From NCBI RefSeq assembly GCF_902779965.1, contig NZ_CACZDK010000001.1:62001-126000 (forward strand): a stretch of 64,000 nt of DNA. The letters run 5' to 3'. Position numbers and translations under genes: made by a program. Under the pieces are notes generated by a model. It was not told where the DNA came from. It saw only the letters and a program-made list of their open reading frames with translations, and searched no databases. Below, piece by piece: positions 1 to 64,000 of this stretch (positions are counted from its first letter, which is position 1; each line of letters begins with the position of its first letter). This DNA comes from Fibrobacter succinogenes. GTDB taxonomy: Bacteria > Fibrobacterota > Fibrobacteria > Fibrobacterales > Fibrobacteraceae.

Positions 1-477
1 GCTTGCTTCGTCGCTGACGAACTCGGCGTTTCCGTCGAAGACGTCAAGGCTCTCGTTATGGGCGGCCACGGCGACACGATGGTTTCCATCATGGAATGCG
101 TCTCTGTCGGCGGTATTCCGGTTTCTCAGCTCATGAGCAAGGAAAAGTTTGCTGAACTCGCCAAGCGTACCGCTGGTGCAGGTGGCGAAATCGTGAACCT
201 CCTCGGTCGCGGTTCTGCATTCTACAGCCCGGCAACTTCTGCTATCCACATGGCTGAAGCTTACCTCCTCGACAAGAAAAACGTGTTTTCTTGCGCAGCC
301 ATGCTCAATGGCGAATACGGCGTGAAGGGCCTCTACTGCGGCGTGCCGGTTGTCGTTGGTGCAAACGGTGTCGAAAAGATTCTCGAAGTCAAGATGAGCG
401 CCGAAGAAAAGGCTGCTTTCGACAAGTCTGTCGAAGCTTGCAAGAAGAACGCTGAATGGGTTGACGCACACACCTAA
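1..477 (+). CDS. mdh: Malate dehydrogenase, C-terminal part
   Basis: The reading frame is open from base 1, so the 5' end lies outside the window; 158 residues are visible. It oxidises malate to oxaloacetate with NAD in central metabolism (in rumen fibre degraders it runs mainly towards malate/succinate). The motif GGHGDTMV carries the catalytic histidine (visible residue 23), followed by the VGGIP stretch, the [23 protein letters not shown] substrate-binding region and the [22 protein letters not shown] tail. These are typical of the LDH-like (NAD-dependent) malate dehydrogenase family rather than the dimeric proteobacterial type. A strong terminator follows 47 bases after the stop. Lactate dehydrogenase is the alternative, but the GGHGDTMV motif and tail favour malate dehydrogenase. 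Confidence 0.9.
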
Positions 478-482
478 GAATT

Positions 483-508
483 GTCATTCCCGGCTAGACC
501 GGGAATCA
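483..508. repeat. Short palindromic dispersed repeat (CCCGG type)
   Basis: ATTCCCGG-CTAGA-CCGGGAAT forms a perfect 8-bp stem with a 5-base loop. A near-identical palindrome lies at 582-607, and related 'GTCATTCCCGCC' pieces occur at 16371-16446 and 24702-24735. It is a REP-like intergenic element. No transposase of the REP-associated type is seen in the window. Confidence 0.6.
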
Positions 509-524
509 CCTTCTTAACAAAACA

Positions 525-558
525 GCCCGCGGGTAGTAAACCCGTGGGCGTTTTTGTT
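525..558 (+). terminator. Rho-independent terminator of mdh
   Basis: GCCCGCGGG (525-533), a 7-base loop, CCCGTGGGC (541-549) and then GTTTTTGTT. The stem is 9 bp with one G-T pair and is directly followed by a T-run. Confidence 0.85.
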
Positions 559-581
559 ATGCTTTTGTTGAGCCCGTTACT

Positions 582-607
582 GTCATGCCCGGCTTGACCG
601 GGCATCT
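582..607. repeat. Short palindromic dispersed repeat, second copy
   Basis: ATGCCCGG-CTTGA-CCGGGCAT: the same design as 483-508, with the outer stem changed from ATT/AAT to ATG/CAT, so pairing is kept. It sits between two convergent genes. Confidence 0.6.
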
Positions 608-620
608 CCATTCTATTGCT

Positions 621-1634
621 TTACCTCAGCACGATTTTCTTCGCAAAATTCACGTTTTTCCCGTTCACTCGCACCATGTAAATTCCGGCTTTGAGTGCTG
701 CAAGGTTAAGCGTTGTAGCGTTGTTAATGGCGCCTTTCATCACGACTTGCCCAAGAGAATTCATCACTTCGACGGTTGCGGAGGTTTTGATTCCTGAGAA
801 TCCGAGCATGCGCCCGTTCAAAATGGCCTTGACCGCAGAAGTCCCGCGAGCAACCTTGATTCCTGCACTGGAAATGCCGCATTTTTCTGGGCATGAGCCG
901 TCTTTCGGCCCAACGGCGCAAATGTTGAATTCGTAATCGCCGGGTTCTGCCTGAATTTTGAAATGCACTCCGACAAGTTGCTTTGCTGCTGTTTCTCCGT
1001 CAAATTTAACGGCGCCATCGTACCATGAAGGCTGTTTAAAGTCAGACCATGAAACAACGACCTTGTTGCCGTCTTTTCCGTTTGGCGATAGAATGTTCGA
1101 AGCTTTTGCGGCAGGAAGTGTTACCGCGGGGAGCGCGTAATTCATTGTGGTATCGATGGCATCGCCAAGCCCGAGTTCGAGTTGTATGTCCACGTTGGAA
1201 ATGTAGGTCACGCAGAGCCCGCCCCAAGCAGACGCATCGCCTGCGGCTGGTGTCGTGTTTGTTGTCGAAGTTTCGCCGACCACATTGAAACCGACTCCTG
1301 CGAATGGGGTGATTGTTGCGCTTCCTCTGTTTAAAGAGGCTGTCCCGCAATAACCTTTGCAGTAGTTGAAAAGTTCGTCGTAAAATTCTGAATAGCAATA
1401 GGGGTAATCAAGACAGGGATCTAAAGGATAGACGACTTTGGATTCACCATGATAATACCAATCATCGCCGAAAGAATACCAATAACCTTCTGTTTGTGTT
1501 GTATTGCCAAGTCCTGTTTGAATGTGTTGTTCCGCGTTTTCATCGGCCCCATTCCAAGTTTCGAAAGTTCCTGCGGCAAATGCCGTTGATGATGCTGTAC
1601 AAAGAGCGATGGATAAAACGATTTGCTTGTTCAT
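621..1634 (-). CDS. Secreted jelly-roll-like protein with type IX-like C-terminal domain
   Basis: 337 residues. A signal peptide (ends about TAFA|AG, residue 20) is followed by the conserved block TWNGADENAEQHIQTGLGN. A middle region (about 90-245) contains GDASAWGGLCVTY, SWSDFKQ and AAKQL...FKIQ...YEFNIC. This pattern resembles CBM11-like beta-sandwich carbohydrate-binding modules (inference). The last ~70 residues (VEVMNSLGQVV...LKAGIYMVRV...KKIVLR) look like a type A C-terminal sorting domain used by type IX secretion. Conserved cysteine pairs near CKGYCG and SCPEKCG suggest disulfides outside the cytoplasm. It lies 4 bases downstream of a paralog with the same architecture, evidently a tandem duplication in one operon. 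The substrate is unknown. Confidence 0.8.
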   Translation of the reverse strand: MNKQIVLSIALCTASSTAFAAGTFETWNGADENAEQHIQTGLGNTTQTEGYWYSFGDDWYYHGESKVVYPLDPCLDYPYCYSEFYDELFNYCKGYCGTASLNRGSATITPFAGVGFNVVGETSTTNTTPAAGDASAWGGLCVTYISNVDIQLELGLGDAIDTTMNYALPAVTLPAAKASNILSPNGKDGNKVVVSWSDFKQPSWYDGAVKFDGETAAKQLVGVHFKIQAEPGDYEFNICAVGPKDGSCPEKCGISSAGIKVARGTSAVKAILNGRMLGFSGIKTSATVEVMNSLGQVVMKGAINNATTLNLAALKAGIYMVRVNGKNVNFAKKIVLR

Positions 1635-1638
1635 GAGA

Positions 1639-2682
1639 TTACCTCACCACAATTCTGTTTGAGAAATTAACGGCCTTTCCTGTAACGCGGACCAGATAAA
1701 TTCCAGCGTCGAGGTGGGCGAGATTGAGCGTCGAGGTCGCGCTTTCGATTGCTCCTCGTGCGATGACTTGTCCGAGGCTGTTCATGACTTCGGCAGTGGC
1801 GGTTGACTTGACGCCCGTAAAACTGAGTGTGCGACCGTTCAGAATAGCTTTAGTTGCAACATTTTCGTTTGTTCTGTGAGCAAATTTGATTCCAACTTCG
1901 GAACTTGGGATTCCGCATTTTTCTGGGCAGCTTCCGTCTTTCGGACCGATTGCACAGATGTTGAAATTGTAGCTGCCCGGCTCGGATTGTAGTTTAAATA
2001 AAATGAAGGAAAGCTGTTTTGCGGCGGTTTCTCCGTCTATTATGGGGGCGCTTGAGTGTGAAGGTATTTGTTTGAAGTCTTGCCATGCGACTCTCGCCAA
2101 GTTGCCGGTCTTGGAGGTGGGAAGCGTGGCGGTTGGATAGGAAAGCGCTTGGGCCGGTTCTGTATCGGGGCCTTCTCCGTCTAATATCTTGCCATTCGGG
2201 TTGCTAATCGGACCTGGACCTAGTTGTAGTAGCAAATCAGTGTCAGAAGTGTATGTGACACAGAGCCCGTCCCATGCAGAAGCGTCGCCTGCTGCTAGGG
2301 TGGGGTTTGAATCGGCTGTTTCTCCGACAACGGCGAAGCCAAATCCTACGAACGGTTTTTCGATTGCGGATCCTCCTTTGAGAACCGCTGTTCCGCAAAA
2401 GCCGTTGCATTCCTCAATGACTGGATCAAAAGCGTAATAAGGTGGGTCCATCGCGGCTGCCCACATAACATTAGAGCCGTCACCGTTGTTTTTGTCGGTG
2501 TAATAGAACCAGTAACCGTTTGTTTCTGTTTCGTTGCCAAGTCCTGTTTGAATGTGTTGTTCCGCGTTTTCATCGGCTCCGTTCCAGGTAACAAACGGTC
2601 CAGCGGCAAAGGCTGTTGATGATGCAATTGAAACAGAGAAAAGAGCAATTGCTTGTGTTACCAAAGAGTTTCTGTGCTTCAT
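1639..2682 (-). CDS. Secreted jelly-roll-like protein with type IX-like C-terminal domain (paralog)
   Basis: 347 residues, first gene of the two-gene minus-strand unit. The start is set by a strong AGGAGG seven bases upstream of the ATG, and a -10-like TATATT lies at 2707-2712 on the minus strand. Signal peptide to about residue 26 (STAFA|AG), the shared TWNGADENAEQHIQTGLGN block, GDASAWDGLCVTY, AAKQLSFILFKLQ...YNFNICAIGPKDGSCPEKCG, and a C-terminal sorting-like domain (AEVMNSLGQVI...LDAGIYLVRV...NRIVVR). Roughly half the residues match the downstream paralog. It is probably exported to the surface and may bind plant polysaccharide; no catalytic signature is visible. Confidence 0.8.
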   Translation of the reverse strand: MKHRNSLVTQAIALFSVSIASSTAFAAGPFVTWNGADENAEQHIQTGLGNETETNGYWFYYTDKNNGDGSNVMWAAAMDPPYYAFDPVIEECNGFCGTAVLKGGSAIEKPFVGFGFAVVGETADSNPTLAAGDASAWDGLCVTYTSDTDLLLQLGPGPISNPNGKILDGEGPDTEPAQALSYPTATLPTSKTGNLARVAWQDFKQIPSHSSAPIIDGETAAKQLSFILFKLQSEPGSYNFNICAIGPKDGSCPEKCGIPSSEVGIKFAHRTNENVATKAILNGRTLSFTGVKSTATAEVMNSLGQVIARGAIESATSTLNLAHLDAGIYLVRVTGKAVNFSNRIVVR

Positions 2683-2934
2683 TTTTTTCCTCCTGCACTA
2701 ATCTGTAATATAGATTTTGAATTTTGTGTTTGAAAAAAATGAGTTGAAAAAAGATGAAAAAATTACTTTATGTGTATCATATAGACCCGAGTTGTATAAT
2801 AGAGAAGCGTCTATTTTCTTTTTAACTCTAAACTATTAACTCCTAACCACAAAAAAATGTGGACTTTTAATATTGGAAAGTATATATTTACCATAACTAG
2901 ACTTGTTTCGAGTGTGGATGTATGGGAGAAGTCT

Positions 2935-4587
2935 ATGGAAACAAAGGGTTTGGAGTCTTTTGTTCACTTGCCGCGTATTGTTTGGAACGCGGCTTGTTGC
3001 GCTATTTTAAGTACTGGATTTGGTTCGGCTGCTTTTGCCGCTAATCCGCTCACGACTGATTTTTATTCTGCAGATGCAGCGGCACTCGTGCATAACGATT
3101 CGCTTTTTATCTTTGCTGGCCATGATGAGCAGGGGCCGCAGGGCAATAATAATAAATCGTTCATCATGAACGACTGGCATGTGCTCGTGACCGATGATAT
3201 GGAACATTATCACGATTACGGGGCGGTTCTGAGCGTCAAGACGTTCAAATGGGCGAATGCAAGCGCTTTTGCGGGCCATTGCGAATACAGGAATGGCAAG
3301 TTTTACTGGTATGTGGCCGTTCATCACGGGACTATCAAGGAAAATGGGAGTGAAGGTTTTGCGATTGGCGTTGCCGTCGCGGATCATCCGTCTGGACCAT
3401 GGACGGATGCGATTGGGCAGGCGCTTATCACCGACAATACGCCGAATGACGTGAAATTGAATATTGACCCCGCAATTTTTTACGATGGTGACGATATCTG
3501 GATGTATTGGGGCTCGTGGAATGCGGGCCGCCGCGTGAAGCTCAAGGATAATATGATTGAGCTTGCAAGTACGCCCGAAGATATCAAGATCAAGGATTTT
3601 TTTGAAGCCCCGTGGATGCACTATTTCCGCGGCAATTACTACTTCAGCTATGCTTCGGGTTACCCTTCGACGACGAACTACTCCATGGCGCCGAGCCTGA
3701 ACGGACCGTGGACGCAAAAAGGCGTCATCAACGATAAAATGGAAAATTCCGAGACGAATCATCAGGCGATTTTCAAGTATCTCGGGCACTGGTATTTTAT
3801 GTATCACGGCGCAAATTCTCCGGGCGGTTGGACGTACCGCCGTTCCGTGAACATCGACTACCTCTATTACGATCGTGATGGCTTGATTCAGAAAATCAAG
3901 CATACGAATGGCGTGGATCCTGTCAACAATGCGCTTGTCGAAGCGGGCGGTTACCGCATGGTCGTTTCTCATAGCAATTTGGCGCTCGAAGATAAAGACG
4001 GTATTGTGGTGCAGCAGACCGCCGACGAAAAGAACGAATCGCAACTTTGGGTGCTTGCGCATGGCGATTCGGCGCGTTATTACACACTCAAAAATTTTGC
4101 AACGGGTCGCTACTATTGCCCGCCCAAGACGCTTTTGGATACGGTGAAAACTTCTGCAACGGCTTGTGAAATCCGCATCGAAAATGCTTCGACAAAGAAG
4201 GGGTACTTTTTGTTTGCGGATTACGATAGCGATTACTTGGGCGATGTGCTGAACATCTCGAAGGAAGTCGGGATGCCGGTCATCACGTGGGTTCGCACGG
4301 GAACGGACAACCAAAAAGTGCAATTTGCAAAAGCGGAACTACCGAAGCCAACAGGGATTGCGCGCGGTTCTGCGGGGGCGCTGAATGCGCAGACCATGCA
4401 ACAAGTTCGTTACGATGCTAGCGCACGCGTGATTCACTTGGGTGCTGAAGCATCTTGGTTTTTGCTTGATGTGAATGGTGTTGTTGTGCGTCGTGGTTAT
4501 GGTCGTGAAATCCAAGTGCGTTCCGTTCGTTCGGGAATGTACTTTGTCCGCGCTGGACAAAACACTGCAAAGGTGCTTGTAAAATGA
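2935..4587 (+). CDS. GH43 family glycoside hydrolase with lectin-like and sorting domains
   Basis: 550 residues from ATG 2935, chosen over an in-frame ATG at 2857 because it has GGGAGAAG upstream and starts directly at a signal peptide (cleavage about AFA|AN, residue 35). The five-blade GH43 core shows the base aspartate in FYSADAAALVHND (D47), DPAIFYDGDDIWMYWGSW (transition-state Asp) and FFEAPWMHYFRGNYYFSYA (acid Glu), then TNHQAIFKYLGHWYFMYHG. This order fits xylan-side-chain arabinofuranosidase or beta-xylosidase members. Residues ~365-490 resemble a ricin-type beta-trefoil (LALEDKDG..VVQQ, QLWVL, YYTLKNFATGRYY). The end (FLLDVNGVVVRRGYGREI...SGMYFVRAG) is a type IX-like sorting domain. 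It probably acts on arabinoxylan at the cell surface; the exact specificity is not readable. Confidence 0.85.
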   Translation: METKGLESFVHLPRIVWNAACCAILSTGFGSAAFAANPLTTDFYSADAAALVHNDSLFIFAGHDEQGPQGNNNKSFIMNDWHVLVTDDMEHYHDYGAVLSVKTFKWANASAFAGHCEYRNGKFYWYVAVHHGTIKENGSEGFAIGVAVADHPSGPWTDAIGQALITDNTPNDVKLNIDPAIFYDGDDIWMYWGSWNAGRRVKLKDNMIELASTPEDIKIKDFFEAPWMHYFRGNYYFSYASGYPSTTNYSMAPSLNGPWTQKGVINDKMENSETNHQAIFKYLGHWYFMYHGANSPGGWTYRRSVNIDYLYYDRDGLIQKIKHTNGVDPVNNALVEAGGYRMVVSHSNLALEDKDGIVVQQTADEKNESQLWVLAHGDSARYYTLKNFATGRYYCPPKTLLDTVKTSATACEIRIENASTKKGYFLFADYDSDYLGDVLNISKEVGMPVITWVRTGTDNQKVQFAKAELPKPTGIARGSAGALNAQTMQQVRYDASARVIHLGAEASWFLLDVNGVVVRRGYGREIQVRSVRSGMYFVRAGQNTAKVLVK

Positions 4588-4623
4588 CTGCTAGCGTCTC
4601 CGTCATCCTCGAAGCGAAGCGGG
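4588..4623. other. Start of 321-base gene-free gap
   Basis: The whole gap 4588-4908 carries no convincing gene. It is filled by the two copies of an 86-bp direct repeat listed separately, the spacer between them (4710-4787), and an AAGGAG ribosome binding site for the next gene at about 4898. Confidence 0.6.
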
Positions 4624-4709
4624 GACTACTCAGAAGGCGAGTGTTGCAAAAATGAGTTTACTCATTTTTATAACCGAGCCAAGGAGTAGGGGCTTTGCCC
4701 CATCCAGTG
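4624..4709 (+). repeat. 86-bp direct repeat, copy 1, with perfect hairpin
   Basis: Matches 4788-4873 with only two or three differences over 86 bases. Inside lies AAAAATGAGT-TT-ACTCATTTTT (4648-4669), a perfect 10-bp hairpin flanked by CGAGTGTTGC and ATAACCGAG, and a second small hairpin GGGGC-TTT-GCCCC (about 4688-4702). The same flanks with a different but self-complementary stem recur at 33845-33885. It could act as a terminator of the upstream GH43 gene, since the right arm ends in TTTTT. Confidence 0.8.
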
Positions 4710-4787
4710 CTTGTCTTTACTGGATTCTTCGTCACGTTGTTCCTCAGAATGACGTTGTTGTTCGTCATCCTGACACCAAAGGCGGAA

Positions 4788-4873
4788 GACTACTCAGAAG
4801 GTGAGTGTTGCAAAAATGAGTTCACTCATTTTTATAACCGAGCCAAGGAGTAGGGGCTTTGCCCCATCCAGTG
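4788..4873 (+). repeat. 86-bp direct repeat, copy 2
   Basis: Second copy. Hairpin AAAAATGAGT-TC-ACTCATTTTT (4812-4833); only the loop base and one flank base differ from copy 1, so the stem is intact. It ends 35 bases before the next GH43 gene. Confidence 0.8.
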
Positions 4874-4908
4874 TTGGTTTGTTAGTTTAAATTTTTAAGG
4901 AGTTTGGT

Positions 4909-7008
4909 ATGAAGTTTTTGAATTTTACGAGTGTTATGACTCGCGCGAAACTTGTGAATTTTGCGACTGTCGCGGTGCTTGGCGCTTTTGGCGTCTCTGC
5001 GGTGTCGGCTGCCGATTGGTATGCCAAGGACAATTTGCAATCGGGTCACGACCCGAGCATGGTGCGCTTCGAGGATGGTTACGCCCTCATGAGCACGAAC
5101 AACAATTTGCAATTGTGGACATCCGAAGATGCCTACACGTGGCGCGACCACAGGGCAACAGTGAGTGGAGTTCCGAAGTGGGCCTATACGTACGCGCCTA
5201 AAACCGAGGGCATCTGGGCTCCGGATATCTTTTACATGAACGGCGAATATCGCGTTTATTATTGCGTGTCGGAATTTGGCAAGCGCAATTCGGCTATCGG
5301 TTACCAAGCGACCACATCCATTGTGCCTGGCACAACGGATTATGGCTGGACGGATCATGGCCACGTTTTCCATACGGTGGCATCGGACAAGTACAATGCG
5401 ATTGATGCGGATGTCGTTCGCGATACCAAAGGTAATTACTGGATGGCTTTTGGTTCGTTCGGTCTTGGAATCCAGTTGATTAAGTTGGATGCAAAGACGG
5501 GCTATCAGGCCAGTGATGACAAGACTGTCTATAACATTGCACGTCGCACAAGCAAGGCGAGCAACGGTGCCGAAGAAGGTCCGAGCTTGATTGAACATGG
5601 CGGCCAGTATTTCTTGTTTACTGCATGGGATATCTGCTGCCAGCAGGGCAACGATATTGAAAAGACGACTTACAAAACTGCTTATGGTCGTGCTGATAAT
5701 GTAACCGGTCCGTACAAAGATCGTGCAGGCTACGATATGGCTAATGGCGGTGGCACAATCCTTATGGAACGCTACGGACGTTATGTCGGTCCGGGCGGCG
5801 GCGAAGCTTTCCAAGATTTGAACCGCGTGCGTTTTGTGCATCACTATTACGATCTTAACGGCGACAAGTTTAATCACATCCATATTCGCGATGTCGTGTT
5901 TACCGAGGATAACTGGGCTGAGATGGGACAGCCCTTCCTCGGACGTTATTTGAGTGCCGAAGTCGAGCATGGCGTTTTGACGCGTGCTGTTTCGGGTGAC
6001 CTTGCGATTACTCGTAGCAATACAGCTTCGAACGGTGAATACCTTGCTTACATCAACACGGCGGGCTCCAAGATTCGCCTGCCGATGAACATCATGCAGG
6101 CGGGCGAGTACCTGTTGCGTTACCGCTATGCAAACGGCGGTGAAGGCGATGCTACGCACAAAGTTACTGTCAATGGCAAGTCGCAAATCGTGACGCTTCC
6201 GCCGACAGGTTCTTGGGGCACGTTCCCAGAAAAATCTATCGTGATGATTCCTGCAACGCTCAAGCGCGGTGGCAACTTCATCGAAATTGAACCGCAGCCG
6301 AATGGCTTTTTCTCGGAACTCGACCGCATCGATTTCTTGCGCGTGATTCGCGATACTATTCCTGCCAATGGCTTTGACAATGGTATCCGCGTGCGCCTCA
6401 CGGACAAGGATGAATTTGCCATCAAGGACGGCGGCTACGCTATCTTCGAAAATGTTGTGGCTGATTCCATCAAGAGCGACGAAGTCTCTGTACAAGTGAA
6501 AAATGCTGCCGCAGGCAAGCTCGCCATTCGCGATGGCGCAAAGAACGGAACCGTCCTTGCTGAGTGCGACCTCTCGACGGCTAAGGCTACTGCAAACGGC
6601 TGGTCTGAAGCAAGCTGCGGAACGCTCAAAAGCAAAACGGGCCTCAAGGATTTGTATCTGACCGCATCGGGAATTTCTGGCGAAGCCATTGTCGGAAATA
6701 TCGTGTTCAAGTCTAGTGCCGCATCGTCAAGCTCCGTGGTCGAAATTTCGTCGAGTTCTGCTATTGATGCTGAATCTAGCAGCAGCGCTGGTCCTGTTGC
6801 GCTTCCTATGCAACCGCGTGCATTGGTTGGGTACAACGTATCTAGACTTCAAGACGGTTACCGCGTGCAATTTGCTGAATCTGGCAACCATCGCGTTTAC
6901 CTCTTGAATTCCATGGGGCAGGTTGTTTCTGCGAAAAACGTCAACGGCACCGAAGTCGAATTCCGCAATTTGCCGAAAGGCCGTTACATCGTTAAAACGA
7001 TATTTTAG
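4909..7008 (+). CDS. GH43 family arabinanase-like enzyme with two CBM-like modules
   Basis: 699 residues; AAGGAG lies 8 bases before the ATG. Signal peptide to about residue 34 (VSA|AD). The GH43 core (35-350) shows HDPSMVRFEDGYAL (base D48), APDIFYMNGEYRVYY, YNAIDADVVRDTKGNYWMAFGSFGLGI and EEGPSLIEHGGQYFLFTAWDICCQQG, then GGGTILM. This is the layout of endo-1,5-alpha-L-arabinanases and related GH43 enzymes. Two beta-sandwich, CBM6/35-like modules follow (about 360-470 and 490-600; VSVQVKNAAAGKLAIRDG...DLYLTASG). Then come a serine-rich linker (SSAASSSSVVEISSSS) and a type IX-like sorting domain (VYLLNSMGQVV...LPKGRYIVKT). Predicted surface or secreted arabinan/arabinogalactan side-chain hydrolase. 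Paralog of 8084-10063. Confidence 0.87.
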   Translation: MKFLNFTSVMTRAKLVNFATVAVLGAFGVSAVSAADWYAKDNLQSGHDPSMVRFEDGYALMSTNNNLQLWTSEDAYTWRDHRATVSGVPKWAYTYAPKTEGIWAPDIFYMNGEYRVYYCVSEFGKRNSAIGYQATTSIVPGTTDYGWTDHGHVFHTVASDKYNAIDADVVRDTKGNYWMAFGSFGLGIQLIKLDAKTGYQASDDKTVYNIARRTSKASNGAEEGPSLIEHGGQYFLFTAWDICCQQGNDIEKTTYKTAYGRADNVTGPYKDRAGYDMANGGGTILMERYGRYVGPGGGEAFQDLNRVRFVHHYYDLNGDKFNHIHIRDVVFTEDNWAEMGQPFLGRYLSAEVEHGVLTRAVSGDLAITRSNTASNGEYLAYINTAGSKIRLPMNIMQAGEYLLRYRYANGGEGDATHKVTVNGKSQIVTLPPTGSWGTFPEKSIVMIPATLKRGGNFIEIEPQPNGFFSELDRIDFLRVIRDTIPANGFDNGIRVRLTDKDEFAIKDGGYAIFENVVADSIKSDEVSVQVKNAAAGKLAIRDGAKNGTVLAECDLSTAKATANGWSEASCGTLKSKTGLKDLYLTASGISGEAIVGNIVFKSSAASSSSVVEISSSSAIDAESSSSAGPVALPMQPRALVGYNVSRLQDGYRVQFAESGNHRVYLLNSMGQVVSAKNVNGTEVEFRNLPKGRYIVKTIF

Positions 7009-7081
7009 CACTTGTTATGAAGATCCTCGATAAGTTTATTGTCAATGATGATTATATTTTGAGATAAAGGAGGATCTTAAT

Positions 7082-7864
7082 ATGAAAAAAATTGTTGTTT
7101 GTGGTTCAATTCTGTCGCTTGTGCTTTGGGCTTGCGGTGATTCAGTGTCAAATCCCGCATTGTCTACTGCCGGAGGCTCAAGTTCTGCGATAAGTTCATC
7201 ATCAGAAAGTACTACTTCTGAAAATTCCACTTCCGAAAATCCGTCTTCGGCTGCTGCGGATGAACAGGAATCATCTTCTAGCGAAACGCAAAAGTCTTCG
7301 TCGTCAAGAGGGCCCTTGTTTAGCAGCTCTAGTTGGATTGATCCGGGTTATGACGTTTGTTGCCCTGATACGCTCTATATTGAAAACGGAGACTCGACTT
7401 ATCATCAACGTAAACCGAATTGTGTTTCGTATCCGCCAATGATTATGACATATCAGTGCGTACCGCCGGTTGTTGTCAATAAGGATTCTTTGAAAGCGCT
7501 AAGCAGTAGTTCTTCGGTGATGGCTAATCCGCGTGCAAAATGCATTGTTGCAACGGATATTGTAAAGTATGGGTATTCTAAATATTTGAAAAAGTTTTTC
7601 TTGCATGAAACTCAAAATGGTGATTGCCAAATTGAAATTCCCTTTGCGCAAGATTTGTGTGAGGTTGATGCTGATATATCGTTTAAGCACTCTGGAGATA
7701 CTTTGTCTGTGGAATACGTCAACGTTCGTTCAGAAACAACTTGTACGTGTACGTACAATCATAAATTTGATATCCCCGCCGAATATAAAGATGTGAAATA
7801 CTTTGTTCTTAATGATGCGGTGTATGAATATTCTTCAGATGATGTAGATATATTTTGGCCATAA
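7082..7864 (+). CDS. Serine-rich lipoprotein of unknown function
   Basis: 260 residues; AAAGGAGG sits 9 bases before the ATG, the strongest ribosome binding site of this block. The type II signal peptide ends in the lipobox LVLWAC (Cys18). A long Ser/Thr/Glu linker (about 25-85) precedes a small cysteine-containing domain (DVCCPDTLYIENGD, then paired cysteines near KCIVATD, GDCQI, LCEVD and TCTCTY). No family is recognised. Its position between two paralogous GH43 arabinanases and on the same strand suggests a surface partner for polysaccharide capture (inference only). No sorting domain is present. Confidence 0.75.
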   Translation: MKKIVVCGSILSLVLWACGDSVSNPALSTAGGSSSAISSSSESTTSENSTSENPSSAAADEQESSSSETQKSSSSRGPLFSSSSWIDPGYDVCCPDTLYIENGDSTYHQRKPNCVSYPPMIMTYQCVPPVVVNKDSLKALSSSSSVMANPRAKCIVATDIVKYGYSKYLKKFFLHETQNGDCQIEIPFAQDLCEVDADISFKHSGDTLSVEYVNVRSETTCTCTYNHKFDIPAEYKDVKYFVLNDAVYEYSSDDVDIFWP

Positions 7865-8083
7865 TAAATTGTTGGCGCAGGTTGCCTGCTGAAAGCTCAA
7901 GCGACTCGGCGTCTTCAGCTCATAAAAAAATAAGAAAACCGCTCGAAATGGTTAAGTCTGGCCAACATTGATGATGTTGAGGCATGACAATTCGGAGGGT
8001 GTTAAGGAGAAACGTCTCCTAACTACTTCCTATTTTTTATTATATATTTATACTGGTTTGGCAGTGTGGAAAAGCGAGGCGTT
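7865..8083. other. Intergenic region with small hairpins, no gene seen
   Basis: Holds GCTGAAAG...CTTCAGC (about 7890-7918) and AGGAGA-AACG-TCTCCT (8005-8020), followed by an AT-rich stretch with TATATATTTATACT that could hold the -10 region of the next gene. No open frame with a start and ribosome binding site was found. Confidence 0.45.
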
Positions 8084-10063
8084 ATGAAAAGATTTAACGT
8101 GGTTTTTGTACTTTCTGCACTGCTGGCGGGGCAGGCTTTTGCTGCCGACTGGTACGCCAAAGAACACCGCTGGGCCGGGCACGACCCCGACATCATCCGC
8201 TATGAGGATGGCTATGCGCTTGCTACAACGGACAACCACATGCTCATGCAGTTTTCCGAAGACGCGTTGAACTGGGAAAACGGCGAGCAGGCCATGCCGA
8301 AATTCTCGCAGTGGCTTTACAAGTACGCTCCGAACATGATTGACATTTGGGCGCCCGATATTCACTATGTCGGTGGCGAATACCGCATGTACTATTGCGG
8401 TTCCGAGATGGGTATCCGCTCGTCGGGTATGGGCTTTATGTCAAGTAAGGAAATCGACCCGACAAAACCTGGCTACGGCTGGACAGACCAAGGCGAAGTG
8501 ATTCACACGGTCAAGAGCGACGCTTATAACGCCATTGACGCGGCGGTGCTGAAAGATCTTGACGGAAAAGTCTGGATGGCCTTTGGCTCTTGGGGTACGG
8601 GCATTCACATTCTCGAACTCGATGAATCGACAGGCAAGGTGAAAAACGGCGCCAAGATGAAGAACATCGCGAACCGCGGTGGCGCTGGCGTCGAAGGCGC
8701 AAGCCTCATCGAACACAATGGCAAGTACTTTCTCTTTACTGCTTGGGACAACTGCTGCAAGAAAGGTGCCGACCTTGAAAACAATTCTTACAAGACAACG
8801 GTGGGGCGTTCTAATCGCATTGATGGCGGCTATGTAGACCGCAGTGGCAAGGCTTTGCTTGATGGGGGAGGTACGATTCTCCTCAATCGTTACGGTCGCT
8901 ATTACGGGCCTGCTGGTGGCGAGGCTTTCGAAGACATTAACCGCCAGCGCTTTGTGAATCACTACTACGACAAGAACGACGGCGGAAATTCCTACATCCA
9001 GGTGCGCGACATTGTGTGGTCCGAAGACAACTGGCCGGAACTCGGACAACCGTTCTTGGGCCGCTATTTGAGCGCCGAAGCGGAACACGGCATCCTCACA
9101 CATGTTGATATTTCTAGCAGTTCCAAGGCTTCGAACGGAGAATTCTGCGCTTACATCAATTACGATGACAGTAAGATTCGTTTGCCGATGATTATCCCAC
9201 AGGCGGGCGATTACCTTATCCGTTACCGTTACGACAACAACTGGACTGAAGACGGTGCAAACGGCAGTTCGCATTTCGTGGACATCAACGGCAAAACGCG
9301 TGAAGTGCAACTTCCGCTGACGGGTGCTTGGAGCGAATTCCCTGAAAAGTCCGTCGTGTACATCCCGACAAAGCTCAAGCGCGGTTCGAACTTCATCGAA
9401 ATCACGAAGGGCAAGCATTATGCGGAACTGGACCGCCTAGATTTTTTGCGCATTATCCGCGATACGATTCCAGCGAACGGCTTTGACAACGGCATTCGCG
9501 TGCGCCTCACGGACAAGGACGAGCTTGCCATCAAGGATGGTGGCTACGCTATTTTCGAGAACGTGATTACGGATTCCATCGTGGGACTGGGAGTGAGTGT
9601 GCAAGTAAAAAATGCCGCCGGTGGAACGCTCTCGCTCCGCAAAGAAAACAAGAAGGGCAACGTGATTTCTAAATGCGAACTGCCCACCGCAGGCGACGCT
9701 TCTAAGTGGACGGATGTGAAGTGCTCGAATCTGCCGAAGTTGCAAGGTGTCCAAGATTTTTATTTGACTGCAGAAGGTTTGGGTGGCGAAACGCTCATCG
9801 GGAACATCAAGTTTGGCGAGGCCGCTGATACTTCTGTGGCTATCCGTGGTGAATCTTTCGCGCGTCTCGGCGCAAAGAACGGAATAATCTTCGATCGTCC
9901 GAACGCTCTGGTTCTCCTTTCGGAAGAATCTTCTTGGTTGCTGTTTGACATGAACGGAGTTATTCTCAACCGTGGCTACGGCCGCGAAATACACTTGAAT
10001 TCCTTGCCTCGGGGCGTTTACCTAGTGCGTTCTGGCAACCGTGAATTTCGCATAACTAAATAA
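8084..10063 (+). CDS. GH43 family arabinanase-like enzyme (paralog)
   Basis: 659 residues from ATG 8084. A GTG at 8066 is in frame, but the ATG begins a clean signal peptide (MKRFNVVFVLSALLAGQAFA|AD) and has GCGAGG upstream. The GH43 core shows HDPDIIRYEDGYAL (D34), APDIHYVGGEYRMYYCGSEMG, YNAIDAAVLKDLDGKVWMAFGSWGTGI and VEGASLIEHNGKYFLFTAWDNCCKKG. As in the 4909 paralog it continues into two CBM6/35-like beta-sandwich modules (TIPANGFDNGIRVRL boundary shared word for word), but it lacks the serine linker and goes directly into the sorting domain (LLFDMNGVILNRGYGREI...LPRGVYLVRS). Predicted arabinan-active secreted enzyme. Confidence 0.86.
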   Translation: MKRFNVVFVLSALLAGQAFAADWYAKEHRWAGHDPDIIRYEDGYALATTDNHMLMQFSEDALNWENGEQAMPKFSQWLYKYAPNMIDIWAPDIHYVGGEYRMYYCGSEMGIRSSGMGFMSSKEIDPTKPGYGWTDQGEVIHTVKSDAYNAIDAAVLKDLDGKVWMAFGSWGTGIHILELDESTGKVKNGAKMKNIANRGGAGVEGASLIEHNGKYFLFTAWDNCCKKGADLENNSYKTTVGRSNRIDGGYVDRSGKALLDGGGTILLNRYGRYYGPAGGEAFEDINRQRFVNHYYDKNDGGNSYIQVRDIVWSEDNWPELGQPFLGRYLSAEAEHGILTHVDISSSSKASNGEFCAYINYDDSKIRLPMIIPQAGDYLIRYRYDNNWTEDGANGSSHFVDINGKTREVQLPLTGAWSEFPEKSVVYIPTKLKRGSNFIEITKGKHYAELDRLDFLRIIRDTIPANGFDNGIRVRLTDKDELAIKDGGYAIFENVITDSIVGLGVSVQVKNAAGGTLSLRKENKKGNVISKCELPTAGDASKWTDVKCSNLPKLQGVQDFYLTAEGLGGETLIGNIKFGEAADTSVAIRGESFARLGAKNGIIFDRPNALVLLSEESSWLLFDMNGVILNRGYGREIHLNSLPRGVYLVRSGNREFRITK

Positions 10064-10219
10064 GTTTGGGGAACTTGTATTTGCTTAAAAATGTGCTTTT
10101 TTATACGATAAGGCGCATTTTTAGACATATTTTTGTTGAAATGTGATTTTTATATTCTTTTTTTTACAAAAAAAAATATATTTGATTGTAAAACAAATTT
10201 TCCCCAAAGGGAGTTTTTT

Positions 10220-11722
10220 ATGAAAAAATTGACTTTTTGGAAATTCTCGGCAACAGTAGCATTCCTGTGTTCTTTGGGTGCTTGCTCTAATTCGTCTGCT
10301 CCGGATGAGCTAGACGATGGATCCTCGATGACTCCTACTTCGGCTTCCTCTACAAAATCGTCCTCTTCTGGGGCGACTAAGACCAAGTCCAGTGCTTCTA
10401 ACGCAAACCAGGCCGCTTGTGATGCACTTAAGGAAGTTCTTGCTGCTCCGTCGGGCTTTAGCATCGAGAAGGTGACGGATTCTTCTTGGACTCTTTCATG
10501 GGATTATACTCGCAATGATAATCGTCCCGAAGAGGGTTTTGAAATTCAAGTTCTCGACATGGATGCAGAATCTCCTGAATGGGAACACGAAGGAAACTCC
10601 AATGCCGATGTGACCATCTATAAGTTAGAGGGTTCCAAAAAGGCTGGTAAGTATTATCGCGTGGCTGCATTCGATAAATGCGCTACATCCAAAGAAAGTA
10701 ACCGTATGCAAATCAAGTCTAATGGTTACGGCGATACAGAAACGACCACTCCCAAAACGGATATCCCGACTGATGTAGCAATCGCTCGTGTTGCTCCGAG
10801 CGTCTGGGAACTGAGCTGGAAATACAAAGAAACCAATGATGATCCGAATAGAAAGTTTGTTATCCAGACTTCTAAGCTAAAAGATTTTAAGTGGACTGGC
10901 ATCAAGAATAGTGATGGCAAGGACATGGTTCTTGATGGCAATGTGCGCCACTACTACATCCAGGGCCGCGATAAGATTGAAACTTATTATCGTATGGCTG
11001 TTGTTAATAGCGGTGATACGTCTGCCTTTACCGAAGCTGTTCAGTTGACACCGGATATAGCTTATCGTGATTATATGGCGCTCAATGTTCCTACGGTATC
11101 GAGTAAGTTTACGTATCTCTATACTATCGGTATCGAATCGAATAATGATACTACAACAAAGTATGATGAAACGGTAACTCAGGTTATTGCGTCCTTTACA
11201 ATTGAAGGGATTAGCAAGTATATTGTTGAATCCGAGTATACGGATACTGCATATTATGAAGTTCGCTGGTTTAATTCACTAGAACATTTCAATTATTATA
11301 AGGGTAATTGCGAAGGAAAGAAAAAGTCCGATAAATGCGATAGCTGCTATTGGAGTGAAACTTTCCCGTACCAAGAACCGTCTATCTCTAAACGTTTTGA
11401 TGTATATGATGATTTCGCTGATGCCGCAAGAAAGACTAGCGTTATTAGTAATTGCGCCGCGCAAACGGGTTATTCTGCGGCAAATCATCCGAAGCTTTAT
11501 GATTCTAGTACACCTGCGGATGAATGGGATCATATTTTACAAAATGAATATAATATGGCGTTGTGCCTTCGCTCTTATCTTAGTGGTATTTGCGGATATT
11601 ATGCTCAATTCCGCATTGTATGGAAAGACAAAACGAATGGAAAGGGTAAGGGTGAAACTGATTGGAGCGAATGGACCGCACCGATGAGTCTTGATGGAGC
11701 TGAAGTTTGCTCTAGTAAATAA
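10220..11722 (+). CDS. Lipoprotein with two fibronectin-III-like repeats
   Basis: 500 residues from ATG 10220 (AAAGGGAG upstream). The upstream in-frame start at 10133 would add an AT-rich 29-residue extension before the signal peptide and is rejected. Lipobox CSLGAC (Cys18), then a Ser/Thr-rich linker. Two ~95-residue repeats follow, each with a 'W.LSW.Y..N...P...F.IQ' strand pattern (SSWTLSWDYTRNDNRPEEGFEIQ and SVWELSWKYKETNDDPNRKFVIQ), which looks like fibronectin-III folds. The C-terminal ~230 residues (several Cys pairs, CDSCYWSE) are not recognised. Probably a surface-anchored binding protein of the polysaccharide block; a terminator follows immediately. Confidence 0.7.
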   Translation: MKKLTFWKFSATVAFLCSLGACSNSSAPDELDDGSSMTPTSASSTKSSSSGATKTKSSASNANQAACDALKEVLAAPSGFSIEKVTDSSWTLSWDYTRNDNRPEEGFEIQVLDMDAESPEWEHEGNSNADVTIYKLEGSKKAGKYYRVAAFDKCATSKESNRMQIKSNGYGDTETTTPKTDIPTDVAIARVAPSVWELSWKYKETNDDPNRKFVIQTSKLKDFKWTGIKNSDGKDMVLDGNVRHYYIQGRDKIETYYRMAVVNSGDTSAFTEAVQLTPDIAYRDYMALNVPTVSSKFTYLYTIGIESNNDTTTKYDETVTQVIASFTIEGISKYIVESEYTDTAYYEVRWFNSLEHFNYYKGNCEGKKKSDKCDSCYWSETFPYQEPSISKRFDVYDDFADAARKTSVISNCAAQTGYSAANHPKLYDSSTPADEWDHILQNEYNMALCLRSYLSGICGYYAQFRIVWKDKTNGKGKGETDWSEWTAPMSLDGAEVCSSK

Positions 11723-11751
11723 TTGAGTATCGATAGTTTATCTTAAATCCA

Positions 11752-11784
11752 AAAACGCCGTTGCCAAGTGCAGCGGCGTTTTGC
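11752..11784. terminator. Bidirectional rho-independent terminator
   Basis: AACGCCGTTGC-CAAGT-GCAGCGGCGTT (11754-11780), 11-bp stem with A-run on the left and T-run on the right. It serves the plus-strand lipoprotein and the convergent DUF486 gene. Confidence 0.85.
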
Positions 11785-11804
11785 TATGGTCGAAAAAAAA
11801 ATCG

Positions 11805-12176
11805 CTACTTCAAGAATGCAAAGAAAACAGCAGCGATAATAAACAAGAATGCAACAATGTGATTCCACTGGAGCGTTTCCGTATGGAATACCGTCACGGC
11901 GATTGTCGTAAAGACCGTCAAGGAAATAGCTTCTTGGATGATTTTCAACTGCATCAAGCTGAATGGCCCGCCGTTGATGCGGCTGCCAATGCTGTTGGCG
12001 GGAATCATAAAGCAGTATTCAAGGAAGGCGAGCCCCCAAGAGGCGAGGATGACGAGAATCAGCGGCCAGTCGGTGCTGATGTGCATTTCTTTGAGCTTGA
12101 GGTTGCCGTACCAAGCGAAAGTCATGAAAATGTTGGAACAGCAGAGGAGGAGAATTGTAAAAATACCAGCTTTCAT
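11805..12176 (-). CDS. DUF486 (DMT-superfamily-like) small membrane protein
   Basis: 123 residues from the ATG at 12176; an upstream in-frame ATG at 12257 would add 27 residues of repeat-derived sequence. Four hydrophobic helices are visible, with the family words FMTFAWYGNLK, ASWGLAFLEYCFMIPANSIGS, GPFSLMQLKIIQEAISLTVFT and ETLQWNHIVAFLFIIAA. These match the DUF486 family, which is related to small drug/metabolite transporters. Function unknown. The full length is as expected. Confidence 0.85.
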   Translation of the reverse strand: MKAGIFTILLLCCSNIFMTFAWYGNLKLKEMHISTDWPLILVILASWGLAFLEYCFMIPANSIGSRINGGPFSLMQLKIIQEAISLTVFTTIAVTVFHTETLQWNHIVAFLFIIAAVFFAFLK

Positions 12177-12235
12177 TTTTAGGTAATAGGGGTTTGGTTT
12201 TAGGAGAATTAGTAGGAAGTTGTCGGTAGGAAGTC

Positions 12236-12330
12236 GGAAGTTTGATAATCGCGGCATGGTTCGGCAAGCTCACCAACCTAGTCAGGTCCCTGAGCCTGTC
12301 GAAGGGCAGCCTACTGTTTACTGTCTACTT
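12236..12330. repeat. Mosaic intergenic repeat, inverted relative to 62075-62170
   Basis: About 90 bases with roughly 90% identity to the reverse complement of 62078-62168. It contains GGCATGGTTCGGCAAGC and CCCTGAGCCTGTCGAAGGG, a word seen between genes in many bacteria. A related piece (CCTGTGCTGAGCGCAGTCGAAG) lies at 16404-16428. Confidence 0.7.
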
Positions 12331-12891
12331 CATTCGACGCAGTCTATACGGCCTTCCTGTAGTCATTTGGTATGCCAAGCGCTTACGCACTTCTTCGAGA
12401 TACTTGATGTAATTCTCGCTTTGGTAGTCGCGATACGTCCAATCAAAAGCGTGGAAATGCCCATCCTGGAAGTATAACGTTGGCTCCACGAAAATTCCGC
12501 GCTGCATATAAACGCGCTGGCGCTGGTCCTTGGTCGTTGCCAAAAAGAACTGCCCGAGAGTCATGTAGCCCGGATCAAGATTTACAGGGCGCAGTCCCGG
12601 AGTGCCGTTTTCTTTAGCGATTTCGAGCTCGATGTCGTTGGTCCAAAGTTTGATATCGACAATTGTTTCGCGATCCACGAGCTGCTCGTAGCTAAAGAAT
12701 GCTCGCACCGGAGCTTCGCCGATTTCCTCTTTGTAGTAATTGGTGAACGTAAATGGAAACGGTTCCAAGTTCAGGTCTTCTTCGCCGAAACGGGCTTTGA
12801 GAATACCGCGAACCGCATTCACGGCTTCGGCATCTTTCGCGAGAATGCCCACGATAATTTTCACTTTGGCAGGAGTTCTAATTTCACCCAT
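12325..12891 (-). CDS. DUF4416 family protein
   Basis: 188 residues, soluble, no signal peptide. Recognisable family features: an N-terminal KVKIIVGILAKD, the FPFTFTNYYKEEIGE block, then VDIKLWTNDIELEIA, RPVNLDPGYMTLGQFFLATTKD, and RIYM-like QRVYMQRGIFVEPTLYFQDGHF followed by FDWTYRDYQS. DUF4416 proteins are found in anaerobes and deep-branching bacteria without an assigned role. It is divergent from its neighbour at 12994. Complete length for the family. Confidence 0.85.
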   Translation of the reverse strand: MGEIRTPAKVKIIVGILAKDAEAVNAVRGILKARFGEEDLNLEPFPFTFTNYYKEEIGEAPVRAFFSYEQLVDRETIVDIKLWTNDIELEIAKENGTPGLRPVNLDPGYMTLGQFFLATTKDQRQRVYMQRGIFVEPTLYFQDGHFHAFDWTYRDYQSENYIKYLEEVRKRLAYQMTTGRPYRLRRMK

Positions 12892-12993
12892 GGACGCAAA
12901 TTTAGAAAAAGTGCTCAGGGCGACGCGTCATTCTCCGAAGGAGAATCCATTATTTCTAGTGGCCGACGCTTCTTTTTTTGTATTTTTAACGAT

Positions 12994-13758
12994 ATGATGA
13001 AAAATAGAACGCTTTGTGCATTAGCTGTTATTCTCTCGTCTCTAGTCTGTACATTCTCTTCTAATGTTTACGCTGAGGCTCCGCGGGTTGTGCCGACGAT
13101 TCTTGATTCGATTCCGCATGAATCTTCGCATTTTACGCAAGGCCTTTCGTTCGATGGCAAGGAACTGATTGAAACGACTGGCTTGTATGGAAAATCGGGG
13201 TTGTACCGCCGCACGCTGGACGGAAAAATTCTCGATTCAGCGCGACTCGAAGAACGCTATTTTGGTGAAGGTTCCGTAAAATTAGGAGATGAAATTTATT
13301 ACCTGACCTGGAAATCGCACAAGGCTTTTATTTTCAAGAGCAAGCCGTTTAAAAAGAAAGGCGAGTTTCGCATTCCGACAGAAGGCTGGGGACTTACGCT
13401 TTGGCGTGACCAGCTTTTGATGAGTAATGGCACCGATGAACTTTTGCAAATTGCGCCGGGCAGCTTTGAAGTGACCGGAAACATTAAAGTTCGCGATGGT
13501 CGCTATTCGATTAAACTTTTGAACGAACTTGAAGTTGTCGGAAATATTTTGTATGCGAATATTTGGCAGACGGATTTGATTGCCGAAATTGAACTCCCGA
13601 GCGGGAAGGTGTTGCGCTATATTGACTTCTCGAAAAAAGCGGGGGAGATTCGTGACCGATTCCCCGGCGTAGATGTTCTGAACGGCATCGCCTACGATGG
13701 CAAAGATTTTTGGATTACAGGCAAGCTCTGGCCGCAGATTTATAAAGTCAAGTTCTAA
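12994..13758 (+). CDS. Glutaminyl-peptide cyclotransferase, beta-propeller type
   Basis: 254 residues with a signal peptide (to about YAEA, residue 28), so it acts outside the cytoplasm. It converts N-terminal glutamine of proteins to pyroglutamate. Signature words: IPHESSHFTQGLSFDGKELIETTGLYGKSGLYRR, then YFGEGSVKLGDEIYYLTWKSHKAFIF, TEGWGLTLWRDQLLMSNGTDEL, LNELEVVGNILYANIWQTDLIAEIE, and FPGVDVLNGIAYDGKDFWITGKLWPQIYKV. These follow the plant/bacterial-type glutaminyl cyclase family. The start is ATGATG (12994/12997) without a ribosome binding site but with TATTTT seven bases upstream. Its stop codon overlaps the stop of the convergent gene. Confidence 0.87.
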   Translation: MMKNRTLCALAVILSSLVCTFSSNVYAEAPRVVPTILDSIPHESSHFTQGLSFDGKELIETTGLYGKSGLYRRTLDGKILDSARLEERYFGEGSVKLGDEIYYLTWKSHKAFIFKSKPFKKKGEFRIPTEGWGLTLWRDQLLMSNGTDELLQIAPGSFEVTGNIKVRDGRYSIKLLNELEVVGNILYANIWQTDLIAEIELPSGKVLRYIDFSKKAGEIRDRFPGVDVLNGIAYDGKDFWITGKLWPQIYKVKF

Positions 13759-15194
13759 AAACCGCGTTCTTCCCACTTGGCGTTATTGCCGATGTTGCGG
13801 ATTAAGCGGAAACCGCCATTCATAACAGAACCAACTTTCCAGTACCCATAATTTATTTTTTTCCAATAAGGGAAAAAGTCGGCTTTGCCAAATTTGTGAT
13901 TTAGTGAAACTCGATATTCTCCACCCTTTAGACAGGAAGGTAGTGACGATTTAAATGAAAAAGGATTCTTTTCTTCAAATAGCACATATTCTCGTACTAA
14001 GCCAAACATGTCGTGTAGGCCAAAACCATTCGGTATCTGCTGACCAACGGGTTCCGATAAATGCAATTCTTTTACATTATTGGGTCTAACACTATTAAAT
14101 TTTGCGTATTTCAGGGCTTCTTCAAAAGTTGCTGACGTATCACCCCAAGGTGCTTTATTTTTTTTATCGCCACCACGTGCAAGCATCATCCATTCATCAT
14201 AAAAAGGAATTCGGTAACCATTAGAGGAATAGTCAACAGAAACCTGTATATACTCGTCATTATGTATCGTAAAATCCCAATATTTTATTACATATTTACC
14301 TTTTGATATGATTGTCTCTGCATTTTCACTAGTTTTTGAAAAAATGTAGCAAGGCTTTAAGTTCTCGCGGATACTGCGAGCGTTCGCATATTTCAGAGCT
14401 TGGTATAGAGAAATCATATTTGCCGCTGTATCGTGAATCGCACAATTTTGGTTACGAATGCTAGTCTTTTTTCTATTTACCCAATCTTTATGGGCGATTT
14501 TTATCGGTAACGATTCATGATATGATGAGTTTTCCGGAATACTATCCCACATCAATTGTGTAAATTCACAATTTGTTATAGGATATTTATCAACTAAATA
14601 TGTACCCGTAACAGACACAAGCCTTTCTGGATCTTCGCTCTTGAAAAGTTCGGAAATTTTTTCCCAATCCTTGCTGTATTTGTTAAAACCTAGCAGAACT
14701 TCTTCATTTTTGAAATCCAAATATTTCATCCCGACAGCTAAATTAATTTTATGGGAAATCTTCACATCCGAGAAATACACATTAAGCGTTTCAACCCCAA
14801 TAAGAGTCGACGTTTGGAATGCTAGGCACGAATCGCTAGATATAATCGCTTTTAAGGAAGTTTCCCACGCGACAACAGGCTCGTCAACACAAATTTTAAC
14901 GATTTCGTTTTTTTCTACTTCGAGCCAGTTTTCTTTGTCCAAAGTATCGCGGCTTACATTAAATGTTCTTTGAATTTTATCTTCTGGAATCTTTTCCAGA
15001 TTCTTTCTCGGCTTGACGCCTTCAACCGGCTTTTTCACCAAAATTGAACCATGAAATCTTTTTGCAAGCGCAACAAGCTTTGAATACTCCAAGCTGTCCT
15101 TATACGCACCGCGGCTTTCTCCGTGCTTGTCATAATAGAGTTGAGCATTCGCAAGCGCAAAGTACATCGTTAGGAATAACAAAATCTTTTTCAT
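13755..15194 (-). CDS. SUMF1/formylglycine-generating-enzyme-like secreted protein
   Basis: 479 residues with a short signal peptide (MKKILLFLTMYFALANAQ). The first ~190 residues are unassigned. The C-terminal half matches the sulfatase-modifying-factor fold: VTGTYLVDKYPITNCEFTQLMWD, then a NGYRIPFYDEWMMLARGG core, a GFGLHDMFGLVREYVL stretch (family consensus GL.DM.GNV.EW) and a final GGFRLIRNI. The W of the usual 'NVWEW' is replaced and no cysteine pair of true formylglycine enzymes is seen, so it is probably a structural or binding member, as often in Fibrobacter. Tail-to-tail with the glutaminyl cyclase gene (4-base overlap). Confidence 0.75.
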   Translation of the reverse strand: MKKILLFLTMYFALANAQLYYDKHGESRGAYKDSLEYSKLVALAKRFHGSILVKKPVEGVKPRKNLEKIPEDKIQRTFNVSRDTLDKENWLEVEKNEIVKICVDEPVVAWETSLKAIISSDSCLAFQTSTLIGVETLNVYFSDVKISHKINLAVGMKYLDFKNEEVLLGFNKYSKDWEKISELFKSEDPERLVSVTGTYLVDKYPITNCEFTQLMWDSIPENSSYHESLPIKIAHKDWVNRKKTSIRNQNCAIHDTAANMISLYQALKYANARSIRENLKPCYIFSKTSENAETIISKGKYVIKYWDFTIHNDEYIQVSVDYSSNGYRIPFYDEWMMLARGGDKKNKAPWGDTSATFEEALKYAKFNSVRPNNVKELHLSEPVGQQIPNGFGLHDMFGLVREYVLFEEKNPFSFKSSLPSCLKGGEYRVSLNHKFGKADFFPYWKKINYGYWKVGSVMNGGFRLIRNIGNNAKWEERGF

Positions 15195-15243
15195 ACAATT
15201 GAATATACAAAAAGAACACCGAGATAGCTCGGTTTTGCATTTG

Positions 15244-15591
15244 TCATTTGGATTTTACTTCTGTCCATTTTGCGTTATTACCTATGTTGCGGATGAGGCG
15301 GAAACCACCTAGATCTGAACTATAATCAATTGTACCATAATTAATTTTTTCCCAATTATCGTACAAGTTTCCACCTCCTTTGAAACACGATAAATAATCT
15401 ACAGACTTCGTTCTCGGAAGCCTCTGCGGATGATGGATCACTCCTTTCTGCGGCTTTGGTGACGAAGTAACATAATAAACTTCGCATCTACGCTTCATTT
15501 TATTGTTTTCTTCAAAAAGAACATGTTCCTTAACAAGACCAAATACGTCATATATCCCATATCCATTAGGTGAAAACATTCCTACTCGCAT
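15244..15591 (-). pseudogene. Truncated duplicate of the SUMF1-like gene (3' end only)
   Basis: 115 residues that align only with the last third of the neighbouring 479-residue protein (GYGIYDVFGLVKEHVLFEE, SCFKGG, WEKINYG, then GGFRLIRNIGNNAKW almost identical). There is no signal peptide and no SUMF1 N-half. The apparent ATG (15589-15591) lies inside the remnant of the structured repeat 'GCATTTAGTCGAC', so the 5' end was replaced when that repeat arrived or when a deletion joined the two. Probably not expressed as a functional protein. Confidence 0.7.
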
Positions 15592-15626
15592 TTAGTCGAC
15601 TGGCCTGTCTCAATCCAAACGGTTAC
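15592..15626. repeat. Remnant of the structured repeat upstream of tmRNA
   Basis: GCATTTAGTCGAC..GCCTGTCTCAATCC (from about 15588) matches the 3' end of unit B (15924-15950, GCATTTAATCGACAGTCCTGTCTCAACC). Only the tail of a third unit is left, fused to the broken SUMF1-like gene. Confidence 0.6.
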
Positions 15627-15655
15627 TTTACAAATTTCTTCGAACTTTATATATT
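15627..15655 (+). promoter_or_regulatory. Candidate sigma-70-type promoter for tmRNA precursor
   Basis: TTTACA (15627-15632), 17-base spacer, TATATT (15650-15655), close to the canonical -35/-10. Transcription from about 15662 would give a ~310-base leader that contains both structured units before the mature tmRNA. No better promoter is visible nearer the tmRNA. Confidence 0.5.
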
Positions 15656-15677
15656 TGGAGCACTAAAGCACTGGTAT

Positions 15678-15805
15678 GTGCTCTGGTTTGCTTCGAATAA
15701 CGCTGTTCGCGTTATTCTCACCCTACGGGCTTTTCGAGCTTGCGCTCTCAAAGGCTTAAACGCTCCTTAAGGTCGCGTTTAATCGACGGGTCTCAACCAG
15801 AGCAC
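15678..15805 (+). repeat. Structured repeat unit A in the probable tmRNA leader
   Basis: 128 bases closed by a perfect 11-bp terminal stem, GTGCTCTGGTT (15678-15688) with AACCAGAGCAC (15795-15805). Internal stems: GAATAACGC-TGTTC-GCGTTATTC (15695-15717), CCC-TAC-GGG (15721-15729), GAGC-TTGC-GCTC (15736-15747), TAAACGC...GCGTTTA (15757-15781). The right closing strand also forms a 20-bp hairpin with the next GTGCTCTGGTT (15795-15836). Confidence 0.75.
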
Positions 15806-15825
15806 CCCCGGTGCAGGCACCGGGG

Positions 15826-15958
15826 GTGCTCTGGTTTGCCAAAATTCCTGCTATTCGCAGTAATTTTGCCCTTCGGGTCTTTCGAACGCATGCATTCTCA
15901 AGAGCTTAAATGCTCGCGAGCTCGCATTTAATCGACAGTCCTGTCTCAACCGAGCACC
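15826..15958 (+). repeat. Structured repeat unit B in the probable tmRNA leader
   Basis: 133 bases with the same architecture as unit A: GGTGCTCTGGTT (15826-15836) with AACCGAGCACC (15948-15958); CAAAATT.CTGC-TATTC-GCAG.AATTTTG (15840-15868); CCC-TTC-GGG (15869-15877); TAAATGC...GCATTTA (15907-15930). Loops (TRTTC) and connectors are conserved while stem bases change in pairs. The right closing strand can alternatively pair with the 5' end of the tmRNA itself (15969-15989). Confidence 0.75.
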
Positions 15959-15974
15959 CTTGTGTAGAACACAA

Positions 15975-16332
15975 GGGGGTGCTCTGGTTTCGACAGGGTT
16001 ACCGAAGTGTTAGTTGCAAGTCGAGGTCTCAGACGAGGGCAACTCGTTAAAAAGTCTGAAAAAAAATAAGTGCTGACGAAAACTACGCACTCGCTGCCTA
16101 ATTAACGGCAACGCCGGGCCTCATCCCGCTCCCATCGGGGTGTACGTCCGGACGCAATATGGGATAGGGAAGTGTCATGCCTGGGGGCATTTCCCGAGAT
16201 TTACTAGGCTGGTCAAACTCCGCGCCGACCTTCTTGGGCGTGGATAAGACGAGATCTTAAATTCGAAGGGAACACTTGTAGGAACGTACATGGACGTGAT
16301 TTTGGACAGGGGTTCGACTCCCCTCACCTCCA
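15975..16332 (+). ncRNA. ssrA: tmRNA (transfer-messenger RNA)
   Basis: Rescues stalled ribosomes and tags the nascent protein for proteolysis. The 5' GGGGGTG (15975-15981) pairs with 3' CACCTCC (16325-16331) to form the acceptor stem, and CTCTGGTTTCGACAGGG and the GGGGTTCGACTCCCC T-arm (16311-16325) are hallmark sequences. The tag frame starts at GCT 16072 and reads ADENYALAA followed by TAA (16099-16101). The CCA tail is not encoded (A16332 is followed by GAAA), so it would be added by CCA transferase. Length ~358 nt is normal for a one-piece tmRNA. A terminator follows 6 bases later. The leader upstream is unusual (see the structured units). Confidence 0.97.
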
Positions 16333-16338
16333 GAAAAA

Positions 16339-16370
16339 CAAAAGGCTCTCAAAGAGAGCCTTTTGTTTTT
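16339..16370 (+). terminator. tmRNA rho-independent terminator
   Basis: CAAAAGGCTCTC-AAA-GAGAGCCTTTTG (16339-16365), 12-bp perfect stem, then TTTTT. Confidence 0.92.
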
Positions 16371-16446
16371 GTCATTCCCGCCTTGGTTTATTTGTCATTC
16401 CCGCCAGAGCCTGTGCTGAGCGCAGTCGAAGTAAGCGGGAATCTCC
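16371..16446. repeat. REP-like intergenic repeat pieces
   Basis: GTCATTCCCGCC occurs twice (16371, 16393), and GCGGGAATCTCC closes the second as an inverted arm around CCTGTGCTGAGCGCAGTCGAAG. It belongs to the same class as the palindromes near mdh and the mosaic at 12236-12330. It is followed by a TAG/ACTA-rich tract to 16552. Confidence 0.55.
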
Positions 16447-16578
16447 TATAATAACCGTTCGCCTGAATTCCGCTTTTAAGTCTGCATTGCCATCTAGTAT
16501 CTATTAACTAGTATCTAGTAACTATTAACTACTAACTAGTGACTAACTTTTTTACATTTTAGGCAAAGGAGGTTGGAT

Positions 16579-16992
16579 ATGGATTGTCGAATCTTAGTTC
16601 GTTTCATTGGAATCCAACAGGATTTAGATGCCTTGTGGAATGCTTTCATGGAACATTTTCCGGAAGCGGAACTTCCTAGCGTGGATTCCGGCGAATGGTA
16701 TTCCGTTGAGGATTTCATGACGGACGAGTATGAGTGCCGTTTCGAGGAACTTCCTGAATCAGAACTGTATGCGGTCGATGGAACGTTCCTTGTCGAAAAC
16801 GAACCTCCAGAGGATGTCTTGACCGAAATTTTGGAACGCTTCGAACGTGTGTACGCCGTGTTCAAGTGGTCTACGATGGATGTTGGGGTAGGCTGCGGCA
16901 CTAGCGAAGGCTGGGGCGAGTTCAATGCGGACCGCACTGACGACGGTTCCGACGAAGCAAACGAAATTTCCGAAGCAGTTCTCGGATTTTAG
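16579..16992 (+). CDS. Small acidic protein of unknown function
   Basis: 137 residues from ATG 16579, set by AAAGGAGG seven bases upstream (a TTG two codons earlier is not needed). No signal peptide or membrane segment. Highly acidic (many D/E), with words such as SGEWYSVEDFMTDEYECRFEELPESE and SEGWGEFNADRTDDGSDE. No family is recognised. The 3' end overlaps the convergent barrel gene by 4 bases. Codon use looks like its neighbours, so it is likely a real cytoplasmic protein. Confidence 0.65.
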   Translation: MDCRILVRFIGIQQDLDALWNAFMEHFPEAELPSVDSGEWYSVEDFMTDEYECRFEELPESELYAVDGTFLVENEPPEDVLTEILERFERVYAVFKWSTMDVGVGCGTSEGWGEFNADRTDDGSDEANEISEAVLGF

Positions 16993-17798
16993 AACATCCA
17001 GCCGATAGCGATGATGGTTTCGAAAACCGTCTTTTCTAAAAGATGGGTGCCGTATTTGTTGTTATCCACGTAAATTTCGTAAGTCGTATGATTGGCATTG
17101 GTACTCTTTTGAAATTTGGGAGACTTTACGAATGTCCCCAAGTTCATTTCTGTTGTCAGGATAAATCTTTCGTAGCATAAGTTGAAGCCGAAACCTGCGG
17201 TGATATAGAGCGCTAATTCTTTTTCTTTTAAATGCATTTCGTTGGTGTAGGAACTGGAGTCGCGATGAATGTCAATGTTGTAAAGTGTCGGAACGGCTTG
17301 GATGTGGATAAAACCTTCCGCTTGGCTTTGGCTCTTTTTGTGGTTGTTCCCTAAGGCGTCTACGTATTGATAAGTTCCTAAGTTGCGGCGCGCCCAAAAC
17401 CATTTCACGGCTATGGGTGCTGTGAAAATGTCCATGGTTCCTTCTGCATCAGTGTGTTTTTTGATGTCTGTCTTGTTGTATCCGATATATCCGAATCGTA
17501 GTCTAGCGCTCCAAAAATCGCTGAACAAATATTCGTAGCCCAAAGAAAAACTCAAGCTTTGCGATGTCAAAAAGAGTGATAGTCGATGATAACTATTTGG
17601 AACGGCGCTCAGACTCACTAAGTCGACGGTATCTTCAGGTGCGGTCGTGGCATCTGTTTTTGAATTTTGAGATGTATTGTTGAGTGTGTTGTCAATGTAT
17701 GTGACTTTATGTGTATCTGTGTAAATGGTGTCAACGATTTGTTCTTGTGAAAATGCACTTGCAATGCAGAACAAAAGAATAACAAGTATGTATCGCAT
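16989..17798 (-). CDS. Outer-membrane beta-barrel-like protein (third of three)
   Basis: 269 residues, signal peptide ending near AFSQ (residue 18), then a short VDTIYTDTHKVTYIDNT segment. From residue ~70 alternating amphipathic strands rich in aromatic residues follow (HRLSLFLTSQSLSFSLGYEYLFSDFWSARLRFGYIGY, ELALYITAGFGFNLCYERFILTTEMNLG), ending TIIAIGWMF with a terminal phenylalanine as in outer-membrane barrels. One base separates it from the upstream gene, so they are cotranscribed. No enzyme signature. Likely a small porin-like or structural barrel; the specific role is unknown. Confidence 0.7.
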   Translation of the reverse strand: MRYILVILLFCIASAFSQEQIVDTIYTDTHKVTYIDNTLNNTSQNSKTDATTAPEDTVDLVSLSAVPNSYHRLSLFLTSQSLSFSLGYEYLFSDFWSARLRFGYIGYNKTDIKKHTDAEGTMDIFTAPIAVKWFWARRNLGTYQYVDALGNNHKKSQSQAEGFIHIQAVPTLYNIDIHRDSSSYTNEMHLKEKELALYITAGFGFNLCYERFILTTEMNLGTFVKSPKFQKSTNANHTTYEIYVDNNKYGTHLLEKTVFETIIAIGWMF

Positions 17799-17799
17799 A

Positions 17800-18681
17800 T
17801 TAGAATCCTAAGTTAAGTTCGCTGCCGAAGAATAAACCTTTGCCGTTCATCCCGTTAAGAAAGTGATAGCTGACGCATTCGTTGTTGTCATCGCCCCAAT
17901 TGAGATATTGACGGGCTTTGTCGCTCCAGTATTGGTAACCGAATGTTATACCAAAGTCCCATAGCGTATTTCCCATATTTCTTATATATCCCAGTGTAGC
18001 GTTTGCAGAAAAACCTGCATCAAAACTTCCTTTCATGTTTTTTTCACGCTTGAGGTTCTTGTCGTAAGCAATTTTGAGAGTTGGGCTTCCTAAGGCTTGA
18101 ATATAAAAAGAAGAACTATTGAGAGGTGTGTTTCTATGTGTCACTTTGAGCTTTTCTGGATTGGCTCTGTCGATAGAGAATGTGAGTAGATATTGTCTGT
18201 ACCCAATACCCGGACTTATAATACTTCTGAAGCCTTCCCATGTTTTTTCTTCATCACTACTGATTTTAAAGGAGTGGTCTCCAAAGAGCATGATGGTGGA
18301 AATGTTAAACATGGTGGAGCCTCGATGTTCATTTTCGATTTCCCAACTCAAGTCAATCATGGGAGCGCCGAACCATATTGAAACAAGGCTAAATCCGCTT
18401 TTGATGTTGATATAGAACTTTCTTCCTGGCGGGATCGTATCCGTACTGTAATCCAAGATGTATTCATTTTTCTCTTTTGTTTTGAACGTCGGTTGCTCTT
18501 GGGATTGTGCCTGCTGACGAGCCGATTCTTGAATATAGACCGTATCCGGTGGGGATGCAACGTAAAGTGTGTCGGTGATTCGCTTCTGGACGTAAATTGT
18601 ATCTGTTACAGCAAGTGTCGGGCTTGCCAAGAACGCAAAAATCGCAATGAAAATCCATTTAAGATATTTAAATTGTTTCAT
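17800..18681 (-). CDS. Outer-membrane beta-barrel-like protein with DT[VIL]Y repeats (second of three)
   Basis: 293 residues. Signal peptide (to about TLAV, residue 25) followed by three repeats of the pattern DT-[IL/V]-Y-[VI] (TDTIYVQ, TDTLYVA, PDTVYIQ) and a Gln/Lys-rich stretch. Residues ~75-293 are predicted strands (FYINIKSGFSLVSIWFGAPMIDLSWEIE, GYRQYLLTFSIDRA, LWDFGITFGYQYW) ending in FGSELNLGF. Its ATG overlaps the last base of the upstream gene. Shares architecture, though little direct sequence, with the genes on either side. Function unknown. Confidence 0.7.
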   Translation of the reverse strand: MKQFKYLKWIFIAIFAFLASPTLAVTDTIYVQKRITDTLYVASPPDTVYIQESARQQAQSQEQPTFKTKEKNEYILDYSTDTIPPGRKFYINIKSGFSLVSIWFGAPMIDLSWEIENEHRGSTMFNISTIMLFGDHSFKISSDEEKTWEGFRSIISPGIGYRQYLLTFSIDRANPEKLKVTHRNTPLNSSSFYIQALGSPTLKIAYDKNLKREKNMKGSFDAGFSANATLGYIRNMGNTLWDFGITFGYQYWSDKARQYLNWGDDNNECVSYHFLNGMNGKGLFFGSELNLGF

Positions 18682-19484
18682 TAGAAAATCCCCACGCCAA
18701 TATTTAATCTCAAATCAAGTTGGAGGCCTGCAGAAATGTAAGATATTTCTTTTTGGAGCAAATCCTTGTCGGATACTCCATACGAGAATCCATATTCAAA
18801 GCCGAATGTAGCTCGTTCCCCTCTAAATGCGTGGCCTGCATGCAAGTATGGCGCGAATAATGTTGCTGTATCGTGTCGAGAATGTGGCCTGTCGTTGTAC
18901 AAATCGGGTTTATCGTCCCAAGTGTTTATGTAGTCGTATTTGCGGATGAGCCAATTTCCACCTACATCAAAATAAAAACTGTATTTTGAGGGCCTAAAGT
19001 AATGGCGGTAGCCTAAGCCAATGTCGTATTGCGAAATATTGCCTTCGTATATGGCGTCATTAAAGACATTATTTCCGATTTGAGGGATCATTTTGCTATA
19101 GCGGAAATTCAAAATAAGCGAATTTTTGCGGCTTGTTGAAAATTCGATATTTCCACCAACCGAAGTAAATGTAGTGTCGATGAGCCACGGGATTGAAATG
19201 AGGTCGAAGTGCAAATAAATGAGATGATGGGTGTAGCTCGTATCATTGCGGAGGTATTTTGTAGTGTCCAATCCGAGTGGATTTTCTTTAGTAGGTGCGC
19301 AACATTTTTTATTACTATAGACTGTATCTGTTCTTGGTTTTATCGGAATATAAACGGTATCGCGAATGATTTGTTCCACGTAAACGGTATCGTGAATCTC
19401 GCTTCCGTTGTCTGGAATCGTTCCGTTTGGTATGGCGCTGAAGGCCGAAATACATAACAATAAAATTAAAGACCAAGTTTTCAT
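18681..19484 (-). CDS. Outer-membrane beta-barrel-like protein with DT[VI]Y repeats (first of three)
   Basis: 267 residues from the ATG at 19484 (a TTG six codons upstream is less likely). Signal peptide MKTWSLILLLCISAFSA, then HDTVYVE, RDTVYIP and TDTVYS repeats before a CC pair, then barrel-like strands (LIYLHFDLISIPWLID, GLGYRHYFRPSKYSFYFDVGGNWL, RATFGFEYGFSYGVS) ending in LRLNIGVGIF. It heads a tight three-gene unit on the minus strand and lies 110 bases downstream of the radical SAM gene, in the same direction, so common transcription is possible but not shown. Confidence 0.7.
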   Translation of the reverse strand: MKTWSLILLLCISAFSAIPNGTIPDNGSEIHDTVYVEQIIRDTVYIPIKPRTDTVYSNKKCCAPTKENPLGLDTTKYLRNDTSYTHHLIYLHFDLISIPWLIDTTFTSVGGNIEFSTSRKNSLILNFRYSKMIPQIGNNVFNDAIYEGNISQYDIGLGYRHYFRPSKYSFYFDVGGNWLIRKYDYINTWDDKPDLYNDRPHSRHDTATLFAPYLHAGHAFRGERATFGFEYGFSYGVSDKDLLQKEISYISAGLQLDLRLNIGVGIF

Positions 19485-19594
19485 TGGTCTCAAATATAAC
19501 AACTGGTATTTTTTTTATTTGCTTCTAGTATTTCTTTTTGATAAAGCGTATTTTTGGGAGATTTTTTGGAAAAAAAAAGCGTTGAAATGCATGC

Positions 19595-20695
19595 TTAGAT
19601 GTTTTTTCTGGAGCTTGCTTCAACTAACGTGTCACAGATTTCTGCGAGCATTCTTTCGTGAGTGCACACTTCGGGTGACACTCCTTCTATTGTTCCCGTC
19701 GTGTAATAGCTTGTGCAGGCGCATTCGTGGGCGCAACAGCGGTAGCGGATATCGCATCCTTCACATTCTTTTTTGTCGTTGTCTAAAAAGTTGCGGATTT
19801 CTTCGCAAGCGGTTTCGTCAAAGCCTGTGAAAACGTTCCCCTGCACATATAGGGTGTTTGGGTTTGATGTTATAAAACGTGTGCAGGGGAATATGTTTCC
19901 ATTGGTGGCCACTCCGACTGCGCCATTGTACACGTGGCATGAATAAAGTCTGTATCGTAAATTTGTAAGAACTAGCTTTACTTTGTCGTGAATTGTGCCG
20001 AGGAAAAACTTTTCGCCTTTTTCGCGACATTCTTTCCAATATTGCGCCATTTTCTGGTATTGAATGGCTAGCTTGTCAAAGTCTTCGCCGGTCCATTTGC
20101 CATCAAAATCAACGCTTGTGGTGAGGCTTTGGAATCCTTGTTCGTGCAGCCACTTGACGCTTTCAAAAAGTGTGTTTACATGTGCGCGAGTAACCGTGCT
20201 TAATGCGACTGCTCCAAGTTTTGCAAAACGCGGAATGTTGGGCTCGATAGCTTTAAAACTTCCGGTCCCGTTGACTGTACGGCGGGCGATATCGTGGTGG
20301 TGTTCGGGGCCGTCGAGCGAAAGATAAATGCGGAAATGCTCTTTTTCGCAAAAATCAAAAAACTCATCGTCGAATAACGTTCCGTTTGTGTTTACTGCAA
20401 AATTCAGAATGAAATTGCGGGCAATTTTGCCGTTGTCCATCGCTTCATCAACAACCGCTTTTGCGAATTCGACACCTTTATAAATGGCATCTCTTCGCAA
20501 AAGCGGCTCCCCCCCAAAGAACGTGATGTTCAAGAACTGCTGCTTGAAAAAAATCGTACGCTCCAACCCGATGCGGATGGACTGTTCAAGGGTCTCGTCG
20601 TCCATGACCGTTTGGCGGGCGGCTTGCGATTCTTTGTAATAGCAGTATTTACAGCGCAGGTTGCACTGCTCTGTAAGGCAAAGGACTAAGTTCAT
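19595..20695 (-). CDS. Radical SAM/SPASM peptide-modifying enzyme
   Basis: 366 residues. The radical SAM cluster motif CNLRCKYC (Cys11, 15, 18) binds the SAM-cleaving 4Fe-4S cluster. It is followed by FFGGEPLL, NTNGTLF and YLSLDGPEHHHD, the standard barrel motifs. The C-terminal SPASM region carries CHVYNGAVGVATNGNIFPC and a dense cysteine group CEGCDIRYRCCAHECAC...C that would hold auxiliary clusters, as in peptide maturases and anaerobic sulfatase maturases. The ATG overlaps the stop of the upstream lipoprotein gene (ATGA), which implies translational coupling and makes that lipoprotein, or its paralog, the likely substrate (inference). No sulfatase is nearby. Confidence 0.88.
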   Translation of the reverse strand: MNLVLCLTEQCNLRCKYCYYKESQAARQTVMDDETLEQSIRIGLERTIFFKQQFLNITFFGGEPLLRRDAIYKGVEFAKAVVDEAMDNGKIARNFILNFAVNTNGTLFDDEFFDFCEKEHFRIYLSLDGPEHHHDIARRTVNGTGSFKAIEPNIPRFAKLGAVALSTVTRAHVNTLFESVKWLHEQGFQSLTTSVDFDGKWTGEDFDKLAIQYQKMAQYWKECREKGEKFFLGTIHDKVKLVLTNLRYRLYSCHVYNGAVGVATNGNIFPCTRFITSNPNTLYVQGNVFTGFDETACEEIRNFLDNDKKECEGCDIRYRCCAHECACTSYYTTGTIEGVSPEVCTHERMLAEICDTLVEASSRKNI

Positions 20696-21327
20696 GCCTG
20701 AATGTCATCCTGCTCGAACGTCGTCACCATGCTGAAAATTAAACAGCCGTCAGGGTCTTTGCATAGATCAACCTTGCATCTAGTAGTAGGGTCAGATGGG
20801 TCGCAGAGCGGGTCTTCGGCTTCGCTGCTGCTGGACATGGTCTCGGACGAGCTTGATGCGGGTTCTTTGGCTGAACTGCTGAGTGGTGCAACGGATGAAC
20901 TGCTAGAACTTTCGGAGGATGAAGGTGAAGAAATAAGAGGTGCTCCCGAGGAAATGGGAGGTTCGAAAGAACTGCTGCTGGGGAAATCTTCATATGGAGG
21001 GATGACGCCGGCTTCTTGGATTGGCTCCATTGAAGAACTGCTCAGCAGTTTTGCGGACGAAAGCGCTTCGACAGCTTCGCTGCTAAGACGTTCTCCGCTG
21101 GAAGAAATGTCGATGTAGCTTGAACTGCTGAATTGTTCTCCACATGCGACTTCACCGCATGTTGGTTCGGTTTCTTGCGTTTTTTTGTCGCTGCCAGTTG
21201 CCGAAACGCTGTCATCGCAGGCGGTTGTTCCGATGGACGCTGCGATTCCGAGTGCGGTTGCGATTGCACTTTTGGTAAAATTGTTCAATTTTGAACTATT
21301 AACGACTTTTTTCTTTTCGATTTTCAT
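20692..21327 (-). CDS. Serine-rich lipoprotein, candidate radical SAM substrate 1
   Basis: 211 residues. N-terminus MKIEKKKVVNSSKLNNFTKSAIATALG.. with lipobox GTTAC (Cys37), unusually long and lysine-rich before the hydrophobic stretch. Then about 120 residues of Ser clusters (SSSS repeated about ten times) and a C-terminal segment with six cysteines ending CKDPDGCLIFSMVTTFEQDDIQA. The last ~20 residues match the neighbouring paralog in the pattern C[KR]D.D......SMV[TS]T[FY]E..D. Overlaps the radical SAM gene by 4 bases. Predicted to be exported and lipid-anchored; the conserved tail is the best candidate for modification. Confidence 0.8.
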   Translation of the reverse strand: MKIEKKKVVNSSKLNNFTKSAIATALGIAASIGTTACDDSVSATGSDKKTQETEPTCGEVACGEQFSSSSYIDISSSGERLSSEAVEALSSAKLLSSSSMEPIQEAGVIPPYEDFPSSSSFEPPISSGAPLISSPSSSESSSSSSVAPLSSSAKEPASSSSETMSSSSEAEDPLCDPSDPTTRCKVDLCKDPDGCLIFSMVTTFEQDDIQA

Positions 21328-21353
21328 TTTTTACCTAACACTCTTTTAAATGC

Positions 21354-21932
21354 TTACGTCATGTCGGACATTTCGTATGTGGATACCATGCTAGCCATCA
21401 TGCCACGGTCGTCATCGCGGCACATAATGACATGAATTCCTGTAGAGTCTACTTTTTCGCAAGTCCTTTCTCTTGGCCATGGGGAAATAACGGAGTCGCT
21501 TGATGAACTGCGGGGCTTTTCTACAAAAGTGCTGCTGGAACTTTCGGATGAACTGCTGGATTCACTCTCAACGCTGGAGGAACTTTCTTTCTCCTGGCTT
21601 GATGAACTTTCAACTTTTTCAGAAGAACTGCTTTGAAGTGGCGTACTAGAAGAGCTGCTAAGTGCCGCTGATGAAAGAGCTTCTTCAACGGAACTGCTGA
21701 GGTGTTCGTGGCTCAGCGGAATATCGGCTACAGAAGAACTGGATGCTGTTTCTTGGGTCTTGGATGCATCGCTGCTCGTGGGCTCAACGGGGCCCATTAC
21801 TTGACCACTTTCGGCATCGCTTAAACACCCGCTCACAAAAACGGCGGACATGCCAAGCATAGAGGCGATACCCACCTTGGAGGCATTCGACAGACGCGAA
21901 TTATCGGTCACTTTCTTCTTCTCGATTTTCAT
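21354..21932 (-). CDS. Serine-rich lipoprotein, candidate radical SAM substrate 2
   Basis: 192 residues from the ATG at 21932, which has AAGGAG upstream (an in-frame ATG 8 codons earlier is less likely). N-terminus MKIEKKKVTDNSRLSNASKVGIASMLGMSA.. and lipobox FVSGC (Cys35), nearly the same leader as the downstream paralog. Middle: serine clusters in a repeated SSSS-x-E/K pattern. C-terminus: MCRDDDRGMMASMVSTYEMSDMT, matching the tail motif of its paralog. It has fewer cysteines than the paralog, so cysteine is not the shared target. First gene of the unit; the 26-base gap to the next gene supports an operon. Confidence 0.8.
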   Translation of the reverse strand: MKIEKKKVTDNSRLSNASKVGIASMLGMSAVFVSGCLSDAESGQVMGPVEPTSSDASKTQETASSSSVADIPLSHEHLSSSVEEALSSAALSSSSSTPLQSSSSEKVESSSSQEKESSSSVESESSSSSESSSSTFVEKPRSSSSDSVISPWPRERTCEKVDSTGIHVIMCRDDDRGMMASMVSTYEMSDMT

Positions 21933-22104
21933 AAAACACTCCTTCTTCCATAACACTCTACCTTAATATAGTTTGTTTTGGAGTATATAGACAACTTTTA
22001 GCTTGTTTTAAGATTGCGACCTGTACGTTTTTGTTGCATCCGTTGCATATAGACGTTGCGACTTCGTCGCAGTTGGCAGAACTTAGTTGGTAGAACTTAG
22101 AATA

Positions 22105-22139
22105 TGCAAAAAAATGCATCCGGAATCCCGAATGCATTT
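22105..22139 (-). terminator. Terminator of the acetolactate synthase operon
   Basis: On the minus strand: AAATGCATTCGG-loop-CCGGATGCATTT followed by TTTT (22112-22139 with the T-run at 22105-22111). 12-bp stem with one G-T pair. Confidence 0.85.
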
Positions 22140-22176
22140 CTCTAAGTTCTAAGATCGAAGCTCTAAGTTCTAAAGG

Positions 22177-22671
22177 CTAAGTCTTGTCTTCACCGCGGAG
22201 CATAATGACCTTGCCCGTGCGGATGTATTCCACGATTTCGAACTTCTGCAACAAGCTCTTGAGGGTATCGACCTTGACGCTGTTGCCCGTGATCTGGATA
22301 ATCATGGAAGTCATTGTCATATCCACCGTGTTGGCGTGGAAATGGTCGCAAAGCTGCAAGATTTCGGTGCGCTGTTCTGCAGTGCAACGAACCTTGATGA
22401 GTGCGAGTTCCTTTTCCACAGCGTCTGTACCAGTATGGTCCTTGGCCTGAACCACGTCCACGAGCTTTTCGAGCTGCTTGATGATCTGCATCAAGATTTC
22501 GGGATTGCCGTGAGCGATGATGTTCATGCGGCTGAAGTTCGGGTCGAGCGTGGGGGAGACGACGAGAGAATCGATGTTGTAGCCACGGCGGGAGAACACG
22601 AGTGCAATACGCACGAGCACGCCCGGGCGGTTTGCCACTAACAAGCTAATAGAATGTGCAATATCTTTCAT
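22177..22671 (-). CDS. ilvN: Acetolactate synthase small (regulatory) subunit
   Basis: 164 residues; ATG 22671 with GGAG nine bases upstream. The N-terminal ACT domain (HSISLLVANRPGVLVRIALVFSRRGYNIDSLVVSPT) is the valine-sensing site that feedback-controls the large subunit; the C-terminal domain (VRCTAEQRTEILQLCDHFHANTVDMTMTSMIIQITGNSVKVDTL) matches the ALS_ss_C fold. Complete length (160-170 is usual). Lies 18 bases after the large subunit gene and forms the first step of branched-chain amino acid synthesis with it. ilvH is an equally valid symbol; the two are paralogs. Confidence 0.95.
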   Translation of the reverse strand: MKDIAHSISLLVANRPGVLVRIALVFSRRGYNIDSLVVSPTLDPNFSRMNIIAHGNPEILMQIIKQLEKLVDVVQAKDHTGTDAVEKELALIKVRCTAEQRTEILQLCDHFHANTVDMTMTSMIIQITGNSVKVDTLKSLLQKFEIVEYIRTGKVIMLRGEDKT

Positions 22672-22689
22672 TTTCAAATTCTCCTGTTA

Positions 22690-24408
22690 TTACGTCGATC
22701 CGGTGGGTTTTTCGAGCTGCGTCTTGGGCTGTTCGGTAATCATGCTCGTAATCGGAGCACCAGCCGGAATCATCGGGAACACGTTGTCTTCCTTTTCGCA
22801 TTCGCAGTGGATGAGGATCGGGCCATCGTTGTAGTCCAAAGCCTTCTGGATCACGCGTTCAGCATCAGCCGGGCGCTTAATGCGGAGACCTGGGATGCCA
22901 TAAGCTTCGGCGAGCTTCACGAAGTCCGGGTTGCCCTTCATATCGACGCTGGAATAGCGGTGGTCATAGAAGAGTTCCTGCCACTGACGCACCATGCCGA
23001 GGTACTTGTTGTCCATCACAAAGATCTTGATGGGGAGCTTGTGGATGGCGGCCGTTGCAAGTTCTGCTTCGGTCATCTGGAAGCCGCCGTCACCGCTGAA
23101 GCTGCAAACCGGCCAACCGGTTTCGTTGCCGAATGCGGCACCGATAGCAGCCGGGAAGCCAAAGCCCATCGTGCCTGCGCCACCGCTGGAGTGGAGCTGA
23201 CGCGGATAGTTGATGTGGAAGAACTGTGCAACCCACATCTGGTGCTGGCCCACGTCTGTCGTGACGATTGCTTTGCCATGAGTCAATTCGCTCACGGTAG
23301 CAACGATGTGCTGCATACGGAGACCGCCCTGCTTCGCGTAAGTGAGCGGATAGCGCTTCTTCCAAGTCTGGCAAGTCTTGATCCAGTCAGCGGTATCAAG
23401 CTTGTTCACCATCGGGAGGAGCTGTTCCAAAACGAGCTTTGCATCACCGCACATGAAAACATCCGGCTGCAACACCTTGCCTTCTTCGGCAGGGTCAATG
23501 TCGATGTGCATCTTCACGGCGTTCTTGCAGAATTCGCTGAGCTTACCGGTAATGCGGTCGTCCCAACGGCTACCGATCGAAAGGATCAAGTCGCATTCGA
23601 GAACAGCCTTGTTGGCGTAAATCGTGCCGTGCATGCCGAGCATGCCGAGCGAAAGTTCGTGGTCGGTCGGGAAAGCGCCGAGGCCGAGCATGGTGCAGCA
23701 AACTGGAGCACCGAGCTTTTCGGCAAGTTCCTTCACCTGGCGGGATGCGCCAGAAATCATGGCACCGTGACCCACGAGGAGGAGCGGCTTCTTAGAATTC
23801 TTGATGTAGTCGGCGGCCTTTTCGACACTTTCTGTAGAAGCGTAAGTCGGAATCTTATAGCCGGGGAGGTCCATCTGGTCGGTGAACGGAGCCGTGCAGG
23901 GGCCTGCAGTGACATCCTTCGGGAGGTCGATAAGCACTGGGCCCGGGCGGCCAGAACGTGCGATGTGGAAAGCTTCCTTCATCACGCGCGGAAGGTCGTT
24001 GGTGTCCTTGACCAAGTAAGAATGCTTCACGGTTGCAAAAGTCATACCGCTAGTGTCGCATTCCTGGAAGGCGTCCTTGCCCAAGTTCGGAGTGGTCGTC
24101 TGTGCGGTAAGCACGACGATCGGGCTAGAATCCATGAGAGCTGTATAAATACCTGTAAACGTGTTCGTTGCACCCGGACCGCTAGTGACAAGAGCTACAC
24201 CGACCTTACCGGTCTGGCGGGCATAACCGTCAGCCATGTGGGTTGCGCCCTGTTCATGACGGCTGAGCACAACTTTGATGCTGGAGTCGAGGATGGCATC
24301 GAACATCGGAATGGCCGATCCACCGGGATAGCCGAAAATAGTATCAACGCCTTCACGCTTGAGGCATTCGATAATCACTTCGGCACCACTTAAGGTCTTA
24401 TTTGCCAT
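22690..24408 (-). CDS. ilvB: Acetolactate synthase large (catalytic) subunit
   Basis: 572 residues. Thiamine-diphosphate enzyme that condenses two pyruvates to acetolactate (or pyruvate with 2-oxobutyrate) for valine, leucine and isoleucine. The catalytic glutamate is in RHEQGATHMADGYAR (E52); VTSGPGATNTFTGI and LIDLPKDVTAG are family hallmarks, FAD-binding mid domain follows, and GDGGFQMTEAEL...VMDNKYLGMVRQWQ is the ThDP/Mg GDG-N motif. AGGATA ribosome site upstream of ATG 24408. Operon with ilvN downstream, ended by a strong terminator. ilvI would be an alternative name. Confidence 0.96.
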   Translation of the reverse strand: MANKTLSGAEVIIECLKREGVDTIFGYPGGSAIPMFDAILDSSIKVVLSRHEQGATHMADGYARQTGKVGVALVTSGPGATNTFTGIYTALMDSSPIVVLTAQTTTPNLGKDAFQECDTSGMTFATVKHSYLVKDTNDLPRVMKEAFHIARSGRPGPVLIDLPKDVTAGPCTAPFTDQMDLPGYKIPTYASTESVEKAADYIKNSKKPLLLVGHGAMISGASRQVKELAEKLGAPVCCTMLGLGAFPTDHELSLGMLGMHGTIYANKAVLECDLILSIGSRWDDRITGKLSEFCKNAVKMHIDIDPAEEGKVLQPDVFMCGDAKLVLEQLLPMVNKLDTADWIKTCQTWKKRYPLTYAKQGGLRMQHIVATVSELTHGKAIVTTDVGQHQMWVAQFFHINYPRQLHSSGGAGTMGFGFPAAIGAAFGNETGWPVCSFSGDGGFQMTEAELATAAIHKLPIKIFVMDNKYLGMVRQWQELFYDHRYSSVDMKGNPDFVKLAEAYGIPGLRIKRPADAERVIQKALDYNDGPILIHCECEKEDNVFPMIPAGAPITSMITEQPKTQLEKPTGST

Positions 24409-24799
24409 AATTTATCCTGTCTTTTAAAGAATAGATGAAAATTTAGATAGGATGAAATATAGGAGTATTTTTTGAGGGTGGCAAGAGGTAAAACCTGACT
24501 TTTGTGAAAATTTTTGAAATTTTTTAAGAAATTTTATTTCGAAACGACCTGTTTTAATGCAAAAATTGGAAATTTTTCGCTAAATTTTGAAAATTTATAC
24601 TTTGAATAAAGTAAAAACTAGCGAAAATTGATACAAAATAGGATTTTATAGACTGGCTTTATAAAAATATTTGTGATTTTGCCGAACTGGCTTGTTCGCC
24701 TTGTCATTCCCGCCCCGGATTGAAGTCCGGGGTAAACTCCAGCGTAAATCTTCCTAATGTTATATGGGCTTCACCCCTAAATTTTTCTAATTTGTAACT
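24409..24799. other. AT-rich divergent intergenic region
   Basis: 391 bases without a gene. 24420-24660 is very AT-rich and should hold the ilvB promoter (minus strand). No leader peptide rich in Val/Leu/Ile codons was found, so classical attenuation is not supported. 24702-24735 holds a REP-like piece: GTCATTCCCGCC followed by CCCCGGA-TTGAAG-TCCGGGG. Confidence 0.5.
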
Positions 24800-25201
24800 A
24801 TGATTAAAAAGATTTTTCTCTCGCTGATTCTTGCGGCAGCATTCGTGTTTGCCGCCGACCCGATCACCATCGAAGGGCGTTTGACCGAAATTCCAGGCAA
24901 GATGCCGAGCAATGACCTGTACAGCTACGTGTATGTATTCAAGTACAAGGTCCAAAAGGTGGTTTCGGGCAAGCTTGATGCCAAGGAAGTTCTCGTGGGC
25001 GTTTATAACCCGCTTATTGCTCGCGGCAAGGTCAAGGACAAGATGGCCGACAAGTCCAAGGGCAACGTAGGTGAATTCAAGGCTAAGGCAAAACATACAC
25101 TCAAGCTCATCCCGCTCGAAGGCAACTGGGATGGCGCTGTCGAAGACGAATACTTTGACGACGAAGGCCCAAGATATTTGGCAATTGAAGTGAATGAATG
25201 A
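24800..25201 (+). CDS. Small exported protein of unknown function
   Basis: 133 residues with a signal peptide (MIKKIFLSLILAAAFVFA|AD). The mature part (PITIEGRLTEIPGKMPSNDLYSYVYVFKYKVQKVVSGKLDAKEVLVGVYNPL) is predicted all-beta, with a conserved-looking DEYFDDEGPRYLAIEVNE tail. No family name can be given. It stands alone between the ilvB promoter region and a repeat. Confidence 0.65.
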   Translation: MIKKIFLSLILAAAFVFAADPITIEGRLTEIPGKMPSNDLYSYVYVFKYKVQKVVSGKLDAKEVLVGVYNPLIARGKVKDKMADKSKGNVGEFKAKAKHTLKLIPLEGNWDGAVEDEYFDDEGPRYLAIEVNE

Positions 25202-25202
25202 T

Positions 25203-25345
25203 TGGCTATGAGGTCGCTCGTTTTACTCGCTTTGGGCTATGGGCACGGAGCTAAAGCTCCTATGAGGTTGCTTCGCTCTGAGCTTTTCTAATTACAATAA
25301 CCCCATACCCCAAAGGGGCGAAAGCCCCGAGCTCAAACCTCACAG
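25203..25345 (-). repeat. Hairpin-mosaic intergenic repeat, inverted copy of 33760-33935
   Basis: The reverse complement shares about 40 of 45 positions with 33792-33837 (CTTTGGGGTATG.GGTTATTG.AATTAGAA..GCTCA.AGCG) and the same GCGACCTCATAGC ending. Local palindromes GAGCT-AAA-GCTC and GGGGC-GAAA-GCCCC fill the places taken by different palindromes in the other copy. Confidence 0.6.
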
Positions 25346-25377
25346 CCTACTTCCTACAGTCTACTTCCTACTAATCC

Positions 25378-26796
25378 ATGGTTTTCTCTTCCCAAATTTT
25401 CTTGTTCTATTTCTTGCCGACGTTCTTGGTTGGCTACTTTGTTCTCTTCAAGTTCGGGGCCAAGCATTCGTTCCTGAACTTGTTCATCACCATCTTCAGT
25501 TACGTCTTTTACGGCTGGCTGGAACCGTGGCTCGTGTTCCTCATGTTCGGCTGCACGCTTGTGGTGTACGTGGCTGGACGGTTCATCTCGGCGCCTAACG
25601 CAAGCAAGTTCCAGCGGAATTTTGCACTTGGGACTGCGATTGCGGTGAATCTCGGGGCGCTCGGCTTTTTCAAGTATTATATGTTTGGCATGGGGATCGT
25701 GAATGATTTTGCAACGATGCTTGGTTGCGAACCATTCTCGATCATGACCGTGCTTTTGCCGGTGGGTATTTCGTTCTACTCGTTCCAGTCGATGAGCTAT
25801 GCGATAGACGTATGGCGCGGCTCTGCACCGCCGGTCAAGAATTTTGCGACATTTGCTTGTTATGTGGCCTTGTTCCCGCAGCTTGTGGCGGGGCCGATCG
25901 TGCGCTACAATACGGTGGCCGAAGAGCTTGAAACCCGCACGCATACGCTCGAAAATTTTGTTCGTGGTATCGTCTTTTTTTGCTTCGGCTTTGCCGAAAA
26001 GATTTTCCTTGCAAACCAGGTGGGCATTATTGCCGATCGCGTTTTTGCGGCTGATGCTCCGGGAGTCATCAACAGTTGGTGGGGCTCACTTGCGTACATG
26101 TTACAGATTTACTTTGATTTTTCGGCGTACTCGAACATGGCGATTGGCCTTGGACTCATGCTCGGATTCCATTTCCCGCGAAACTTTAACGGTCCGTATC
26201 GTTCCAAGAGCATTACTGAATTTTGGAAGCGCTGGCACATTTCACTCACGAGCTGGTTCCGCGATTACCTGTACATCCCGCTAGGCGGAAACCGTGTTGG
26301 CAAAGCTCGCTTGTATTTTAATTTGTTCTTGGTTATGTTCGTGAGCGGTGTTTGGCATGGCGCAAACTGGACGTTCGTGTGCTGGGGCCTTTATCATGCG
26401 TTTTTTATGATTGTCGAGCGCGCGAACAACAAGAATGCTTTTTATTACAAGGCTCCAAAGGTTGTTCAGCTTGCGATTACGCAGGTGATCGTGCTTTTTG
26501 GCTGGGTGCTGTTCCGTGCTGATTCTATTGGCGATGCGTGGCGGATGTGGAAGAATATGCTCGGCTTGAATGCGGTTGCTGCATCTGATGCTATTTTATC
26601 AGCTGAGATATTTACGCCGAGCTGCATTGTGTTCATGCTTCTTGCGTGGATGCTTGCCTTCTGGAAATTCCGTAGCTTTGACTGGTGCGATAATATTTCT
26701 TTCAAAAAGGCGTTCGTAGCGCTTGCGCTTTTTGTTCTCGCAACGCTCGCTTTATTTACCCAGAGCTACAACCCGTTCCTTTATTTTCAATTCTAG
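25378..26796 (+). CDS. MBOAT family membrane O-acyltransferase (AlgI/DltB-like)
   Basis: 472 residues with about 11 hydrophobic helices. The family core is clear: LPVGISFYSFQSMSYAIDVWRG, YVALFPQLVAGPIVRY, LQIYFDFSAYSNMAIGLGLMLGFHFPRNFNGPYRSKSITEFWKRWHISLTSWFRDYLYIPLGGNR, and the catalytic-histidine region VSGVWHGANWTFVCWGLYHA (H327, H340). Such proteins move acyl (often acetyl) groups across the membrane onto extracellular polysaccharide. No AlgJ/AlgX-type partner is adjacent, so the acceptor is unknown. The ATG is directly preceded by a TAC/CTA-rich tract without a ribosome binding site. Confidence 0.92.
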   Translation: MVFSSQIFLFYFLPTFLVGYFVLFKFGAKHSFLNLFITIFSYVFYGWLEPWLVFLMFGCTLVVYVAGRFISAPNASKFQRNFALGTAIAVNLGALGFFKYYMFGMGIVNDFATMLGCEPFSIMTVLLPVGISFYSFQSMSYAIDVWRGSAPPVKNFATFACYVALFPQLVAGPIVRYNTVAEELETRTHTLENFVRGIVFFCFGFAEKIFLANQVGIIADRVFAADAPGVINSWWGSLAYMLQIYFDFSAYSNMAIGLGLMLGFHFPRNFNGPYRSKSITEFWKRWHISLTSWFRDYLYIPLGGNRVGKARLYFNLFLVMFVSGVWHGANWTFVCWGLYHAFFMIVERANNKNAFYYKAPKVVQLAITQVIVLFGWVLFRADSIGDAWRMWKNMLGLNAVAASDAILSAEIFTPSCIVFMLLAWMLAFWKFRSFDWCDNISFKKAFVALALFVLATLALFTQSYNPFLYFQF

Positions 26797-26932
26797 CGGC
26801 GGAGCCGCAGTAAACAGTGATTAGTAAGCAGTGGTTAGTAATCAGGATGTGTAATTGGAATGTTTTATTACATTCCTAACCACTAACCACCAACCACTAA
26901 TCACTCACTTTTCCTTTACTATATTATAATCC
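26797..26932. repeat. TAG/CTA-rich inverted tract between genes
   Basis: AAACAGTGATTAGTAAGCAGTGGTTAGTAATCAGG...GGAATG-TTTTATTA-CATTCC...ending in ACCACTAACCACCAACCACT. Left and right arms are imperfect inverted repeats. The 24 bases 26876-26899 recur exactly at 62208-62231. Confidence 0.6.
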
Positions 26933-28174
26933 ATGAAAAATGGTTTAAATAGGATATTCTTCTTACTTGCGTTGGCAACGGGAGTTGCTTATGCAGACCC
27001 GATTCCTACCGAGGCTCTTACACAGGGCGGCCTCACGATGCGCGACCGTCAACTCCGTGATATCGGTCTTGTGATGCGCGGTGGGCGAGGCGGATTTTTC
27101 GATATCGGTTACACTTATACGCCTTCGTCGGAACAGTTGCAATTGAAAAGCAAATATGGTGTTCATAACGGCTATGCTTTTAGGCATCATTATGGAATTT
27201 TCGGGAGCTGGGTGCTGGACTCGGTCTCGCATTTCGGATTCCTCACGTGGTTTGACCGTGCCGGCTGGGATTCTCAGGACTTTTTCTTCTTCCCGCATTT
27301 TGGCGATTTTGCTCATATTTCGTCTGCGTTTACGTGGGGCTTTTCTTACACGAATACAAAGTATGATGTTACGGCGGCTCTCGGTTTGCAACACCAGAAT
27401 TTGGAATTGGCGAGTTCAAAAGTTTTTCCGCACGAAAGCGATTCGCTGCTGTTCTATTGGGCCCATGCACGTTATAAAAACGTGAGTTTCCAGGGTAGTT
27501 TCTATCGTGGCACGTTCCAGACGCTCCGTCTTTCTTTGGATCTTGAATCCCGTGAACTTTATGGTGGAGTCGGGAGCGGATACAAAACGTATTTGCCGAA
27601 TTTGAACGCTACGATTTATCGCCGCAAGAAAAATGACGATGATGATAACTTCCTTCGTCTTAATTGGGAACAAAATCTTTATGAACAAAGGGTGTATGCC
27701 GATGTGACGTTCGATTTCCCGGATGATGGATTCCGTTCTGCGGCTTTGAAGTTCTATCCGGATCCGTCTCGAATGATTGGCGTTGAAGCTTCGTGCTACC
27801 GCCGTCACGAATTTGCGGGTGCGCAGGATTTGCTTTGGGGCGGTGCTATTGATTTGCTGTTCTTGCGTTTAGGTTATAATTCATCGTTTGATTATGAAAA
27901 CATGTTCCACGCAAAAGGAACTCTCGTTGCTGAAATCAAGTTCAATATTGGTGCAACTGATGGCAAGTTCTTTGGACGTGGTGCTGCAAAACCTACGCCC
28001 ATGGAAACGACCAAGAGCCGATTTGATTTGAAAAAGCTCATGAAGTCCCGCGCGGAACAAGATTCGGAAACTCCGACAATCGATGCTCAGGGACATAAGG
28101 TTATTCATGCGAAGGGAATCCGCTATGAAAAGGTGGGGGCTCCCGAAACGACTTCTAACGAAGGAGGCAACTAA
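26933..28174 (+). CDS. Exported barrel-like protein of unknown function
   Basis: 413 residues; signal peptide to about AYAD (residue 22). Rich in aromatic, alternating strands (GGFFDIGYTYTPSS, GYAFRHHYGIFGSWVLDSVSHFGFLTWFD, AFTWGFSYTNTKYDVTAALGLQHQNLELA), which suggests an outer-membrane barrel up to about residue 330. A Lys/Glu-rich tail without strands follows. TATATT and TATAAT at 26920-26930 lie 2-7 bases before the ATG and there is no ribosome binding site, as if the mRNA were leaderless. Its stop overlaps the ATG of the next lipoprotein (TAATG), so the two are coupled. Confidence 0.65.
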   Translation: MKNGLNRIFFLLALATGVAYADPIPTEALTQGGLTMRDRQLRDIGLVMRGGRGGFFDIGYTYTPSSEQLQLKSKYGVHNGYAFRHHYGIFGSWVLDSVSHFGFLTWFDRAGWDSQDFFFFPHFGDFAHISSAFTWGFSYTNTKYDVTAALGLQHQNLELASSKVFPHESDSLLFYWAHARYKNVSFQGSFYRGTFQTLRLSLDLESRELYGGVGSGYKTYLPNLNATIYRRKKNDDDDNFLRLNWEQNLYEQRVYADVTFDFPDDGFRSAALKFYPDPSRMIGVEASCYRRHEFAGAQDLLWGGAIDLLFLRLGYNSSFDYENMFHAKGTLVAEIKFNIGATDGKFFGRGAAKPTPMETTKSRFDLKKLMKSRAEQDSETPTIDAQGHKVIHAKGIRYEKVGAPETTSNEGGN

Positions 28175-28674
28175 TGAAATACTTGCGATTGTTCCTTTGT
28201 CTTGTTGCGCTTAGTTTGACGGCGTGCATGAGTCATTTGTTCATTGATACGTCGACTCGACTCCAGGTTGAAAATAAGACCGATGTGACGATTCTTGGAC
28301 TGGATATTGTTTCTGAGGATGGTTCTTCTGTTCGTACGTGGATTCGCGATGCAATTGAGCCGGGCGAAAAAAGCAAGGTCGTCGAAGAAGACTGGGTAGG
28401 AACGTTTAAGGTCCGCGTGCGCTTTGACAAGTGGAATGGCAAGTTGCTTGCAAGTGTAGGTAAGGTTTGTGCAACTTATAGCACTCCCGTTAGAGTGTAT
28501 GCTTTAGCCAAGCAAGGCGAACCGAACGTATTTGAAATAGATGATAATGGTTGCAGTCAGGAAGGGCATGTTCACATGGTCTATACTGAAACGGACCTCG
28601 ATTTCGAAGGCGGCAGCCAGTACCTTGTAGTCTCGCAAGACGAAGACGGGAATGTTGCGTTTATGTTTAAGTAG
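28174..28674 (+). CDS. Small lipoprotein of unknown function
   Basis: 166 residues. The type II signal peptide ends in the lipobox SLTAC (Cys18). The rest is predicted beta-rich (RLQVENKTDVTILGLDIVSEDGSSVRTWIRDAIEPGEKSKVVEEDWVGTFKVRVRFDKW), with one late cysteine pair. The start overlaps the stop of the barrel-like gene, so the pair probably works together at the outer membrane. No family recognised. Confidence 0.7.
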   Translation: MKYLRLFLCLVALSLTACMSHLFIDTSTRLQVENKTDVTILGLDIVSEDGSSVRTWIRDAIEPGEKSKVVEEDWVGTFKVRVRFDKWNGKLLASVGKVCATYSTPVRVYALAKQGEPNVFEIDDNGCSQEGHVHMVYTETDLDFEGGSQYLVVSQDEDGNVAFMFK

Positions 28675-28676
28675 AA

Positions 28677-28792
28677 CTTAGAACATTCTATCATCTCTTT
28701 AAGAAATTCTAAGTTCTAAGAGCGAAGCGGGCTAAGCTCTGCCAACTAAGTTCCCCTGTCTACTTCTTACCGCCTACTTCCTACTTTTTTAC
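28677..28792. repeat. AAGTTCTAAG / CTACTT-rich tract before smc
   Basis: AGAACTTAGAACATTC...AAGTTCTAAGAGCG...CTAAGCTC...CCTGTCTACTTCTTACCGCCTACTTCCTAC. AACTTAGAA and TTCTAAGTT form inverted arms. Similar words occur at 22081-22180. Confidence 0.5.
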
Positions 28793-28806
28793 TACATTTT
28801 GCTCCA

Positions 28807-31800
28807 GTGCAGATAACTAAGTTAAAGATTTTTGGTTTTAAATCCTTCGCGCAGAGAACGGAAATTAACTTCCCGACGAAGGGTCTTACGGCGGTTGTTG
28901 GGCCGAACGGCTGTGGCAAGTCCAATATTACGGATGCTATCCGCTGGGTGCTTGGCGAACAGAAAGCCGCTGCTTTGCGTATGGGCAAAATGCAAGACGT
29001 TATCTTTAGCGGTACCGAAGAACGTGCCGCCATGAGTCTTGCCGAAGTTTCTATCGTCATCGATAATAGCGATGGTACGCTTGCTTCTGATTATTCCGAA
29101 GTCATTGTGACGCGTCGTGTGCACCGCGATGGTTCGGGCGAATACCTCATCAATAACCAGGAATGCCGTCTGCGTGACGTTCACGCTTTGCTTTTTGACT
29201 CGGGCCTTGGTTCCAGCACGTATTCGCAGATGAACGCCGACATGATCAAGGCGGTTCTTTCGGATAAGGCGGACGATCGTCGAGTGCTTTTTGAAGAAGC
29301 TGCCGGCGTGAGCAAGTACAAGCAGCAGCGCAAGGAAACGCGCCGCCAGCTTGAACGCGTGCAGATGGATATGGAACGTGTCGAAGACAACTTGCGCAGT
29401 GTCCGCCGTTCTGTCCGTCTCTATGAAACGCAGGCCGAAAAGGTCAATGCTTACAAGAAATTGAATACGCGCCTCCGCGAACTCGATTTGTCTGTCAGCC
29501 TCGATAAGTTTGAAGACTACAAGGAAGGTTTGGCCACGCTCGATTCAACGACCAAGCGTATGAATCACGAAGTGGAATCTTCCAAGACGCAGGCCACTGA
29601 ACTCCAAGCGAAGATTGAAGAAAAGAAGCTTGCCATTAGCGAAGATGAAAACGCTTACCGAGATTTGGAACGTGAAGTCCAGGCGGCAACGATTGCACTC
29701 AATGACTTGAATAATAACATTGTCCGTTTGCGCGATTCCATGTCGGGCCTCCAGTCTTCGAACGATAAGGCTCAGGGCGAAATCGAACGCAGCGAACTCA
29801 AGTCGCAGGAACTTTCTCAAGAAAAAGCTCGTCTCGAAGAAGAAATTGCCGTTCTCGGTAGCGAAAACGACATGGATGAGCTGAATGCGCTTTTGGAACG
29901 CGAACGCGAAACGCTCCAGGTCATGCGCGATAAGGTCGATGACTTGCGTACGCAGTCCCGTGAACTTTCGAATGAACGCTTGCAGGCCACAAACCGCGTG
30001 AACTCCCTCCGCGGGCGCTTTGAACGCATGGACGCCGAAGTCAACATGCTCCAGTCGAACATTGCGAAGTGGCAGACTGAAATCGAAGGCCTCGATAAGC
30101 AAAAGTCCGATGCCGAAGCTAACATCGCCGAAATCCAGGCGGGCATCGAGGACACGAATCGCGAAATTGAAAATCTCGAAGAACAGCGCGCCACGCGCGA
30201 AGAACGCTTGGAATCCGAACGTGCGGAACTCACCGAAGCACAGCAGAAATTGCAGGGCTTAAAGAACGAAGAAGCCCGATTGCAGTCTCGAATCGATGTG
30301 CTCCAGAGCGTGATGAACGAAGGCTCGGACGCAAACCGTTACCTCAAGGAAAACAAGTCGAACCTCATTGGCGGTCTTGTTTCGGAACGCATCGAGGCAA
30401 CGCCGGAATACGCTTCGAGCGTCGAAGCCGCTCTCGGTGAAATTTTGGATTCTGTTGTCGTGAATGGCGACAGTGCCGTGAACGAAATTGTGGATGCGCT
30501 CAAGAGCGAAAACGTGGGCAAGGTGCTCATGTCGCTCGTTTCAAGTGCCGCTCCTGCTTACGACAAGCCGGTGAACAATCCGGGCGTTGTCGGTTCGCTC
30601 AAAGATTTTGTCAAGACGGATGACGAAGTTTCTCCGTGGCTTTCGGGAATTCTCTCGCGCTATTTTGTTGTGGATTCTTTGCAGACAGCGCTTAATTTGG
30701 CGAAGGAATACCGTGGCGAAAACTTGAATTTTGTCACCGCCGATACGATTGTGCGTACAAGCGGTCTTGTGTCGTTTGGCGTTTCGACGTCGGGGGCACT
30801 CTCCCGCAAAAACGAAATTGCAGATGCCGAAGCGCTTTTGGAAAAAGTGCAAGGCGATATTTCTGCCGGCGAAGAAAACGTGGACCGTTTGCGTGAACTG
30901 ACCGAAGAAGACGCTCAAATGCTCTCGTCGCTCGTCGATGAAATTCGCGAAAAGCGCGATTCTCTGCGTGGTGGCGATGCTTCTATCCGCATTCACAGGA
31001 ATACGGTTGAAAACTGCACCCGTCGCTTGAACCAGTTGAATGGCGAAGTAACGAACGCACAGAACAGAATTGAAGCGGCGGCGCAGTCCAAGAACAGCGA
31101 TGCGGAACTTGCCGAAGCCGAAACCGAAGTCGAAAAGGTCGAAGAACGTTACCAGACGATTTCGGATCAGCTGGGCGAAAACGAGACGATGCTTCGCGAA
31201 AAAGAAGAAGATGTCCGCGAACTCGAACGCAGCGCGCAAGACAAGACTTCTCGCCTCAAGCAGAATCAGAACCGCTTAGTCGCTATTGCGGACCAGATGG
31301 AATTCTTGGACAATACGATTCGCAACCGCCGCGAAGAAATCGAAAAGAACACGGTTTCGATTGAAAAGTTCGAGACGGATTGCAACAAGCTTGCCGACGA
31401 AGCGCAAGTGAAGGATAACGCGCTCCGTGAACTCGAACGCAACCGCGATTTGGCTCGTGAACGCTACGACCTCGTGAGCGGTGATTTGGAAGGCTGGCGC
31501 GACGAAGTGAACCGCCTTCGCGATGACATGATTGAAAAGATGAAGGAACTGAATGACGTTGGCCGTCGTCAGGAATCCTTGCAGAACAATCTTGACCGTC
31601 TCCGCGAACGCATCACGAACGAATGGACTGTCGATTTGGACAATCCCGAGAATGTTGAACGCGTGGAATACACGCAGCCAGAAGCCGACCGCGAAATCCG
31701 TGAACTCCGCGGCAAAATCAAGGAACTCGGCCCGATTAACATCAACGTGATGGAAGATTACGAAGACGAAAAGAAGCGTTTGGAAGAAGTCGAAAAACAG

Positions 31801-32361
31801 TTCGACGACCTTGACCGCGCCCGTGCATCGCTTGACCGCACCATTACAAAGCTCGACGACATTGCCCGCCAGCGTTACCTCGATACGTTTGCACGCATCC
31901 AGAAGAACTTCCAGTTCGTGTTCAGTAAGCTGTTCCTCAATGGCGAAACGAAGATGAGCCTCGTCGAGAAAGTCGATGAAATGGGCAAGCCCATGGACAT
32001 CCTCGACGCCGACATTGAAATCAACGTCCGCCCGACAGGCAAGAAAATGCGCGGTATCAAGGCGCTTTCCGGTGGTGAACACGCGCTTACTGCAACAGCG
32101 CTTTTGTTCGCAATCTACATGGAAAAGCCGTCTCCGTACTGCGTGCTGGACGAAGTCGATGGTCCGCTTGATGACGCTAACGTCGGTCGCTTTATGGCGC
32201 TCCTCCGTGAATTCAGTAAGCAGACCTTGTTCATCGTCGTGACGCATAACAAGCGTACCATGGCCGAAGCCGATATGCTCTATGGTGTGACGCAGGAAAT
32301 CAAGGGTATTTCTCGTATTGCTAGCGTGCAGCTCGCCGATGCAACAAAGTTTGCGATTTAG
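28807..32361 (+). CDS. smc: Chromosome segregation protein SMC
   Basis: 1184 residues from a GTG start (28807). No ribosome binding site, but TACATT (28793-28798) stands 8 bases upstream. Walker A GPNGCGKSN (residues 32-40), then a coiled coil to ~500, a hinge (about 505-650, with GLVSERIEATPEYASSVEAALGEILDSVVV), a second coiled coil to ~1000 and the C-terminal head with signature LSGGEHALTATALLFAIYM (from 1088) and Walker B YCVLDEVDGPLDD. ATP-driven condensin that compacts and separates chromosomes, normally with ScpA/ScpB, which are not in the window. Length fits the family. Confidence 0.97.
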   Translation: MQITKLKIFGFKSFAQRTEINFPTKGLTAVVGPNGCGKSNITDAIRWVLGEQKAAALRMGKMQDVIFSGTEERAAMSLAEVSIVIDNSDGTLASDYSEVIVTRRVHRDGSGEYLINNQECRLRDVHALLFDSGLGSSTYSQMNADMIKAVLSDKADDRRVLFEEAAGVSKYKQQRKETRRQLERVQMDMERVEDNLRSVRRSVRLYETQAEKVNAYKKLNTRLRELDLSVSLDKFEDYKEGLATLDSTTKRMNHEVESSKTQATELQAKIEEKKLAISEDENAYRDLEREVQAATIALNDLNNNIVRLRDSMSGLQSSNDKAQGEIERSELKSQELSQEKARLEEEIAVLGSENDMDELNALLERERETLQVMRDKVDDLRTQSRELSNERLQATNRVNSLRGRFERMDAEVNMLQSNIAKWQTEIEGLDKQKSDAEANIAEIQAGIEDTNREIENLEEQRATREERLESERAELTEAQQKLQGLKNEEARLQSRIDVLQSVMNEGSDANRYLKENKSNLIGGLVSERIEATPEYASSVEAALGEILDSVVVNGDSAVNEIVDALKSENVGKVLMSLVSSAAPAYDKPVNNPGVVGSLKDFVKTDDEVSPWLSGILSRYFVVDSLQTALNLAKEYRGENLNFVTADTIVRTSGLVSFGVSTSGALSRKNEIADAEALLEKVQGDISAGEENVDRLRELTEEDAQMLSSLVDEIREKRDSLRGGDASIRIHRNTVENCTRRLNQLNGEVTNAQNRIEAAAQSKNSDAELAEAETEVEKVEERYQTISDQLGENETMLREKEEDVRELERSAQDKTSRLKQNQNRLVAIADQMEFLDNTIRNRREEIEKNTVSIEKFETDCNKLADEAQVKDNALRELERNRDLARERYDLVSGDLEGWRDEVNRLRDDMIEKMKELNDVGRRQESLQNNLDRLRERITNEWTVDLDNPENVERVEYTQPEADREIRELRGKIKELGPININVMEDYEDEKKRLEEVEKQFDDLDRARASLDRTITKLDDIARQRYLDTFARIQKNFQFVFSKLFLNGETKMSLVEKVDEMGKPMDILDADIEINVRPTGKKMRGIKALSGGEHALTATALLFAIYMEKPSPYCVLDEVDGPLDDANVGRFMALLREFSKQTLFIVVTHNKRTMAEADMLYGVTQEIKGISRIASVQLADATKFAI

Positions 32362-32679
32362 TTAGTAGACAGTAGACAGAACTGTTAGCATGTTGCCGAA
32401 GCTCGTAGTGCATGATGATCATTCTCCGAAGGAGACTCCATATATCTTGTAAATGCAGTTGGATTGGTATGGATCTTCCTAACGGAAGATGACTGTTTCT
32501 GTTGTGTAATCAAAAAATCAATTGAAAAAAATTATAATCGCGTCAAGCTTTAATCTACTGACTAACAACGTTCTATATAATACATTTTGTACTTTTTAGG
32601 CGTTGATTTTCGCATCCACTCCCGTTTTTACTTCATTTTTGCATTCGTTTTTCTGTAAAGCTTTTATAGTTTTATTTAC
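32362..32679. other. Intergenic region with repeat word and AT-rich promoter zone
   Basis: 318 bases, no gene seen. TAG/CTA tract at 32362-32390. ATTCTCC-GAA-GGAGA(C/A)T at about 32420-32435 repeats the word found at 12930-12950 (ATTCTCCGAAGGAGAAT). Then GATCTTCCTAACGGAAGAT and an AT-rich stretch with TATAGT (32665-32670) nine bases before the next ATG. Confidence 0.45.
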
Positions 32680-33756
32680 ATGAAAAACATATCCCAAATT
32701 CTTTTGCTTTTTCCGATTGTGGCGATGTTTGCGTCGTGCAATAGCTCAACATTTGGCCCGGAATCGAATTCAGAACCGATTGCTTATACTCCAGATGGCA
32801 AATGCACGATTGCATGGCAGGACTCTAAATCGCAAGAGCAATTGGACTCTTTGCATACTTTTTGTGATACCATTTTTGTCCGTAGTGTCATCAATATTTA
32901 TAAGGACACTGTTTACGATGATACCATAATTACAGACAATAAAAAGTATACTAGCTTTATTTACCTTGATCGTTATACGGAAAAAACAGATACGCTAACC
33001 AAACCTACAGCTGAAAAAAGCGGGGCGTCAGGTCCGTGCGGTCGCGTGCCTATTTATTGCAAGCTTGATTCTTCTGATACGCAAAAGACGTTTAGTTGTA
33101 CAGAAGCTAGCATTTGTTATATGTATGAACTTGAAGCAAGTTCTGCTAAGGTCGTTGCTATTCGTTTGCCGGATTTGTATTATGATTCAACTGTAATAGT
33201 AATAAAAAAGTCTGTGTGCTCTGAACCGGGATTCCGCTGTGTGCGTGATACTGTTTTCCATGATGCATTCCATATGACATATCGAACCATTGCTCTTGAC
33301 ACAACGTTCTTGAATTATGGTCCAACGGCATGGACGGATTATGTTCCTGCCATCAATGCGCCTGCGTTTGATACAGCTGCGTTCCGCAATGCACTAGATA
33401 CTCTTGACACGCAAAAAGAAATTTTTGGAATGGATACGTTGTTCACAGGATATTCTGTTTCGGTGGAAGGATTGCCGGACTGGGCATCGAATACTACCAA
33501 GTGCACAACGACGGAAGATTCTAAACGTGTTTGCATTTATAAGGAAATCGAACTTCGTCCCATATCAATGCTTTCGACTTATCCCACGTCATATAATAAA
33601 AGGCCATTCTATCTTTGGAATAATCTTGAATCGCCTTTGGAAAAAGACACTTTGATTACATGGAAATTGAGATATAGATATTCCGGTGGTCATAATTTTG
33701 AAGGAAATCGCGACTCGTTAGAAATAACTACGCTGTTTAGAGGCTTAAGCAATTAG
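32680..33756 (+). CDS. Lipoprotein of unknown function
   Basis: 358 residues; lipobox MFASC (Cys20), the rest extracytoplasmic. Contains several DT-[IV]-[FY] words (CDTIFVRS, KDTVYDDTI, RDTVFHD, MDTLFTG), recalling the repeats of the barrel trio, and paired cysteines (GPCGRVPIYC, CTEASIC, KCTTTEDSKRVC). No enzyme motif. No ribosome binding site before the ATG; TATAGT sits 9 bases upstream. Not assigned to any family. Confidence 0.65.
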   Translation: MKNISQILLLFPIVAMFASCNSSTFGPESNSEPIAYTPDGKCTIAWQDSKSQEQLDSLHTFCDTIFVRSVINIYKDTVYDDTIITDNKKYTSFIYLDRYTEKTDTLTKPTAEKSGASGPCGRVPIYCKLDSSDTQKTFSCTEASICYMYELEASSAKVVAIRLPDLYYDSTVIVIKKSVCSEPGFRCVRDTVFHDAFHMTYRTIALDTTFLNYGPTAWTDYVPAINAPAFDTAAFRNALDTLDTQKEIFGMDTLFTGYSVSVEGLPDWASNTTKCTTTEDSKRVCIYKEIELRPISMLSTYPTSYNKRPFYLWNNLESPLEKDTLITWKLRYRYSGGHNFEGNRDSLEITTLFRGLSN

Positions 33757-33759
33757 AAC

Positions 33760-33935
33760 TTTATGGTGTGGGGTATGGGGTCGTGCCTGCGGCACTTTGG
33801 GGTATGAGGTTATTGCAATTAGAACCGCTCAAAAGCGTGCAAAACGAGTGTCGCAAAATTATGCTTGCATAATTTTATGACCGAGTGAAGCTGCGGACGC
33901 CGAAGGCGTCAAAGCGAAGCGACCTCATAGCTGAC
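33760..33935 (+). repeat. Hairpin-mosaic repeat with compensated stem
   Basis: Contains GTGCC-TGC-GGCAC, CGCTC-AAAA-GCG, then CGAGTGTCGC + AAAATTATGC-TT-GCATAATTTT (33855-33876) + ATGACCGAG, and GACGCC-GAA-GGCGTC. The CGAGTGTYGC and ATRACCGAG flanks are those of the 86-bp repeats near 4.7 kb, but the 10-bp stem is different and still perfect. Partly matches the reverse complement of 25203-25345. Confidence 0.7.
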
Positions 33936-33958
33936 GTTCTATTTACTATATTCTTTGC

Positions 33959-34225
33959 ATGCAGACTACGTGTTCAATTTGCAAAAAAGAATTCAACGAC
34001 AAGGTCGGAATGTCGCCTTTGCAGGGAAATCTTGCCATTCGCGTTCGCAATAAGATTGGCAATATCTGCCCCGAATGCCGCAGTGAAATTTGCAAGACCA
34101 AGCGCGGCCGCTGGAAGATGTTCTTCTACGATTTGAAAGTCGGCTTCTTGTGCTTTTGGTTCCTTGTGCCCATTGCCATTATCTTTATCGCGTTTACGCT
34201 TTATCTAGCGTTATACGTGCTTTAG
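33959..34225 (+). CDS. Small zinc-ribbon-like membrane protein
   Basis: 88 residues. CSIC (C5, C8) and CPEC (C37, C40) could form one metal site, followed by a basic KTKRGRWK turn and a single strongly hydrophobic segment (VGFLCFWFLVPIAIIFIAFTLYLALYVL). No ribosome binding site; TATATT (33947-33952) lies 6 bases before the ATG. Five bases upstream of the TraB/GumN-like gene, so cotranscribed. Family unknown. Confidence 0.65.
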   Translation: MQTTCSICKKEFNDKVGMSPLQGNLAIRVRNKIGNICPECRSEICKTKRGRWKMFFYDLKVGFLCFWFLVPIAIIFIAFTLYLALYVL

Positions 34226-34229
34226 TTTT

Positions 34230-35156
34230 ATGCCGCTTAAAATAAAAACGCTTTTGTGGCTTGCTGTCGCGTTTCTCTCGGTGTCCTTGTTGGGATGTTC
34301 TCTAAAAGATAAACCTCGCCAGCATTTTCTTTGGAAAATCTCCGATCAGAATTCTAGCGTTTATATTCTCGGTAGCATTCACTTTGCCGATAAGACGTTT
34401 TATCCGCTTGATTCTGTTATCGTAAATGCTTTTGACCGTTCCGATGAGCTGGCTGTAGAAATTGACATCAGCGATTCTACCGTTTTCCAGAAGAGCGTGC
34501 ATCTCTCTTCTTTGTTAGGAAAACTTGATGGCGACAAAACTTTGGATATGTTTCTCCCTGAAGATGCCCTTTATTCTCTCGATAGCCTTTGCCTAGCGTG
34601 GTCTATTCCGGTGGATTTCTTTAGCGGCTATAAACCTTGGGCTGCAGCTATGACCCTTAGTTCTATAGCCAATCAGCGCGCGGGACTTGATGCGAGATTG
34701 GGTATTGATTTGTATTTCTTGACAATGGCTCGGAAAATGAAAAAGAAAATTATTTCACTTGAAACTGTTGAATTGCAAGTGAAATTGTTTACGGGTATGG
34801 ACATTCCTGATTCCATCGGTGTTTTTGCCATGAGAAATATGATAAAAGATATTGCCTTATTGGATTCCTCTATTGCGAAATTCAAAAATGCATGGAAAAC
34901 AGGGAATGATTCGTTGCTTACGTATGCAGCGAATATGAGGATGGGCGAGTTTAGCCATGAGGATTCTCTGATGCAAGATTTTATGTATGATAAGATTTTG
35001 TATTCGCGTAATGGCCGGATGGCTGATTCAGTTTCCAAGTTCCTTGATGAAAATCGCAAAGTCTTTGTTGTTGTCGGGGCTGCGCATCTGACCGGATTCA
35101 AAAAAAATGTCATTGAAATTCTGCGTCGTAAAGGCCTGAGTGTAGAACGGTTGTAA
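34230..35156 (+). CDS. TraB/GumN family lipoprotein
   Basis: 308 residues. Lipobox SLLGC (Cys23). The body follows the TraB/GumN pattern: FLWKISDQNSSVYILGSIHFADKTFYPLDSVIVNAFDRSDELAVEIDI near the N-terminus (GSIHFAD corresponds to the conserved GxxH) and VFVVVGAAHLTGFKKNVIEILRRKGLSVERL at the end (conserved GAAHL). These two histidine motifs are thought to form a metal-dependent protease-like (EreA/Tiki-type) active site. Probable periplasmic or outer-membrane lipoprotein. Substrate unknown. Confidence 0.85.
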   Translation: MPLKIKTLLWLAVAFLSVSLLGCSLKDKPRQHFLWKISDQNSSVYILGSIHFADKTFYPLDSVIVNAFDRSDELAVEIDISDSTVFQKSVHLSSLLGKLDGDKTLDMFLPEDALYSLDSLCLAWSIPVDFFSGYKPWAAAMTLSSIANQRAGLDARLGIDLYFLTMARKMKKKIISLETVELQVKLFTGMDIPDSIGVFAMRNMIKDIALLDSSIAKFKNAWKTGNDSLLTYAANMRMGEFSHEDSLMQDFMYDKILYSRNGRMADSVSKFLDENRKVFVVVGAAHLTGFKKNVIEILRRKGLSVERL

Positions 35157-35295
35157 ATAACTTCCTACTGTCTACTTCTTACTTTCCTCTCGACCACTGT
35201 TTACATTCGTAACATATTCCCGCAGAAATCTCACATTTTGCAGGACATTTTGTATATATTACTAAAGGTCACCTTTAAAAATAGTTTGGTTCTAC
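35157..35295. promoter_or_regulatory. Upstream region of the DXS-like gene
   Basis: CTACTGTCTACTTC tract, then ACATTTTGTATATATTACT (TATATT 35255-35260 as possible -10) and the near-palindrome AAAGGTCACCTTT (35265-35277) just downstream, which could be an operator or a 5' hairpin. No ribosome binding site at the ATG. Confidence 0.35.
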
Positions 35296-37044
35296 ATGTT
35301 TTTAGAAAAAATCAAGTCCCCTGCCGACGTTAAAGCGTTGGATGTTAAATCCCTCGAACAGCTTGCCGCAGAAATGCGCTCGGTGCTCGTTAAAAAACTT
35401 TCTCAGTGCGGTGGGCATGTGGGGCCGAACCTTGGATTTGTGGAAGCGACGATTGCGCTCCATTACGTTTTTGAATCCCCGAAAGACAAGATTGTTTATG
35501 ACGTGAGCCACCAGAGCTACAGCCACAAGATGCTTACGGGCCGCGCCCAGGCGTTCTTGGATGAATCGCATTATGGCGATGTGACGGGTTATAGCGAACC
35601 GACCGAAAGTGAACACGACTTTTTTATGGTGGGGCATACCTCTACGTCGGTGAGCCTTGCGCTAGGGCTTGCGACGGCTCGCGATGTGCTGCGTGAATCG
35701 GGCTATGTGATTGCGGTGATTGGCGACGGTTCCTTGAGCGGTGGCGAAGCGTTTGAAGGCCTTGACAATGCGGGCGAATACGCTACGAATTTTATCGTGG
35801 TGGTAAACGATAACGAAATGTCCATTGCCGAAAATCACGGCGGCTTGTACAAGTCCTTGGCGGATCTCCGCTCGACTGGCGGCAAGTCCGAAAATAATTA
35901 CTTCAAGGCGCTTGGCTTTGATTACAAGTACTTGGAACAAGGTAACGATATTGCATCGCTCATCGAAATATTCAAGTCCGTGAAAGATTCGACCCGCCCG
36001 GTTGTGGTGCATATCCATACTCAAAAGGGCCGCGGTTTTTCATTTGCAGAACAAAACCGCGAAATGTGGCATTGGGCCGCTCCGTTCAATGCGGATACTG
36101 GTGAAATCTACTGGGGCAATGGCGAAAGTTACAGCGAAATTCTTGGCTTGTACCTTATGGCAAAAATCAAGAGCGATCCAAAGGTGGTCGTGATTCATTC
36201 TGCCGTTCCGGCGGGGATTGGTTTCCATGCCGCTCGTCGCAAAGAAGCGGGGCCGCAATACATCGACGTGGGTATTGCCGAAGAACATGCTGTGGCGCTA
36301 GCATCAGGACTGGCGAAGGGTGGTGCGAAGCCTGTGTACAGTACGCACGGCACGTTTATCCAGCGCACTTATGACCAGCTTTCGCAGGATCTTTGCGCCA
36401 ATAATAATCCCGCGACAATTTTGGTGACGATGTCAGGTGCCGATGGCATGAACGATACGACTCATCTTTGCATTTTTGATATCCCGATGATGAGTAATAT
36501 TCCGAACTTAGTTTATTTGTGCCCGACGTGCGTTGAAGAGTTCAAGACGATGGCGGACTGGGCAATTGAACAGACGGGACATCCAGTGGCGATTCGCATT
36601 CCGAATGCCGTGCACCATCGTAGCGACATTTTTGAAAAGGATTATTCTAACCTCAACAAGTTCAAGGTGGTGCATCGTGGCGAGCGTATCGCCTTGATTG
36701 GTCTTGGCGATTTCTATCAACGAGCAGCGGCTGTAGCGCTTGAACTTCGTCGCGAAGGCATTGATGCAACGCTTGTGAATCCGCGTTACGCAAGTGGTGT
36801 TGATAAAGATTTGTTGCTTGAACTAACTAAAACACACAACGTATTTGTGACACTCGAAAATGGCGTTGTCGAAGGTGGCTTTGGGCAAAAAGTGGCTGCG
36901 GCTTTGGGTGAATCAAATGCTAAAGTTCTTGTGCGCGGGCTTTCGAAAGAGTTTTACGATAAGGTTAGCTTTGCGGAACTCTGTGAAAAGAACCGCTTGA
37001 ATCCCGCACAGATTGCAAAAGACGCGGTGACTCTGCTTTCATAG
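35296..37044 (+). CDS. dxs: 1-deoxy-D-xylulose-5-phosphate synthase-like enzyme
   Basis: 582 residues, a little shorter than the usual ~620. It would condense pyruvate and glyceraldehyde-3-phosphate at the head of the non-mevalonate isoprenoid pathway. Visible motifs: DVSHQSYSHKMLTGR, GHTSTSVSLALGLA, ThDP motif GDGSLSGGEAFEGLDNAG...VVNDNEMSI, VDVGIAEEHAVALASGLAKGG (catalytic Glu) and a transketolase C-domain ending LENGVVEGGFGQKV. The usual DG-THHG loop reads GADGMNDTTHLCIFDIPMM, with an insertion, so this belongs to a divergent DXS-like branch. Another transketolase-like activity is possible. Confidence 0.78.
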   Translation: MFLEKIKSPADVKALDVKSLEQLAAEMRSVLVKKLSQCGGHVGPNLGFVEATIALHYVFESPKDKIVYDVSHQSYSHKMLTGRAQAFLDESHYGDVTGYSEPTESEHDFFMVGHTSTSVSLALGLATARDVLRESGYVIAVIGDGSLSGGEAFEGLDNAGEYATNFIVVVNDNEMSIAENHGGLYKSLADLRSTGGKSENNYFKALGFDYKYLEQGNDIASLIEIFKSVKDSTRPVVVHIHTQKGRGFSFAEQNREMWHWAAPFNADTGEIYWGNGESYSEILGLYLMAKIKSDPKVVVIHSAVPAGIGFHAARRKEAGPQYIDVGIAEEHAVALASGLAKGGAKPVYSTHGTFIQRTYDQLSQDLCANNNPATILVTMSGADGMNDTTHLCIFDIPMMSNIPNLVYLCPTCVEEFKTMADWAIEQTGHPVAIRIPNAVHHRSDIFEKDYSNLNKFKVVHRGERIALIGLGDFYQRAAAVALELRREGIDATLVNPRYASGVDKDLLLELTKTHNVFVTLENGVVEGGFGQKVAAALGESNAKVLVRGLSKEFYDKVSFAELCEKNRLNPAQIAKDAVTLLS

Positions 37045-37080
37045 CCGATTGCGTCCTTTGAAATTTTTTATTATGTAGGC

Positions 37081-38244
37081 ATGAAAAAAATTAAAATAAT
37101 CTTCATGATTATTCTGCTGTTGCTTTTTTTTATTGCATCGGCGGTTTATGTGTACTATGCTAATGCTGAAGCTCTGCGTGATGTTCAAATTGATTGTACT
37201 TCTGTTATTGATGTGCATCCCGATGTCATTGAAAAATCTTTGTTGAAGGTTCAAACAGATGCGGAGTTGGGTGAACCATTTCGTGTTTATCCGATAGAAA
37301 CTAGCCCGGATAGCGATCTGGTTTTCCATTCGACGCTAATCGAGTATCCTTTTGGGAGCTCGCCGCGTGCGGATTCGCAAAACAACGTTAGTCTGCGCGG
37401 AATCATCTTGTATGTGCACGGCTATAACGATTACTTTTTCCAAAAAGAACTTGCCGAAAAGGCTGATTCTGCAGGATTTGCGTTCTTTGCTATAGATTTG
37501 CACTACTGTGGACGTTCTTATGTGTCGGATGAACCGCGCGCGGATTTCCGGAATATCAAGGAGTTCTATGCAGAACTAGATGTGGCTGTTGAACTCAGTA
37601 AAAAAATTGCTGTGGATGATTATGAAGAAGCGGAGCACATTCCGTTTATCATCATTGGGCACTCTCAGGGTGGGTTGATTTCTTCGTTGTACGTGAACGA
37701 TCGAAGCGATGCTCATTTTGCGGCACTTGTGCTCAATAGTCCGTTCTTTGAATTTAACTATAACTGGTTCATGCGCAAAATTGTGATGCCGGTAGTTTCG
37801 GAAGCCGGTTTGTTCTTCCCTGATTTTCCGTTGGGAACGACGGGGGATCCGAATTATGCCAACTCTCTTTTAAAGAGGGAAATGGGTGAATGGAATTATA
37901 ACGAAACATTGAAGAGCTATGTTCGCCCCATTGTATATTTGGGCTGGGTTCGCGCGGTTATGAATGGACAAAGCCGTCTCCATTCAAGGCTGAAAATCAA
38001 GTCTCCGGTGCTTGTGATGCATGGCGATTGTTCGGCCGATGGTGTGGAATGGACGGATGATTATTTGCATTGCGATGGTGTTTTGGATGTGGATCAGATT
38101 GAGGATTGGGCGCCGTATCTTGGCGAAAAGGTGACAACGCGCACGATTCCGAATGGACTCCATGACTTGTATCTTTCTCGCAAATCAGTCCGCGATAACG
38201 CTTATCACGAAACTTTCAGCTTTATTGAAGACCATATAAAATAG
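37081..38244 (+). CDS. Alpha/beta hydrolase, serine-hydrolase (lysophospholipase-like)
   Basis: 387 residues. An N-terminal hydrophobic segment (IIFMIILLLLFFIASAVYVYYA) acts as signal or membrane anchor. Then an alpha/beta-hydrolase core: GIILYVHGYNDYFF (oxyanion region), FFAIDLHYCGRS, nucleophile elbow IIGHSQGGLISSLY (Ser), PVLVMHGDCSADG (Asp region) and NGLHDLYLSRKSVRDN (His). Resembles the serine aminopeptidase S33/lysophospholipase group. Probably faces the periplasm. TATTAT (37069-37074) is 6 bases from the ATG and no ribosome binding site is seen. Substrate not readable. Confidence 0.82.
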   Translation: MKKIKIIFMIILLLLFFIASAVYVYYANAEALRDVQIDCTSVIDVHPDVIEKSLLKVQTDAELGEPFRVYPIETSPDSDLVFHSTLIEYPFGSSPRADSQNNVSLRGIILYVHGYNDYFFQKELAEKADSAGFAFFAIDLHYCGRSYVSDEPRADFRNIKEFYAELDVAVELSKKIAVDDYEEAEHIPFIIIGHSQGGLISSLYVNDRSDAHFAALVLNSPFFEFNYNWFMRKIVMPVVSEAGLFFPDFPLGTTGDPNYANSLLKREMGEWNYNETLKSYVRPIVYLGWVRAVMNGQSRLHSRLKIKSPVLVMHGDCSADGVEWTDDYLHCDGVLDVDQIEDWAPYLGEKVTTRTIPNGLHDLYLSRKSVRDNAYHETFSFIEDHIK

Positions 38245-38314
38245 CAGCTCAAAAAACTTGATGTTGCAGATAAAATTATAATTATTGTTATTTTTTTAAC
38301 AAGGAGTTATGTAA

Positions 38315-38752
38315 ATGAATAAATTGATCGCGATTTCTTTTTGTGCAATGTTGCTTGCTACGGCTTGCAATTCTTCTGAAGAACCGAAACCGCAGGCTGT
38401 TGTAAATAAGGTTGAAGCTGTGCAGCCGGCTGCCGCTGTTGCTGAACAACCTGTTGCAACGGTAACGACGATTGATTGGAATAAGGCTTTGGAAATGAAC
38501 AAGGCTGGTGCACTTCTTATTGACGTGCGTACTCCGGCTGAAGTGGAAAAAGGCAAGGCTTCGCCTGCCGCGATTAACATTCCGCTCCAGGAAATTCCGC
38601 AGCGCTTGAGCGAATTTCCGAAGGACAAGGACTTGTTGATTTATTGCCGTAGTGGCAAGCGCAGCATGGCTGCTTCGAAATTCCTTGTGGAAAATGGCTA
38701 TACCCGCGTGTTCAACATTGATGGCGGAATTATGGCTTTGCCGCAGAAGTAA
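38315..38752 (+). CDS. Rhodanese-domain lipoprotein
   Basis: 145 residues; AAGGAG about 10 bases before the ATG. Lipobox LATAC (Cys18), an Ala/Pro/Val linker, then a rhodanese fold: ALLIDVRTPAEVEKGKASPAAINIPLQEI, KDKDLLIYCRSGKRSMAASKFLVENGYTRVFNIDGGIMALP. The active-site loop CRSGKRS has the catalytic cysteine, so sulfur transfer or thiosulfate handling in the periplasm is plausible. Next to the alpha/beta hydrolase; no clear functional link. Confidence 0.87.
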   Translation: MNKLIAISFCAMLLATACNSSEEPKPQAVVNKVEAVQPAAAVAEQPVATVTTIDWNKALEMNKAGALLIDVRTPAEVEKGKASPAAINIPLQEIPQRLSEFPKDKDLLIYCRSGKRSMAASKFLVENGYTRVFNIDGGIMALPQK

Positions 38753-38812
38753 TACCGTCATCCTGAATGTGTAGCGTGAAGGATCCAGTTAAATCTTGAA
38801 TCGCCTTCCCTT

Positions 38813-40138
38813 ATGACTTCTGAACTCACAAACTACATGCATTTCGCCTTGCAACAGGCTTTTGGTGCAATTGGCGTGAGCCGCCCGAATCCGGCGGTGG
38901 GTGCCGTTGTTGTGAAGGATGGAATTGTGGTAGGGAAGGGGCATACGCAATGCCCCGGAAGTGCCCATGCAGAAGTCATGGCGTTACGCGATGCGGGTGA
39001 ACTCGCTCGTGGTGCCTCGATTTTTGTGACTCTGGAACCGTGCTGCCATTACGGTAGAACACCGCCTTGCACTAAGGCGATTATCGAAGCCGGAATCAAG
39101 AAAGTCTATTTTGCACATTCCGACCCGAACCCTGTTGTGCATGGGAATTCTCGCGCGATTCTTGAAAAAGCCGGAATCGAAGTGCACGAAGGCGTAGACG
39201 CCTGCATTTGCGCTTGCGTTGAAGAATGCCCGAATGGCGAATCGTCTACGGAATGCCGCGTTTTTGAATTCCAAAGTGTATCGCCCGAAGACCGCGCTTT
39301 GCGCGAAGGCGAAGGGCGCGAAGTTTTCCATGAAGTCGAGCGATTCTTTGAAGCGTATGATTATTTTGTACGCACGAAGCGTACATTTGTTGAAGTCAAG
39401 TCAGCGGTTTCGCAAGATGGATTTATGGGATGTGCCGATGCGTATGGAATGCATTTGCCGCTTGCGATTACAAAGCCTGGCGCCAATTGCTGGAATCATG
39501 AACTCCGTGCGATGAGCGATGCTGTTCTCGTTGGTGCGGGGACGCTCCTTGCCGATAACCCGAGTTTGAACGTGCGCTTTGCGGATGGTAATGATCCCGT
39601 TAAAGTGATTTGGGCGGGGCATCATGAATTTACTGCTTACGAAATTACGCATTTTGTGGCGTTCTCGTCGAAAATATCAAAAACTTTGGTGTTTTCGTGC
39701 GTAGCGCAGCCGAATTTGCCGGACGCAATCGTTTTAAATCACGAAACATTTGCCGAAAACTGGCGTAAAATGATTGATGATTTGTCTGCCCGCGGAATGC
39801 ATCGTTTGATGGTGGAACCGGGCGCAGGCCTTGCGCGCGAACTTTTTAAAGACGAGGCGGGCGCGCAAAAGCAAGATGCGCAGAATTCATTGGATAATGC
39901 GCGGAATTGCGCGCAGTCTCAAAATGCGCAAGACGCGCGCGAAAATGCGCAGCCCCTTTGGAACCGCCTTGATCTGTGGCGCTCTACCGACACTTCTGTT
40001 GATGAAAAACTGGACCAGCTTATTGAACAAGGTGCAGTGAAATATGGGCTTGAATACCCCGAATTGCCCGCAGGCCTTGTCGCTAAAGAATCTGCCGTCA
40101 TCGGCCCCGATGTGCTGACCGTGTATTATCCGGATTAG
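38813..40138 (+). CDS. ribD: Bifunctional riboflavin deaminase/reductase
   Basis: 441 residues, longer than the usual ~370. The deaminase half has zinc motif HAEVMAL (H52, E54) and CCHYGRTPPC (C77, C86); the reductase half has VEVKSAVSQDGFM, SDAVLVGAGTLLADNPSLNVR and MVEPGAGLAREL. It carries out the deamination and reduction steps of riboflavin synthesis. Residues ~348-385 are a low-complexity Gln/Asn/Ala insertion (QKQDAQNSLDNARNCAQSQNAQDARENAQ) not expected in the family. The other rib genes lie 3.7 kb downstream. The last 29 bases before the stop are repeated at 41405-41433. No ribosome binding site seen. Confidence 0.92.
   Translation: MTSELTNYMHFALQQAFGAIGVSRPNPAVGAVVVKDGIVVGKGHTQCPGSAHAEVMALRDAGELARGASIFVTLEPCCHYGRTPPCTKAIIEAGIKKVYFAHSDPNPVVHGNSRAILEKAGIEVHEGVDACICACVEECPNGESSTECRVFEFQSVSPEDRALREGEGREVFHEVERFFEAYDYFVRTKRTFVEVKSAVSQDGFMGCADAYGMHLPLAITKPGANCWNHELRAMSDAVLVGAGTLLADNPSLNVRFADGNDPVKVIWAGHHEFTAYEITHFVAFSSKISKTLVFSCVAQPNLPDAIVLNHETFAENWRKMIDDLSARGMHRLMVEPGAGLARELFKDEAGAQKQDAQNSLDNARNCAQSQNAQDARENAQPLWNRLDLWRSTDTSVDEKLDQLIEQGAVKYGLEYPELPAGLVAKESAVIGPDVLTVYYPD
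40104..40132 (+). repeat. 29-bp direct repeat, left copy (inside ribD 3' end)
   Basis: GCCCCGATGTGCTGACCGTG... through TATTATCCG, identical to 41405-41433. The pair bounds about 1.3 kb that holds one lipoprotein gene. Confidence 0.9.
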
Positions 40139-40199
40139 ACACGAGTAAATTTTTAATTCATTTTAAATGGAAGAAATAAATTTGGGTATATTTAAGTGT

Positions 40200-41390
40200 A
40201 TGGACAAGCGAATTTATTTCTTTGGGACAGTTCTTCTTCACATTTTATTTTGTGTGGCTTTTGTGGGCTGTTCTTCGGATTCTGTTGTGAGCCGTCTCGA
40301 TACAAAAAACGATGAAAGTTTGCTTTCTTCTTCAGCGAAAACGCCAGAAAAAACGGCGGCTATTTCTGCAATCGCACATTCTTGTGTGCCAGATTCCTTG
40401 GTGGCGGATTCGCTCTTAGACGTTTATGAAAAAGAGGGGAACTTTGGTGAAGCGACGACCAAGTTGGCGGATTGTGCGTATCAAATGACTTTAGAGCGAT
40501 TGAATGGCGATGTAATTGTACGATCTGCTTTTGAACGACTTGAAAGAGATTTTGACTTGAATTATTTGGATTATAAAGAGGCATTTTACAAGTTCTGGCA
40601 AGATGATTATGGCATTGGGCCTTGCAGCAGGGATTCTTTCAATGTTGTCGCGAAAAATAAGGATTCGCTGAGTACTGTTGCTAATTATTTTATTTGCACT
40701 GATAGGCGTGAAGGCTTCACAAGCGAAATTAATTGGGTGCGGGCTAGCGATCTTCAGGTGAATGCTTACAAGCAGGATTGCGATAGTACCGATTACCGTG
40801 GAATTAATAATGCGACAACGGGTAAATTGTATGTATGCGATCATGGAAAATGGCGTTATCCCTTAGAAGTTGAAGAAGAATGTGGACTTTGTGGATCCGA
40901 AAATAATGGGCTTGTCAAGGCGGGGTCTATTTTTGAGTATGTTTGCAATTCAAATCAATGGAAATTGAATGAATTTATTTTGAAGGATTCTCGCGACAAT
41001 AAGGAGTATCGCACTACAAAAGTAGCAGGTTTGTATTGGATGATGGATAATATGCAAGCGGATACGGCTCGTTTTTATTGGGATGAAGCGTCGAAAGAGG
41101 GCTTTTGCCCGAATGGCTGGAGGCTCCCCACTGCTGATGAATGGTTGGACTTGTTCGAAGCTATGGATCACAAGGCTTCGAATGCTTCTATTATGAGTTT
41201 GCAAGGTGCAGCTTTAAGATATTCCTCTTGGTGGACTTCTACCGAAGTTGGTGCCGATAGTGTTAAAACGGTAAGTGTTCTTTACCGTCCTATGAGTTAC
41301 GAAGAATCTCTGAAATTTGGTAATTACAGCACGAGTACGAACACAAAAATGTATCCGCATTCAGTACGCTGTGTGAAAAATGAACTTTGA
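40200..41390 (+). CDS. FISUMP-domain lipoprotein (Fibrobacter major paralogous domain)
   Basis: 396 residues from ATG 40200; an in-frame ATG 11 codons earlier would precede the signal peptide and is less likely. Lipobox AFVGC. The C-terminal ~130 residues carry the FISUMP pattern: DSRDNKEYRTTKVAGLYWMMDNMQ, FCPNGWRLPTADEWLDLFEAM, ALRYSSWWTSTEVGADSVKTVSVLYRP and a final SVRCVKN. This domain is hugely expanded in F. succinogenes and has a SUMF1/C-type-lectin-like fold; its role is unproven. The gene is embedded between 29-bp direct repeats that copy the end of ribD, so it looks like an inserted cassette. Confidence 0.87.
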   Translation: MDKRIYFFGTVLLHILFCVAFVGCSSDSVVSRLDTKNDESLLSSSAKTPEKTAAISAIAHSCVPDSLVADSLLDVYEKEGNFGEATTKLADCAYQMTLERLNGDVIVRSAFERLERDFDLNYLDYKEAFYKFWQDDYGIGPCSRDSFNVVAKNKDSLSTVANYFICTDRREGFTSEINWVRASDLQVNAYKQDCDSTDYRGINNATTGKLYVCDHGKWRYPLEVEEECGLCGSENNGLVKAGSIFEYVCNSNQWKLNEFILKDSRDNKEYRTTKVAGLYWMMDNMQADTARFYWDEASKEGFCPNGWRLPTADEWLDLFEAMDHKASNASIMSLQGAALRYSSWWTSTEVGADSVKTVSVLYRPMSYEESLKFGNYSTSTNTKMYPHSVRCVKNEL

Positions 41391-41404
41391 GAAGAGTCGC
41401 TTTA

Positions 41405-41433
41405 GCCCCGATGTGCTGACCGTGTATTATCCG
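41405..41433 (+). repeat. 29-bp direct repeat, right copy
   Basis: Exact copy of 40104-40132 (the ribD 3' end, without the stop codon) placed 14 bases after the lipoprotein gene and just before the Rpn nuclease gene. Not translated in any long frame. Confidence 0.9.
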
Positions 41434-41443
41434 ATAATTTTTT

Positions 41444-42518
41444 TTATTTTCCCATAATTTCTTCTTTGGATAGCTTGAAGTATGCCGAGGCTTCTTCAAT
41501 GGTTAGTTTTTGGTCGCTTACCATTTTTCTAGCCGTGTTAATTTTTTCTTCTACAGCTTCCTTTATTTTTTGATGTTCTTCAGCAAGTTTTTCCTCAAGT
41601 TTTTCCTTAAATTGTTTTTCAAGTTGTTGACGTTCTTTGCCGACTCGTTCTTCAATTTTTTCAGCCATTTGCTGGCGGAAATAGTCGCCAATGCTTACGA
41701 AACCGTATTTTTGTCCGATGCTTACGAACGCCATGTTCAGCTCCTTTAAGAAATCTTTACCTAAATACTCTATTAAAACCCTACAAGCTGAGAGCAGCGG
41801 AAAAGCTTGCTTTTCCATTGCCGAAGCGTAGGGGTTTCTTGAAATATATACTTGTTTTTTCAAGCAGGCAAGACGCCTCGTTTCGCGGAATTTTATCCAA
41901 GAATTTGCAGAACTGCGGCAACAGTTCTAGCAACTTATCTTTGTTGAATGCGTGCTTTAATGCAATTATACCCATGCCAGTTGCGATATCTTCGCAGGCG
42001 AGGCAGTCGCTGTCCGGAATGTCTGCCATGTTTACGAACGTGCATTGGAATGGCAGGACTTTTCCGCGGAAGTATTCAGGGTAGGACTTTTCCAAGGTTT
42101 TAAGTGGGTTCCAATTATCTCGTCCGTTGTAGAATATTATCGCCATTGTCGGGATTCCGCTGAATATCCGGTTCTTGTCCTGAATTTTCATGACGGAATG
42201 GATGTATTTGGAAATTTGGTCGAAGATTATGGGATCGCGCCCGGATTTGTGCTCTAGCAGGATTCCGACGAGAATCGGAGCTCCTGTCGAAACATTCACG
42301 CGAAATGCGAGGTCTGCTTCGCCGGTATCGTCAACTTCCGAATACGAATCAGGAATACGCATAAGCGTATCGAGATTGACCTGGTTCAGAAATGTATCGA
42401 TATCGTGATTTATTTTCGCTGCAAGCTCAAGCAAGTAGCGGACATGAGTTGTGTTGGCAAATAGCCAGCGGAAGTATGCATCGTGTTTTCGTTTGGAAGT
42501 CTTGTTTTCGTTTTCCAT
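41444..42518 (-). pseudogene. Rpn/YhgA-type PD-(D/E)XK nuclease, frameshifted
   Basis: Two overlapping frames. 42518-41781 encodes the N-terminal part (KHDAYFRWLFANTTHVRYLLELAA, GEADLAFRV...PILVGILLEHKSGRDPIIFDQISKYI with the E-x-K nuclease core). 41863-41444 encodes the C-terminal part (YISRNPYASAMEKQAFPLLS... and a Glu/Lys coiled coil, then QKLTIEEASAYFKLSKEEIMGK). The break lies at the A-run in CTTG-AAAAAA-CAAG (about 41852-41861): five instead of six A would join both frames. Rpn proteins are DNA endonucleases linked to RecA-independent recombination and transposase-like families. It could be a dead gene, a sequencing error or slippage-expressed. Confidence 0.78.
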
Positions 42519-42793
42519 TTGTTCTTAGTGCCTTTTAATTCAAGCGAACCGGCACGCAATTACATATAATAACGGATATAGAAAACGATTTAGCAAATAA
42601 AGGTTTTTGAAAATGTTCTGCATCGTCAAAAACGGATGTGCTTAATTTAACAAACTCTTTTCAGAAAAGCAAGAGATATTTTGTTTTAGAATTATTTTGC
42701 ATACAATCGTTAGCAATTTTAAATTTTAGACATGCTTTAGTTGACGTTGGATGGCATTTTTTTACTTTTGAAAGTATGTTAGACAAAATGTTT
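42519..42793. other. AT-rich intergenic region
   Basis: 275 bases with no convincing gene. An open frame runs in from 42638 but its first 52 codons look non-coding (no signal peptide, AT-biased); the next gene is better started at 42794. Confidence 0.4.
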
Positions 42794-43699
42794 ATGAAAA
42801 CCTTTACCTTTTTGATTTTATTCCTTGTGGCTTGCGCATTTTCTGATAATACGCAATACGAATGGATCGATGAAAATGGCTGCTCGTATTGCCTTTATGG
42901 ATATTTTAAAAATGGAAAATGCGTGCATCCCTCAAAGGTAAGTTGGAGGGGCTTTTCTTCTTTTTATTATTTGTTGAGTTCTAGAAAAATAGAAAAAAAT
43001 TTTTTTGTGGTTAATTATCCTTTCAGTCCGAAGTTCCACGTCTATTGTGAAAATGAAGTCGATTACTGCAAGACGATAAACGATTCTATGGCTAAAAAGT
43101 TGATGCCGTCTTTGAAGAATCGAAAATCCTTGTGTAACGAACAACATAAAAAGACTGAAAATACAGGCATGTTTTACGATATGCCGATACCCCGTGAAGA
43201 TTTAGAGTTCCTCTGCGACTTTGTGAAGTTTAATAATAAAAAATCATTCCTTGAAGTTTTGGATACCGGAATTTGCCCAGTTCGTGCGAATGCAGGCTTA
43301 ATGGGTAGCCAGCGTACAAAGACTTTTTTATTTGGTAATTTTCATGTGGTAAAGAGAAAGGGAGAGCTTTGGATAGATAAAGAAGAAGCCTTTCTTCAAT
43401 CAATTGATTCTCAACAGCGTCCAATCAAAAAATTTATTACGAGAAACTTTTTCACACTCGGCGAATGTTCCCATTCAAATTGCGAAATTCTGAATTACGT
43501 TGGAGAACAACCTCAGGATTTCGATATCAAATGCAACTTTATTAAAAAGAAGGATAGCGAGGGGAATGTGACAGTCCTTGCAGAGGGCGTTTGCCCCATA
43601 GAAATCTTGGATAAGGACGGCAAAAAGCAGGTATATCGAGTACGCTCCGTTAAAGACGGTGACTCCTATAAACTGATAATGACCAATAAGCAAAAATAA
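42794..43699 (+). CDS. Cysteine-rich exported protein of unknown function
   Basis: 301 residues from ATG 42794, where a signal peptide begins (MKTFTFLILFLVACAFS|DN); the frame is open further upstream but without coding character. The region YEWIDENGCSYCLYGYFKNGKCVHPSKVSWRGF is followed by many spaced cysteines (YCENEVDYCK, LCDFVKF, GICPVRA, GECSHSNCEIL, CNFIKKK, GVCPIEI), which suggests a disulfide-rich extracytoplasmic protein. LVAC could serve as a lipobox, making it a lipoprotein. No family recognised. The AT content is higher than in the rib genes around it, so it may have been acquired. Confidence 0.6.
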   Translation: MKTFTFLILFLVACAFSDNTQYEWIDENGCSYCLYGYFKNGKCVHPSKVSWRGFSSFYYLLSSRKIEKNFFVVNYPFSPKFHVYCENEVDYCKTINDSMAKKLMPSLKNRKSLCNEQHKKTENTGMFYDMPIPREDLEFLCDFVKFNNKKSFLEVLDTGICPVRANAGLMGSQRTKTFLFGNFHVVKRKGELWIDKEEAFLQSIDSQQRPIKKFITRNFFTLGECSHSNCEILNYVGEQPQDFDIKCNFIKKKDSEGNVTVLAEGVCPIEILDKDGKKQVYRVRSVKDGDSYKLIMTNKQK

Positions 43700-43816
43700 T
43701 CCGCCTTTTACCCCTATCAATAACCTGCACTTTCCTTCCTACTTCCTTCTGTCTACTTTGACGCCTTACGGCGTCCGCGGCTGCGGCTTAAAAATGAGTC
43801 TGCAAGCAGCCTCGCT

Positions 43817-43845
43817 TTGTTCGCCTTGCACGCTTTTTCTATATT
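43817..43845 (+). promoter_or_regulatory. Candidate promoter of the rib-nusB operon (leaderless)
   Basis: TTGTTC (43817-43822), 17-base spacer, TATATT (43840-43845). Predicted transcription start at about 43852-43855, i.e. at the ATG of ribE, which has no ribosome binding site. No FMN riboswitch (RFN) sequence elements were found. Confidence 0.45.
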
Positions 43846-43854
43846 TTGCCGCGT

Positions 43855-44454
43855 ATGTTTACGGGTATAATTCAAGCAACCGGCGAAATCATTTCCCTCG
43901 AAAACAGGGGAGACGCGCTTACCATGCGCATGAAATCGCCGGGATTCTTCAAAAACAGCAAACTGGGCGACAGCATTGCCAATAACGGTGTGTGTCTTTC
44001 CGTTGAAAACTGTACCGATGACAAAGCTACGTTCTGTCTCATGCACCAGACCGTCGTGAATACGTCTTTTAAGCAGGCTAAAGTCGGGGATCTCGTGAAT
44101 CTCGAGTATCCTTGCCGTGCCGATAGCTTTATGGGCGGTCATTTTGTGATGGGGCATGTCGATTGCACTACCGAAGTTTTGCGCGTTACTCCGCGTGAAA
44201 CTGGTGTTGAGGTCGATTTGGCTCTGCCGCAGGACTTGCGCCGCTACGTGATTCGTCGTGGTTCCATCACCTTGAACGGTATTAGCCTTACGGTTGCCGA
44301 GAAAGGGGAGGATTATATCCGCGTCTGCATTATTCCCGAAACTTTAGCCCGCACGAATCTCAGGAACTGGGTGCCTGGCACCGTGGTGAATGTGGAAGTC
44401 GATATGCTGGGCAAATATATTGAAAACTATCTAAAGGAACGTGACCTTGCTTAA
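43855..44454 (+). CDS. ribE: Riboflavin synthase, alpha subunit
   Basis: 199 residues from ATG 43855 (a TTG three codons earlier is unlikely because the family begins MFTGII). It dismutates two 6,7-dimethyl-8-ribityllumazines to riboflavin. Duplicated lumazine-binding barrels: [12 protein letters not shown]...[15 protein letters not shown]...[22 protein letters not shown] and a second half with [16 protein letters not shown]...ETLARTNL. First gene of ribE-ribBA-ribH-nusB; it overlaps the next gene. Called ribC in some species. Confidence 0.95.
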
Positions 44455-45688
44455 TACGATTGAAGAGGCCATTGAGGATTTCAAGAACGGTAAGTTCTTG
44501 GTCGTGGTTGATGACGAAGACCGTGAAAATGAGGGCGATTTCATTATCGCCGCCGAAAAGATTACACCGGAAAAGGTGAACTTCATGCTCCACGAGGGGC
44601 GTGGCGTGCTTTGCTGCCCGCTTCCGATTTCTCGCTGTCGCGAATTGAATCTTACGCGTCAGACTGTTGAGAACACTTCCATGCTCGGCACTCCGTTCAC
44701 CGTCATGGTCGATAAGCTTGAAGGCTGCACTACGGGTGTTTCTGCCCACGACCGTGCAGCGACCATCCAGGCTCTCGCCGATCCGAATTCCAAGCCCTCG
44801 GACTTTGGTCGTCCGGGTCACATTTCTCCGCTTTACGCTCAAGAAGAAGGCGTTTTGCGCCGTGCAGGTCACACCGAAGCCGCTGTGGACCTCGCAAAGC
44901 TCGCCGGTCTCCGCCCGGCAGCCGCTCTCATCGAGATCATGAACGAAGACGGCACGATGGCTCGTATGCCGCAGCTCCAGGAAGTCGCCAAGAAGTTCGA
45001 CCTCAAGATTATCTCTATCCACGACTTGATTGACTACCGTTTGCGTAACGAAAAGCTGGTGCAGCGTGTGGCCGCCCCCCACGTTTCGACGAAATACGGC
45101 GATTTTACGGCTTATGCCTACCGCAGCAAGACCGATGGTGTCGAGCATGTGGCCTGGGTTGCCGGTAATCCGGATTTCAGTAAGCCGGTTTATGTGCGCG
45201 TTCATAGCGAATGCCTCACGGGCGATATTTTCGGTAGCCTACGTTGCGATTGTGGTGACCAGCTTGCCGCTGCGATGAAGTTCATTGGCGAACACGGTGG
45301 CGTGTTCCTTTACATGCGCGGTCAGGAAGGTCGTGGCATCGGTCTTTGCAACAAGCTCCGCGCTTACGAATTGCAAGAAAAGGGCATGGACACGGTCGAA
45401 GCGAACCTCCACCTTGGGTTCAAGTCCGACTTGCGCCAGTACGGTACGGGCGCTCAGATTTTGGCAGACCTCGGCGTGAAAGAAATGCGACTCCTCACGA
45501 ACAACCCGAGCAAGATTTCGGGCATTTCCGCTTACGGTTTAAAGATTGTGGAACGCGTGCCTATCGAAATCAAGCCGAACAACATCAACCGTTTCTACCT
45601 GCGCACCAAGAAAGAAAAGATGGGCCACGAGCTCCATCTCGACAATGCGGATCATGGCGCAGCCGAAGTTTTAGATGAAGGAAAATAA
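44441..45688 (+). CDS. ribBA: Bifunctional DHBP synthase / GTP cyclohydrolase II
   Basis: 415 residues if started at GTG 44441; TTG 44447 has better spacing (8 bases) from AAGGA at 44434-44438 and may be the true start. N-half, DHBP synthase: [61 protein letters not shown]-half, GTP cyclohydrolase [28 protein letters not shown] (zinc cysteines), [39 protein letters not shown]. It makes both riboflavin precursors, from ribulose-5-phosphate and from GTP. Overlaps ribE by 14 bases. Confidence 0.96.
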
Positions 45689-45689
45689 G

Positions 45690-46157
45690 ATGAAAGAATT
45701 CAAAAATTCCCTCAATGGTTCTAATATGAAGGTGGCCATTGCTGTTGCCCGCTTTAACGAAGTGGTGACGGATCGCCTCCTCGAAGGTGCTGTTCGCGAA
45801 CTCGAAACGCTTGGCGTTGCCTCGGACGATATCGCTGTGGCGCATGTGCCGGGCGCTTTTGAACTGCCGGGCATCTGCCGCCGTTTCGTGGATTCAGGCA
45901 AGTACGATGCCGTGATTGCTCTCGGCGCCGTTATCCGTGGTGAAACTGGACATTACGACGTGGTTGTGAACAATTCGACGGGTGGCATTGCGTCTCTCGC
46001 TGCCGAAGGCAAGATTCCGGTGATTCTTGGAATCCTCACCACCGATACGGTGGATCAGGCGATGAACCGCGCAGGTCTCAAGGCCGGGAACCTCGGCTGC
46101 AACTGGGCTAGAACAGCCGTTGAAATGGTAAATCTTTATAAGCAGATTGGGAAATAA
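45690..46157 (+). CDS. ribH: 6,7-dimethyl-8-ribityllumazine synthase
   Basis: 155 residues from ATG 45690 (AAGGAAAA eight bases upstream); ATG 45675, inside the end of ribBA, is a weaker start. Motifs: VAIAVARFNEVVTDRLLEGA, VPGAFELPGICRRF, VIALGAVIRGETGHYDVVVNN (catalytic His), PVILGILTTDTVDQAMNRAG, GNLGCNWARTAVEM. Forms the capsid-like lumazine synthase that supplies riboflavin synthase. Starts one base after ribBA stops. Confidence 0.96.
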   Translation: MKEFKNSLNGSNMKVAIAVARFNEVVTDRLLEGAVRELETLGVASDDIAVAHVPGAFELPGICRRFVDSGKYDAVIALGAVIRGETGHYDVVVNNSTGGIASLAAEGKIPVILGILTTDTVDQAMNRAGLKAGNLGCNWARTAVEMVNLYKQIGK

Positions 46158-46159
46158 TT

Positions 46160-46600
46160 ATGGCACAAGTAAGTTTTAGACCTGCTCGCGTTTTTGCGAT
46201 GCAGCTGCTTTACGCGATGGAAATTTCTGGCGGCACGGTGGCCGATGCTCTTCCGGGCGTTCTCGATGCACAGCCGCTTCAGGACAACATGAAAAAGTAC
46301 GGCATGAAGCTTGTCGACTTGGTCCTTGCACACAAGGCCGAACTCGATTCTGAAATCGAAGCTTGCTCCGCTCATTGGGGAATTGAGCGCATGGCGACTC
46401 TTGACCGTATTATTATCCGCATCGCGATGGTCGAACTTTTGTATGTTACCGAAGTCCCGATGAAGGTGGTTATTTCTGAAGCTGTGCAGATTGCTGCGAA
46501 GTTCAGCACGGATTCTTCGGGCACGTTCGTGAACGGGCTCCTTGCGGGGTTCATGCAGAAGCGTGGCATGGTTGCAAACAATACTAAGAAGGATGCATAA
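46160..46600 (+). CDS. nusB: Transcription antitermination factor NusB
   Basis: 146 residues, all-helical. RPARVFAMQLLYAMEISG near the start, LVDLVLAHKAELDSEIEACSAHWGIERMATLDRIIIRIAMVELLY and VPMKVVISEAVQIAAKFSTDSSGTFVNGLLAGF are the NusB signature (FVNGLL being the most typical). Acts with NusE in rRNA antitermination. The ribH-nusB order is widely conserved, which supports both calls. Two bases after ribH. Confidence 0.95.
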   Translation: MAQVSFRPARVFAMQLLYAMEISGGTVADALPGVLDAQPLQDNMKKYGMKLVDLVLAHKAELDSEIEACSAHWGIERMATLDRIIIRIAMVELLYVTEVPMKVVISEAVQIAAKFSTDSSGTFVNGLLAGFMQKRGMVANNTKKDA

Positions 46601-46605
46601 TAGTT

Positions 46606-49600
46606 ATGAAGATGAACGAAAAATGGTATAAACACCTTTTCGCCGGAATTGCTGGCTTTGTTGCTTTAATCGTTTACATGATGACGATGGCCCCGACTGT
46701 CTCTTTCTGGGACTGCGGTGAATTTGTCGCTTGTGCAAATACGCTTGGTATTCCGCATCCTCCTGGAACTCCGTTCTTCGTGTTTTTTGCCCGTGCGGTG
46801 ATTCTCTTCTTGCCGTTCGTGGGTGAAATCGCAAAGCGCGTGAACTATATTTCTGTGGTGAGTTCTGCAGCGACGGTTTATGTAACGGCGCTCTTTGCAT
46901 GGGAACTTTTGTCGACAGTCCTCAAAACGGACGCGCTTGCAGCAAAGATTTCTGAAAAGATGCGCATGTATGTGCTTGGCACCGCTGCTCTCGTGGCAGG
47001 ATTTCTCCTCACGTTCTCCGATACGTTCTGGTTCAACGCTGTCGAAGCGGAAGTCTATGGTGTTGCCATGTTCATCCTCATGCTCGTTTCTTACCTCGGC
47101 TTGGTGTGGTACAACAAGCGCGAAGAAGCTAGCAGCGACAGAATCCTCATCTTTATCTGCTACATCGCATTCCTCGGCGTGGGCGCTCACCTTTACACGA
47201 TGCTTACTGTTCCGGCCGTGTTTGCGCTCCTCCTTGTTGCTCAGCCGAAAAAGATTCCTGAACGTTTGCCAATCTGGATTACGGGTACGCTCCTTTGCTC
47301 CGTGATTTACCAGGTGTCTTCTTTCATCGAACTTTCTTTCCTTTGCCTTGCTGCCTTGGGCGTGATTCTCGGCGCTAGCAAGTTCCTCGGACTCAGCTTG
47401 GTCCGTAGCACGTTGGTTGGCCTTACGATTTTGCTCGGCGTGGCTTTGTCCATGATTACCGGCAGCTGGCTTGCGACTATCGGTATTCTCGTTGTCTTGG
47501 GTATTGCTGGTTATGCTTTGTATGCCGTGCTTGGTTGGAGAATCCCCAAGTCTAACGAAGGGGCTCTCAAGCGTAGCCTTCTCCTTTCTGTTGCCTTTGC
47601 ATTCTTTGCTTTGGTTGGTTACAGCACGCACCTTTACATCCCGATCCGTTCGGAACTCAACCCGACGATTGACGAAAACGACCCGGAATTCAACATCCGC
47701 GACGAACAGGGCAACCTCCAGTTGAGCAACCTCTTCGAAGCCAAGAACTGGGAAGCTTTCAATGCGTTCATCGAACGTAAGCAGTACGGTTCCGAAAGCA
47801 TGATTTCTCGTGCGTTCTACCGCCGTTCCCGCTTGGCTCACCAGGTGCTCTCTTTCCCGAGCATGAGCTACGGTGGTTACCAGATGGCCCAGTACTTGCC
47901 GACCAAGGTGGGTGGGGTGAACTATGCTAACGGAGTCTATACGTTTGACGCTTCTGAAAATGAACCGATTGAACGTTTTGGAATCAGTTTTCCGACGCAG
48001 ATGTCATTCATGGGCGATAATGTCGCATGGCAGCTCATCTTCTTCTTGATTTTTAACGGTTTGCTTGTCGCAGTTTGTGTTTATGTCTATAGACGCAACA
48101 AGCATGTGGGTATCTTTATTTCGACGCTCTATGCGCTTTGCTCTCTTGGCCTCCTGTTCTACATCAACTTTGCTGATGGCTCCCGCATGGAACAGCGCGA
48201 CCGCGATTACTGGGTGAGTGCCATGACGCGCAATGTGGCGGATTTGAATAACGCCGGTGCCGGCATCACGGCTCTCCCGGATCCGAACGAACTCATTGAT
48301 CTTCGCCAGACGATTGAAACTTCCAAGTATGCGATTGAAAGACTTCGCATGACCAATGCGTCTGCTTCTCGTATCGCTGATTACGAAAAGAAAATTAGCG
48401 AAGCTGAAAACACGACCGCATGGAAGAACTGGCAAAAGATCGAAGAAAACTTCGCCCGTTTTGGTCAGCGCGCTCCGTTCCCGGAAGCCGTCCACATGGA
48501 AGTTCGCGAACGTGATTACTTCTACACGCCTGCATTTATTTTCATGAGCATGATTTATGGTATTGGCGCAGGCATTCTCGTGTTGCTTGCTGCAACGTCT
48601 GCAACGACTGCCGCATTTGCATCTCCGATTGCGGCTGCACTTGTGCTTGTTTCGCTCATTGTTCCGTGCGTTTCGAACTACAAGGAACATGACCGTTCTG
48701 GTCTTTGGGTTCCTTGGGATTATGCTTATAACCTCCTCAATAGCTGCCGCCCGAACGCTATTCTTTTCACGAATGGTGATAACGATACGTTCCCGCTGTG
48801 GTTTGCTCAGGAAGTTGCCGGTGTCCGTAAGGACGTGCGCGTGGTGAACCTTTCCTTGGGCAACACGGATTGGTACATCAAGCAGATGCTTACGAACGAA
48901 CCGATTCTCAAGCTCTCTTACACCAAGGAAACCATCGATAACGATATGGTCCTTGACAATAGCAGCGCCAATAACCCGAACCACCTCGTTTCTACTTGGG
49001 TCCGCAAGGCCGAAATGCTTAAGCCCAAGCTCAAGGAACGTATTGACCAGATGGAATCTTCGTCTTTCATTTCCTCTGCTGATTCGGCTAAGTTGCTCCA
49101 GTTCAAGGTGAACTACCAGGTGTGGGATGCCTTTGCGGAATGGGCTAAGAGAAACCGCGCAAGCATGATGCTCACGCAGTACAAGCTTGTGATTGACCTT
49201 GCTCTCAATAACATGGATCGTCCGATTGAAATTTCGACGACGGTCGGTATGTCTAACTTCATGGGTCTTGAAAAGTACATGGTCCAGGAAGGCATGGTCT
49301 ATAACTTTGTGAAGGGCGACCTCACGCCGAAGCAGAATGCTTTCGATGCCAAGGTTACTGCAAACATGATCGATAGCGTGTACAAGTTCCGCGGTCTCGG
49401 TGACGGCTCTGCCTTCATCAACTCCGAAACGGAACGCCTCCTCAGCAGCTATGTTTCGCTCTACTTGCAGATTTCCTTCGACGCTCGTGAAAAGATTGCG
49501 GCTCTCGTTACCAAGAAGCCCTTTACCAAGGCTGACAAGGAAGAAGTGGAACGTATTGCTTTGAACGCCGCTAAGTATCTCGAACTTGGTATGGCTCAGT

Positions 49601-49839
49601 TCCCGAGAGAATGGCGCAACTACTGGGCTGCTTCGTATGTGTATGCATCTGCCGGCATGAAGGATAAAGCTCTCGATGTCGTGAAGCGCGGTCTTGAAAG
49701 CATTCCGGCCTACGATGCTCCGGGTAAGAACCGCCTGATGATGAGCCTTCAGCAGATTGAATCCATTACGGATCCATCGCTCAAGGTTGACGAAGATTCA
49801 GCAACGCCCGCTGCCGAAGCTGCTCCCGCTGCTAACTAG
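46606..49839 (+). CDS. DUF2723 (TMEM260-like) membrane glycosyltransferase
   Basis: 1077 residues. The N-terminal block MMTMAPTVSFWDCGEFVACANTLGIPHPPGTPFFVFFAR is the diagnostic DUF2723 motif (acidic D-x-GE site in the first external loop, as in GT-C enzymes), followed by about ten helices to residue ~600. A large soluble part then contains NAILFTNGDNDTFPLWFAQEVAGVRKDVRVVNLSLGNTDWYIKQM and TPR-like helices near the end. Human TMEM260 of this family is an O-mannosyltransferase. With two polyprenol-phosphate-sugar type GT2 genes directly downstream, a similar lipid-linked-sugar-using transferase facing the periplasm is likely. Confidence 0.88.
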   Translation: MKMNEKWYKHLFAGIAGFVALIVYMMTMAPTVSFWDCGEFVACANTLGIPHPPGTPFFVFFARAVILFLPFVGEIAKRVNYISVVSSAATVYVTALFAWELLSTVLKTDALAAKISEKMRMYVLGTAALVAGFLLTFSDTFWFNAVEAEVYGVAMFILMLVSYLGLVWYNKREEASSDRILIFICYIAFLGVGAHLYTMLTVPAVFALLLVAQPKKIPERLPIWITGTLLCSVIYQVSSFIELSFLCLAALGVILGASKFLGLSLVRSTLVGLTILLGVALSMITGSWLATIGILVVLGIAGYALYAVLGWRIPKSNEGALKRSLLLSVAFAFFALVGYSTHLYIPIRSELNPTIDENDPEFNIRDEQGNLQLSNLFEAKNWEAFNAFIERKQYGSESMISRAFYRRSRLAHQVLSFPSMSYGGYQMAQYLPTKVGGVNYANGVYTFDASENEPIERFGISFPTQMSFMGDNVAWQLIFFLIFNGLLVAVCVYVYRRNKHVGIFISTLYALCSLGLLFYINFADGSRMEQRDRDYWVSAMTRNVADLNNAGAGITALPDPNELIDLRQTIETSKYAIERLRMTNASASRIADYEKKISEAENTTAWKNWQKIEENFARFGQRAPFPEAVHMEVRERDYFYTPAFIFMSMIYGIGAGILVLLAATSATTAAFASPIAAALVLVSLIVPCVSNYKEHDRSGLWVPWDYAYNLLNSCRPNAILFTNGDNDTFPLWFAQEVAGVRKDVRVVNLSLGNTDWYIKQMLTNEPILKLSYTKETIDNDMVLDNSSANNPNHLVSTWVRKAEMLKPKLKERIDQMESSSFISSADSAKLLQFKVNYQVWDAFAEWAKRNRASMMLTQYKLVIDLALNNMDRPIEISTTVGMSNFMGLEKYMVQEGMVYNFVKGDLTPKQNAFDAKVTANMIDSVYKFRGLGDGSAFINSETERLLSSYVSLYLQISFDAREKIAALVTKKPFTKADKEEVERIALNAAKYLELGMAQFPREWRNYWAASYVYASAGMKDKALDVVKRGLESIPAYDAPGKNRLMMSLQQIESITDPSLKVDEDSATPAAEAAPAAN

Positions 49840-49854
49840 TTTCGAGGTTTTGTA

Positions 49855-50793
49855 ATGGATTTGAGCTTGGTTATCCCTGTTAAGGAAGAAAGTGAAAATC
49901 TTCCTCAGTTGTTTAAGGAAATTTGGGCTGCTATAGAACCGACGGGTATGGAATTCGAGGTTATCGCTATTGATGACGGTAGCCGCGATAATACCTGGGA
50001 GGTGATTGAAGGCTTGGCCAAGGAATATGGCGCAAAACCGAAGTCTTCGGTGAATGCGTTCCGTTTCCAGTTCAACTGCGGCAAGGCGGCGGCGCTCGCC
50101 CTTGGATTCTCCAAGGCGCGCGGCAAGTACGTTGCAACACTCGATGGCGACTTGCAGGATGACCCGCTCGAAATCCCGAAGATGATCAAGATTCTCGAAA
50201 GCGGTTATGACCTTGTATCGGGCTGGAAAATTCGCCGCTTGGATCCGTGGCACAAAACGATGCCGTCGAAGCTTTTCAACTTGACGGTCTCGATGGTTTG
50301 CGGCAAGCGCTTGCACGATTTCAATTGCGGTATCAAGGCATATCGCAATTCCGTGGTGCGTTTTATCCAGCTTTACGGCGATTACCACCGCTTTATCCCG
50401 GTGATGGCCAAGTGGCAAGGGTTCCGCATTACCGAAATGCCGGTGGCGCACCGCGCGCGCGTTCATGGCGTTTCCAAATACGGCGTGTCTCGTTTGGTGA
50501 GCGGCTTTTTGGACCTTGTCTCTTTGATGTTCATGCGTAGCTTTTCTTCGAAGCCGCTCCATTTCTTTGGCCTTGTCGGGCTGTTGTTGTTCGTTTTAGG
50601 CCTTGGCATTTGCGGTTATTTTGGCTATGAATGGATTCAGACGGGAGCTATGCATGTGCGTCCGCTCTTGTTGGCTGGCGCCTTCTCGCTTGTCATGAGC
50701 GTTCAGTTCTTTTCGCTTGGTCTTTTGGGCGAAATGATGAATGGCAGTAGAAAACGGACTTATCCGGTTTCTGATACCATTGGTGAATTGTAA
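49855..50793 (+). CDS. GT2 glycosyltransferase, polyprenol-phosphate-sugar synthase type
   Basis: 312 residues; CGAGG upstream of ATG 49855. The GT-A domain begins LSLVIPVKEESENLPQLFKEI, with FEVIAIDDGSRDNTW, NCGKAAALALGFSKARGKYVATLDGDLQDDPLEIPKM (DxD-like site) and YHRFIPVMAKWQGFRITEMPVAHRARVHGVSKYG. Two C-terminal transmembrane helices (FFGLVGLLLFVLGLGICGYFGYEW, LLLAGAFSLVMSVQFFSLGLLGEMM) are typical of the GtrB/ArnC/DPM-3-like group that loads a sugar onto polyprenol phosphate. Fifteen bases after the DUF2723 gene. Sugar identity unknown. Confidence 0.88.
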   Translation: MDLSLVIPVKEESENLPQLFKEIWAAIEPTGMEFEVIAIDDGSRDNTWEVIEGLAKEYGAKPKSSVNAFRFQFNCGKAAALALGFSKARGKYVATLDGDLQDDPLEIPKMIKILESGYDLVSGWKIRRLDPWHKTMPSKLFNLTVSMVCGKRLHDFNCGIKAYRNSVVRFIQLYGDYHRFIPVMAKWQGFRITEMPVAHRARVHGVSKYGVSRLVSGFLDLVSLMFMRSFSSKPLHFFGLVGLLLFVLGLGICGYFGYEWIQTGAMHVRPLLLAGAFSLVMSVQFFSLGLLGEMMNGSRKRTYPVSDTIGEL

Positions 50794-50826
50794 TTTTGTA
50801 TAGATTTGTGTTTAGAGAGGTATTTA

Positions 50827-51540
50827 ATGGCGTTCCCTAAGAGTTTGGTGATTGTTCCTACCTACAATGAGAAGGAGAATATTCTCCTCATCATGTCGGC
50901 AATTTTGGAACAGAATGATTGTCTTGAAATTTTGGTCGTGGACGACGGTTCGCCGGATGGAACGGGGGATCTCGTTCAAGCCGAAGCGGACAAGAATCCT
51001 AGAATCCATTTGATCCGTCGCAAGGGTAAGATGGGGCTTGGCTCTGCTTACGTGATGGGGTTCAAGTGGGCGCTCGAACGCGATTATGAACGCGTGTTCG
51101 AAATGGATGCTGACTTTAGCCATGCTCCGACAGACCTGAACCGCTTTTTGGAAACGGCCGAAAATGCCGATCTCGTGCTCGGTAGCCGCTATCAGGACCA
51201 CCGCATTAGCGTTGTGAACTGGGACCTTCGCCGTCTAATCCTCAGCTATGGCGCAAATGTCTATACTCGCATTGTGACGGGCCTTCCGATCAGCGATGCT
51301 ACGGGCGGCTTCAAGTGCTTCCGTCGAGAAGCTTTGCTGGCGCTCAACCTCGACAAGATGAAGAGCGATGGTTACTGCTTCCAGATTGAAACGACGTTCA
51401 AGATTTGGAAGAAGGGCCTCCGCGTCAAAGAAATCCCCATCATCTTTACGGACCGCACCCGCGGCACCTCCAAGATGAGCGGCGGAATCATCTCCGAAGC
51501 TTTCTTCCTCGTGCTGAAACTGCGACTGGGTTTAGCATAA
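50827..51540 (+). CDS. Polyprenol monophosphomannose synthase-like GT2
   Basis: 237 residues from ATG 50827 (AGAGAGG upstream; the in-frame ATG at 50806 is weaker). Soluble DPM1/Ppm1-type GT-A: SLVIVPTYNEKENILLIMSAIL, LEILVVDDGSPDGTGDLVQ, GLGSAYVMGFKWALERDYERVFEMDADFSHAPTDLNRFL (DAD metal site), LVLGSRY, SDATGGFKCFRREAL, DGYCFQIETTFKIWKKGLRVKEIPIIFTDRTRGTSKMS. These motifs follow dolichol/polyprenol-phosphate mannose synthases closely. It should supply the lipid-linked mannose donor for the DUF2723 protein two genes upstream (inference from context). Confidence 0.88.
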   Translation: MAFPKSLVIVPTYNEKENILLIMSAILEQNDCLEILVVDDGSPDGTGDLVQAEADKNPRIHLIRRKGKMGLGSAYVMGFKWALERDYERVFEMDADFSHAPTDLNRFLETAENADLVLGSRYQDHRISVVNWDLRRLILSYGANVYTRIVTGLPISDATGGFKCFRREALLALNLDKMKSDGYCFQIETTFKIWKKGLRVKEIPIIFTDRTRGTSKMSGGIISEAFFLVLKLRLGLA

Positions 51541-51660
51541 TTGAATAGTGGTTGGTGGTTAGGATTGTGATAAGAACGTTCCTTTTACATTCCTGTTTAC
51601 TAGCCACTGTTTACTAACCACTTCCCACTTCCTACCGCCTACTTCCTACTGTCTACTAGC
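51541..51660. repeat. TAG/CTA-rich inverted tract
   Basis: Begins AGTGGTTGGTGGTTAGG and ends in ACTAACCACTTCCC...CCTACCGCCTACTTCCTACTGTCTACTAG. The left arm is the complement of the CCTAACCACCAACCAC words found at 26880 and 62210. Confidence 0.6.
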
Positions 51661-51662
51661 CT

Positions 51663-53345
51663 ATGCTTTCCTGTTCCGTCATTATCATTTCGTATAACTC
51701 TTGCGATTTCATTCCGGCTTGCCTCAAGTCCGTACGTGATGCGTGTGAAGGGATTGATTCGCAGATTATTGTTTTGGATAACGGTTCCAACGAACCGATT
51801 ATTCCCGAAATCAAGAATTTCTTCCCTGAAGTGGAATGGATTGACTCCAAGGAAAACTTGGGCTTTGGCAAGGGCTGCAATTTAGCAGAAAAGCATGCGA
51901 CTAAGCCCTACCTGTTCTTCATCAATCCCGATACGATTATTTCGAAGAACGCCTTCCGCGAAATGCTTAATTTTATGGATGAGCATCCGGATGCAGGTAC
52001 GGTCGGTTGCCGCATCTTGAACGAAGACGGTACAATCCAATGGGCTTGCCGCCGTTCGTTCCCGACAATTGTTTCTGCTGTGTCGAAGACGATTGGCCTT
52101 GCGGCAATGTTCCCGAAGAGCAAAACTCTTGCCAGCTATAACATGACGTACGCCGATCCGGACGAGATGATTGAAGTCGATGCCATTAGCGGCTCGTTCT
52201 TCTGTATCCGTCGCGACGTTTTCGAAAAACTGAATGGCTTTGATGAAGATTATTTCATGTACGGTGAAGACTTGGACCTCTGTTTCCGTACAAAGAAAAT
52301 GGGCCTCAAGAACTACTACACGCCGGTCACGAACATTTTGCATTTTAAGGGCCAGAGCTGCCGCACGCGCCGTTGGGGGTCCTATGTGGACTTCTACAAG
52401 GCGATGCTTATCTTTGTGAAAAAGCACAGGGATCTTTATTTTGTCCCGAATTTCATCGTGTCTTTCGGTATTTTGTTCGCAGCGTTCGTGGGCATGTTCT
52501 CTCGACTCATCCCGAAGTTCTGGAAGATGTTCCTCGATTTGGGCGTGATTGCCGTGTGGGCGTTTACATTCTTGAATGGCAGTTCTGTGATTTCTCATGC
52601 TTGTTTCTGTGATGGAACAAACCCTTGCCCGGAAGAATTGGTCGTCAGGTATCCAATTTCTGATTTCGCACAGTTCCAAGACTGGTGGCTTGTAGGTTTG
52701 GTTGCCATTATCAATATGGTATTCCTTATTTTCCGTGGAGAATATACAGCATCAAGTCTCAAAGGTGAAAAATTCCTGCGCTATCTTGTTCCGCTGAACT
52801 TGCTTACCGTGGGTGGATATTCTGCATTCCGTTATTTTACCCAGATGCCTGTCGTCTCTGAAGATGGAATCTCTTATTGGCCGTATGATTTGCAATGGAT
52901 TACCCTGTTCCTTTGCTCCAGCCTCTTTATCCCGTTTGCACTTTTGGCCTGGCGCCGCATTGCGTTCTGGATAAATTATTTCTACCGTATTTTTGCAAAA
53001 AAACGTCATCGTTCCATCTTGCTTGGTGGCCGCGAAGATTCCCTCAACAACTGGTTCGACAGCTACAACGTCATCCCGGGGATTGAAATCCTCGGTTGCG
53101 TGAGTTCTGAACCCGAGAACTTGAGTGAAGAAAACCGCAAGCATTTGTTAGGCCCTCTTTCTCAAATGGAAAATATCTGTAACCGCACCGGTTGTCGCGA
53201 GCTTCTCGTTGTTTCGAATTTTTCCGGTTATCGCGAAAATTTCGACATCAACTGGCTCGATAAACTGGGAATGTGCGTCTATTTGTTGATTGGAAATGGC
53301 AAAAATGGCAATTTTGCCCTCGTAAACCTTAAATATCTTCGTTAA
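51663..53345 (+). CDS. GT2 glycosyltransferase fused to membrane/Rossmann module
   Basis: 560 residues. Residues 1-270 are a rhamnosyltransferase-like GT2: CSVIIISYNSCDFIPACLKSVRDA, IIVLDNGSNEP, ENLGFGKGCNLAEKHATKPYLFFINPDTII, ISGSFFCIRRDVFEKLNGFDEDYFMYGEDLDLCFR. Then about five hydrophobic segments (280-455). The last ~100 residues (HRSILLGGREDSLNNWFDSYNVIPGIEILGCVSSEP...LLGPLSQMENICNRTGCRELLVVSN) look like the Rossmann 'CoA_binding_3' domain that precedes the catalytic part of polyprenyl-phosphate sugar-1-phosphate transferases, but no catalytic part follows. Likely surface polysaccharide assembly. Confidence 0.8.
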   Translation: MLSCSVIIISYNSCDFIPACLKSVRDACEGIDSQIIVLDNGSNEPIIPEIKNFFPEVEWIDSKENLGFGKGCNLAEKHATKPYLFFINPDTIISKNAFREMLNFMDEHPDAGTVGCRILNEDGTIQWACRRSFPTIVSAVSKTIGLAAMFPKSKTLASYNMTYADPDEMIEVDAISGSFFCIRRDVFEKLNGFDEDYFMYGEDLDLCFRTKKMGLKNYYTPVTNILHFKGQSCRTRRWGSYVDFYKAMLIFVKKHRDLYFVPNFIVSFGILFAAFVGMFSRLIPKFWKMFLDLGVIAVWAFTFLNGSSVISHACFCDGTNPCPEELVVRYPISDFAQFQDWWLVGLVAIINMVFLIFRGEYTASSLKGEKFLRYLVPLNLLTVGGYSAFRYFTQMPVVSEDGISYWPYDLQWITLFLCSSLFIPFALLAWRRIAFWINYFYRIFAKKRHRSILLGGREDSLNNWFDSYNVIPGIEILGCVSSEPENLSEENRKHLLGPLSQMENICNRTGCRELLVVSNFSGYRENFDINWLDKLGMCVYLLIGNGKNGNFALVNLKYLR

Positions 53346-53408
53346 AAACGCCCTTTTTTGTAAAAATTGTGTTATTTTTTTTATGAAAAATCGCAATAAA
53401 AAGGTTTT

Positions 53409-53666
53409 ATGCTCGATTCTAAATTGTTAAGTATTCTTTGCTGCCCGGAAACGCGTCAGCCTCTTTCGCAGGCTGATGCGGATACCATCGCTCTTGTGAA
53501 TAACGCTATTCAGGCGGGTTCGGTTAAGAACGTTGCCGGTGAAAATGTGGCCGATATTTTAACGGAAGCCCTTGTGACACCAGACGGATCTCGTCTCTAT
53601 CCGGTTCGCGAAGGAATACCTGTACTTTTAGCGGATGAAGCTGTTCTTCTTCCATTGGAGAAATGA
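53409..53666 (+). CDS. Trm112-like small protein
   Basis: 85 residues. Starts LDSKLLSILCCPETRQPL and ends PDGSRLYPVREGIPVLLADEAV, the pattern of the Trm112/UPF0434 (YcaR) family, with an enlarged middle. The family's usual second CxxC is missing (only CC at 11-12), so zinc binding is doubtful. Such proteins stabilise methyltransferases in eukaryotes; the bacterial role is unclear. Overlaps the start of the next gene (ATGA). Confidence 0.8.
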   Translation: MLDSKLLSILCCPETRQPLSQADADTIALVNNAIQAGSVKNVAGENVADILTEALVTPDGSRLYPVREGIPVLLADEAVLLPLEK

Positions 53667-56600
53667 TGGCTGTAACGTTGGATTCTCTCAAAAAGGCTAT
53701 AAAAAAGAATAAGGGGCGTTCTCAGGCTATGGCCTGGCTTGCCGATATGGAACGCGCTTCTGGTGATTATGAAGCTGCCCTTAAAACTGTCGATGCTGCT
53801 CTTGCGGCGTATCCGTCCGATGTTCCGGCTATGTTGGTCCGAGCCAAAATCTTGGCCGGTCAGCAGGATTTTGCGGGAAGTATCACCGAATACAAGAAGG
53901 TGATTGCCAAGGATCCTTTCTGCCTCGCTGCACACAAGAGAATGGGCGAGTCCTACGATAAGCTGGGCAAGGAAACCGAACGCAATGCCTGTTTCCGCCG
54001 TGTTCACGACATGGATCCGCTGGACACGTTCTGGAAAGATGAATACGATGTACAGATCGAAGAAGATCAGTCTGTCGCTACTATGGCTCCGCCACCGATG
54101 GACGATGAAAGTTCGTTCACGATGGATTTGGGCAATGAACCTGAAAATACGGAAACGTCTGAAGAAGAAGACAATGTCTTTGCCGATCTGGCTTCGTCAC
54201 TTTCGAATGCGGACGATGAAGACAGTTCTTCAATGGATGCTTTACGCGATTCCTTGGATATTGCTTCGGATGAACTCGCTAAGAGTGGTGCTGTTTCTGA
54301 AACCTCGAATTTTGACGACAATGCCCTAGATTCAAGCGAAGTGACTTCGGCTATTTCTGGAATTTTGGGAGGGGACGAAGATTTTGATTTGTTAGGAGGG
54401 GCTTCCAAAAAAGAAGATTCTGCTGCGTCATCTTTGTTCTCTAGCTTCTCGGATGACGAGGAAAAAAAAAATCTAGATGAACCGGCTGAGTCCGATAATC
54501 CGTTTGAAAGTCTTGTAGAAGATAAGCCTAGTGAAGTTGTCGAAGAAGCTCCAAGTGAAAATCTTTTTAGCTTGGATAGCTTGGACGAACCTCAGGTGGC
54601 AGAAGAACCTGCGGAAAAGCCTGCTGAAAGCGCTGCTTCTCCTATGCACATGGAATTTTCGGATGAAGAAGCCGAAACTGAAAGTGCGGAAGCCAATCTA
54701 TTTGATTTAGATGATAGTTTGGATGAAACGCCGAAGACCGAAGAACCTTTGATGTTTGAAGAAACTCCAAAGGTCGAAGAATCTCCGGTGGTTGAGGACG
54801 CGCCTAAGGTTGCGGAAGCTCCGAAAGCTGAAGAACCTGAGACAAACGTCAATGACGCATTTTCTTCCATTTTCGGAGAAGATGATCTTCCGGAAGAATC
54901 TATACCGGTAGCTGAAAAACCGGTAGCAGATAAACCAGCATCCGAGGATTCTGATTTCAAATTTGAAGAACCTGCTGCTGAACTTGCTGAATTTGCGGCT
55001 CCGGCCGAACCGGCTGTAGAAGAGCCTGTCGCTGAAAAAGCTGCTCCAATATCGTTGGATGAACTTGCTGAAGAAGACTCCTTTAGTAGCTTGTTCGAAA
55101 AGTCCGCAGATGCAGACTTTAGTATGGATGAAAAACCTGCTGAAGAACCGTCCGTTACTGAAACTGTAGAAAGTGTAAAACCGGCAGCTCCTGCCGAAGA
55201 AGAATCGTTTGGTGGTTTGTTCGAAAAGTCTGCTGATGCAGATTTTAGTATGGACGAAACTCCTGCAGAAAAGCCTGTAGAAGCAGCACCCGAGGAAAGT
55301 AAACCTTCGGAAAACGATGTGCCTGCAACGCACATGGCTTTTTCCGAAGAGGAATCTCCATCTAAATTAGATGATAACTTTGTTCTTGATTTAGATGAAC
55401 CGGCAGAAGAAACTGCTATTGAAAAAGCTCCAGTCTTTGAAAATCCCGCTGCAGAAGTTGCCGTCGAAAAGAGCCCTGTAGTTGAAGAATCTGTTGTTGA
55501 AAGTGCTGCTCAAGCAGCTCCTGCAGCGGCAGAAAGTTCTGCTGATAATGTGGATGGCGCTTTTGATGCTCTCTTTGGTGAAGACGAACTCTTTGAAGAG
55601 CCGCCTGCAAAGGCTGCTGCTGTCGAAGAACCAGTTGCAGAAGCTCCAGTGATTGAAGAGGCTGTTTCAGAAAAGCCAGTCATAGAGGAAACTCTTGCTG
55701 AACCTGCTATTGCTGAAAGTGCAGCGCCTGCAGAAACCGTTCAAGAACTAGCTCCTGCTCCAGCTGCGGCAGAAAGTTCTGCAGATAATGTGGATGGTGC
55801 TTTTGATGCTCTCTTTGGTGAAGACGAACTCTTTGAAGAGCCGCCTGCAAAGGCAGCTGCTGTCGAAGAACCTGTTGCAGAAGCTCCCGTGATTGAAGAG
55901 GCTGTTTCTGAAAAGCCAGTCGTAGAGGAAACTCTTGCTGAACCTGCTGTTGCTGAAAGTGCAGCGCCTGCAGAAACCGTTCAAGAACCAGCTCCTGCTC
56001 CAGCAGCGGCCAAAGAAGAAGATGTCGCTAAGGAAATGGGGGGCGCCTTTGCCTCCATGTTTGGCGATGAAGATGACTTGGATTTGCCTGAAGAAAAAAC
56101 TTCGTCCAGTTCTGCTCCGTCGTCGGAACCGGCTGAAGTTGCCTTGGCTGAAGAACCGTTGAGCCAAGAAGCAACTGGTGCCGAAATCGAAGAAAGCTCT
56201 GTAAAAGAAAGTGCAAAGGATAACGTCGAAGACACTGTTGAAGAATCTTTTGAAAACATTTTTGGTGCCGATGCCGACGACGATCTTCCTGAAGAAAAAG
56301 TTGAAACGGTAGCAAAAGCAGCGCCTGCCGCAGCACCGGCTGAAAAACCGGCTCCGGTAGAACATCCTGTTGAAGCCGAAAAACCGGTTGATGAGGTCCA
56401 GAAGCCGATTGAGGAATCTTTCGACAACATCTTTGGAAGCGCTGACGACGATCTTCCTGAAGAAAAAGTTGAAACTGTAGGAAAAGCAGCGCCTGCCGCA
56501 GCACCGGCTGAAAAACCGGCTCCGGTAGAACAGCCTGTTGAAGCTGAAAAAAAGGTTGCCGAAGTCGAAAAGCCTGCTGAAAAGGCTGAAAAAGCTCCTT

Positions 56601-56974
56601 CTGCAGAATTAGATTCCATAGACTCCGAAGTTTCAAACGCTTTCGCAGGCTTGTTTGATGAAGATGATTCTTTGCCGGAATCGGATGTGCCGAACAACAA
56701 GGGCGTTGATTATCTGATGTCCGGTGATTCTGATGATGAAGTTTCTGCAAGTCTTGTCAATAATGCTGAAGCTCCGTTGTCTCGCGGTGCTCCTGATTTG
56801 GACGACAGCCTGAATACACGTACGCTTGCCGACATTTATATGGAACAAGGTGTTTACAACAAGGCTCTTGAAATTTATGCGGATCTTGCAAAGAAGGATC
56901 CGAACAATGCTGAAATCAAATCGCGGTTGAGCGAAATAGAAAAGCTTTGCCGTGAAAAGTTTGGAGAAGGCTAA
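53663..56974 (+). CDS. Long acidic TPR protein with repeated FG-DD motifs
   Basis: 1103 residues. Residues 1-125 form about three TPR helices (AMAWLADMERASGDYEAALKTVDAALAAYPSDVPAMLVRAKIL...). Residues ~130-1040 are a very acidic Glu/Ala/Pro/Ser region with repeats. The last ~50 residues are another TPR (TRTLADIYMEQGVYNKALEIYADLAKKDPNNAEIKSRLSEIEKL). The short motif [AS]F..[IL]FG.DD.LPEE recurs about seven times (near 54856, 55557, 55797, 56043, 56245, 56417, 56636), plus two variants FEKSADADFSMDE (55090, 55218). The layout recalls FimV-like or scaffold proteins. One base before a pilT-type gene, so a role in type IV pilus or polar machinery is plausible. Confidence 0.75.
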   Translation: MMAVTLDSLKKAIKKNKGRSQAMAWLADMERASGDYEAALKTVDAALAAYPSDVPAMLVRAKILAGQQDFAGSITEYKKVIAKDPFCLAAHKRMGESYDKLGKETERNACFRRVHDMDPLDTFWKDEYDVQIEEDQSVATMAPPPMDDESSFTMDLGNEPENTETSEEEDNVFADLASSLSNADDEDSSSMDALRDSLDIASDELAKSGAVSETSNFDDNALDSSEVTSAISGILGGDEDFDLLGGASKKEDSAASSLFSSFSDDEEKKNLDEPAESDNPFESLVEDKPSEVVEEAPSENLFSLDSLDEPQVAEEPAEKPAESAASPMHMEFSDEEAETESAEANLFDLDDSLDETPKTEEPLMFEETPKVEESPVVEDAPKVAEAPKAEEPETNVNDAFSSIFGEDDLPEESIPVAEKPVADKPASEDSDFKFEEPAAELAEFAAPAEPAVEEPVAEKAAPISLDELAEEDSFSSLFEKSADADFSMDEKPAEEPSVTETVESVKPAAPAEEESFGGLFEKSADADFSMDETPAEKPVEAAPEESKPSENDVPATHMAFSEEESPSKLDDNFVLDLDEPAEETAIEKAPVFENPAAEVAVEKSPVVEESVVESAAQAAPAAAESSADNVDGAFDALFGEDELFEEPPAKAAAVEEPVAEAPVIEEAVSEKPVIEETLAEPAIAESAAPAETVQELAPAPAAAESSADNVDGAFDALFGEDELFEEPPAKAAAVEEPVAEAPVIEEAVSEKPVVEETLAEPAVAESAAPAETVQEPAPAPAAAKEEDVAKEMGGAFASMFGDEDDLDLPEEKTSSSSAPSSEPAEVALAEEPLSQEATGAEIEESSVKESAKDNVEDTVEESFENIFGADADDDLPEEKVETVAKAAPAAAPAEKPAPVEHPVEAEKPVDEVQKPIEESFDNIFGSADDDLPEEKVETVGKAAPAAAPAEKPAPVEQPVEAEKKVAEVEKPAEKAEKAPSAELDSIDSEVSNAFAGLFDEDDSLPESDVPNNKGVDYLMSGDSDDEVSASLVNNAEAPLSRGAPDLDDSLNTRTLADIYMEQGVYNKALEIYADLAKKDPNNAEIKSRLSEIEKLCREKFGEG
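55526..56005 (+). repeat. 240-bp in-gene tandem repeat (two copies)
   Basis: Units of 240 bases (80 codons) with about 95% identity, e.g. GGCAGAAAGTTCTGC at 55529 and 55769 and the shared GATGCTCTCTTTGGTGAAG. A second in-gene repeat with a 168-base period lies at 56281-56560 (CGATCTTCCTGAAGAAAAAG at 56281 and 56449). Differences are mostly silent, so these are recent expansions that stay in frame. Confidence 0.85.
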
Positions 56975-56975
56975 T

Positions 56976-58076
56976 ATGGCAGAACTTCGCATTGAACAGC
57001 TCTTGCGTGAAATGGTGAACCGCAAGGCGTCTGACTTGCACTTGCGAGTTGGCGTTCCGCCGGTTTACCGTATCAATGGTACATTGCAGAAAATTTTTGA
57101 CGTGCGTATTGATGGTGCCATGATGGATTCTTTCTTGGATGATATCATGAACCGCGACCAAAAGCAGCGTTTCGAAACGAACAAGGAATGCGACTTTGCT
57201 GTGGGCGCCCGCGATATGGGCCGTTTCCGTGTGAACGTGTTCCGTCAGCGTGGTACGATTGCCGTTGTGATTCGTCATATTAAGGCTACGATTCCTCCGT
57301 TCGAAGAATTGCATTTGCCCGAAATCATTCGCGAGTTGGCTTTGACAAAGCGCGGTCTTGTGCTTGTTACGGGTACGACGGGTTCTGGTAAGTCGACGAC
57401 GCTTGCGTCCATGATTGACTACATCAATCAGAAAGAATCCGTGAACGTCATTACGGTTGAAGACCCGATTGAATACCTTTATAAAGACAACGTAGCGATT
57501 ATCTCGCAGCGTGAAATCGGCGTGGACACTCTTTCGTATGCAAACGCACTTCGTGCGGCGCTTCGTCAGGACCCGGACGTGCTCCTTGTGGGTGAAATTC
57601 GTGACTTGGAAACGATGCAGATTGCTTTGACTGCTGCTGATACGGGCCACATGGTGTTTGCGACCATCCATACGACGAACGCTGTAGAAACAATCCATCG
57701 TGTGCTTTCGATGTATCCGCCGCACCAGCATGACGAAATTCGTCTCTTGCTTGCTGAAGTTCTCGCGGGCATTATTTCGCTTAGACTTTTGCCGACCAAG
57801 GATGGCAAGGGCCGTGTGCCTGCTGCTGAAATCCTCGTGAATACGGGTGCCATCAAGGAATATATCCAGGACAAGGATAAGATTGACATGGTGGAACAGG
57901 CTGTTGCCGAAGGCCACATCCAATATCATAGCCAGACGTTCGACCAGGCGCTTTTGGAACTTTACCAGAACGAACAAATCTCGCTCGAAACGGCTATGAA
58001 TGCTGCAACGAATCGCGATGACTTTGATCTTAAGATTCGTGGTATTTCTGGTACATCTGACCGCGGCTGGATGTAG
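56976..58076 (+). CDS. pilT: PilT/PilU-type twitching ATPase
   Basis: 366 residues from ATG 56976, set by GGAGAAGG; the frame is open 24 bases further into the preceding gene. Hexameric retraction motor of type IV pili. N-domain ASDLHLRVGVPPVYRINGTL; Walker A GTTGSGKSTTLASMIDYIN; ITVEDPIEYLYKD (Asp box), QREIGVDTLSYANALRAALRQDPDVLLVGEIRDLETM (Walker B), GHMVFATIHTTNAVETIHR (His box). The family's AIRNLIRE motif reads AIKEYIQDKDK, closer to PilU-like or divergent PilT. Coupled to the acidic TPR gene. No other pilus gene is in the window. Confidence 0.9.
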   Translation: MAELRIEQLLREMVNRKASDLHLRVGVPPVYRINGTLQKIFDVRIDGAMMDSFLDDIMNRDQKQRFETNKECDFAVGARDMGRFRVNVFRQRGTIAVVIRHIKATIPPFEELHLPEIIRELALTKRGLVLVTGTTGSGKSTTLASMIDYINQKESVNVITVEDPIEYLYKDNVAIISQREIGVDTLSYANALRAALRQDPDVLLVGEIRDLETMQIALTAADTGHMVFATIHTTNAVETIHRVLSMYPPHQHDEIRLLLAEVLAGIISLRLLPTKDGKGRVPAAEILVNTGAIKEYIQDKDKIDMVEQAVAEGHIQYHSQTFDQALLELYQNEQISLETAMNAATNRDDFDLKIRGISGTSDRGWM

Positions 58077-58162
58077 TTAGTAGACAGTAGGCGGTAGGCA
58101 GTAGACAGAAAATTGCAATAAGAAATTTTTTGTCATGTCGATTTAAAAGATGTTTGTAATTG
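58077..58162. repeat. TAG/CTA tract downstream of pilT
   Basis: TAGTTAGTAGACAGTAGGCGGTAGGCAGTAGACAG (58073-58107), the most regular example of the tract, followed by AT-rich sequence without a gene. Confidence 0.55.
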
Positions 58163-58195
58163 AAAAAGGCGAGCAAAAATGCTCGCCTTTTATCT
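58163..58195. terminator. Bidirectional rho-independent terminator
   Basis: AAAGGCGAGC-AAAAAT-GCTCGCCTTT (58165-58190), 10-bp perfect stem with A and T runs on both sides. Serves pilT and the convergent lipoprotein gene. Confidence 0.88.
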
Positions 58196-58237
58196 TTAGT
58201 CTTTCGTCTGTAGGGCCTCTACGGCCCGTTCTTTCGT

Positions 58238-60250
58238 CTACTTCGTATAAACGCATCTGTCGTTACTGTTTCCGAAGCAGGTCTTGTTCATGCCGCTCAC
58301 GCTGTTTACGACACTTGGCTTACCAACGCTAGACACCATCTTGCTTCCGGAGAAGCTTGGCTTGAACGCGATTTCGGAAGTGCCATAGTAGTCGTTAGCT
58401 GTGAAGTTTACGCTATACTGCGTGCCTTCTTCGGAGTTGTTTGTGCCGAATCCGAGAAGTTTTGCGTTTGCAGAAATGTTTGTGGTTCCGTCGGAATCGA
58501 CCATGCCGCCCATACCGCCGTTCATGCGGCATTCCACGACGATTACACCGCCAGAAATCGTAATGTCACCATTGCTGTCGACACCGTCTGTATCGCCTGT
58601 GCCTACGTAAATGTAGTGGTAACCGCCCGTAACCGTGAGTTTGCCGGTGCTTCCGCCACCGGGACCGAAGCCTCCGCCGCTGAATCCGCCTGGGTCGCCG
58701 CGACCTGTGTTGCCACCGGTCGATGTAGACGTTCCGCCAGCAGCATTCCAGCCATCATCCGTGGTGATGACGCTTGTAATGCCGCCTTCAAGGTGCATGT
58801 CCGGGGATTCCATGCCTTCGTAGGCGAGGGTGACGCTGATGTTGGCTTTGTCCTTGACATAGAGCGCTTTTTCGGCATGGACTCCATCGTCATCTGTAGC
58901 AACGGTAACGGATCCGCCTGAAACAGTAATGGTTCCGCTGCTGTGGAGGCCGTCATCGCGGCTGTTGATATCGATAATGCCTGCGCTGATGGTGATGCTC
59001 GAATCGCCCTTGATACCCTTCATGCTTTCGGTCGGAGAGCAGGAACTGCCGCCCATTCCGCCTGGGCCACCGCGACCAGAGCTGTTTCCTGCGTTGTTTG
59101 TGGGATCGCTAAGGCAGCTGTGGCCGCCGCCTGCTGTAACCTTGATTGTCGGGGATGTCGATTCGCCATTAGCAATGACAACTGCATTGGCAGCGGTGAT
59201 GCCGTCGAATGCAGAATTGATGGTGATTTCGCCACCCGTGATTTCGATAGAACCCTTGCCGGATGCTAAATCTGTAGCATCTTCGGTATCGCTCTTGATG
59301 CCATCGCCTTCAGTCGTAGTGATATTGATTGTGCCACCGCTAATGGCTACAGTTTCTTTGCCTTTAAGACCGTTGTTCTTGGCTTTGACCGTAATGAGGC
59401 CGTTCTTGATTCTCAAATCGTTGCTGGTGTGGATGCCGTTATTGTAGTTGCCGTTGACAACGAGCGTTCCTTCGCCTTTGATGGTGAGGTCGTCCTTGGC
59501 GTAAATGCAGGCTCCTGTTGTATCGATTTTGACTTCGCCGTTGTCGTTGGTGTAGCTGTAATTTTGGGTTCGGGTGGCGGCATCGCTGAAGGTATTGGTC
59601 GTGCCGTTCTTTGCCACAACGAAAGCTTTGTTTGCCTTCTGGATGTAAATTGGAGCGTCTACCGTATTGGTGAGCGTGAGTCCTTTCATGTTCAGGTAAA
59701 CGGTGGTATCGCTTTTTGCGGTTGAAACTAAAATTTGTGCATCGCTTCCGGAATAGCTTCCGCTAAAGTCGTATTCACCGCCGCAGGTGATTTTTACGGA
59801 ACCGCCCTGAATGTTTACGCAATTCCCGCCGTTGGCAACTGTTGCGCCGCCTGCGGCGTAGGTGATGACCGGGCGCTCGCCGGTATTTTTGTTAATTTGT
59901 TCGCTTTGCTCGCTAGAGGAACTCTGTGCCGTGGGCGTTGCGGAACTGCTGGAATTTATGCTTGGAGTTACGTTGCTCGAAGAACTCTTGCCGCTCGGCT
60001 TTGTGCCGTTGCTGCTTGAAGATGCCGTGGTTGCGCTGCTTTCCGGTGATTCTGTTGGCGTGCCGGTTTCGGAATCGCTAGAAGTAATATCAATGTAGCC
60101 CTCGTCTGCTGTAGAAGAGGAACTTTCGCTATCAATCCCTGCGATGGGGTTGCCTGTGTTGTATAAATCAGAATTCGAGTCAGAACAGCTCGTGAGCATT
60201 CCTAGCGAAAATCCTGAAATGCAGCCCATGATCAAGATTCTTTTATTCAT
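58238..60250 (-). CDS. Carbohydrate-binding domain (Cthe_2159-like) lipoprotein
   Basis: 670 residues. Lipobox MLTSC (Cys22); serine/threonine-rich linker to about 120. The rest is a parallel beta-helix-like repeat: NGGNCVNIQGGSVKITCGGEYDFSGSYSG, TVYLNMKGLTLTNT, GACIYAKDDLTIKGEGTLVVNGNYNNGIHTSNDLRIKNGLITVKAKNNGLKGKETVAISGG and DGI/DGV/DGL turns repeated about eight times. This matches the DUF4353/carbohydrate-binding family whose Clostridium thermocellum member binds pectin-like acidic polymers through calcium at Asp/Gly turns. Two glycine-rich insertions (GRGGPGGMGG, GGGFGPGGG) break the helix. Likely surface-exposed pectin-binding lipoprotein. Confidence 0.85.
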   Translation of the reverse strand: MNKRILIMGCISGFSLGMLTSCSDSNSDLYNTGNPIAGIDSESSSSTADEGYIDITSSDSETGTPTESPESSATTASSSSNGTKPSGKSSSSNVTPSINSSSSATPTAQSSSSEQSEQINKNTGERPVITYAAGGATVANGGNCVNIQGGSVKITCGGEYDFSGSYSGSDAQILVSTAKSDTTVYLNMKGLTLTNTVDAPIYIQKANKAFVVAKNGTTNTFSDAATRTQNYSYTNDNGEVKIDTTGACIYAKDDLTIKGEGTLVVNGNYNNGIHTSNDLRIKNGLITVKAKNNGLKGKETVAISGGTINITTTEGDGIKSDTEDATDLASGKGSIEITGGEITINSAFDGITAANAVVIANGESTSPTIKVTAGGGHSCLSDPTNNAGNSSGRGGPGGMGGSSCSPTESMKGIKGDSSITISAGIIDINSRDDGLHSSGTITVSGGSVTVATDDDGVHAEKALYVKDKANISVTLAYEGMESPDMHLEGGITSVITTDDGWNAAGGTSTSTGGNTGRGDPGGFSGGGFGPGGGSTGKLTVTGGYHYIYVGTGDTDGVDSNGDITISGGVIVVECRMNGGMGGMVDSDGTTNISANAKLLGFGTNNSEEGTQYSVNFTANDYYGTSEIAFKPSFSGSKMVSSVGKPSVVNSVSGMNKTCFGNSNDRCVYTK

Positions 60251-60436
60251 GTTTTATATCTCCCATTCATCATTTCTTCAAAACATATATTTCGTCAAGG
60301 AACATTAGAATAGAGGATTTCTGCTTTTTGGGTGACGTTTCTTTTTAAAACGGAACAAAAGGTTCCGAACGGGACGAAATGGGTCAAAATTTTCATTTTT
60401 CGCGGAGAATGCGTATGAAAATGCTACATTATTGCA
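60251..60436. promoter_or_regulatory. Divergent promoter region
   Basis: Between two outward-pointing genes. GGAACAAAAGGTTCC-type half-palindromes (60353-60368) and TACATT (60425-60430) six bases before ATG 60437. Confidence 0.35.
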
Positions 60437-62068
60437 ATGGATTTTAAGAAAATTATTCCCTTTTTATCATCTTTCTTTCTTTTTGCTGGCGTAAGCGGTT
60501 CTATGGCTGCTTCGCCGGTGATTGAACCCGAACGCACGTTCAATTTGCGGACGCTCGAAACGGCACCGATGCTGTTCGAGTACCACCGACAGACGGTTGG
60601 AAACGAGCGCCAGTATTTTACCTACCCGCGTAGGGATACGACGTTCCGCAAGAACTTCGTGAAGACTGAAGGGAATGCGCTCTTGTACTATGATAACTTG
60701 CGCGGCGCAGGTATTTTAGGCAACGGACTCCAGTTCAAATGCGACTCTGCGGATACCGCTTGTGCGGCAAAGGCAACTGCTCTTGAAAATGCCATTCCGC
60801 GTGCTGCTATTGCGGCAAGCATTGTCGGTGGTATTGATTATCGCGGTGGCGAGCATATCAACGATGTGGATCATAGTAGCAGCAGGGTGGGGAAGACTGC
60901 CGGCGACACGATTTGGCCGGGAATTGACGGGGGCCTTTATGTGCGTGGCTTTGTTGATTCTGTTGACTTCGTTTTGGATGCCCGTATTTATAGTGAAGGT
61001 CATTCTGCGAAAAGGCCTCGCTCTTTTGACCGGGAATTTTTGGAAATTCAAAATGATGATAAAAAGTCCGGTGCAGACTACACAAGCTATGCTCGTTATC
61101 GTACGCATTTTGCGTTTAACTACGATTGGCTGCGTCTAGACTTTGGCCGTGACGTGATGCATTGGGGCCCTGGTTATTACAACAACCTCTCATTAAACCA
61201 GTTTGCGATTCCGTACAATATGATGAGCTTGGACTTGATGATTGGTCCTTTGCGCGTGATGAGTTTTTATGCGGACTTGCGTATTTATAGTAGCATGGAT
61301 CTTCGAAATAAGGATAGTACGCGAAATCTCTTTGGTCACCGCTACGAACTTGCTGTAGGGAACGCTACGTTTGGTATTAGTGAACTTACGGTACTTCATG
61401 ATGATATGAAACCATGGCTGTTTGTTCCGACGGCTCCGCTGTTCATGGAAAAAGGGAATTATGCGGAATCCAGCAACAATGGTTCAATATCTTTTGATTT
61501 CAACTACCGCTTGTTTAATTCTGTTCGTCTTTATACAGAATTTTTCTTGGACGATATGGATTCGCCGATTAGCCTAATCAGAAATGACAATATCGAAGCG
61601 AAGTGGGCTTGGATGGCGGGTTTCCAAGCAGGGCATGATTTTTATATCAAGGGGCATAAGCTTGAAACGGGAACGATTTTTGAATATGCCCGTGTAGAAC
61701 CTTATGTTTATACGCATTTTAAAAAGAATACCGCTCAAGTGGCTCACTTAGGTTATCCGCTTGGAAATCAGGGCGGGCCGAACAGCCGCACGATTGACTG
61801 GAATCTCTTTGCTCGCTTGGATGGTCACATTTTTGCATCGGTCCGTCAGACTTGGTTCTGGAAAGGGACTGATTATGGCAGTTCCGTGAACGATACGACT
61901 CCGGATTCGGGTCATATGTTAAAGCATAAGAGCTTTTTGAAGGGTGCTAAGCTCAAGTATTCGCTCACTCCTGCAATCAGCTATGACGGACAGCGTTTCT
62001 CGTTTATGGGCGAGTTGACATTGATTGACGACCGTAAAACCTACATCCGCGCCGGATTCAAATTCTAG
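60437..62068 (+). CDS. Wzi-like outer-membrane barrel protein
   Basis: 543 residues; signal peptide to about SMAA (residue 25). The region WLRLDFGRDVMHWGPGYYNNLSLNQFAIPYNMMSLDLMIGPLRVMSFYADL matches the heart of the capsule-assembly Wzi family (GR...WGPG...L.LS...P...). The remaining sequence consists of alternating aromatic strands ending in TYIRAGFKF with terminal phenylalanine. Wzi anchors capsular polysaccharide at the outer membrane; here it could be a surface-glycan barrel. No ribosome binding site; TACATT lies 6 bases before the ATG, a leaderless-like layout. Confidence 0.78.
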   Translation: MDFKKIIPFLSSFFLFAGVSGSMAASPVIEPERTFNLRTLETAPMLFEYHRQTVGNERQYFTYPRRDTTFRKNFVKTEGNALLYYDNLRGAGILGNGLQFKCDSADTACAAKATALENAIPRAAIAASIVGGIDYRGGEHINDVDHSSSRVGKTAGDTIWPGIDGGLYVRGFVDSVDFVLDARIYSEGHSAKRPRSFDREFLEIQNDDKKSGADYTSYARYRTHFAFNYDWLRLDFGRDVMHWGPGYYNNLSLNQFAIPYNMMSLDLMIGPLRVMSFYADLRIYSSMDLRNKDSTRNLFGHRYELAVGNATFGISELTVLHDDMKPWLFVPTAPLFMEKGNYAESSNNGSISFDFNYRLFNSVRLYTEFFLDDMDSPISLIRNDNIEAKWAWMAGFQAGHDFYIKGHKLETGTIFEYARVEPYVYTHFKKNTAQVAHLGYPLGNQGGPNSRTIDWNLFARLDGHIFASVRQTWFWKGTDYGSSVNDTTPDSGHMLKHKSFLKGAKLKYSLTPAISYDGQRFSFMGELTLIDDRKTYIRAGFKF

Positions 62069-62235
62069 ACGATAGGAGTAGACTGTTAACAGTAGGCAGC
62101 CCTTCGACAGGCTCAGGGAACTGATTAGGTTGGTGTGCTTGCCGAACCATGCCGCGATTATAAAACTTTTCACTTTCTACCGACTACTTCCTACTGTCTA
62201 CTAATCACTAACCACTAACCACCAACCACTAGCCT
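62069..62235. repeat. Mosaic repeat plus CTA tract
   Basis: 62078-62168 is the inverted partner of 12236-12330 (CCCTTCGACAGGCTCAGGG, TTGCCGAACCATGCC). 62170-62233 is a CTACTGTCTACTAATCACTAACC-type tract, of which 62208-62231 matches 26876-26899 exactly. Confidence 0.65.
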
Positions 62236-62241
62236 TTGTTT

Positions 62242-63531
62242 ATGAAAAAGCCTGAACTTTTAGCACCTGCGGGTGACCTTGTGCGAATGAAGTATGCGTT
62301 TGCTTATGGTGCAGACGCTGTATATGCAGGGCAACCTGCTTTCTCGTTGCGCGCTCGCGAAAATGGTTTCAAGAACTTGGACGACCTTGCCGAAGGCATC
62401 GCCTATGCGCATGAACATGGCAAAAAGTTTTACCTTACAAGTAACGTCATTCCGCGAAATGTGAAGGTGGAATCGTTCCAAAAGGCTTTGAATGCAGCTT
62501 TGGAACTCAAACCTGATGCGCTTATTGTTGCGGATCCGGGCTTTGTGGGTTGGCTTTTGAAGGAACATCCCGAAACGGAAGTGCATTTGTCTGTGCAGGC
62601 GAATACCACTAACTACTTGGCCGCTTCGTTTTGGAAAAATCTAGGTGTTCGTCGAATTATTTTAAGCCGTGAACTTCGTCTATCTGAAATTTTAGAGATA
62701 AAGAAGCAAGTTCCAGACCTTGAACTGGAAGTGTTCGTCCATGGCGCTGTTTGTATGGCAATGTCTGGCCGTTGCATGCTCTCGAACTGGGTGACGCACC
62801 GTGACGCCAATCAGGGCGCCTGCGATAACAGCTGCCGCATGCCGTATCGTTTGTACGCGAACTCCGGTCCACAGGTTGAGGACTATCGTGAACACGAAGG
62901 CTCGTTTACGCTCCAGCGCACGGATCGCCCTGAACTGGACCCGATTGCGCTCGACGAAGACACTTGGGGAACGTACTTTATGAGTAGTCGCGACCTTTGC
63001 GCCTTGGATGTAATCCCGGAACTTGTGGCGGGCGGGCTTGATTCGTTCAAGATTGAAGGCCGTACGCGCTCGGTTTACTACTTGAGCCAGGTGGTTCGCG
63101 CTTACCGTATGGCTATTGATGCGGTTGCTGCCGGGAATCCGGTGCCCGAAGAAAGCCGCCGTGCAATTCGATTTGTCGATGGGCGAGGCTTTATGCCGGG
63201 ATTCTTGCGTGGTCCCTTGCCGCAGAATTACGAGGCAACGCATGTGGATGCCGAAGGCGGCTGTGTTGCAGCTCAGGTCAAGGATTTTGATGCGGCTACT
63301 GGCGCATGCCTTGTGAACGTGAAGAACCCGTTTTCGATGGATGATACCTTAGAACTCATGACTCCCGACGGAATGAACCCTGTTGAGGTCGAAGAACTAC
63401 TAGATTTTAGGGGCGCTGCCGCTGATAGATTGAATCCGGGAACTGAAGGGCGAGTTTTTCTGGGAAAAAATACCTTAAAAAACGAAAAAAACGCCAAATT
63501 CAGCTTTCTTGTGAAAAAATCGAAGGCTTAG
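62242..63531 (+). CDS. Peptidase U32 family protein
   Basis: 429 residues from ATG 62242. Start PELLAPAGDLVRMKYAFAYGADAVYAGQPAFSLRARENGF, then GKKFYLTSNVIPRN, PDALIVADPGFVGWLLKEHPETEVHLSVQANTTN, ELEVFVHGAVCMAMSGRCMLSNWVTHRDANQGACDNSCRMPY (conserved cysteines, probably iron-sulfur) and FKIEGRTRSVYYLSQVVRAYR. This is the U32 family, now linked to tRNA or rRNA hydroxylation (TrhP/RlhA type) using prephenate-derived chemistry as well as older protease claims. Full length of the TrhP-like members. No ribosome binding site seen. Confidence 0.9.
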   Translation: MKKPELLAPAGDLVRMKYAFAYGADAVYAGQPAFSLRARENGFKNLDDLAEGIAYAHEHGKKFYLTSNVIPRNVKVESFQKALNAALELKPDALIVADPGFVGWLLKEHPETEVHLSVQANTTNYLAASFWKNLGVRRIILSRELRLSEILEIKKQVPDLELEVFVHGAVCMAMSGRCMLSNWVTHRDANQGACDNSCRMPYRLYANSGPQVEDYREHEGSFTLQRTDRPELDPIALDEDTWGTYFMSSRDLCALDVIPELVAGGLDSFKIEGRTRSVYYLSQVVRAYRMAIDAVAAGNPVPEESRRAIRFVDGRGFMPGFLRGPLPQNYEATHVDAEGGCVAAQVKDFDAATGACLVNVKNPFSMDDTLELMTPDGMNPVEVEELLDFRGAAADRLNPGTEGRVFLGKNTLKNEKNAKFSFLVKKSKA

Positions 63532-63559
63532 CAGTGCATTAATAAAATAGATTTGTGTT

Positions 63560-64000
63560 ATGGCTGTCGATGAGGCGACAAAAAAGCAGGACGAGTTAGA
63601 ACTTTATCAAATTGATGATAAAGCTATCGTCCCATTCTTCCAGAAACATCTGGAGGAATTACGGCAGTTCATTCACGATCACGAACACAACAATCTTTGC
63701 TTGTTGGTGTTGCTGAAACAATTTATTCGTACTTACCGCATGCCGTTCAATATGCAGCGCTATATGGAAGTCCAGAGGACTTTTATCCAGCGCTCTTTGC
63801 ACGACAAAATTCAGGACCGCCAGCAGGCGGTAAGCCATTGGATTCAGGAATTTGCAGGCCGGCACCGCAACCGCATGATCCAGCTGCAATGCTTGTATCT
63901 TGATCGCGTTAAGGACCGCTTGCTTCCTGAAATCGAAAAACTGCTCGAAAACCGGATTGACCATCTGCAAGAAAAACTCGGTGAACAAGGTTCTGAACAA
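63560..64000 (+). CDS. Hypothetical protein, 5' part only
   Basis: ATG at 63560 opens a frame of 147 codons that runs through the window end, so the 3' end is missing. Protein begins MAVDEATKKQDELELYQ and is predicted helical: FFQKHLEELRQFIHDHEHNNLCLLVLLKQFIRTYRMPFNMQRYMEVQRTF, then basic QDRQQAVSHWIQEFAGRHRNRMIQLQ and EIEKLLENRIDHLQEKLGEQ, a likely coiled coil. TAAAAT lies 11 bases before the ATG. No family recognised. The opposite-strand open frame over the same bases is a shadow. Confidence 0.65.
   Translation, partial: MAVDEATKKQDELELYQIDDKAIVPFFQKHLEELRQFIHDHEHNNLCLLVLLKQFIRTYRMPFNMQRYMEVQRTFIQRSLHDKIQDRQQAVSHWIQEFAGRHRNRMIQLQCLYLDRVKDRLLPEIEKLLENRIDHLQEKLGEQGSEQ

Follow-up and report, generated by a model that had tools for sequence, protein, structure and literature searches.

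The window analysed here, a stretch of 64,000 nucleotides from a Fibrobacter succinogenes genome (contig NZ_CACZDK010000001.1), carries on its minus strand a cassette of three genes, in which lipoprotein 2 is followed by lipoprotein 1 and then by a radical SAM/SPASM enzyme (Table 1). The two lipoproteins share a signal-peptide leader starting with MKIEKKK and a C-terminal tail. The initial annotation had described the leaders as nearly identical, and MKIEKKKVVNSSKLNNFTKSAIATALGIAASIGTTAC and MKIEKKKVTDNSRLSNASKVGIASMLGMSAVFVSGC agree with that description, as does the overlap at 20692-20695, where lipoprotein 1 and the enzyme gene share an ATGA. The tail pattern given there also fits both tails (CKDPDGCLIFSMVTTFEQDD and CRDDDRGMMASMVSTYEMSD), except that the spacer between C[KR]D.D and SMV has five residues rather than six. 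The ilvH and ilvB genes mark a fixed chromosomal position of the cassette and lie outside the system.

Table 1. Features of the cassette and its conserved neighbours in the window
Feature	Coordinates	Strand	Remarks
Enzyme gene	19595..20695	-	Radical SAM/SPASM; 366 aa; belongs to the type-I clade within a PapB-like family of Fibrobacterota
Lipoprotein 1	20692..21327	-	211 aa; proximal putative substrate
Lipoprotein 2	21354..21932	-	192 aa counted from its own ATG; distal putative substrate
Leader/lipoprotein signal peptide, lipoprotein 1	21217..21327	-	aa 1-37; last residue is the lipobox Cys
Leader/lipoprotein signal peptide, lipoprotein 2	21825..21932	-	aa 1-36
Conserved tail, lipoprotein 1	20695..20763	-	CKDPDGCLIFSMVTTFEQDDIQA; tail alignment and tail HMM, E 9.9e-18
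Conserved tail, lipoprotein 2	21357..21422	-	CRDDDRGMMASMVSTYEMSDMT; tail HMM, E 2.8e-14
CxxxCxxC radical SAM motif (C11, C15, C18)	20642..20665	-	In 112-113 of 113 family members
SPASM region	19634..19939	-	C253-x12-G-x4-C271 ... C311-x2-C314-x5-C320-x4-C325-x-C327 ... C344 ... C354
ilvH	22177-22677	-	Upstream neighbour; seen in 25 of 36 related loci
ilvB	22690-24408	-	Upstream neighbour; seen in 20 of 36 related loci

Downstream of the enzyme gene, three successive genes on the minus strand (16989-19502) encode exported proteins, possibly outer-membrane beta-barrels, with DT(V/I)Y segments near each N-terminus; a Pfam search of the trio returned no family over its cut-off. The trio was found again in 5 of the 36 related loci, and it was left out of the system because its distance varies among loci. 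The minus strand also encodes, at 13755-15194 and about 4.4 kb downstream of the enzyme gene, a protein in which an FGE-sulfatase domain (formylglycine-generating enzyme-like) scores 65.9 bits.

The enzyme scores well over the cut-off of the Pfam radical SAM model (PF04055, 61.2 bits against 29.5). Against the SPASM model PF13186 it reaches 16.2 bits (cut-off 21.5), and the cysteine pattern C-x12-G-x4-C, C-x2-C-x5-C and further cysteines are present and invariant. A full SPASM region with extra cysteines had been read from the single sequence; of the nine cysteines in the region of the window enzyme, eight (C253, C271, C311, C314, C320, C325, C327 and C344) occur in all 113 enzymes of the family and C354 in 108. 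Four additional cysteines (C6, C116, C223 and C297) are present in 47-49 of the 49 type-I enzymes and in none of the 64 enzymes of other clades. The type-I clade was set at about 68% identity once the lipoproteins were known; the tree of 113 enzymes supports it independently, with all 49 enzymes that have type-I precursors in one clade (support 100). The enzyme begins right at the radical SAM domain and has no N-terminal extension in which a leader-binding (RRE) domain could fit. In a structure predicted from 17 close sequences, the mean pLDDT was 55.6 and the SPASM part was unmodelled, at very low confidence.

We followed the family through 168 Fibrobacterota genomes, taking about 110 loci and reading their upstream genes. 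The enzyme family occurs in 64 of these genomes, nearly all from one genus. The tail HMM has matches in 46 of the 168, and these are exactly the 46 with a type-I enzyme; tails in genomes without the enzyme, named beforehand as the observation that would speak against a coupled system, were found in no genome of the set. Within the genus, the tail is present in 46 of 46 genomes with a type-I enzyme and in 0 of 34 without one (Fisher 2e-23, a descriptive value because the genomes are related and not independent). Nearly all tail matches (94 of 96) lie 0-3 kb upstream of a type-I enzyme on the same strand; the other two are weak, chance-like matches inside frames of 640 aa. Between one and five tailed lipoproteins with the common leader stand before each type-I enzyme, one of them directly upstream in 49 of 49 cases, and in 30 of these the tail match ends at the enzyme start. 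The leader HMM finds matches in 58 of the 60 enzyme-positive genomes of the genus and in 1 of the 20 enzyme-negative ones.

Across 87 distinct type-I lipoproteins, the Ser, the Met, one Thr and one Cys of the tail, the latter preceded by a hydrophobic residue, are invariant, and the V (81/87), E (84/87) and D (86/87) are nearly so. Across the wider family the stretch between Cys and SM varies, and invariance is limited to S, M, T and one Cys. The Thr that is invariant in the protein is encoded by all four of its codons. Over ten codons of the tail, pS is 0.76 and pN 0.16 (pN/pS 0.21), with synonymous sites near saturation. The tail is thus under strong purifying selection, and chance is excluded as a source of its conservation, since S, M and T stand at 87/87 despite near-saturated synonymous sites. 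The CX3D of both window tails was considered as a conserved core and rejected, because an acid stands at Cys+4 in only 22 of the 87 homologues. When cysteines are counted over the last 60 residues, each of the 37 sequence clusters has an even number (two in 25, four in 10 and six in 2), and the partner of the invariant Cys lies upstream in some tails and downstream in others.

At the other end of the protein, M1, I3, E4, K5, A23, G27 and C37 are invariant in the leader alignment. The middles had been described as only poly-serine, which does not hold across the family: 63 of the 87 homologues carry a DI[PSK].S....SS....ALS element, many have xAGx motifs (an AG motif is present in 57 and absent from 30, all of them tailed) and many carry a CGxxxCG pair. 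NCBIfam gave no match for lipoprotein 1 and only chance-level matches, with E up to 1, for lipoprotein 2; family profiles revealed no catalytic domain in either.

Among the NCBIfam matches of the enzyme, the ranthipeptide maturase PapB (NF047865, 207.3 bits) comes first and QhpD, which matures quinohemoprotein amine dehydrogenase (TIGR03906, 139 bits), second; the SCIFF maturase (TIGR03974, 133 bits) is also one of the best-scoring families. Each score lies below its cut-off (340, 453 and 425 bits, respectively). PapB (PMC9413430), QhpD and SCIFF maturases (PMC8172795) are peptide or protein crosslinkers that make Cys thioethers. The system resembles freyrasin PapA/PapB in its full SPASM region and in a putative core with Cys and an acid. 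However, PapB substrates are short free peptides, whereas the putative Fibrobacter substrates are lipoproteins with a signal peptide, CX3D is not conserved in them and their tail cysteines are paired. As both the score and the core motif (CX3D/E) fail, the cassette was not filed as a PapB member. The target of QhpD is a whole protein and not a short peptide, but this substrate is unrelated, and no qhp genes were seen in the cassette. The SCIFF maturase CteB (PDB 5wgg) is the closest solved structure by sequence, and its chemistry is a Cys to Thr thioether; its N-terminal region of about 100 aa is missing from the window enzyme, the alignment starting at residue 99 of 5wgg.

Three other families were considered and rejected. 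The TIGR04133 (rSAM_w_lipo) pair also combines a SPASM enzyme with lipoproteins encoded beside it, and it had been asked whether the cassette belongs to such radical SAM/lipoprotein families of Bacteroidota. It does not: the window enzyme scores 28.2 bits against a cut-off of 425, and the window lipoproteins match no family and differ in leaders and tails. For the FibroRumin maturases (TIGR04136), SPASM peptide maturases whose family takes its name from Fibrobacter, the score is 46 bits against a cut-off of 400. Association with sulfatases, the alternative raised in the initial annotation, was not found either, as the anaerobic sulfatase maturase model TIGR03942 gives 97 bits against 349 and the conserved neighbours are ilvB and ilvH. 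The same genome does encode two TIGR04133 enzymes (620 and 606 bits) on another contig (C23; L228:2472-7859), with small lipoproteins interleaved.

The precursors fall into three types, all encoded ahead of the enzyme gene, and precursor type tracks enzyme clade. Type-II lipoproteins, whose enzymes form a single clade (4/4, support 98), end in SM[PAV][ST]..GH[IV]..P, mostly with SM[PA][ST]; the Ser does not vary in either type I or type II. Type-III lipoproteins lack an SM tail, carry repeated [AS]G[DEIV] motifs and have M[DN]IKK.KVEKNREWS as a related leader; precursors in other genera are similar to these, one of them without poly-serine. Cysteine is absent from the tail in 2 of 5 type-II precursors and absent after the lipobox in 20 of 30 precursors of types II and III.

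We propose that the cassette probably encodes a dedicated radical SAM/SPASM maturase together with its lipoprotein substrates, whose tail would be altered in the cytoplasm in a RiPP-like manner. Since the enzyme is always found beside lipoproteins with a common signal peptide and tail, it probably alters the tail before export. A RiPP system is recognised by a conserved leader and a conserved core that are encoded beside, and co-occur with, the modifying enzyme, and this arrangement is what we find. The enzyme would recognise the 20-residue n-region of the signal peptide (MKIEKKK...LS..K..IA) as a RiPP-type leader. It would then modify the C-terminal patch SM[VI][ST]T[FY]E..D in the cytoplasm, a step to which linkage, co-occurrence, tree congruence and constraint point. 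Sec export and lipidation at the lipobox Cys, predicted from the sequence, would come next. Outside the cytoplasm, the even-numbered tail cysteines may form disulfides, and the modified head would be displayed, membrane-anchored, on top of a flexible serine-rich stalk. The initial annotation had offered either the tail or the serine linker as the site of modification; genomic linkage, co-occurrence and the agreement of precursor type with the enzyme tree speak strongly for the tail. The linker lacks conservation, and its modification is therefore unsupported.

As to the chemistry, we tentatively favour a reaction on the SMx[ST] core that does not involve Cys, on the grounds of cysteine parity and of the Cys-less substrates of the sister enzymes. 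The main competing reading, which we consider unlikely though not negligible, is a thioether maturase of the PapB, QhpD or SCIFF kind that would join the invariant tail Cys to the beta or gamma carbon of Asp, Glu or Thr, giving a C-terminal macrocycle, that is, a ranthipeptide on a lipoprotein. The best-scoring families are thioether makers and the top PDB match is a SCIFF maturase. One tail Cys is present in every type-I lipoprotein, with Thr, Glu and Asp as invariant or nearly invariant acceptors, and CX3D occurs in both window tails. The additional cysteines of type-I enzymes track Cys-bearing tails, and QhpD is a precedent in which the substrate is an entire protein and the Cys-Glu/Asp spacings are 6-9 (PMC8172795). 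However, the scores of the PapB type all fall below curated cut-offs, the acid at Cys+4 is a minority feature, and 9 of the 87 tails have no acid between Cys and SM. The conserved Thr lies at a distance of 13-23 from the Cys in type-I tails, compared with the 0-6 intervening residues tolerated by PapB (PMC9413430). The even number of tail cysteines suggests disulfides rather than a thioether on one Cys, which needs no such parity when the acceptor is not a Cys. Precursors of the sister enzymes without Cys in the tail or after the lipobox likewise count against a thioether.

Another reading places the modification elsewhere, on the xAGx repeats of types I-III or on the leader, the tail being kept for some other purpose, for example to bind a partner or to reach the surface. 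The recurrence of xAG[DEIV] in type-III and other-genus precursors that lack the SM tail, and in the 57 type-I proteins noted above, would fit this, as would leader conservation, the most widely common feature of the precursors. We regard it as doubtful, given that the AG motif is missing from 30 type-I proteins that are all tailed and that the tail tracks the enzyme clade perfectly. It is improbable that the genes are mere operon neighbours, with the enzyme acting on something else and co-transcribed with surface lipoproteins. Such an arrangement would accommodate the 34 related enzymes of a further clade, which have no adjoining lipoprotein and in some cases lie beside hemB, purF or relB-like genes, but it is at odds with 46 species-level genomes in which co-occurrence and adjacency are perfect and with precursor types that track the enzyme clades and always precede the enzyme. 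It is very improbable that the enzyme works like the anaerobic sulfatase maturases, which are SPASM relatives, and oxidises the unvarying Ser in SM[VPA][ST], with formylglycine or another such carbonyl as the product. The sulfatase motif is S-x-[PA]-x-R. The type-II SM[PA][ST] is near this motif and its Ser is kept throughout types I and II, but the Arg is lacking at the motif position, type I has Val or Ile instead of Pro or Ala, the sulfatase-maturase score is far under the cut-off and the lipoproteins have no detected catalytic domain.

Returning to the proposed maturase, its lipoprotein substrates may represent a new class of surface lipoproteins modified by radical SAM enzymes. In such a class the signal peptide would serve as the RiPP leader, sister cores would be SMV[ST]T[FY]E..D, SMxSxxGH and repeated xAGD, the chemistry would proceed without Cys and disulfides would form separately, after export. 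We found no description of this enzyme/lipoprotein system in the open-access literature, and in a 2014 RiPP survey of anaerobes Fibrobacteres are listed with none of the RiPP classes that were scored. The cassette is probably a previously undescribed route to modified surface proteins that is specific to the genus of rumen Fibrobacter. If this is true, a major group of rumen fibre degraders would own enzymatically modified surface lipoproteins. It would also suggest that, with the signal peptide used as a leader, the export of lipoproteins can be linked to their maturation by radical SAM enzymes, and a single enzyme family with three substrate core types would offer a natural series on SPASM recognition.

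The leader HMM also matches orphan small exported proteins of 81-160 aa, many with PL[AG]G[GDIV] and some without a lipobox Cys, that have no radical SAM neighbour. Their neighbours, identified by eye on the basis of sequence, are tgt, gyrB-like, dapB or opp genes. These orphans could be modified in trans. With such orphans away from any enzyme and 34 enzymes free of lipoproteins, the partners in this family are not always adjacent. Elsewhere in the genome (C1:143692-144852; L230:3193-4353), a protein of 386 aa with many (M/L)KYGYPCG(V/A)xD repeats, which looks like a multi-core RiPP precursor, is encoded directly before a SPASM radical SAM enzyme (L230:4425-5885).
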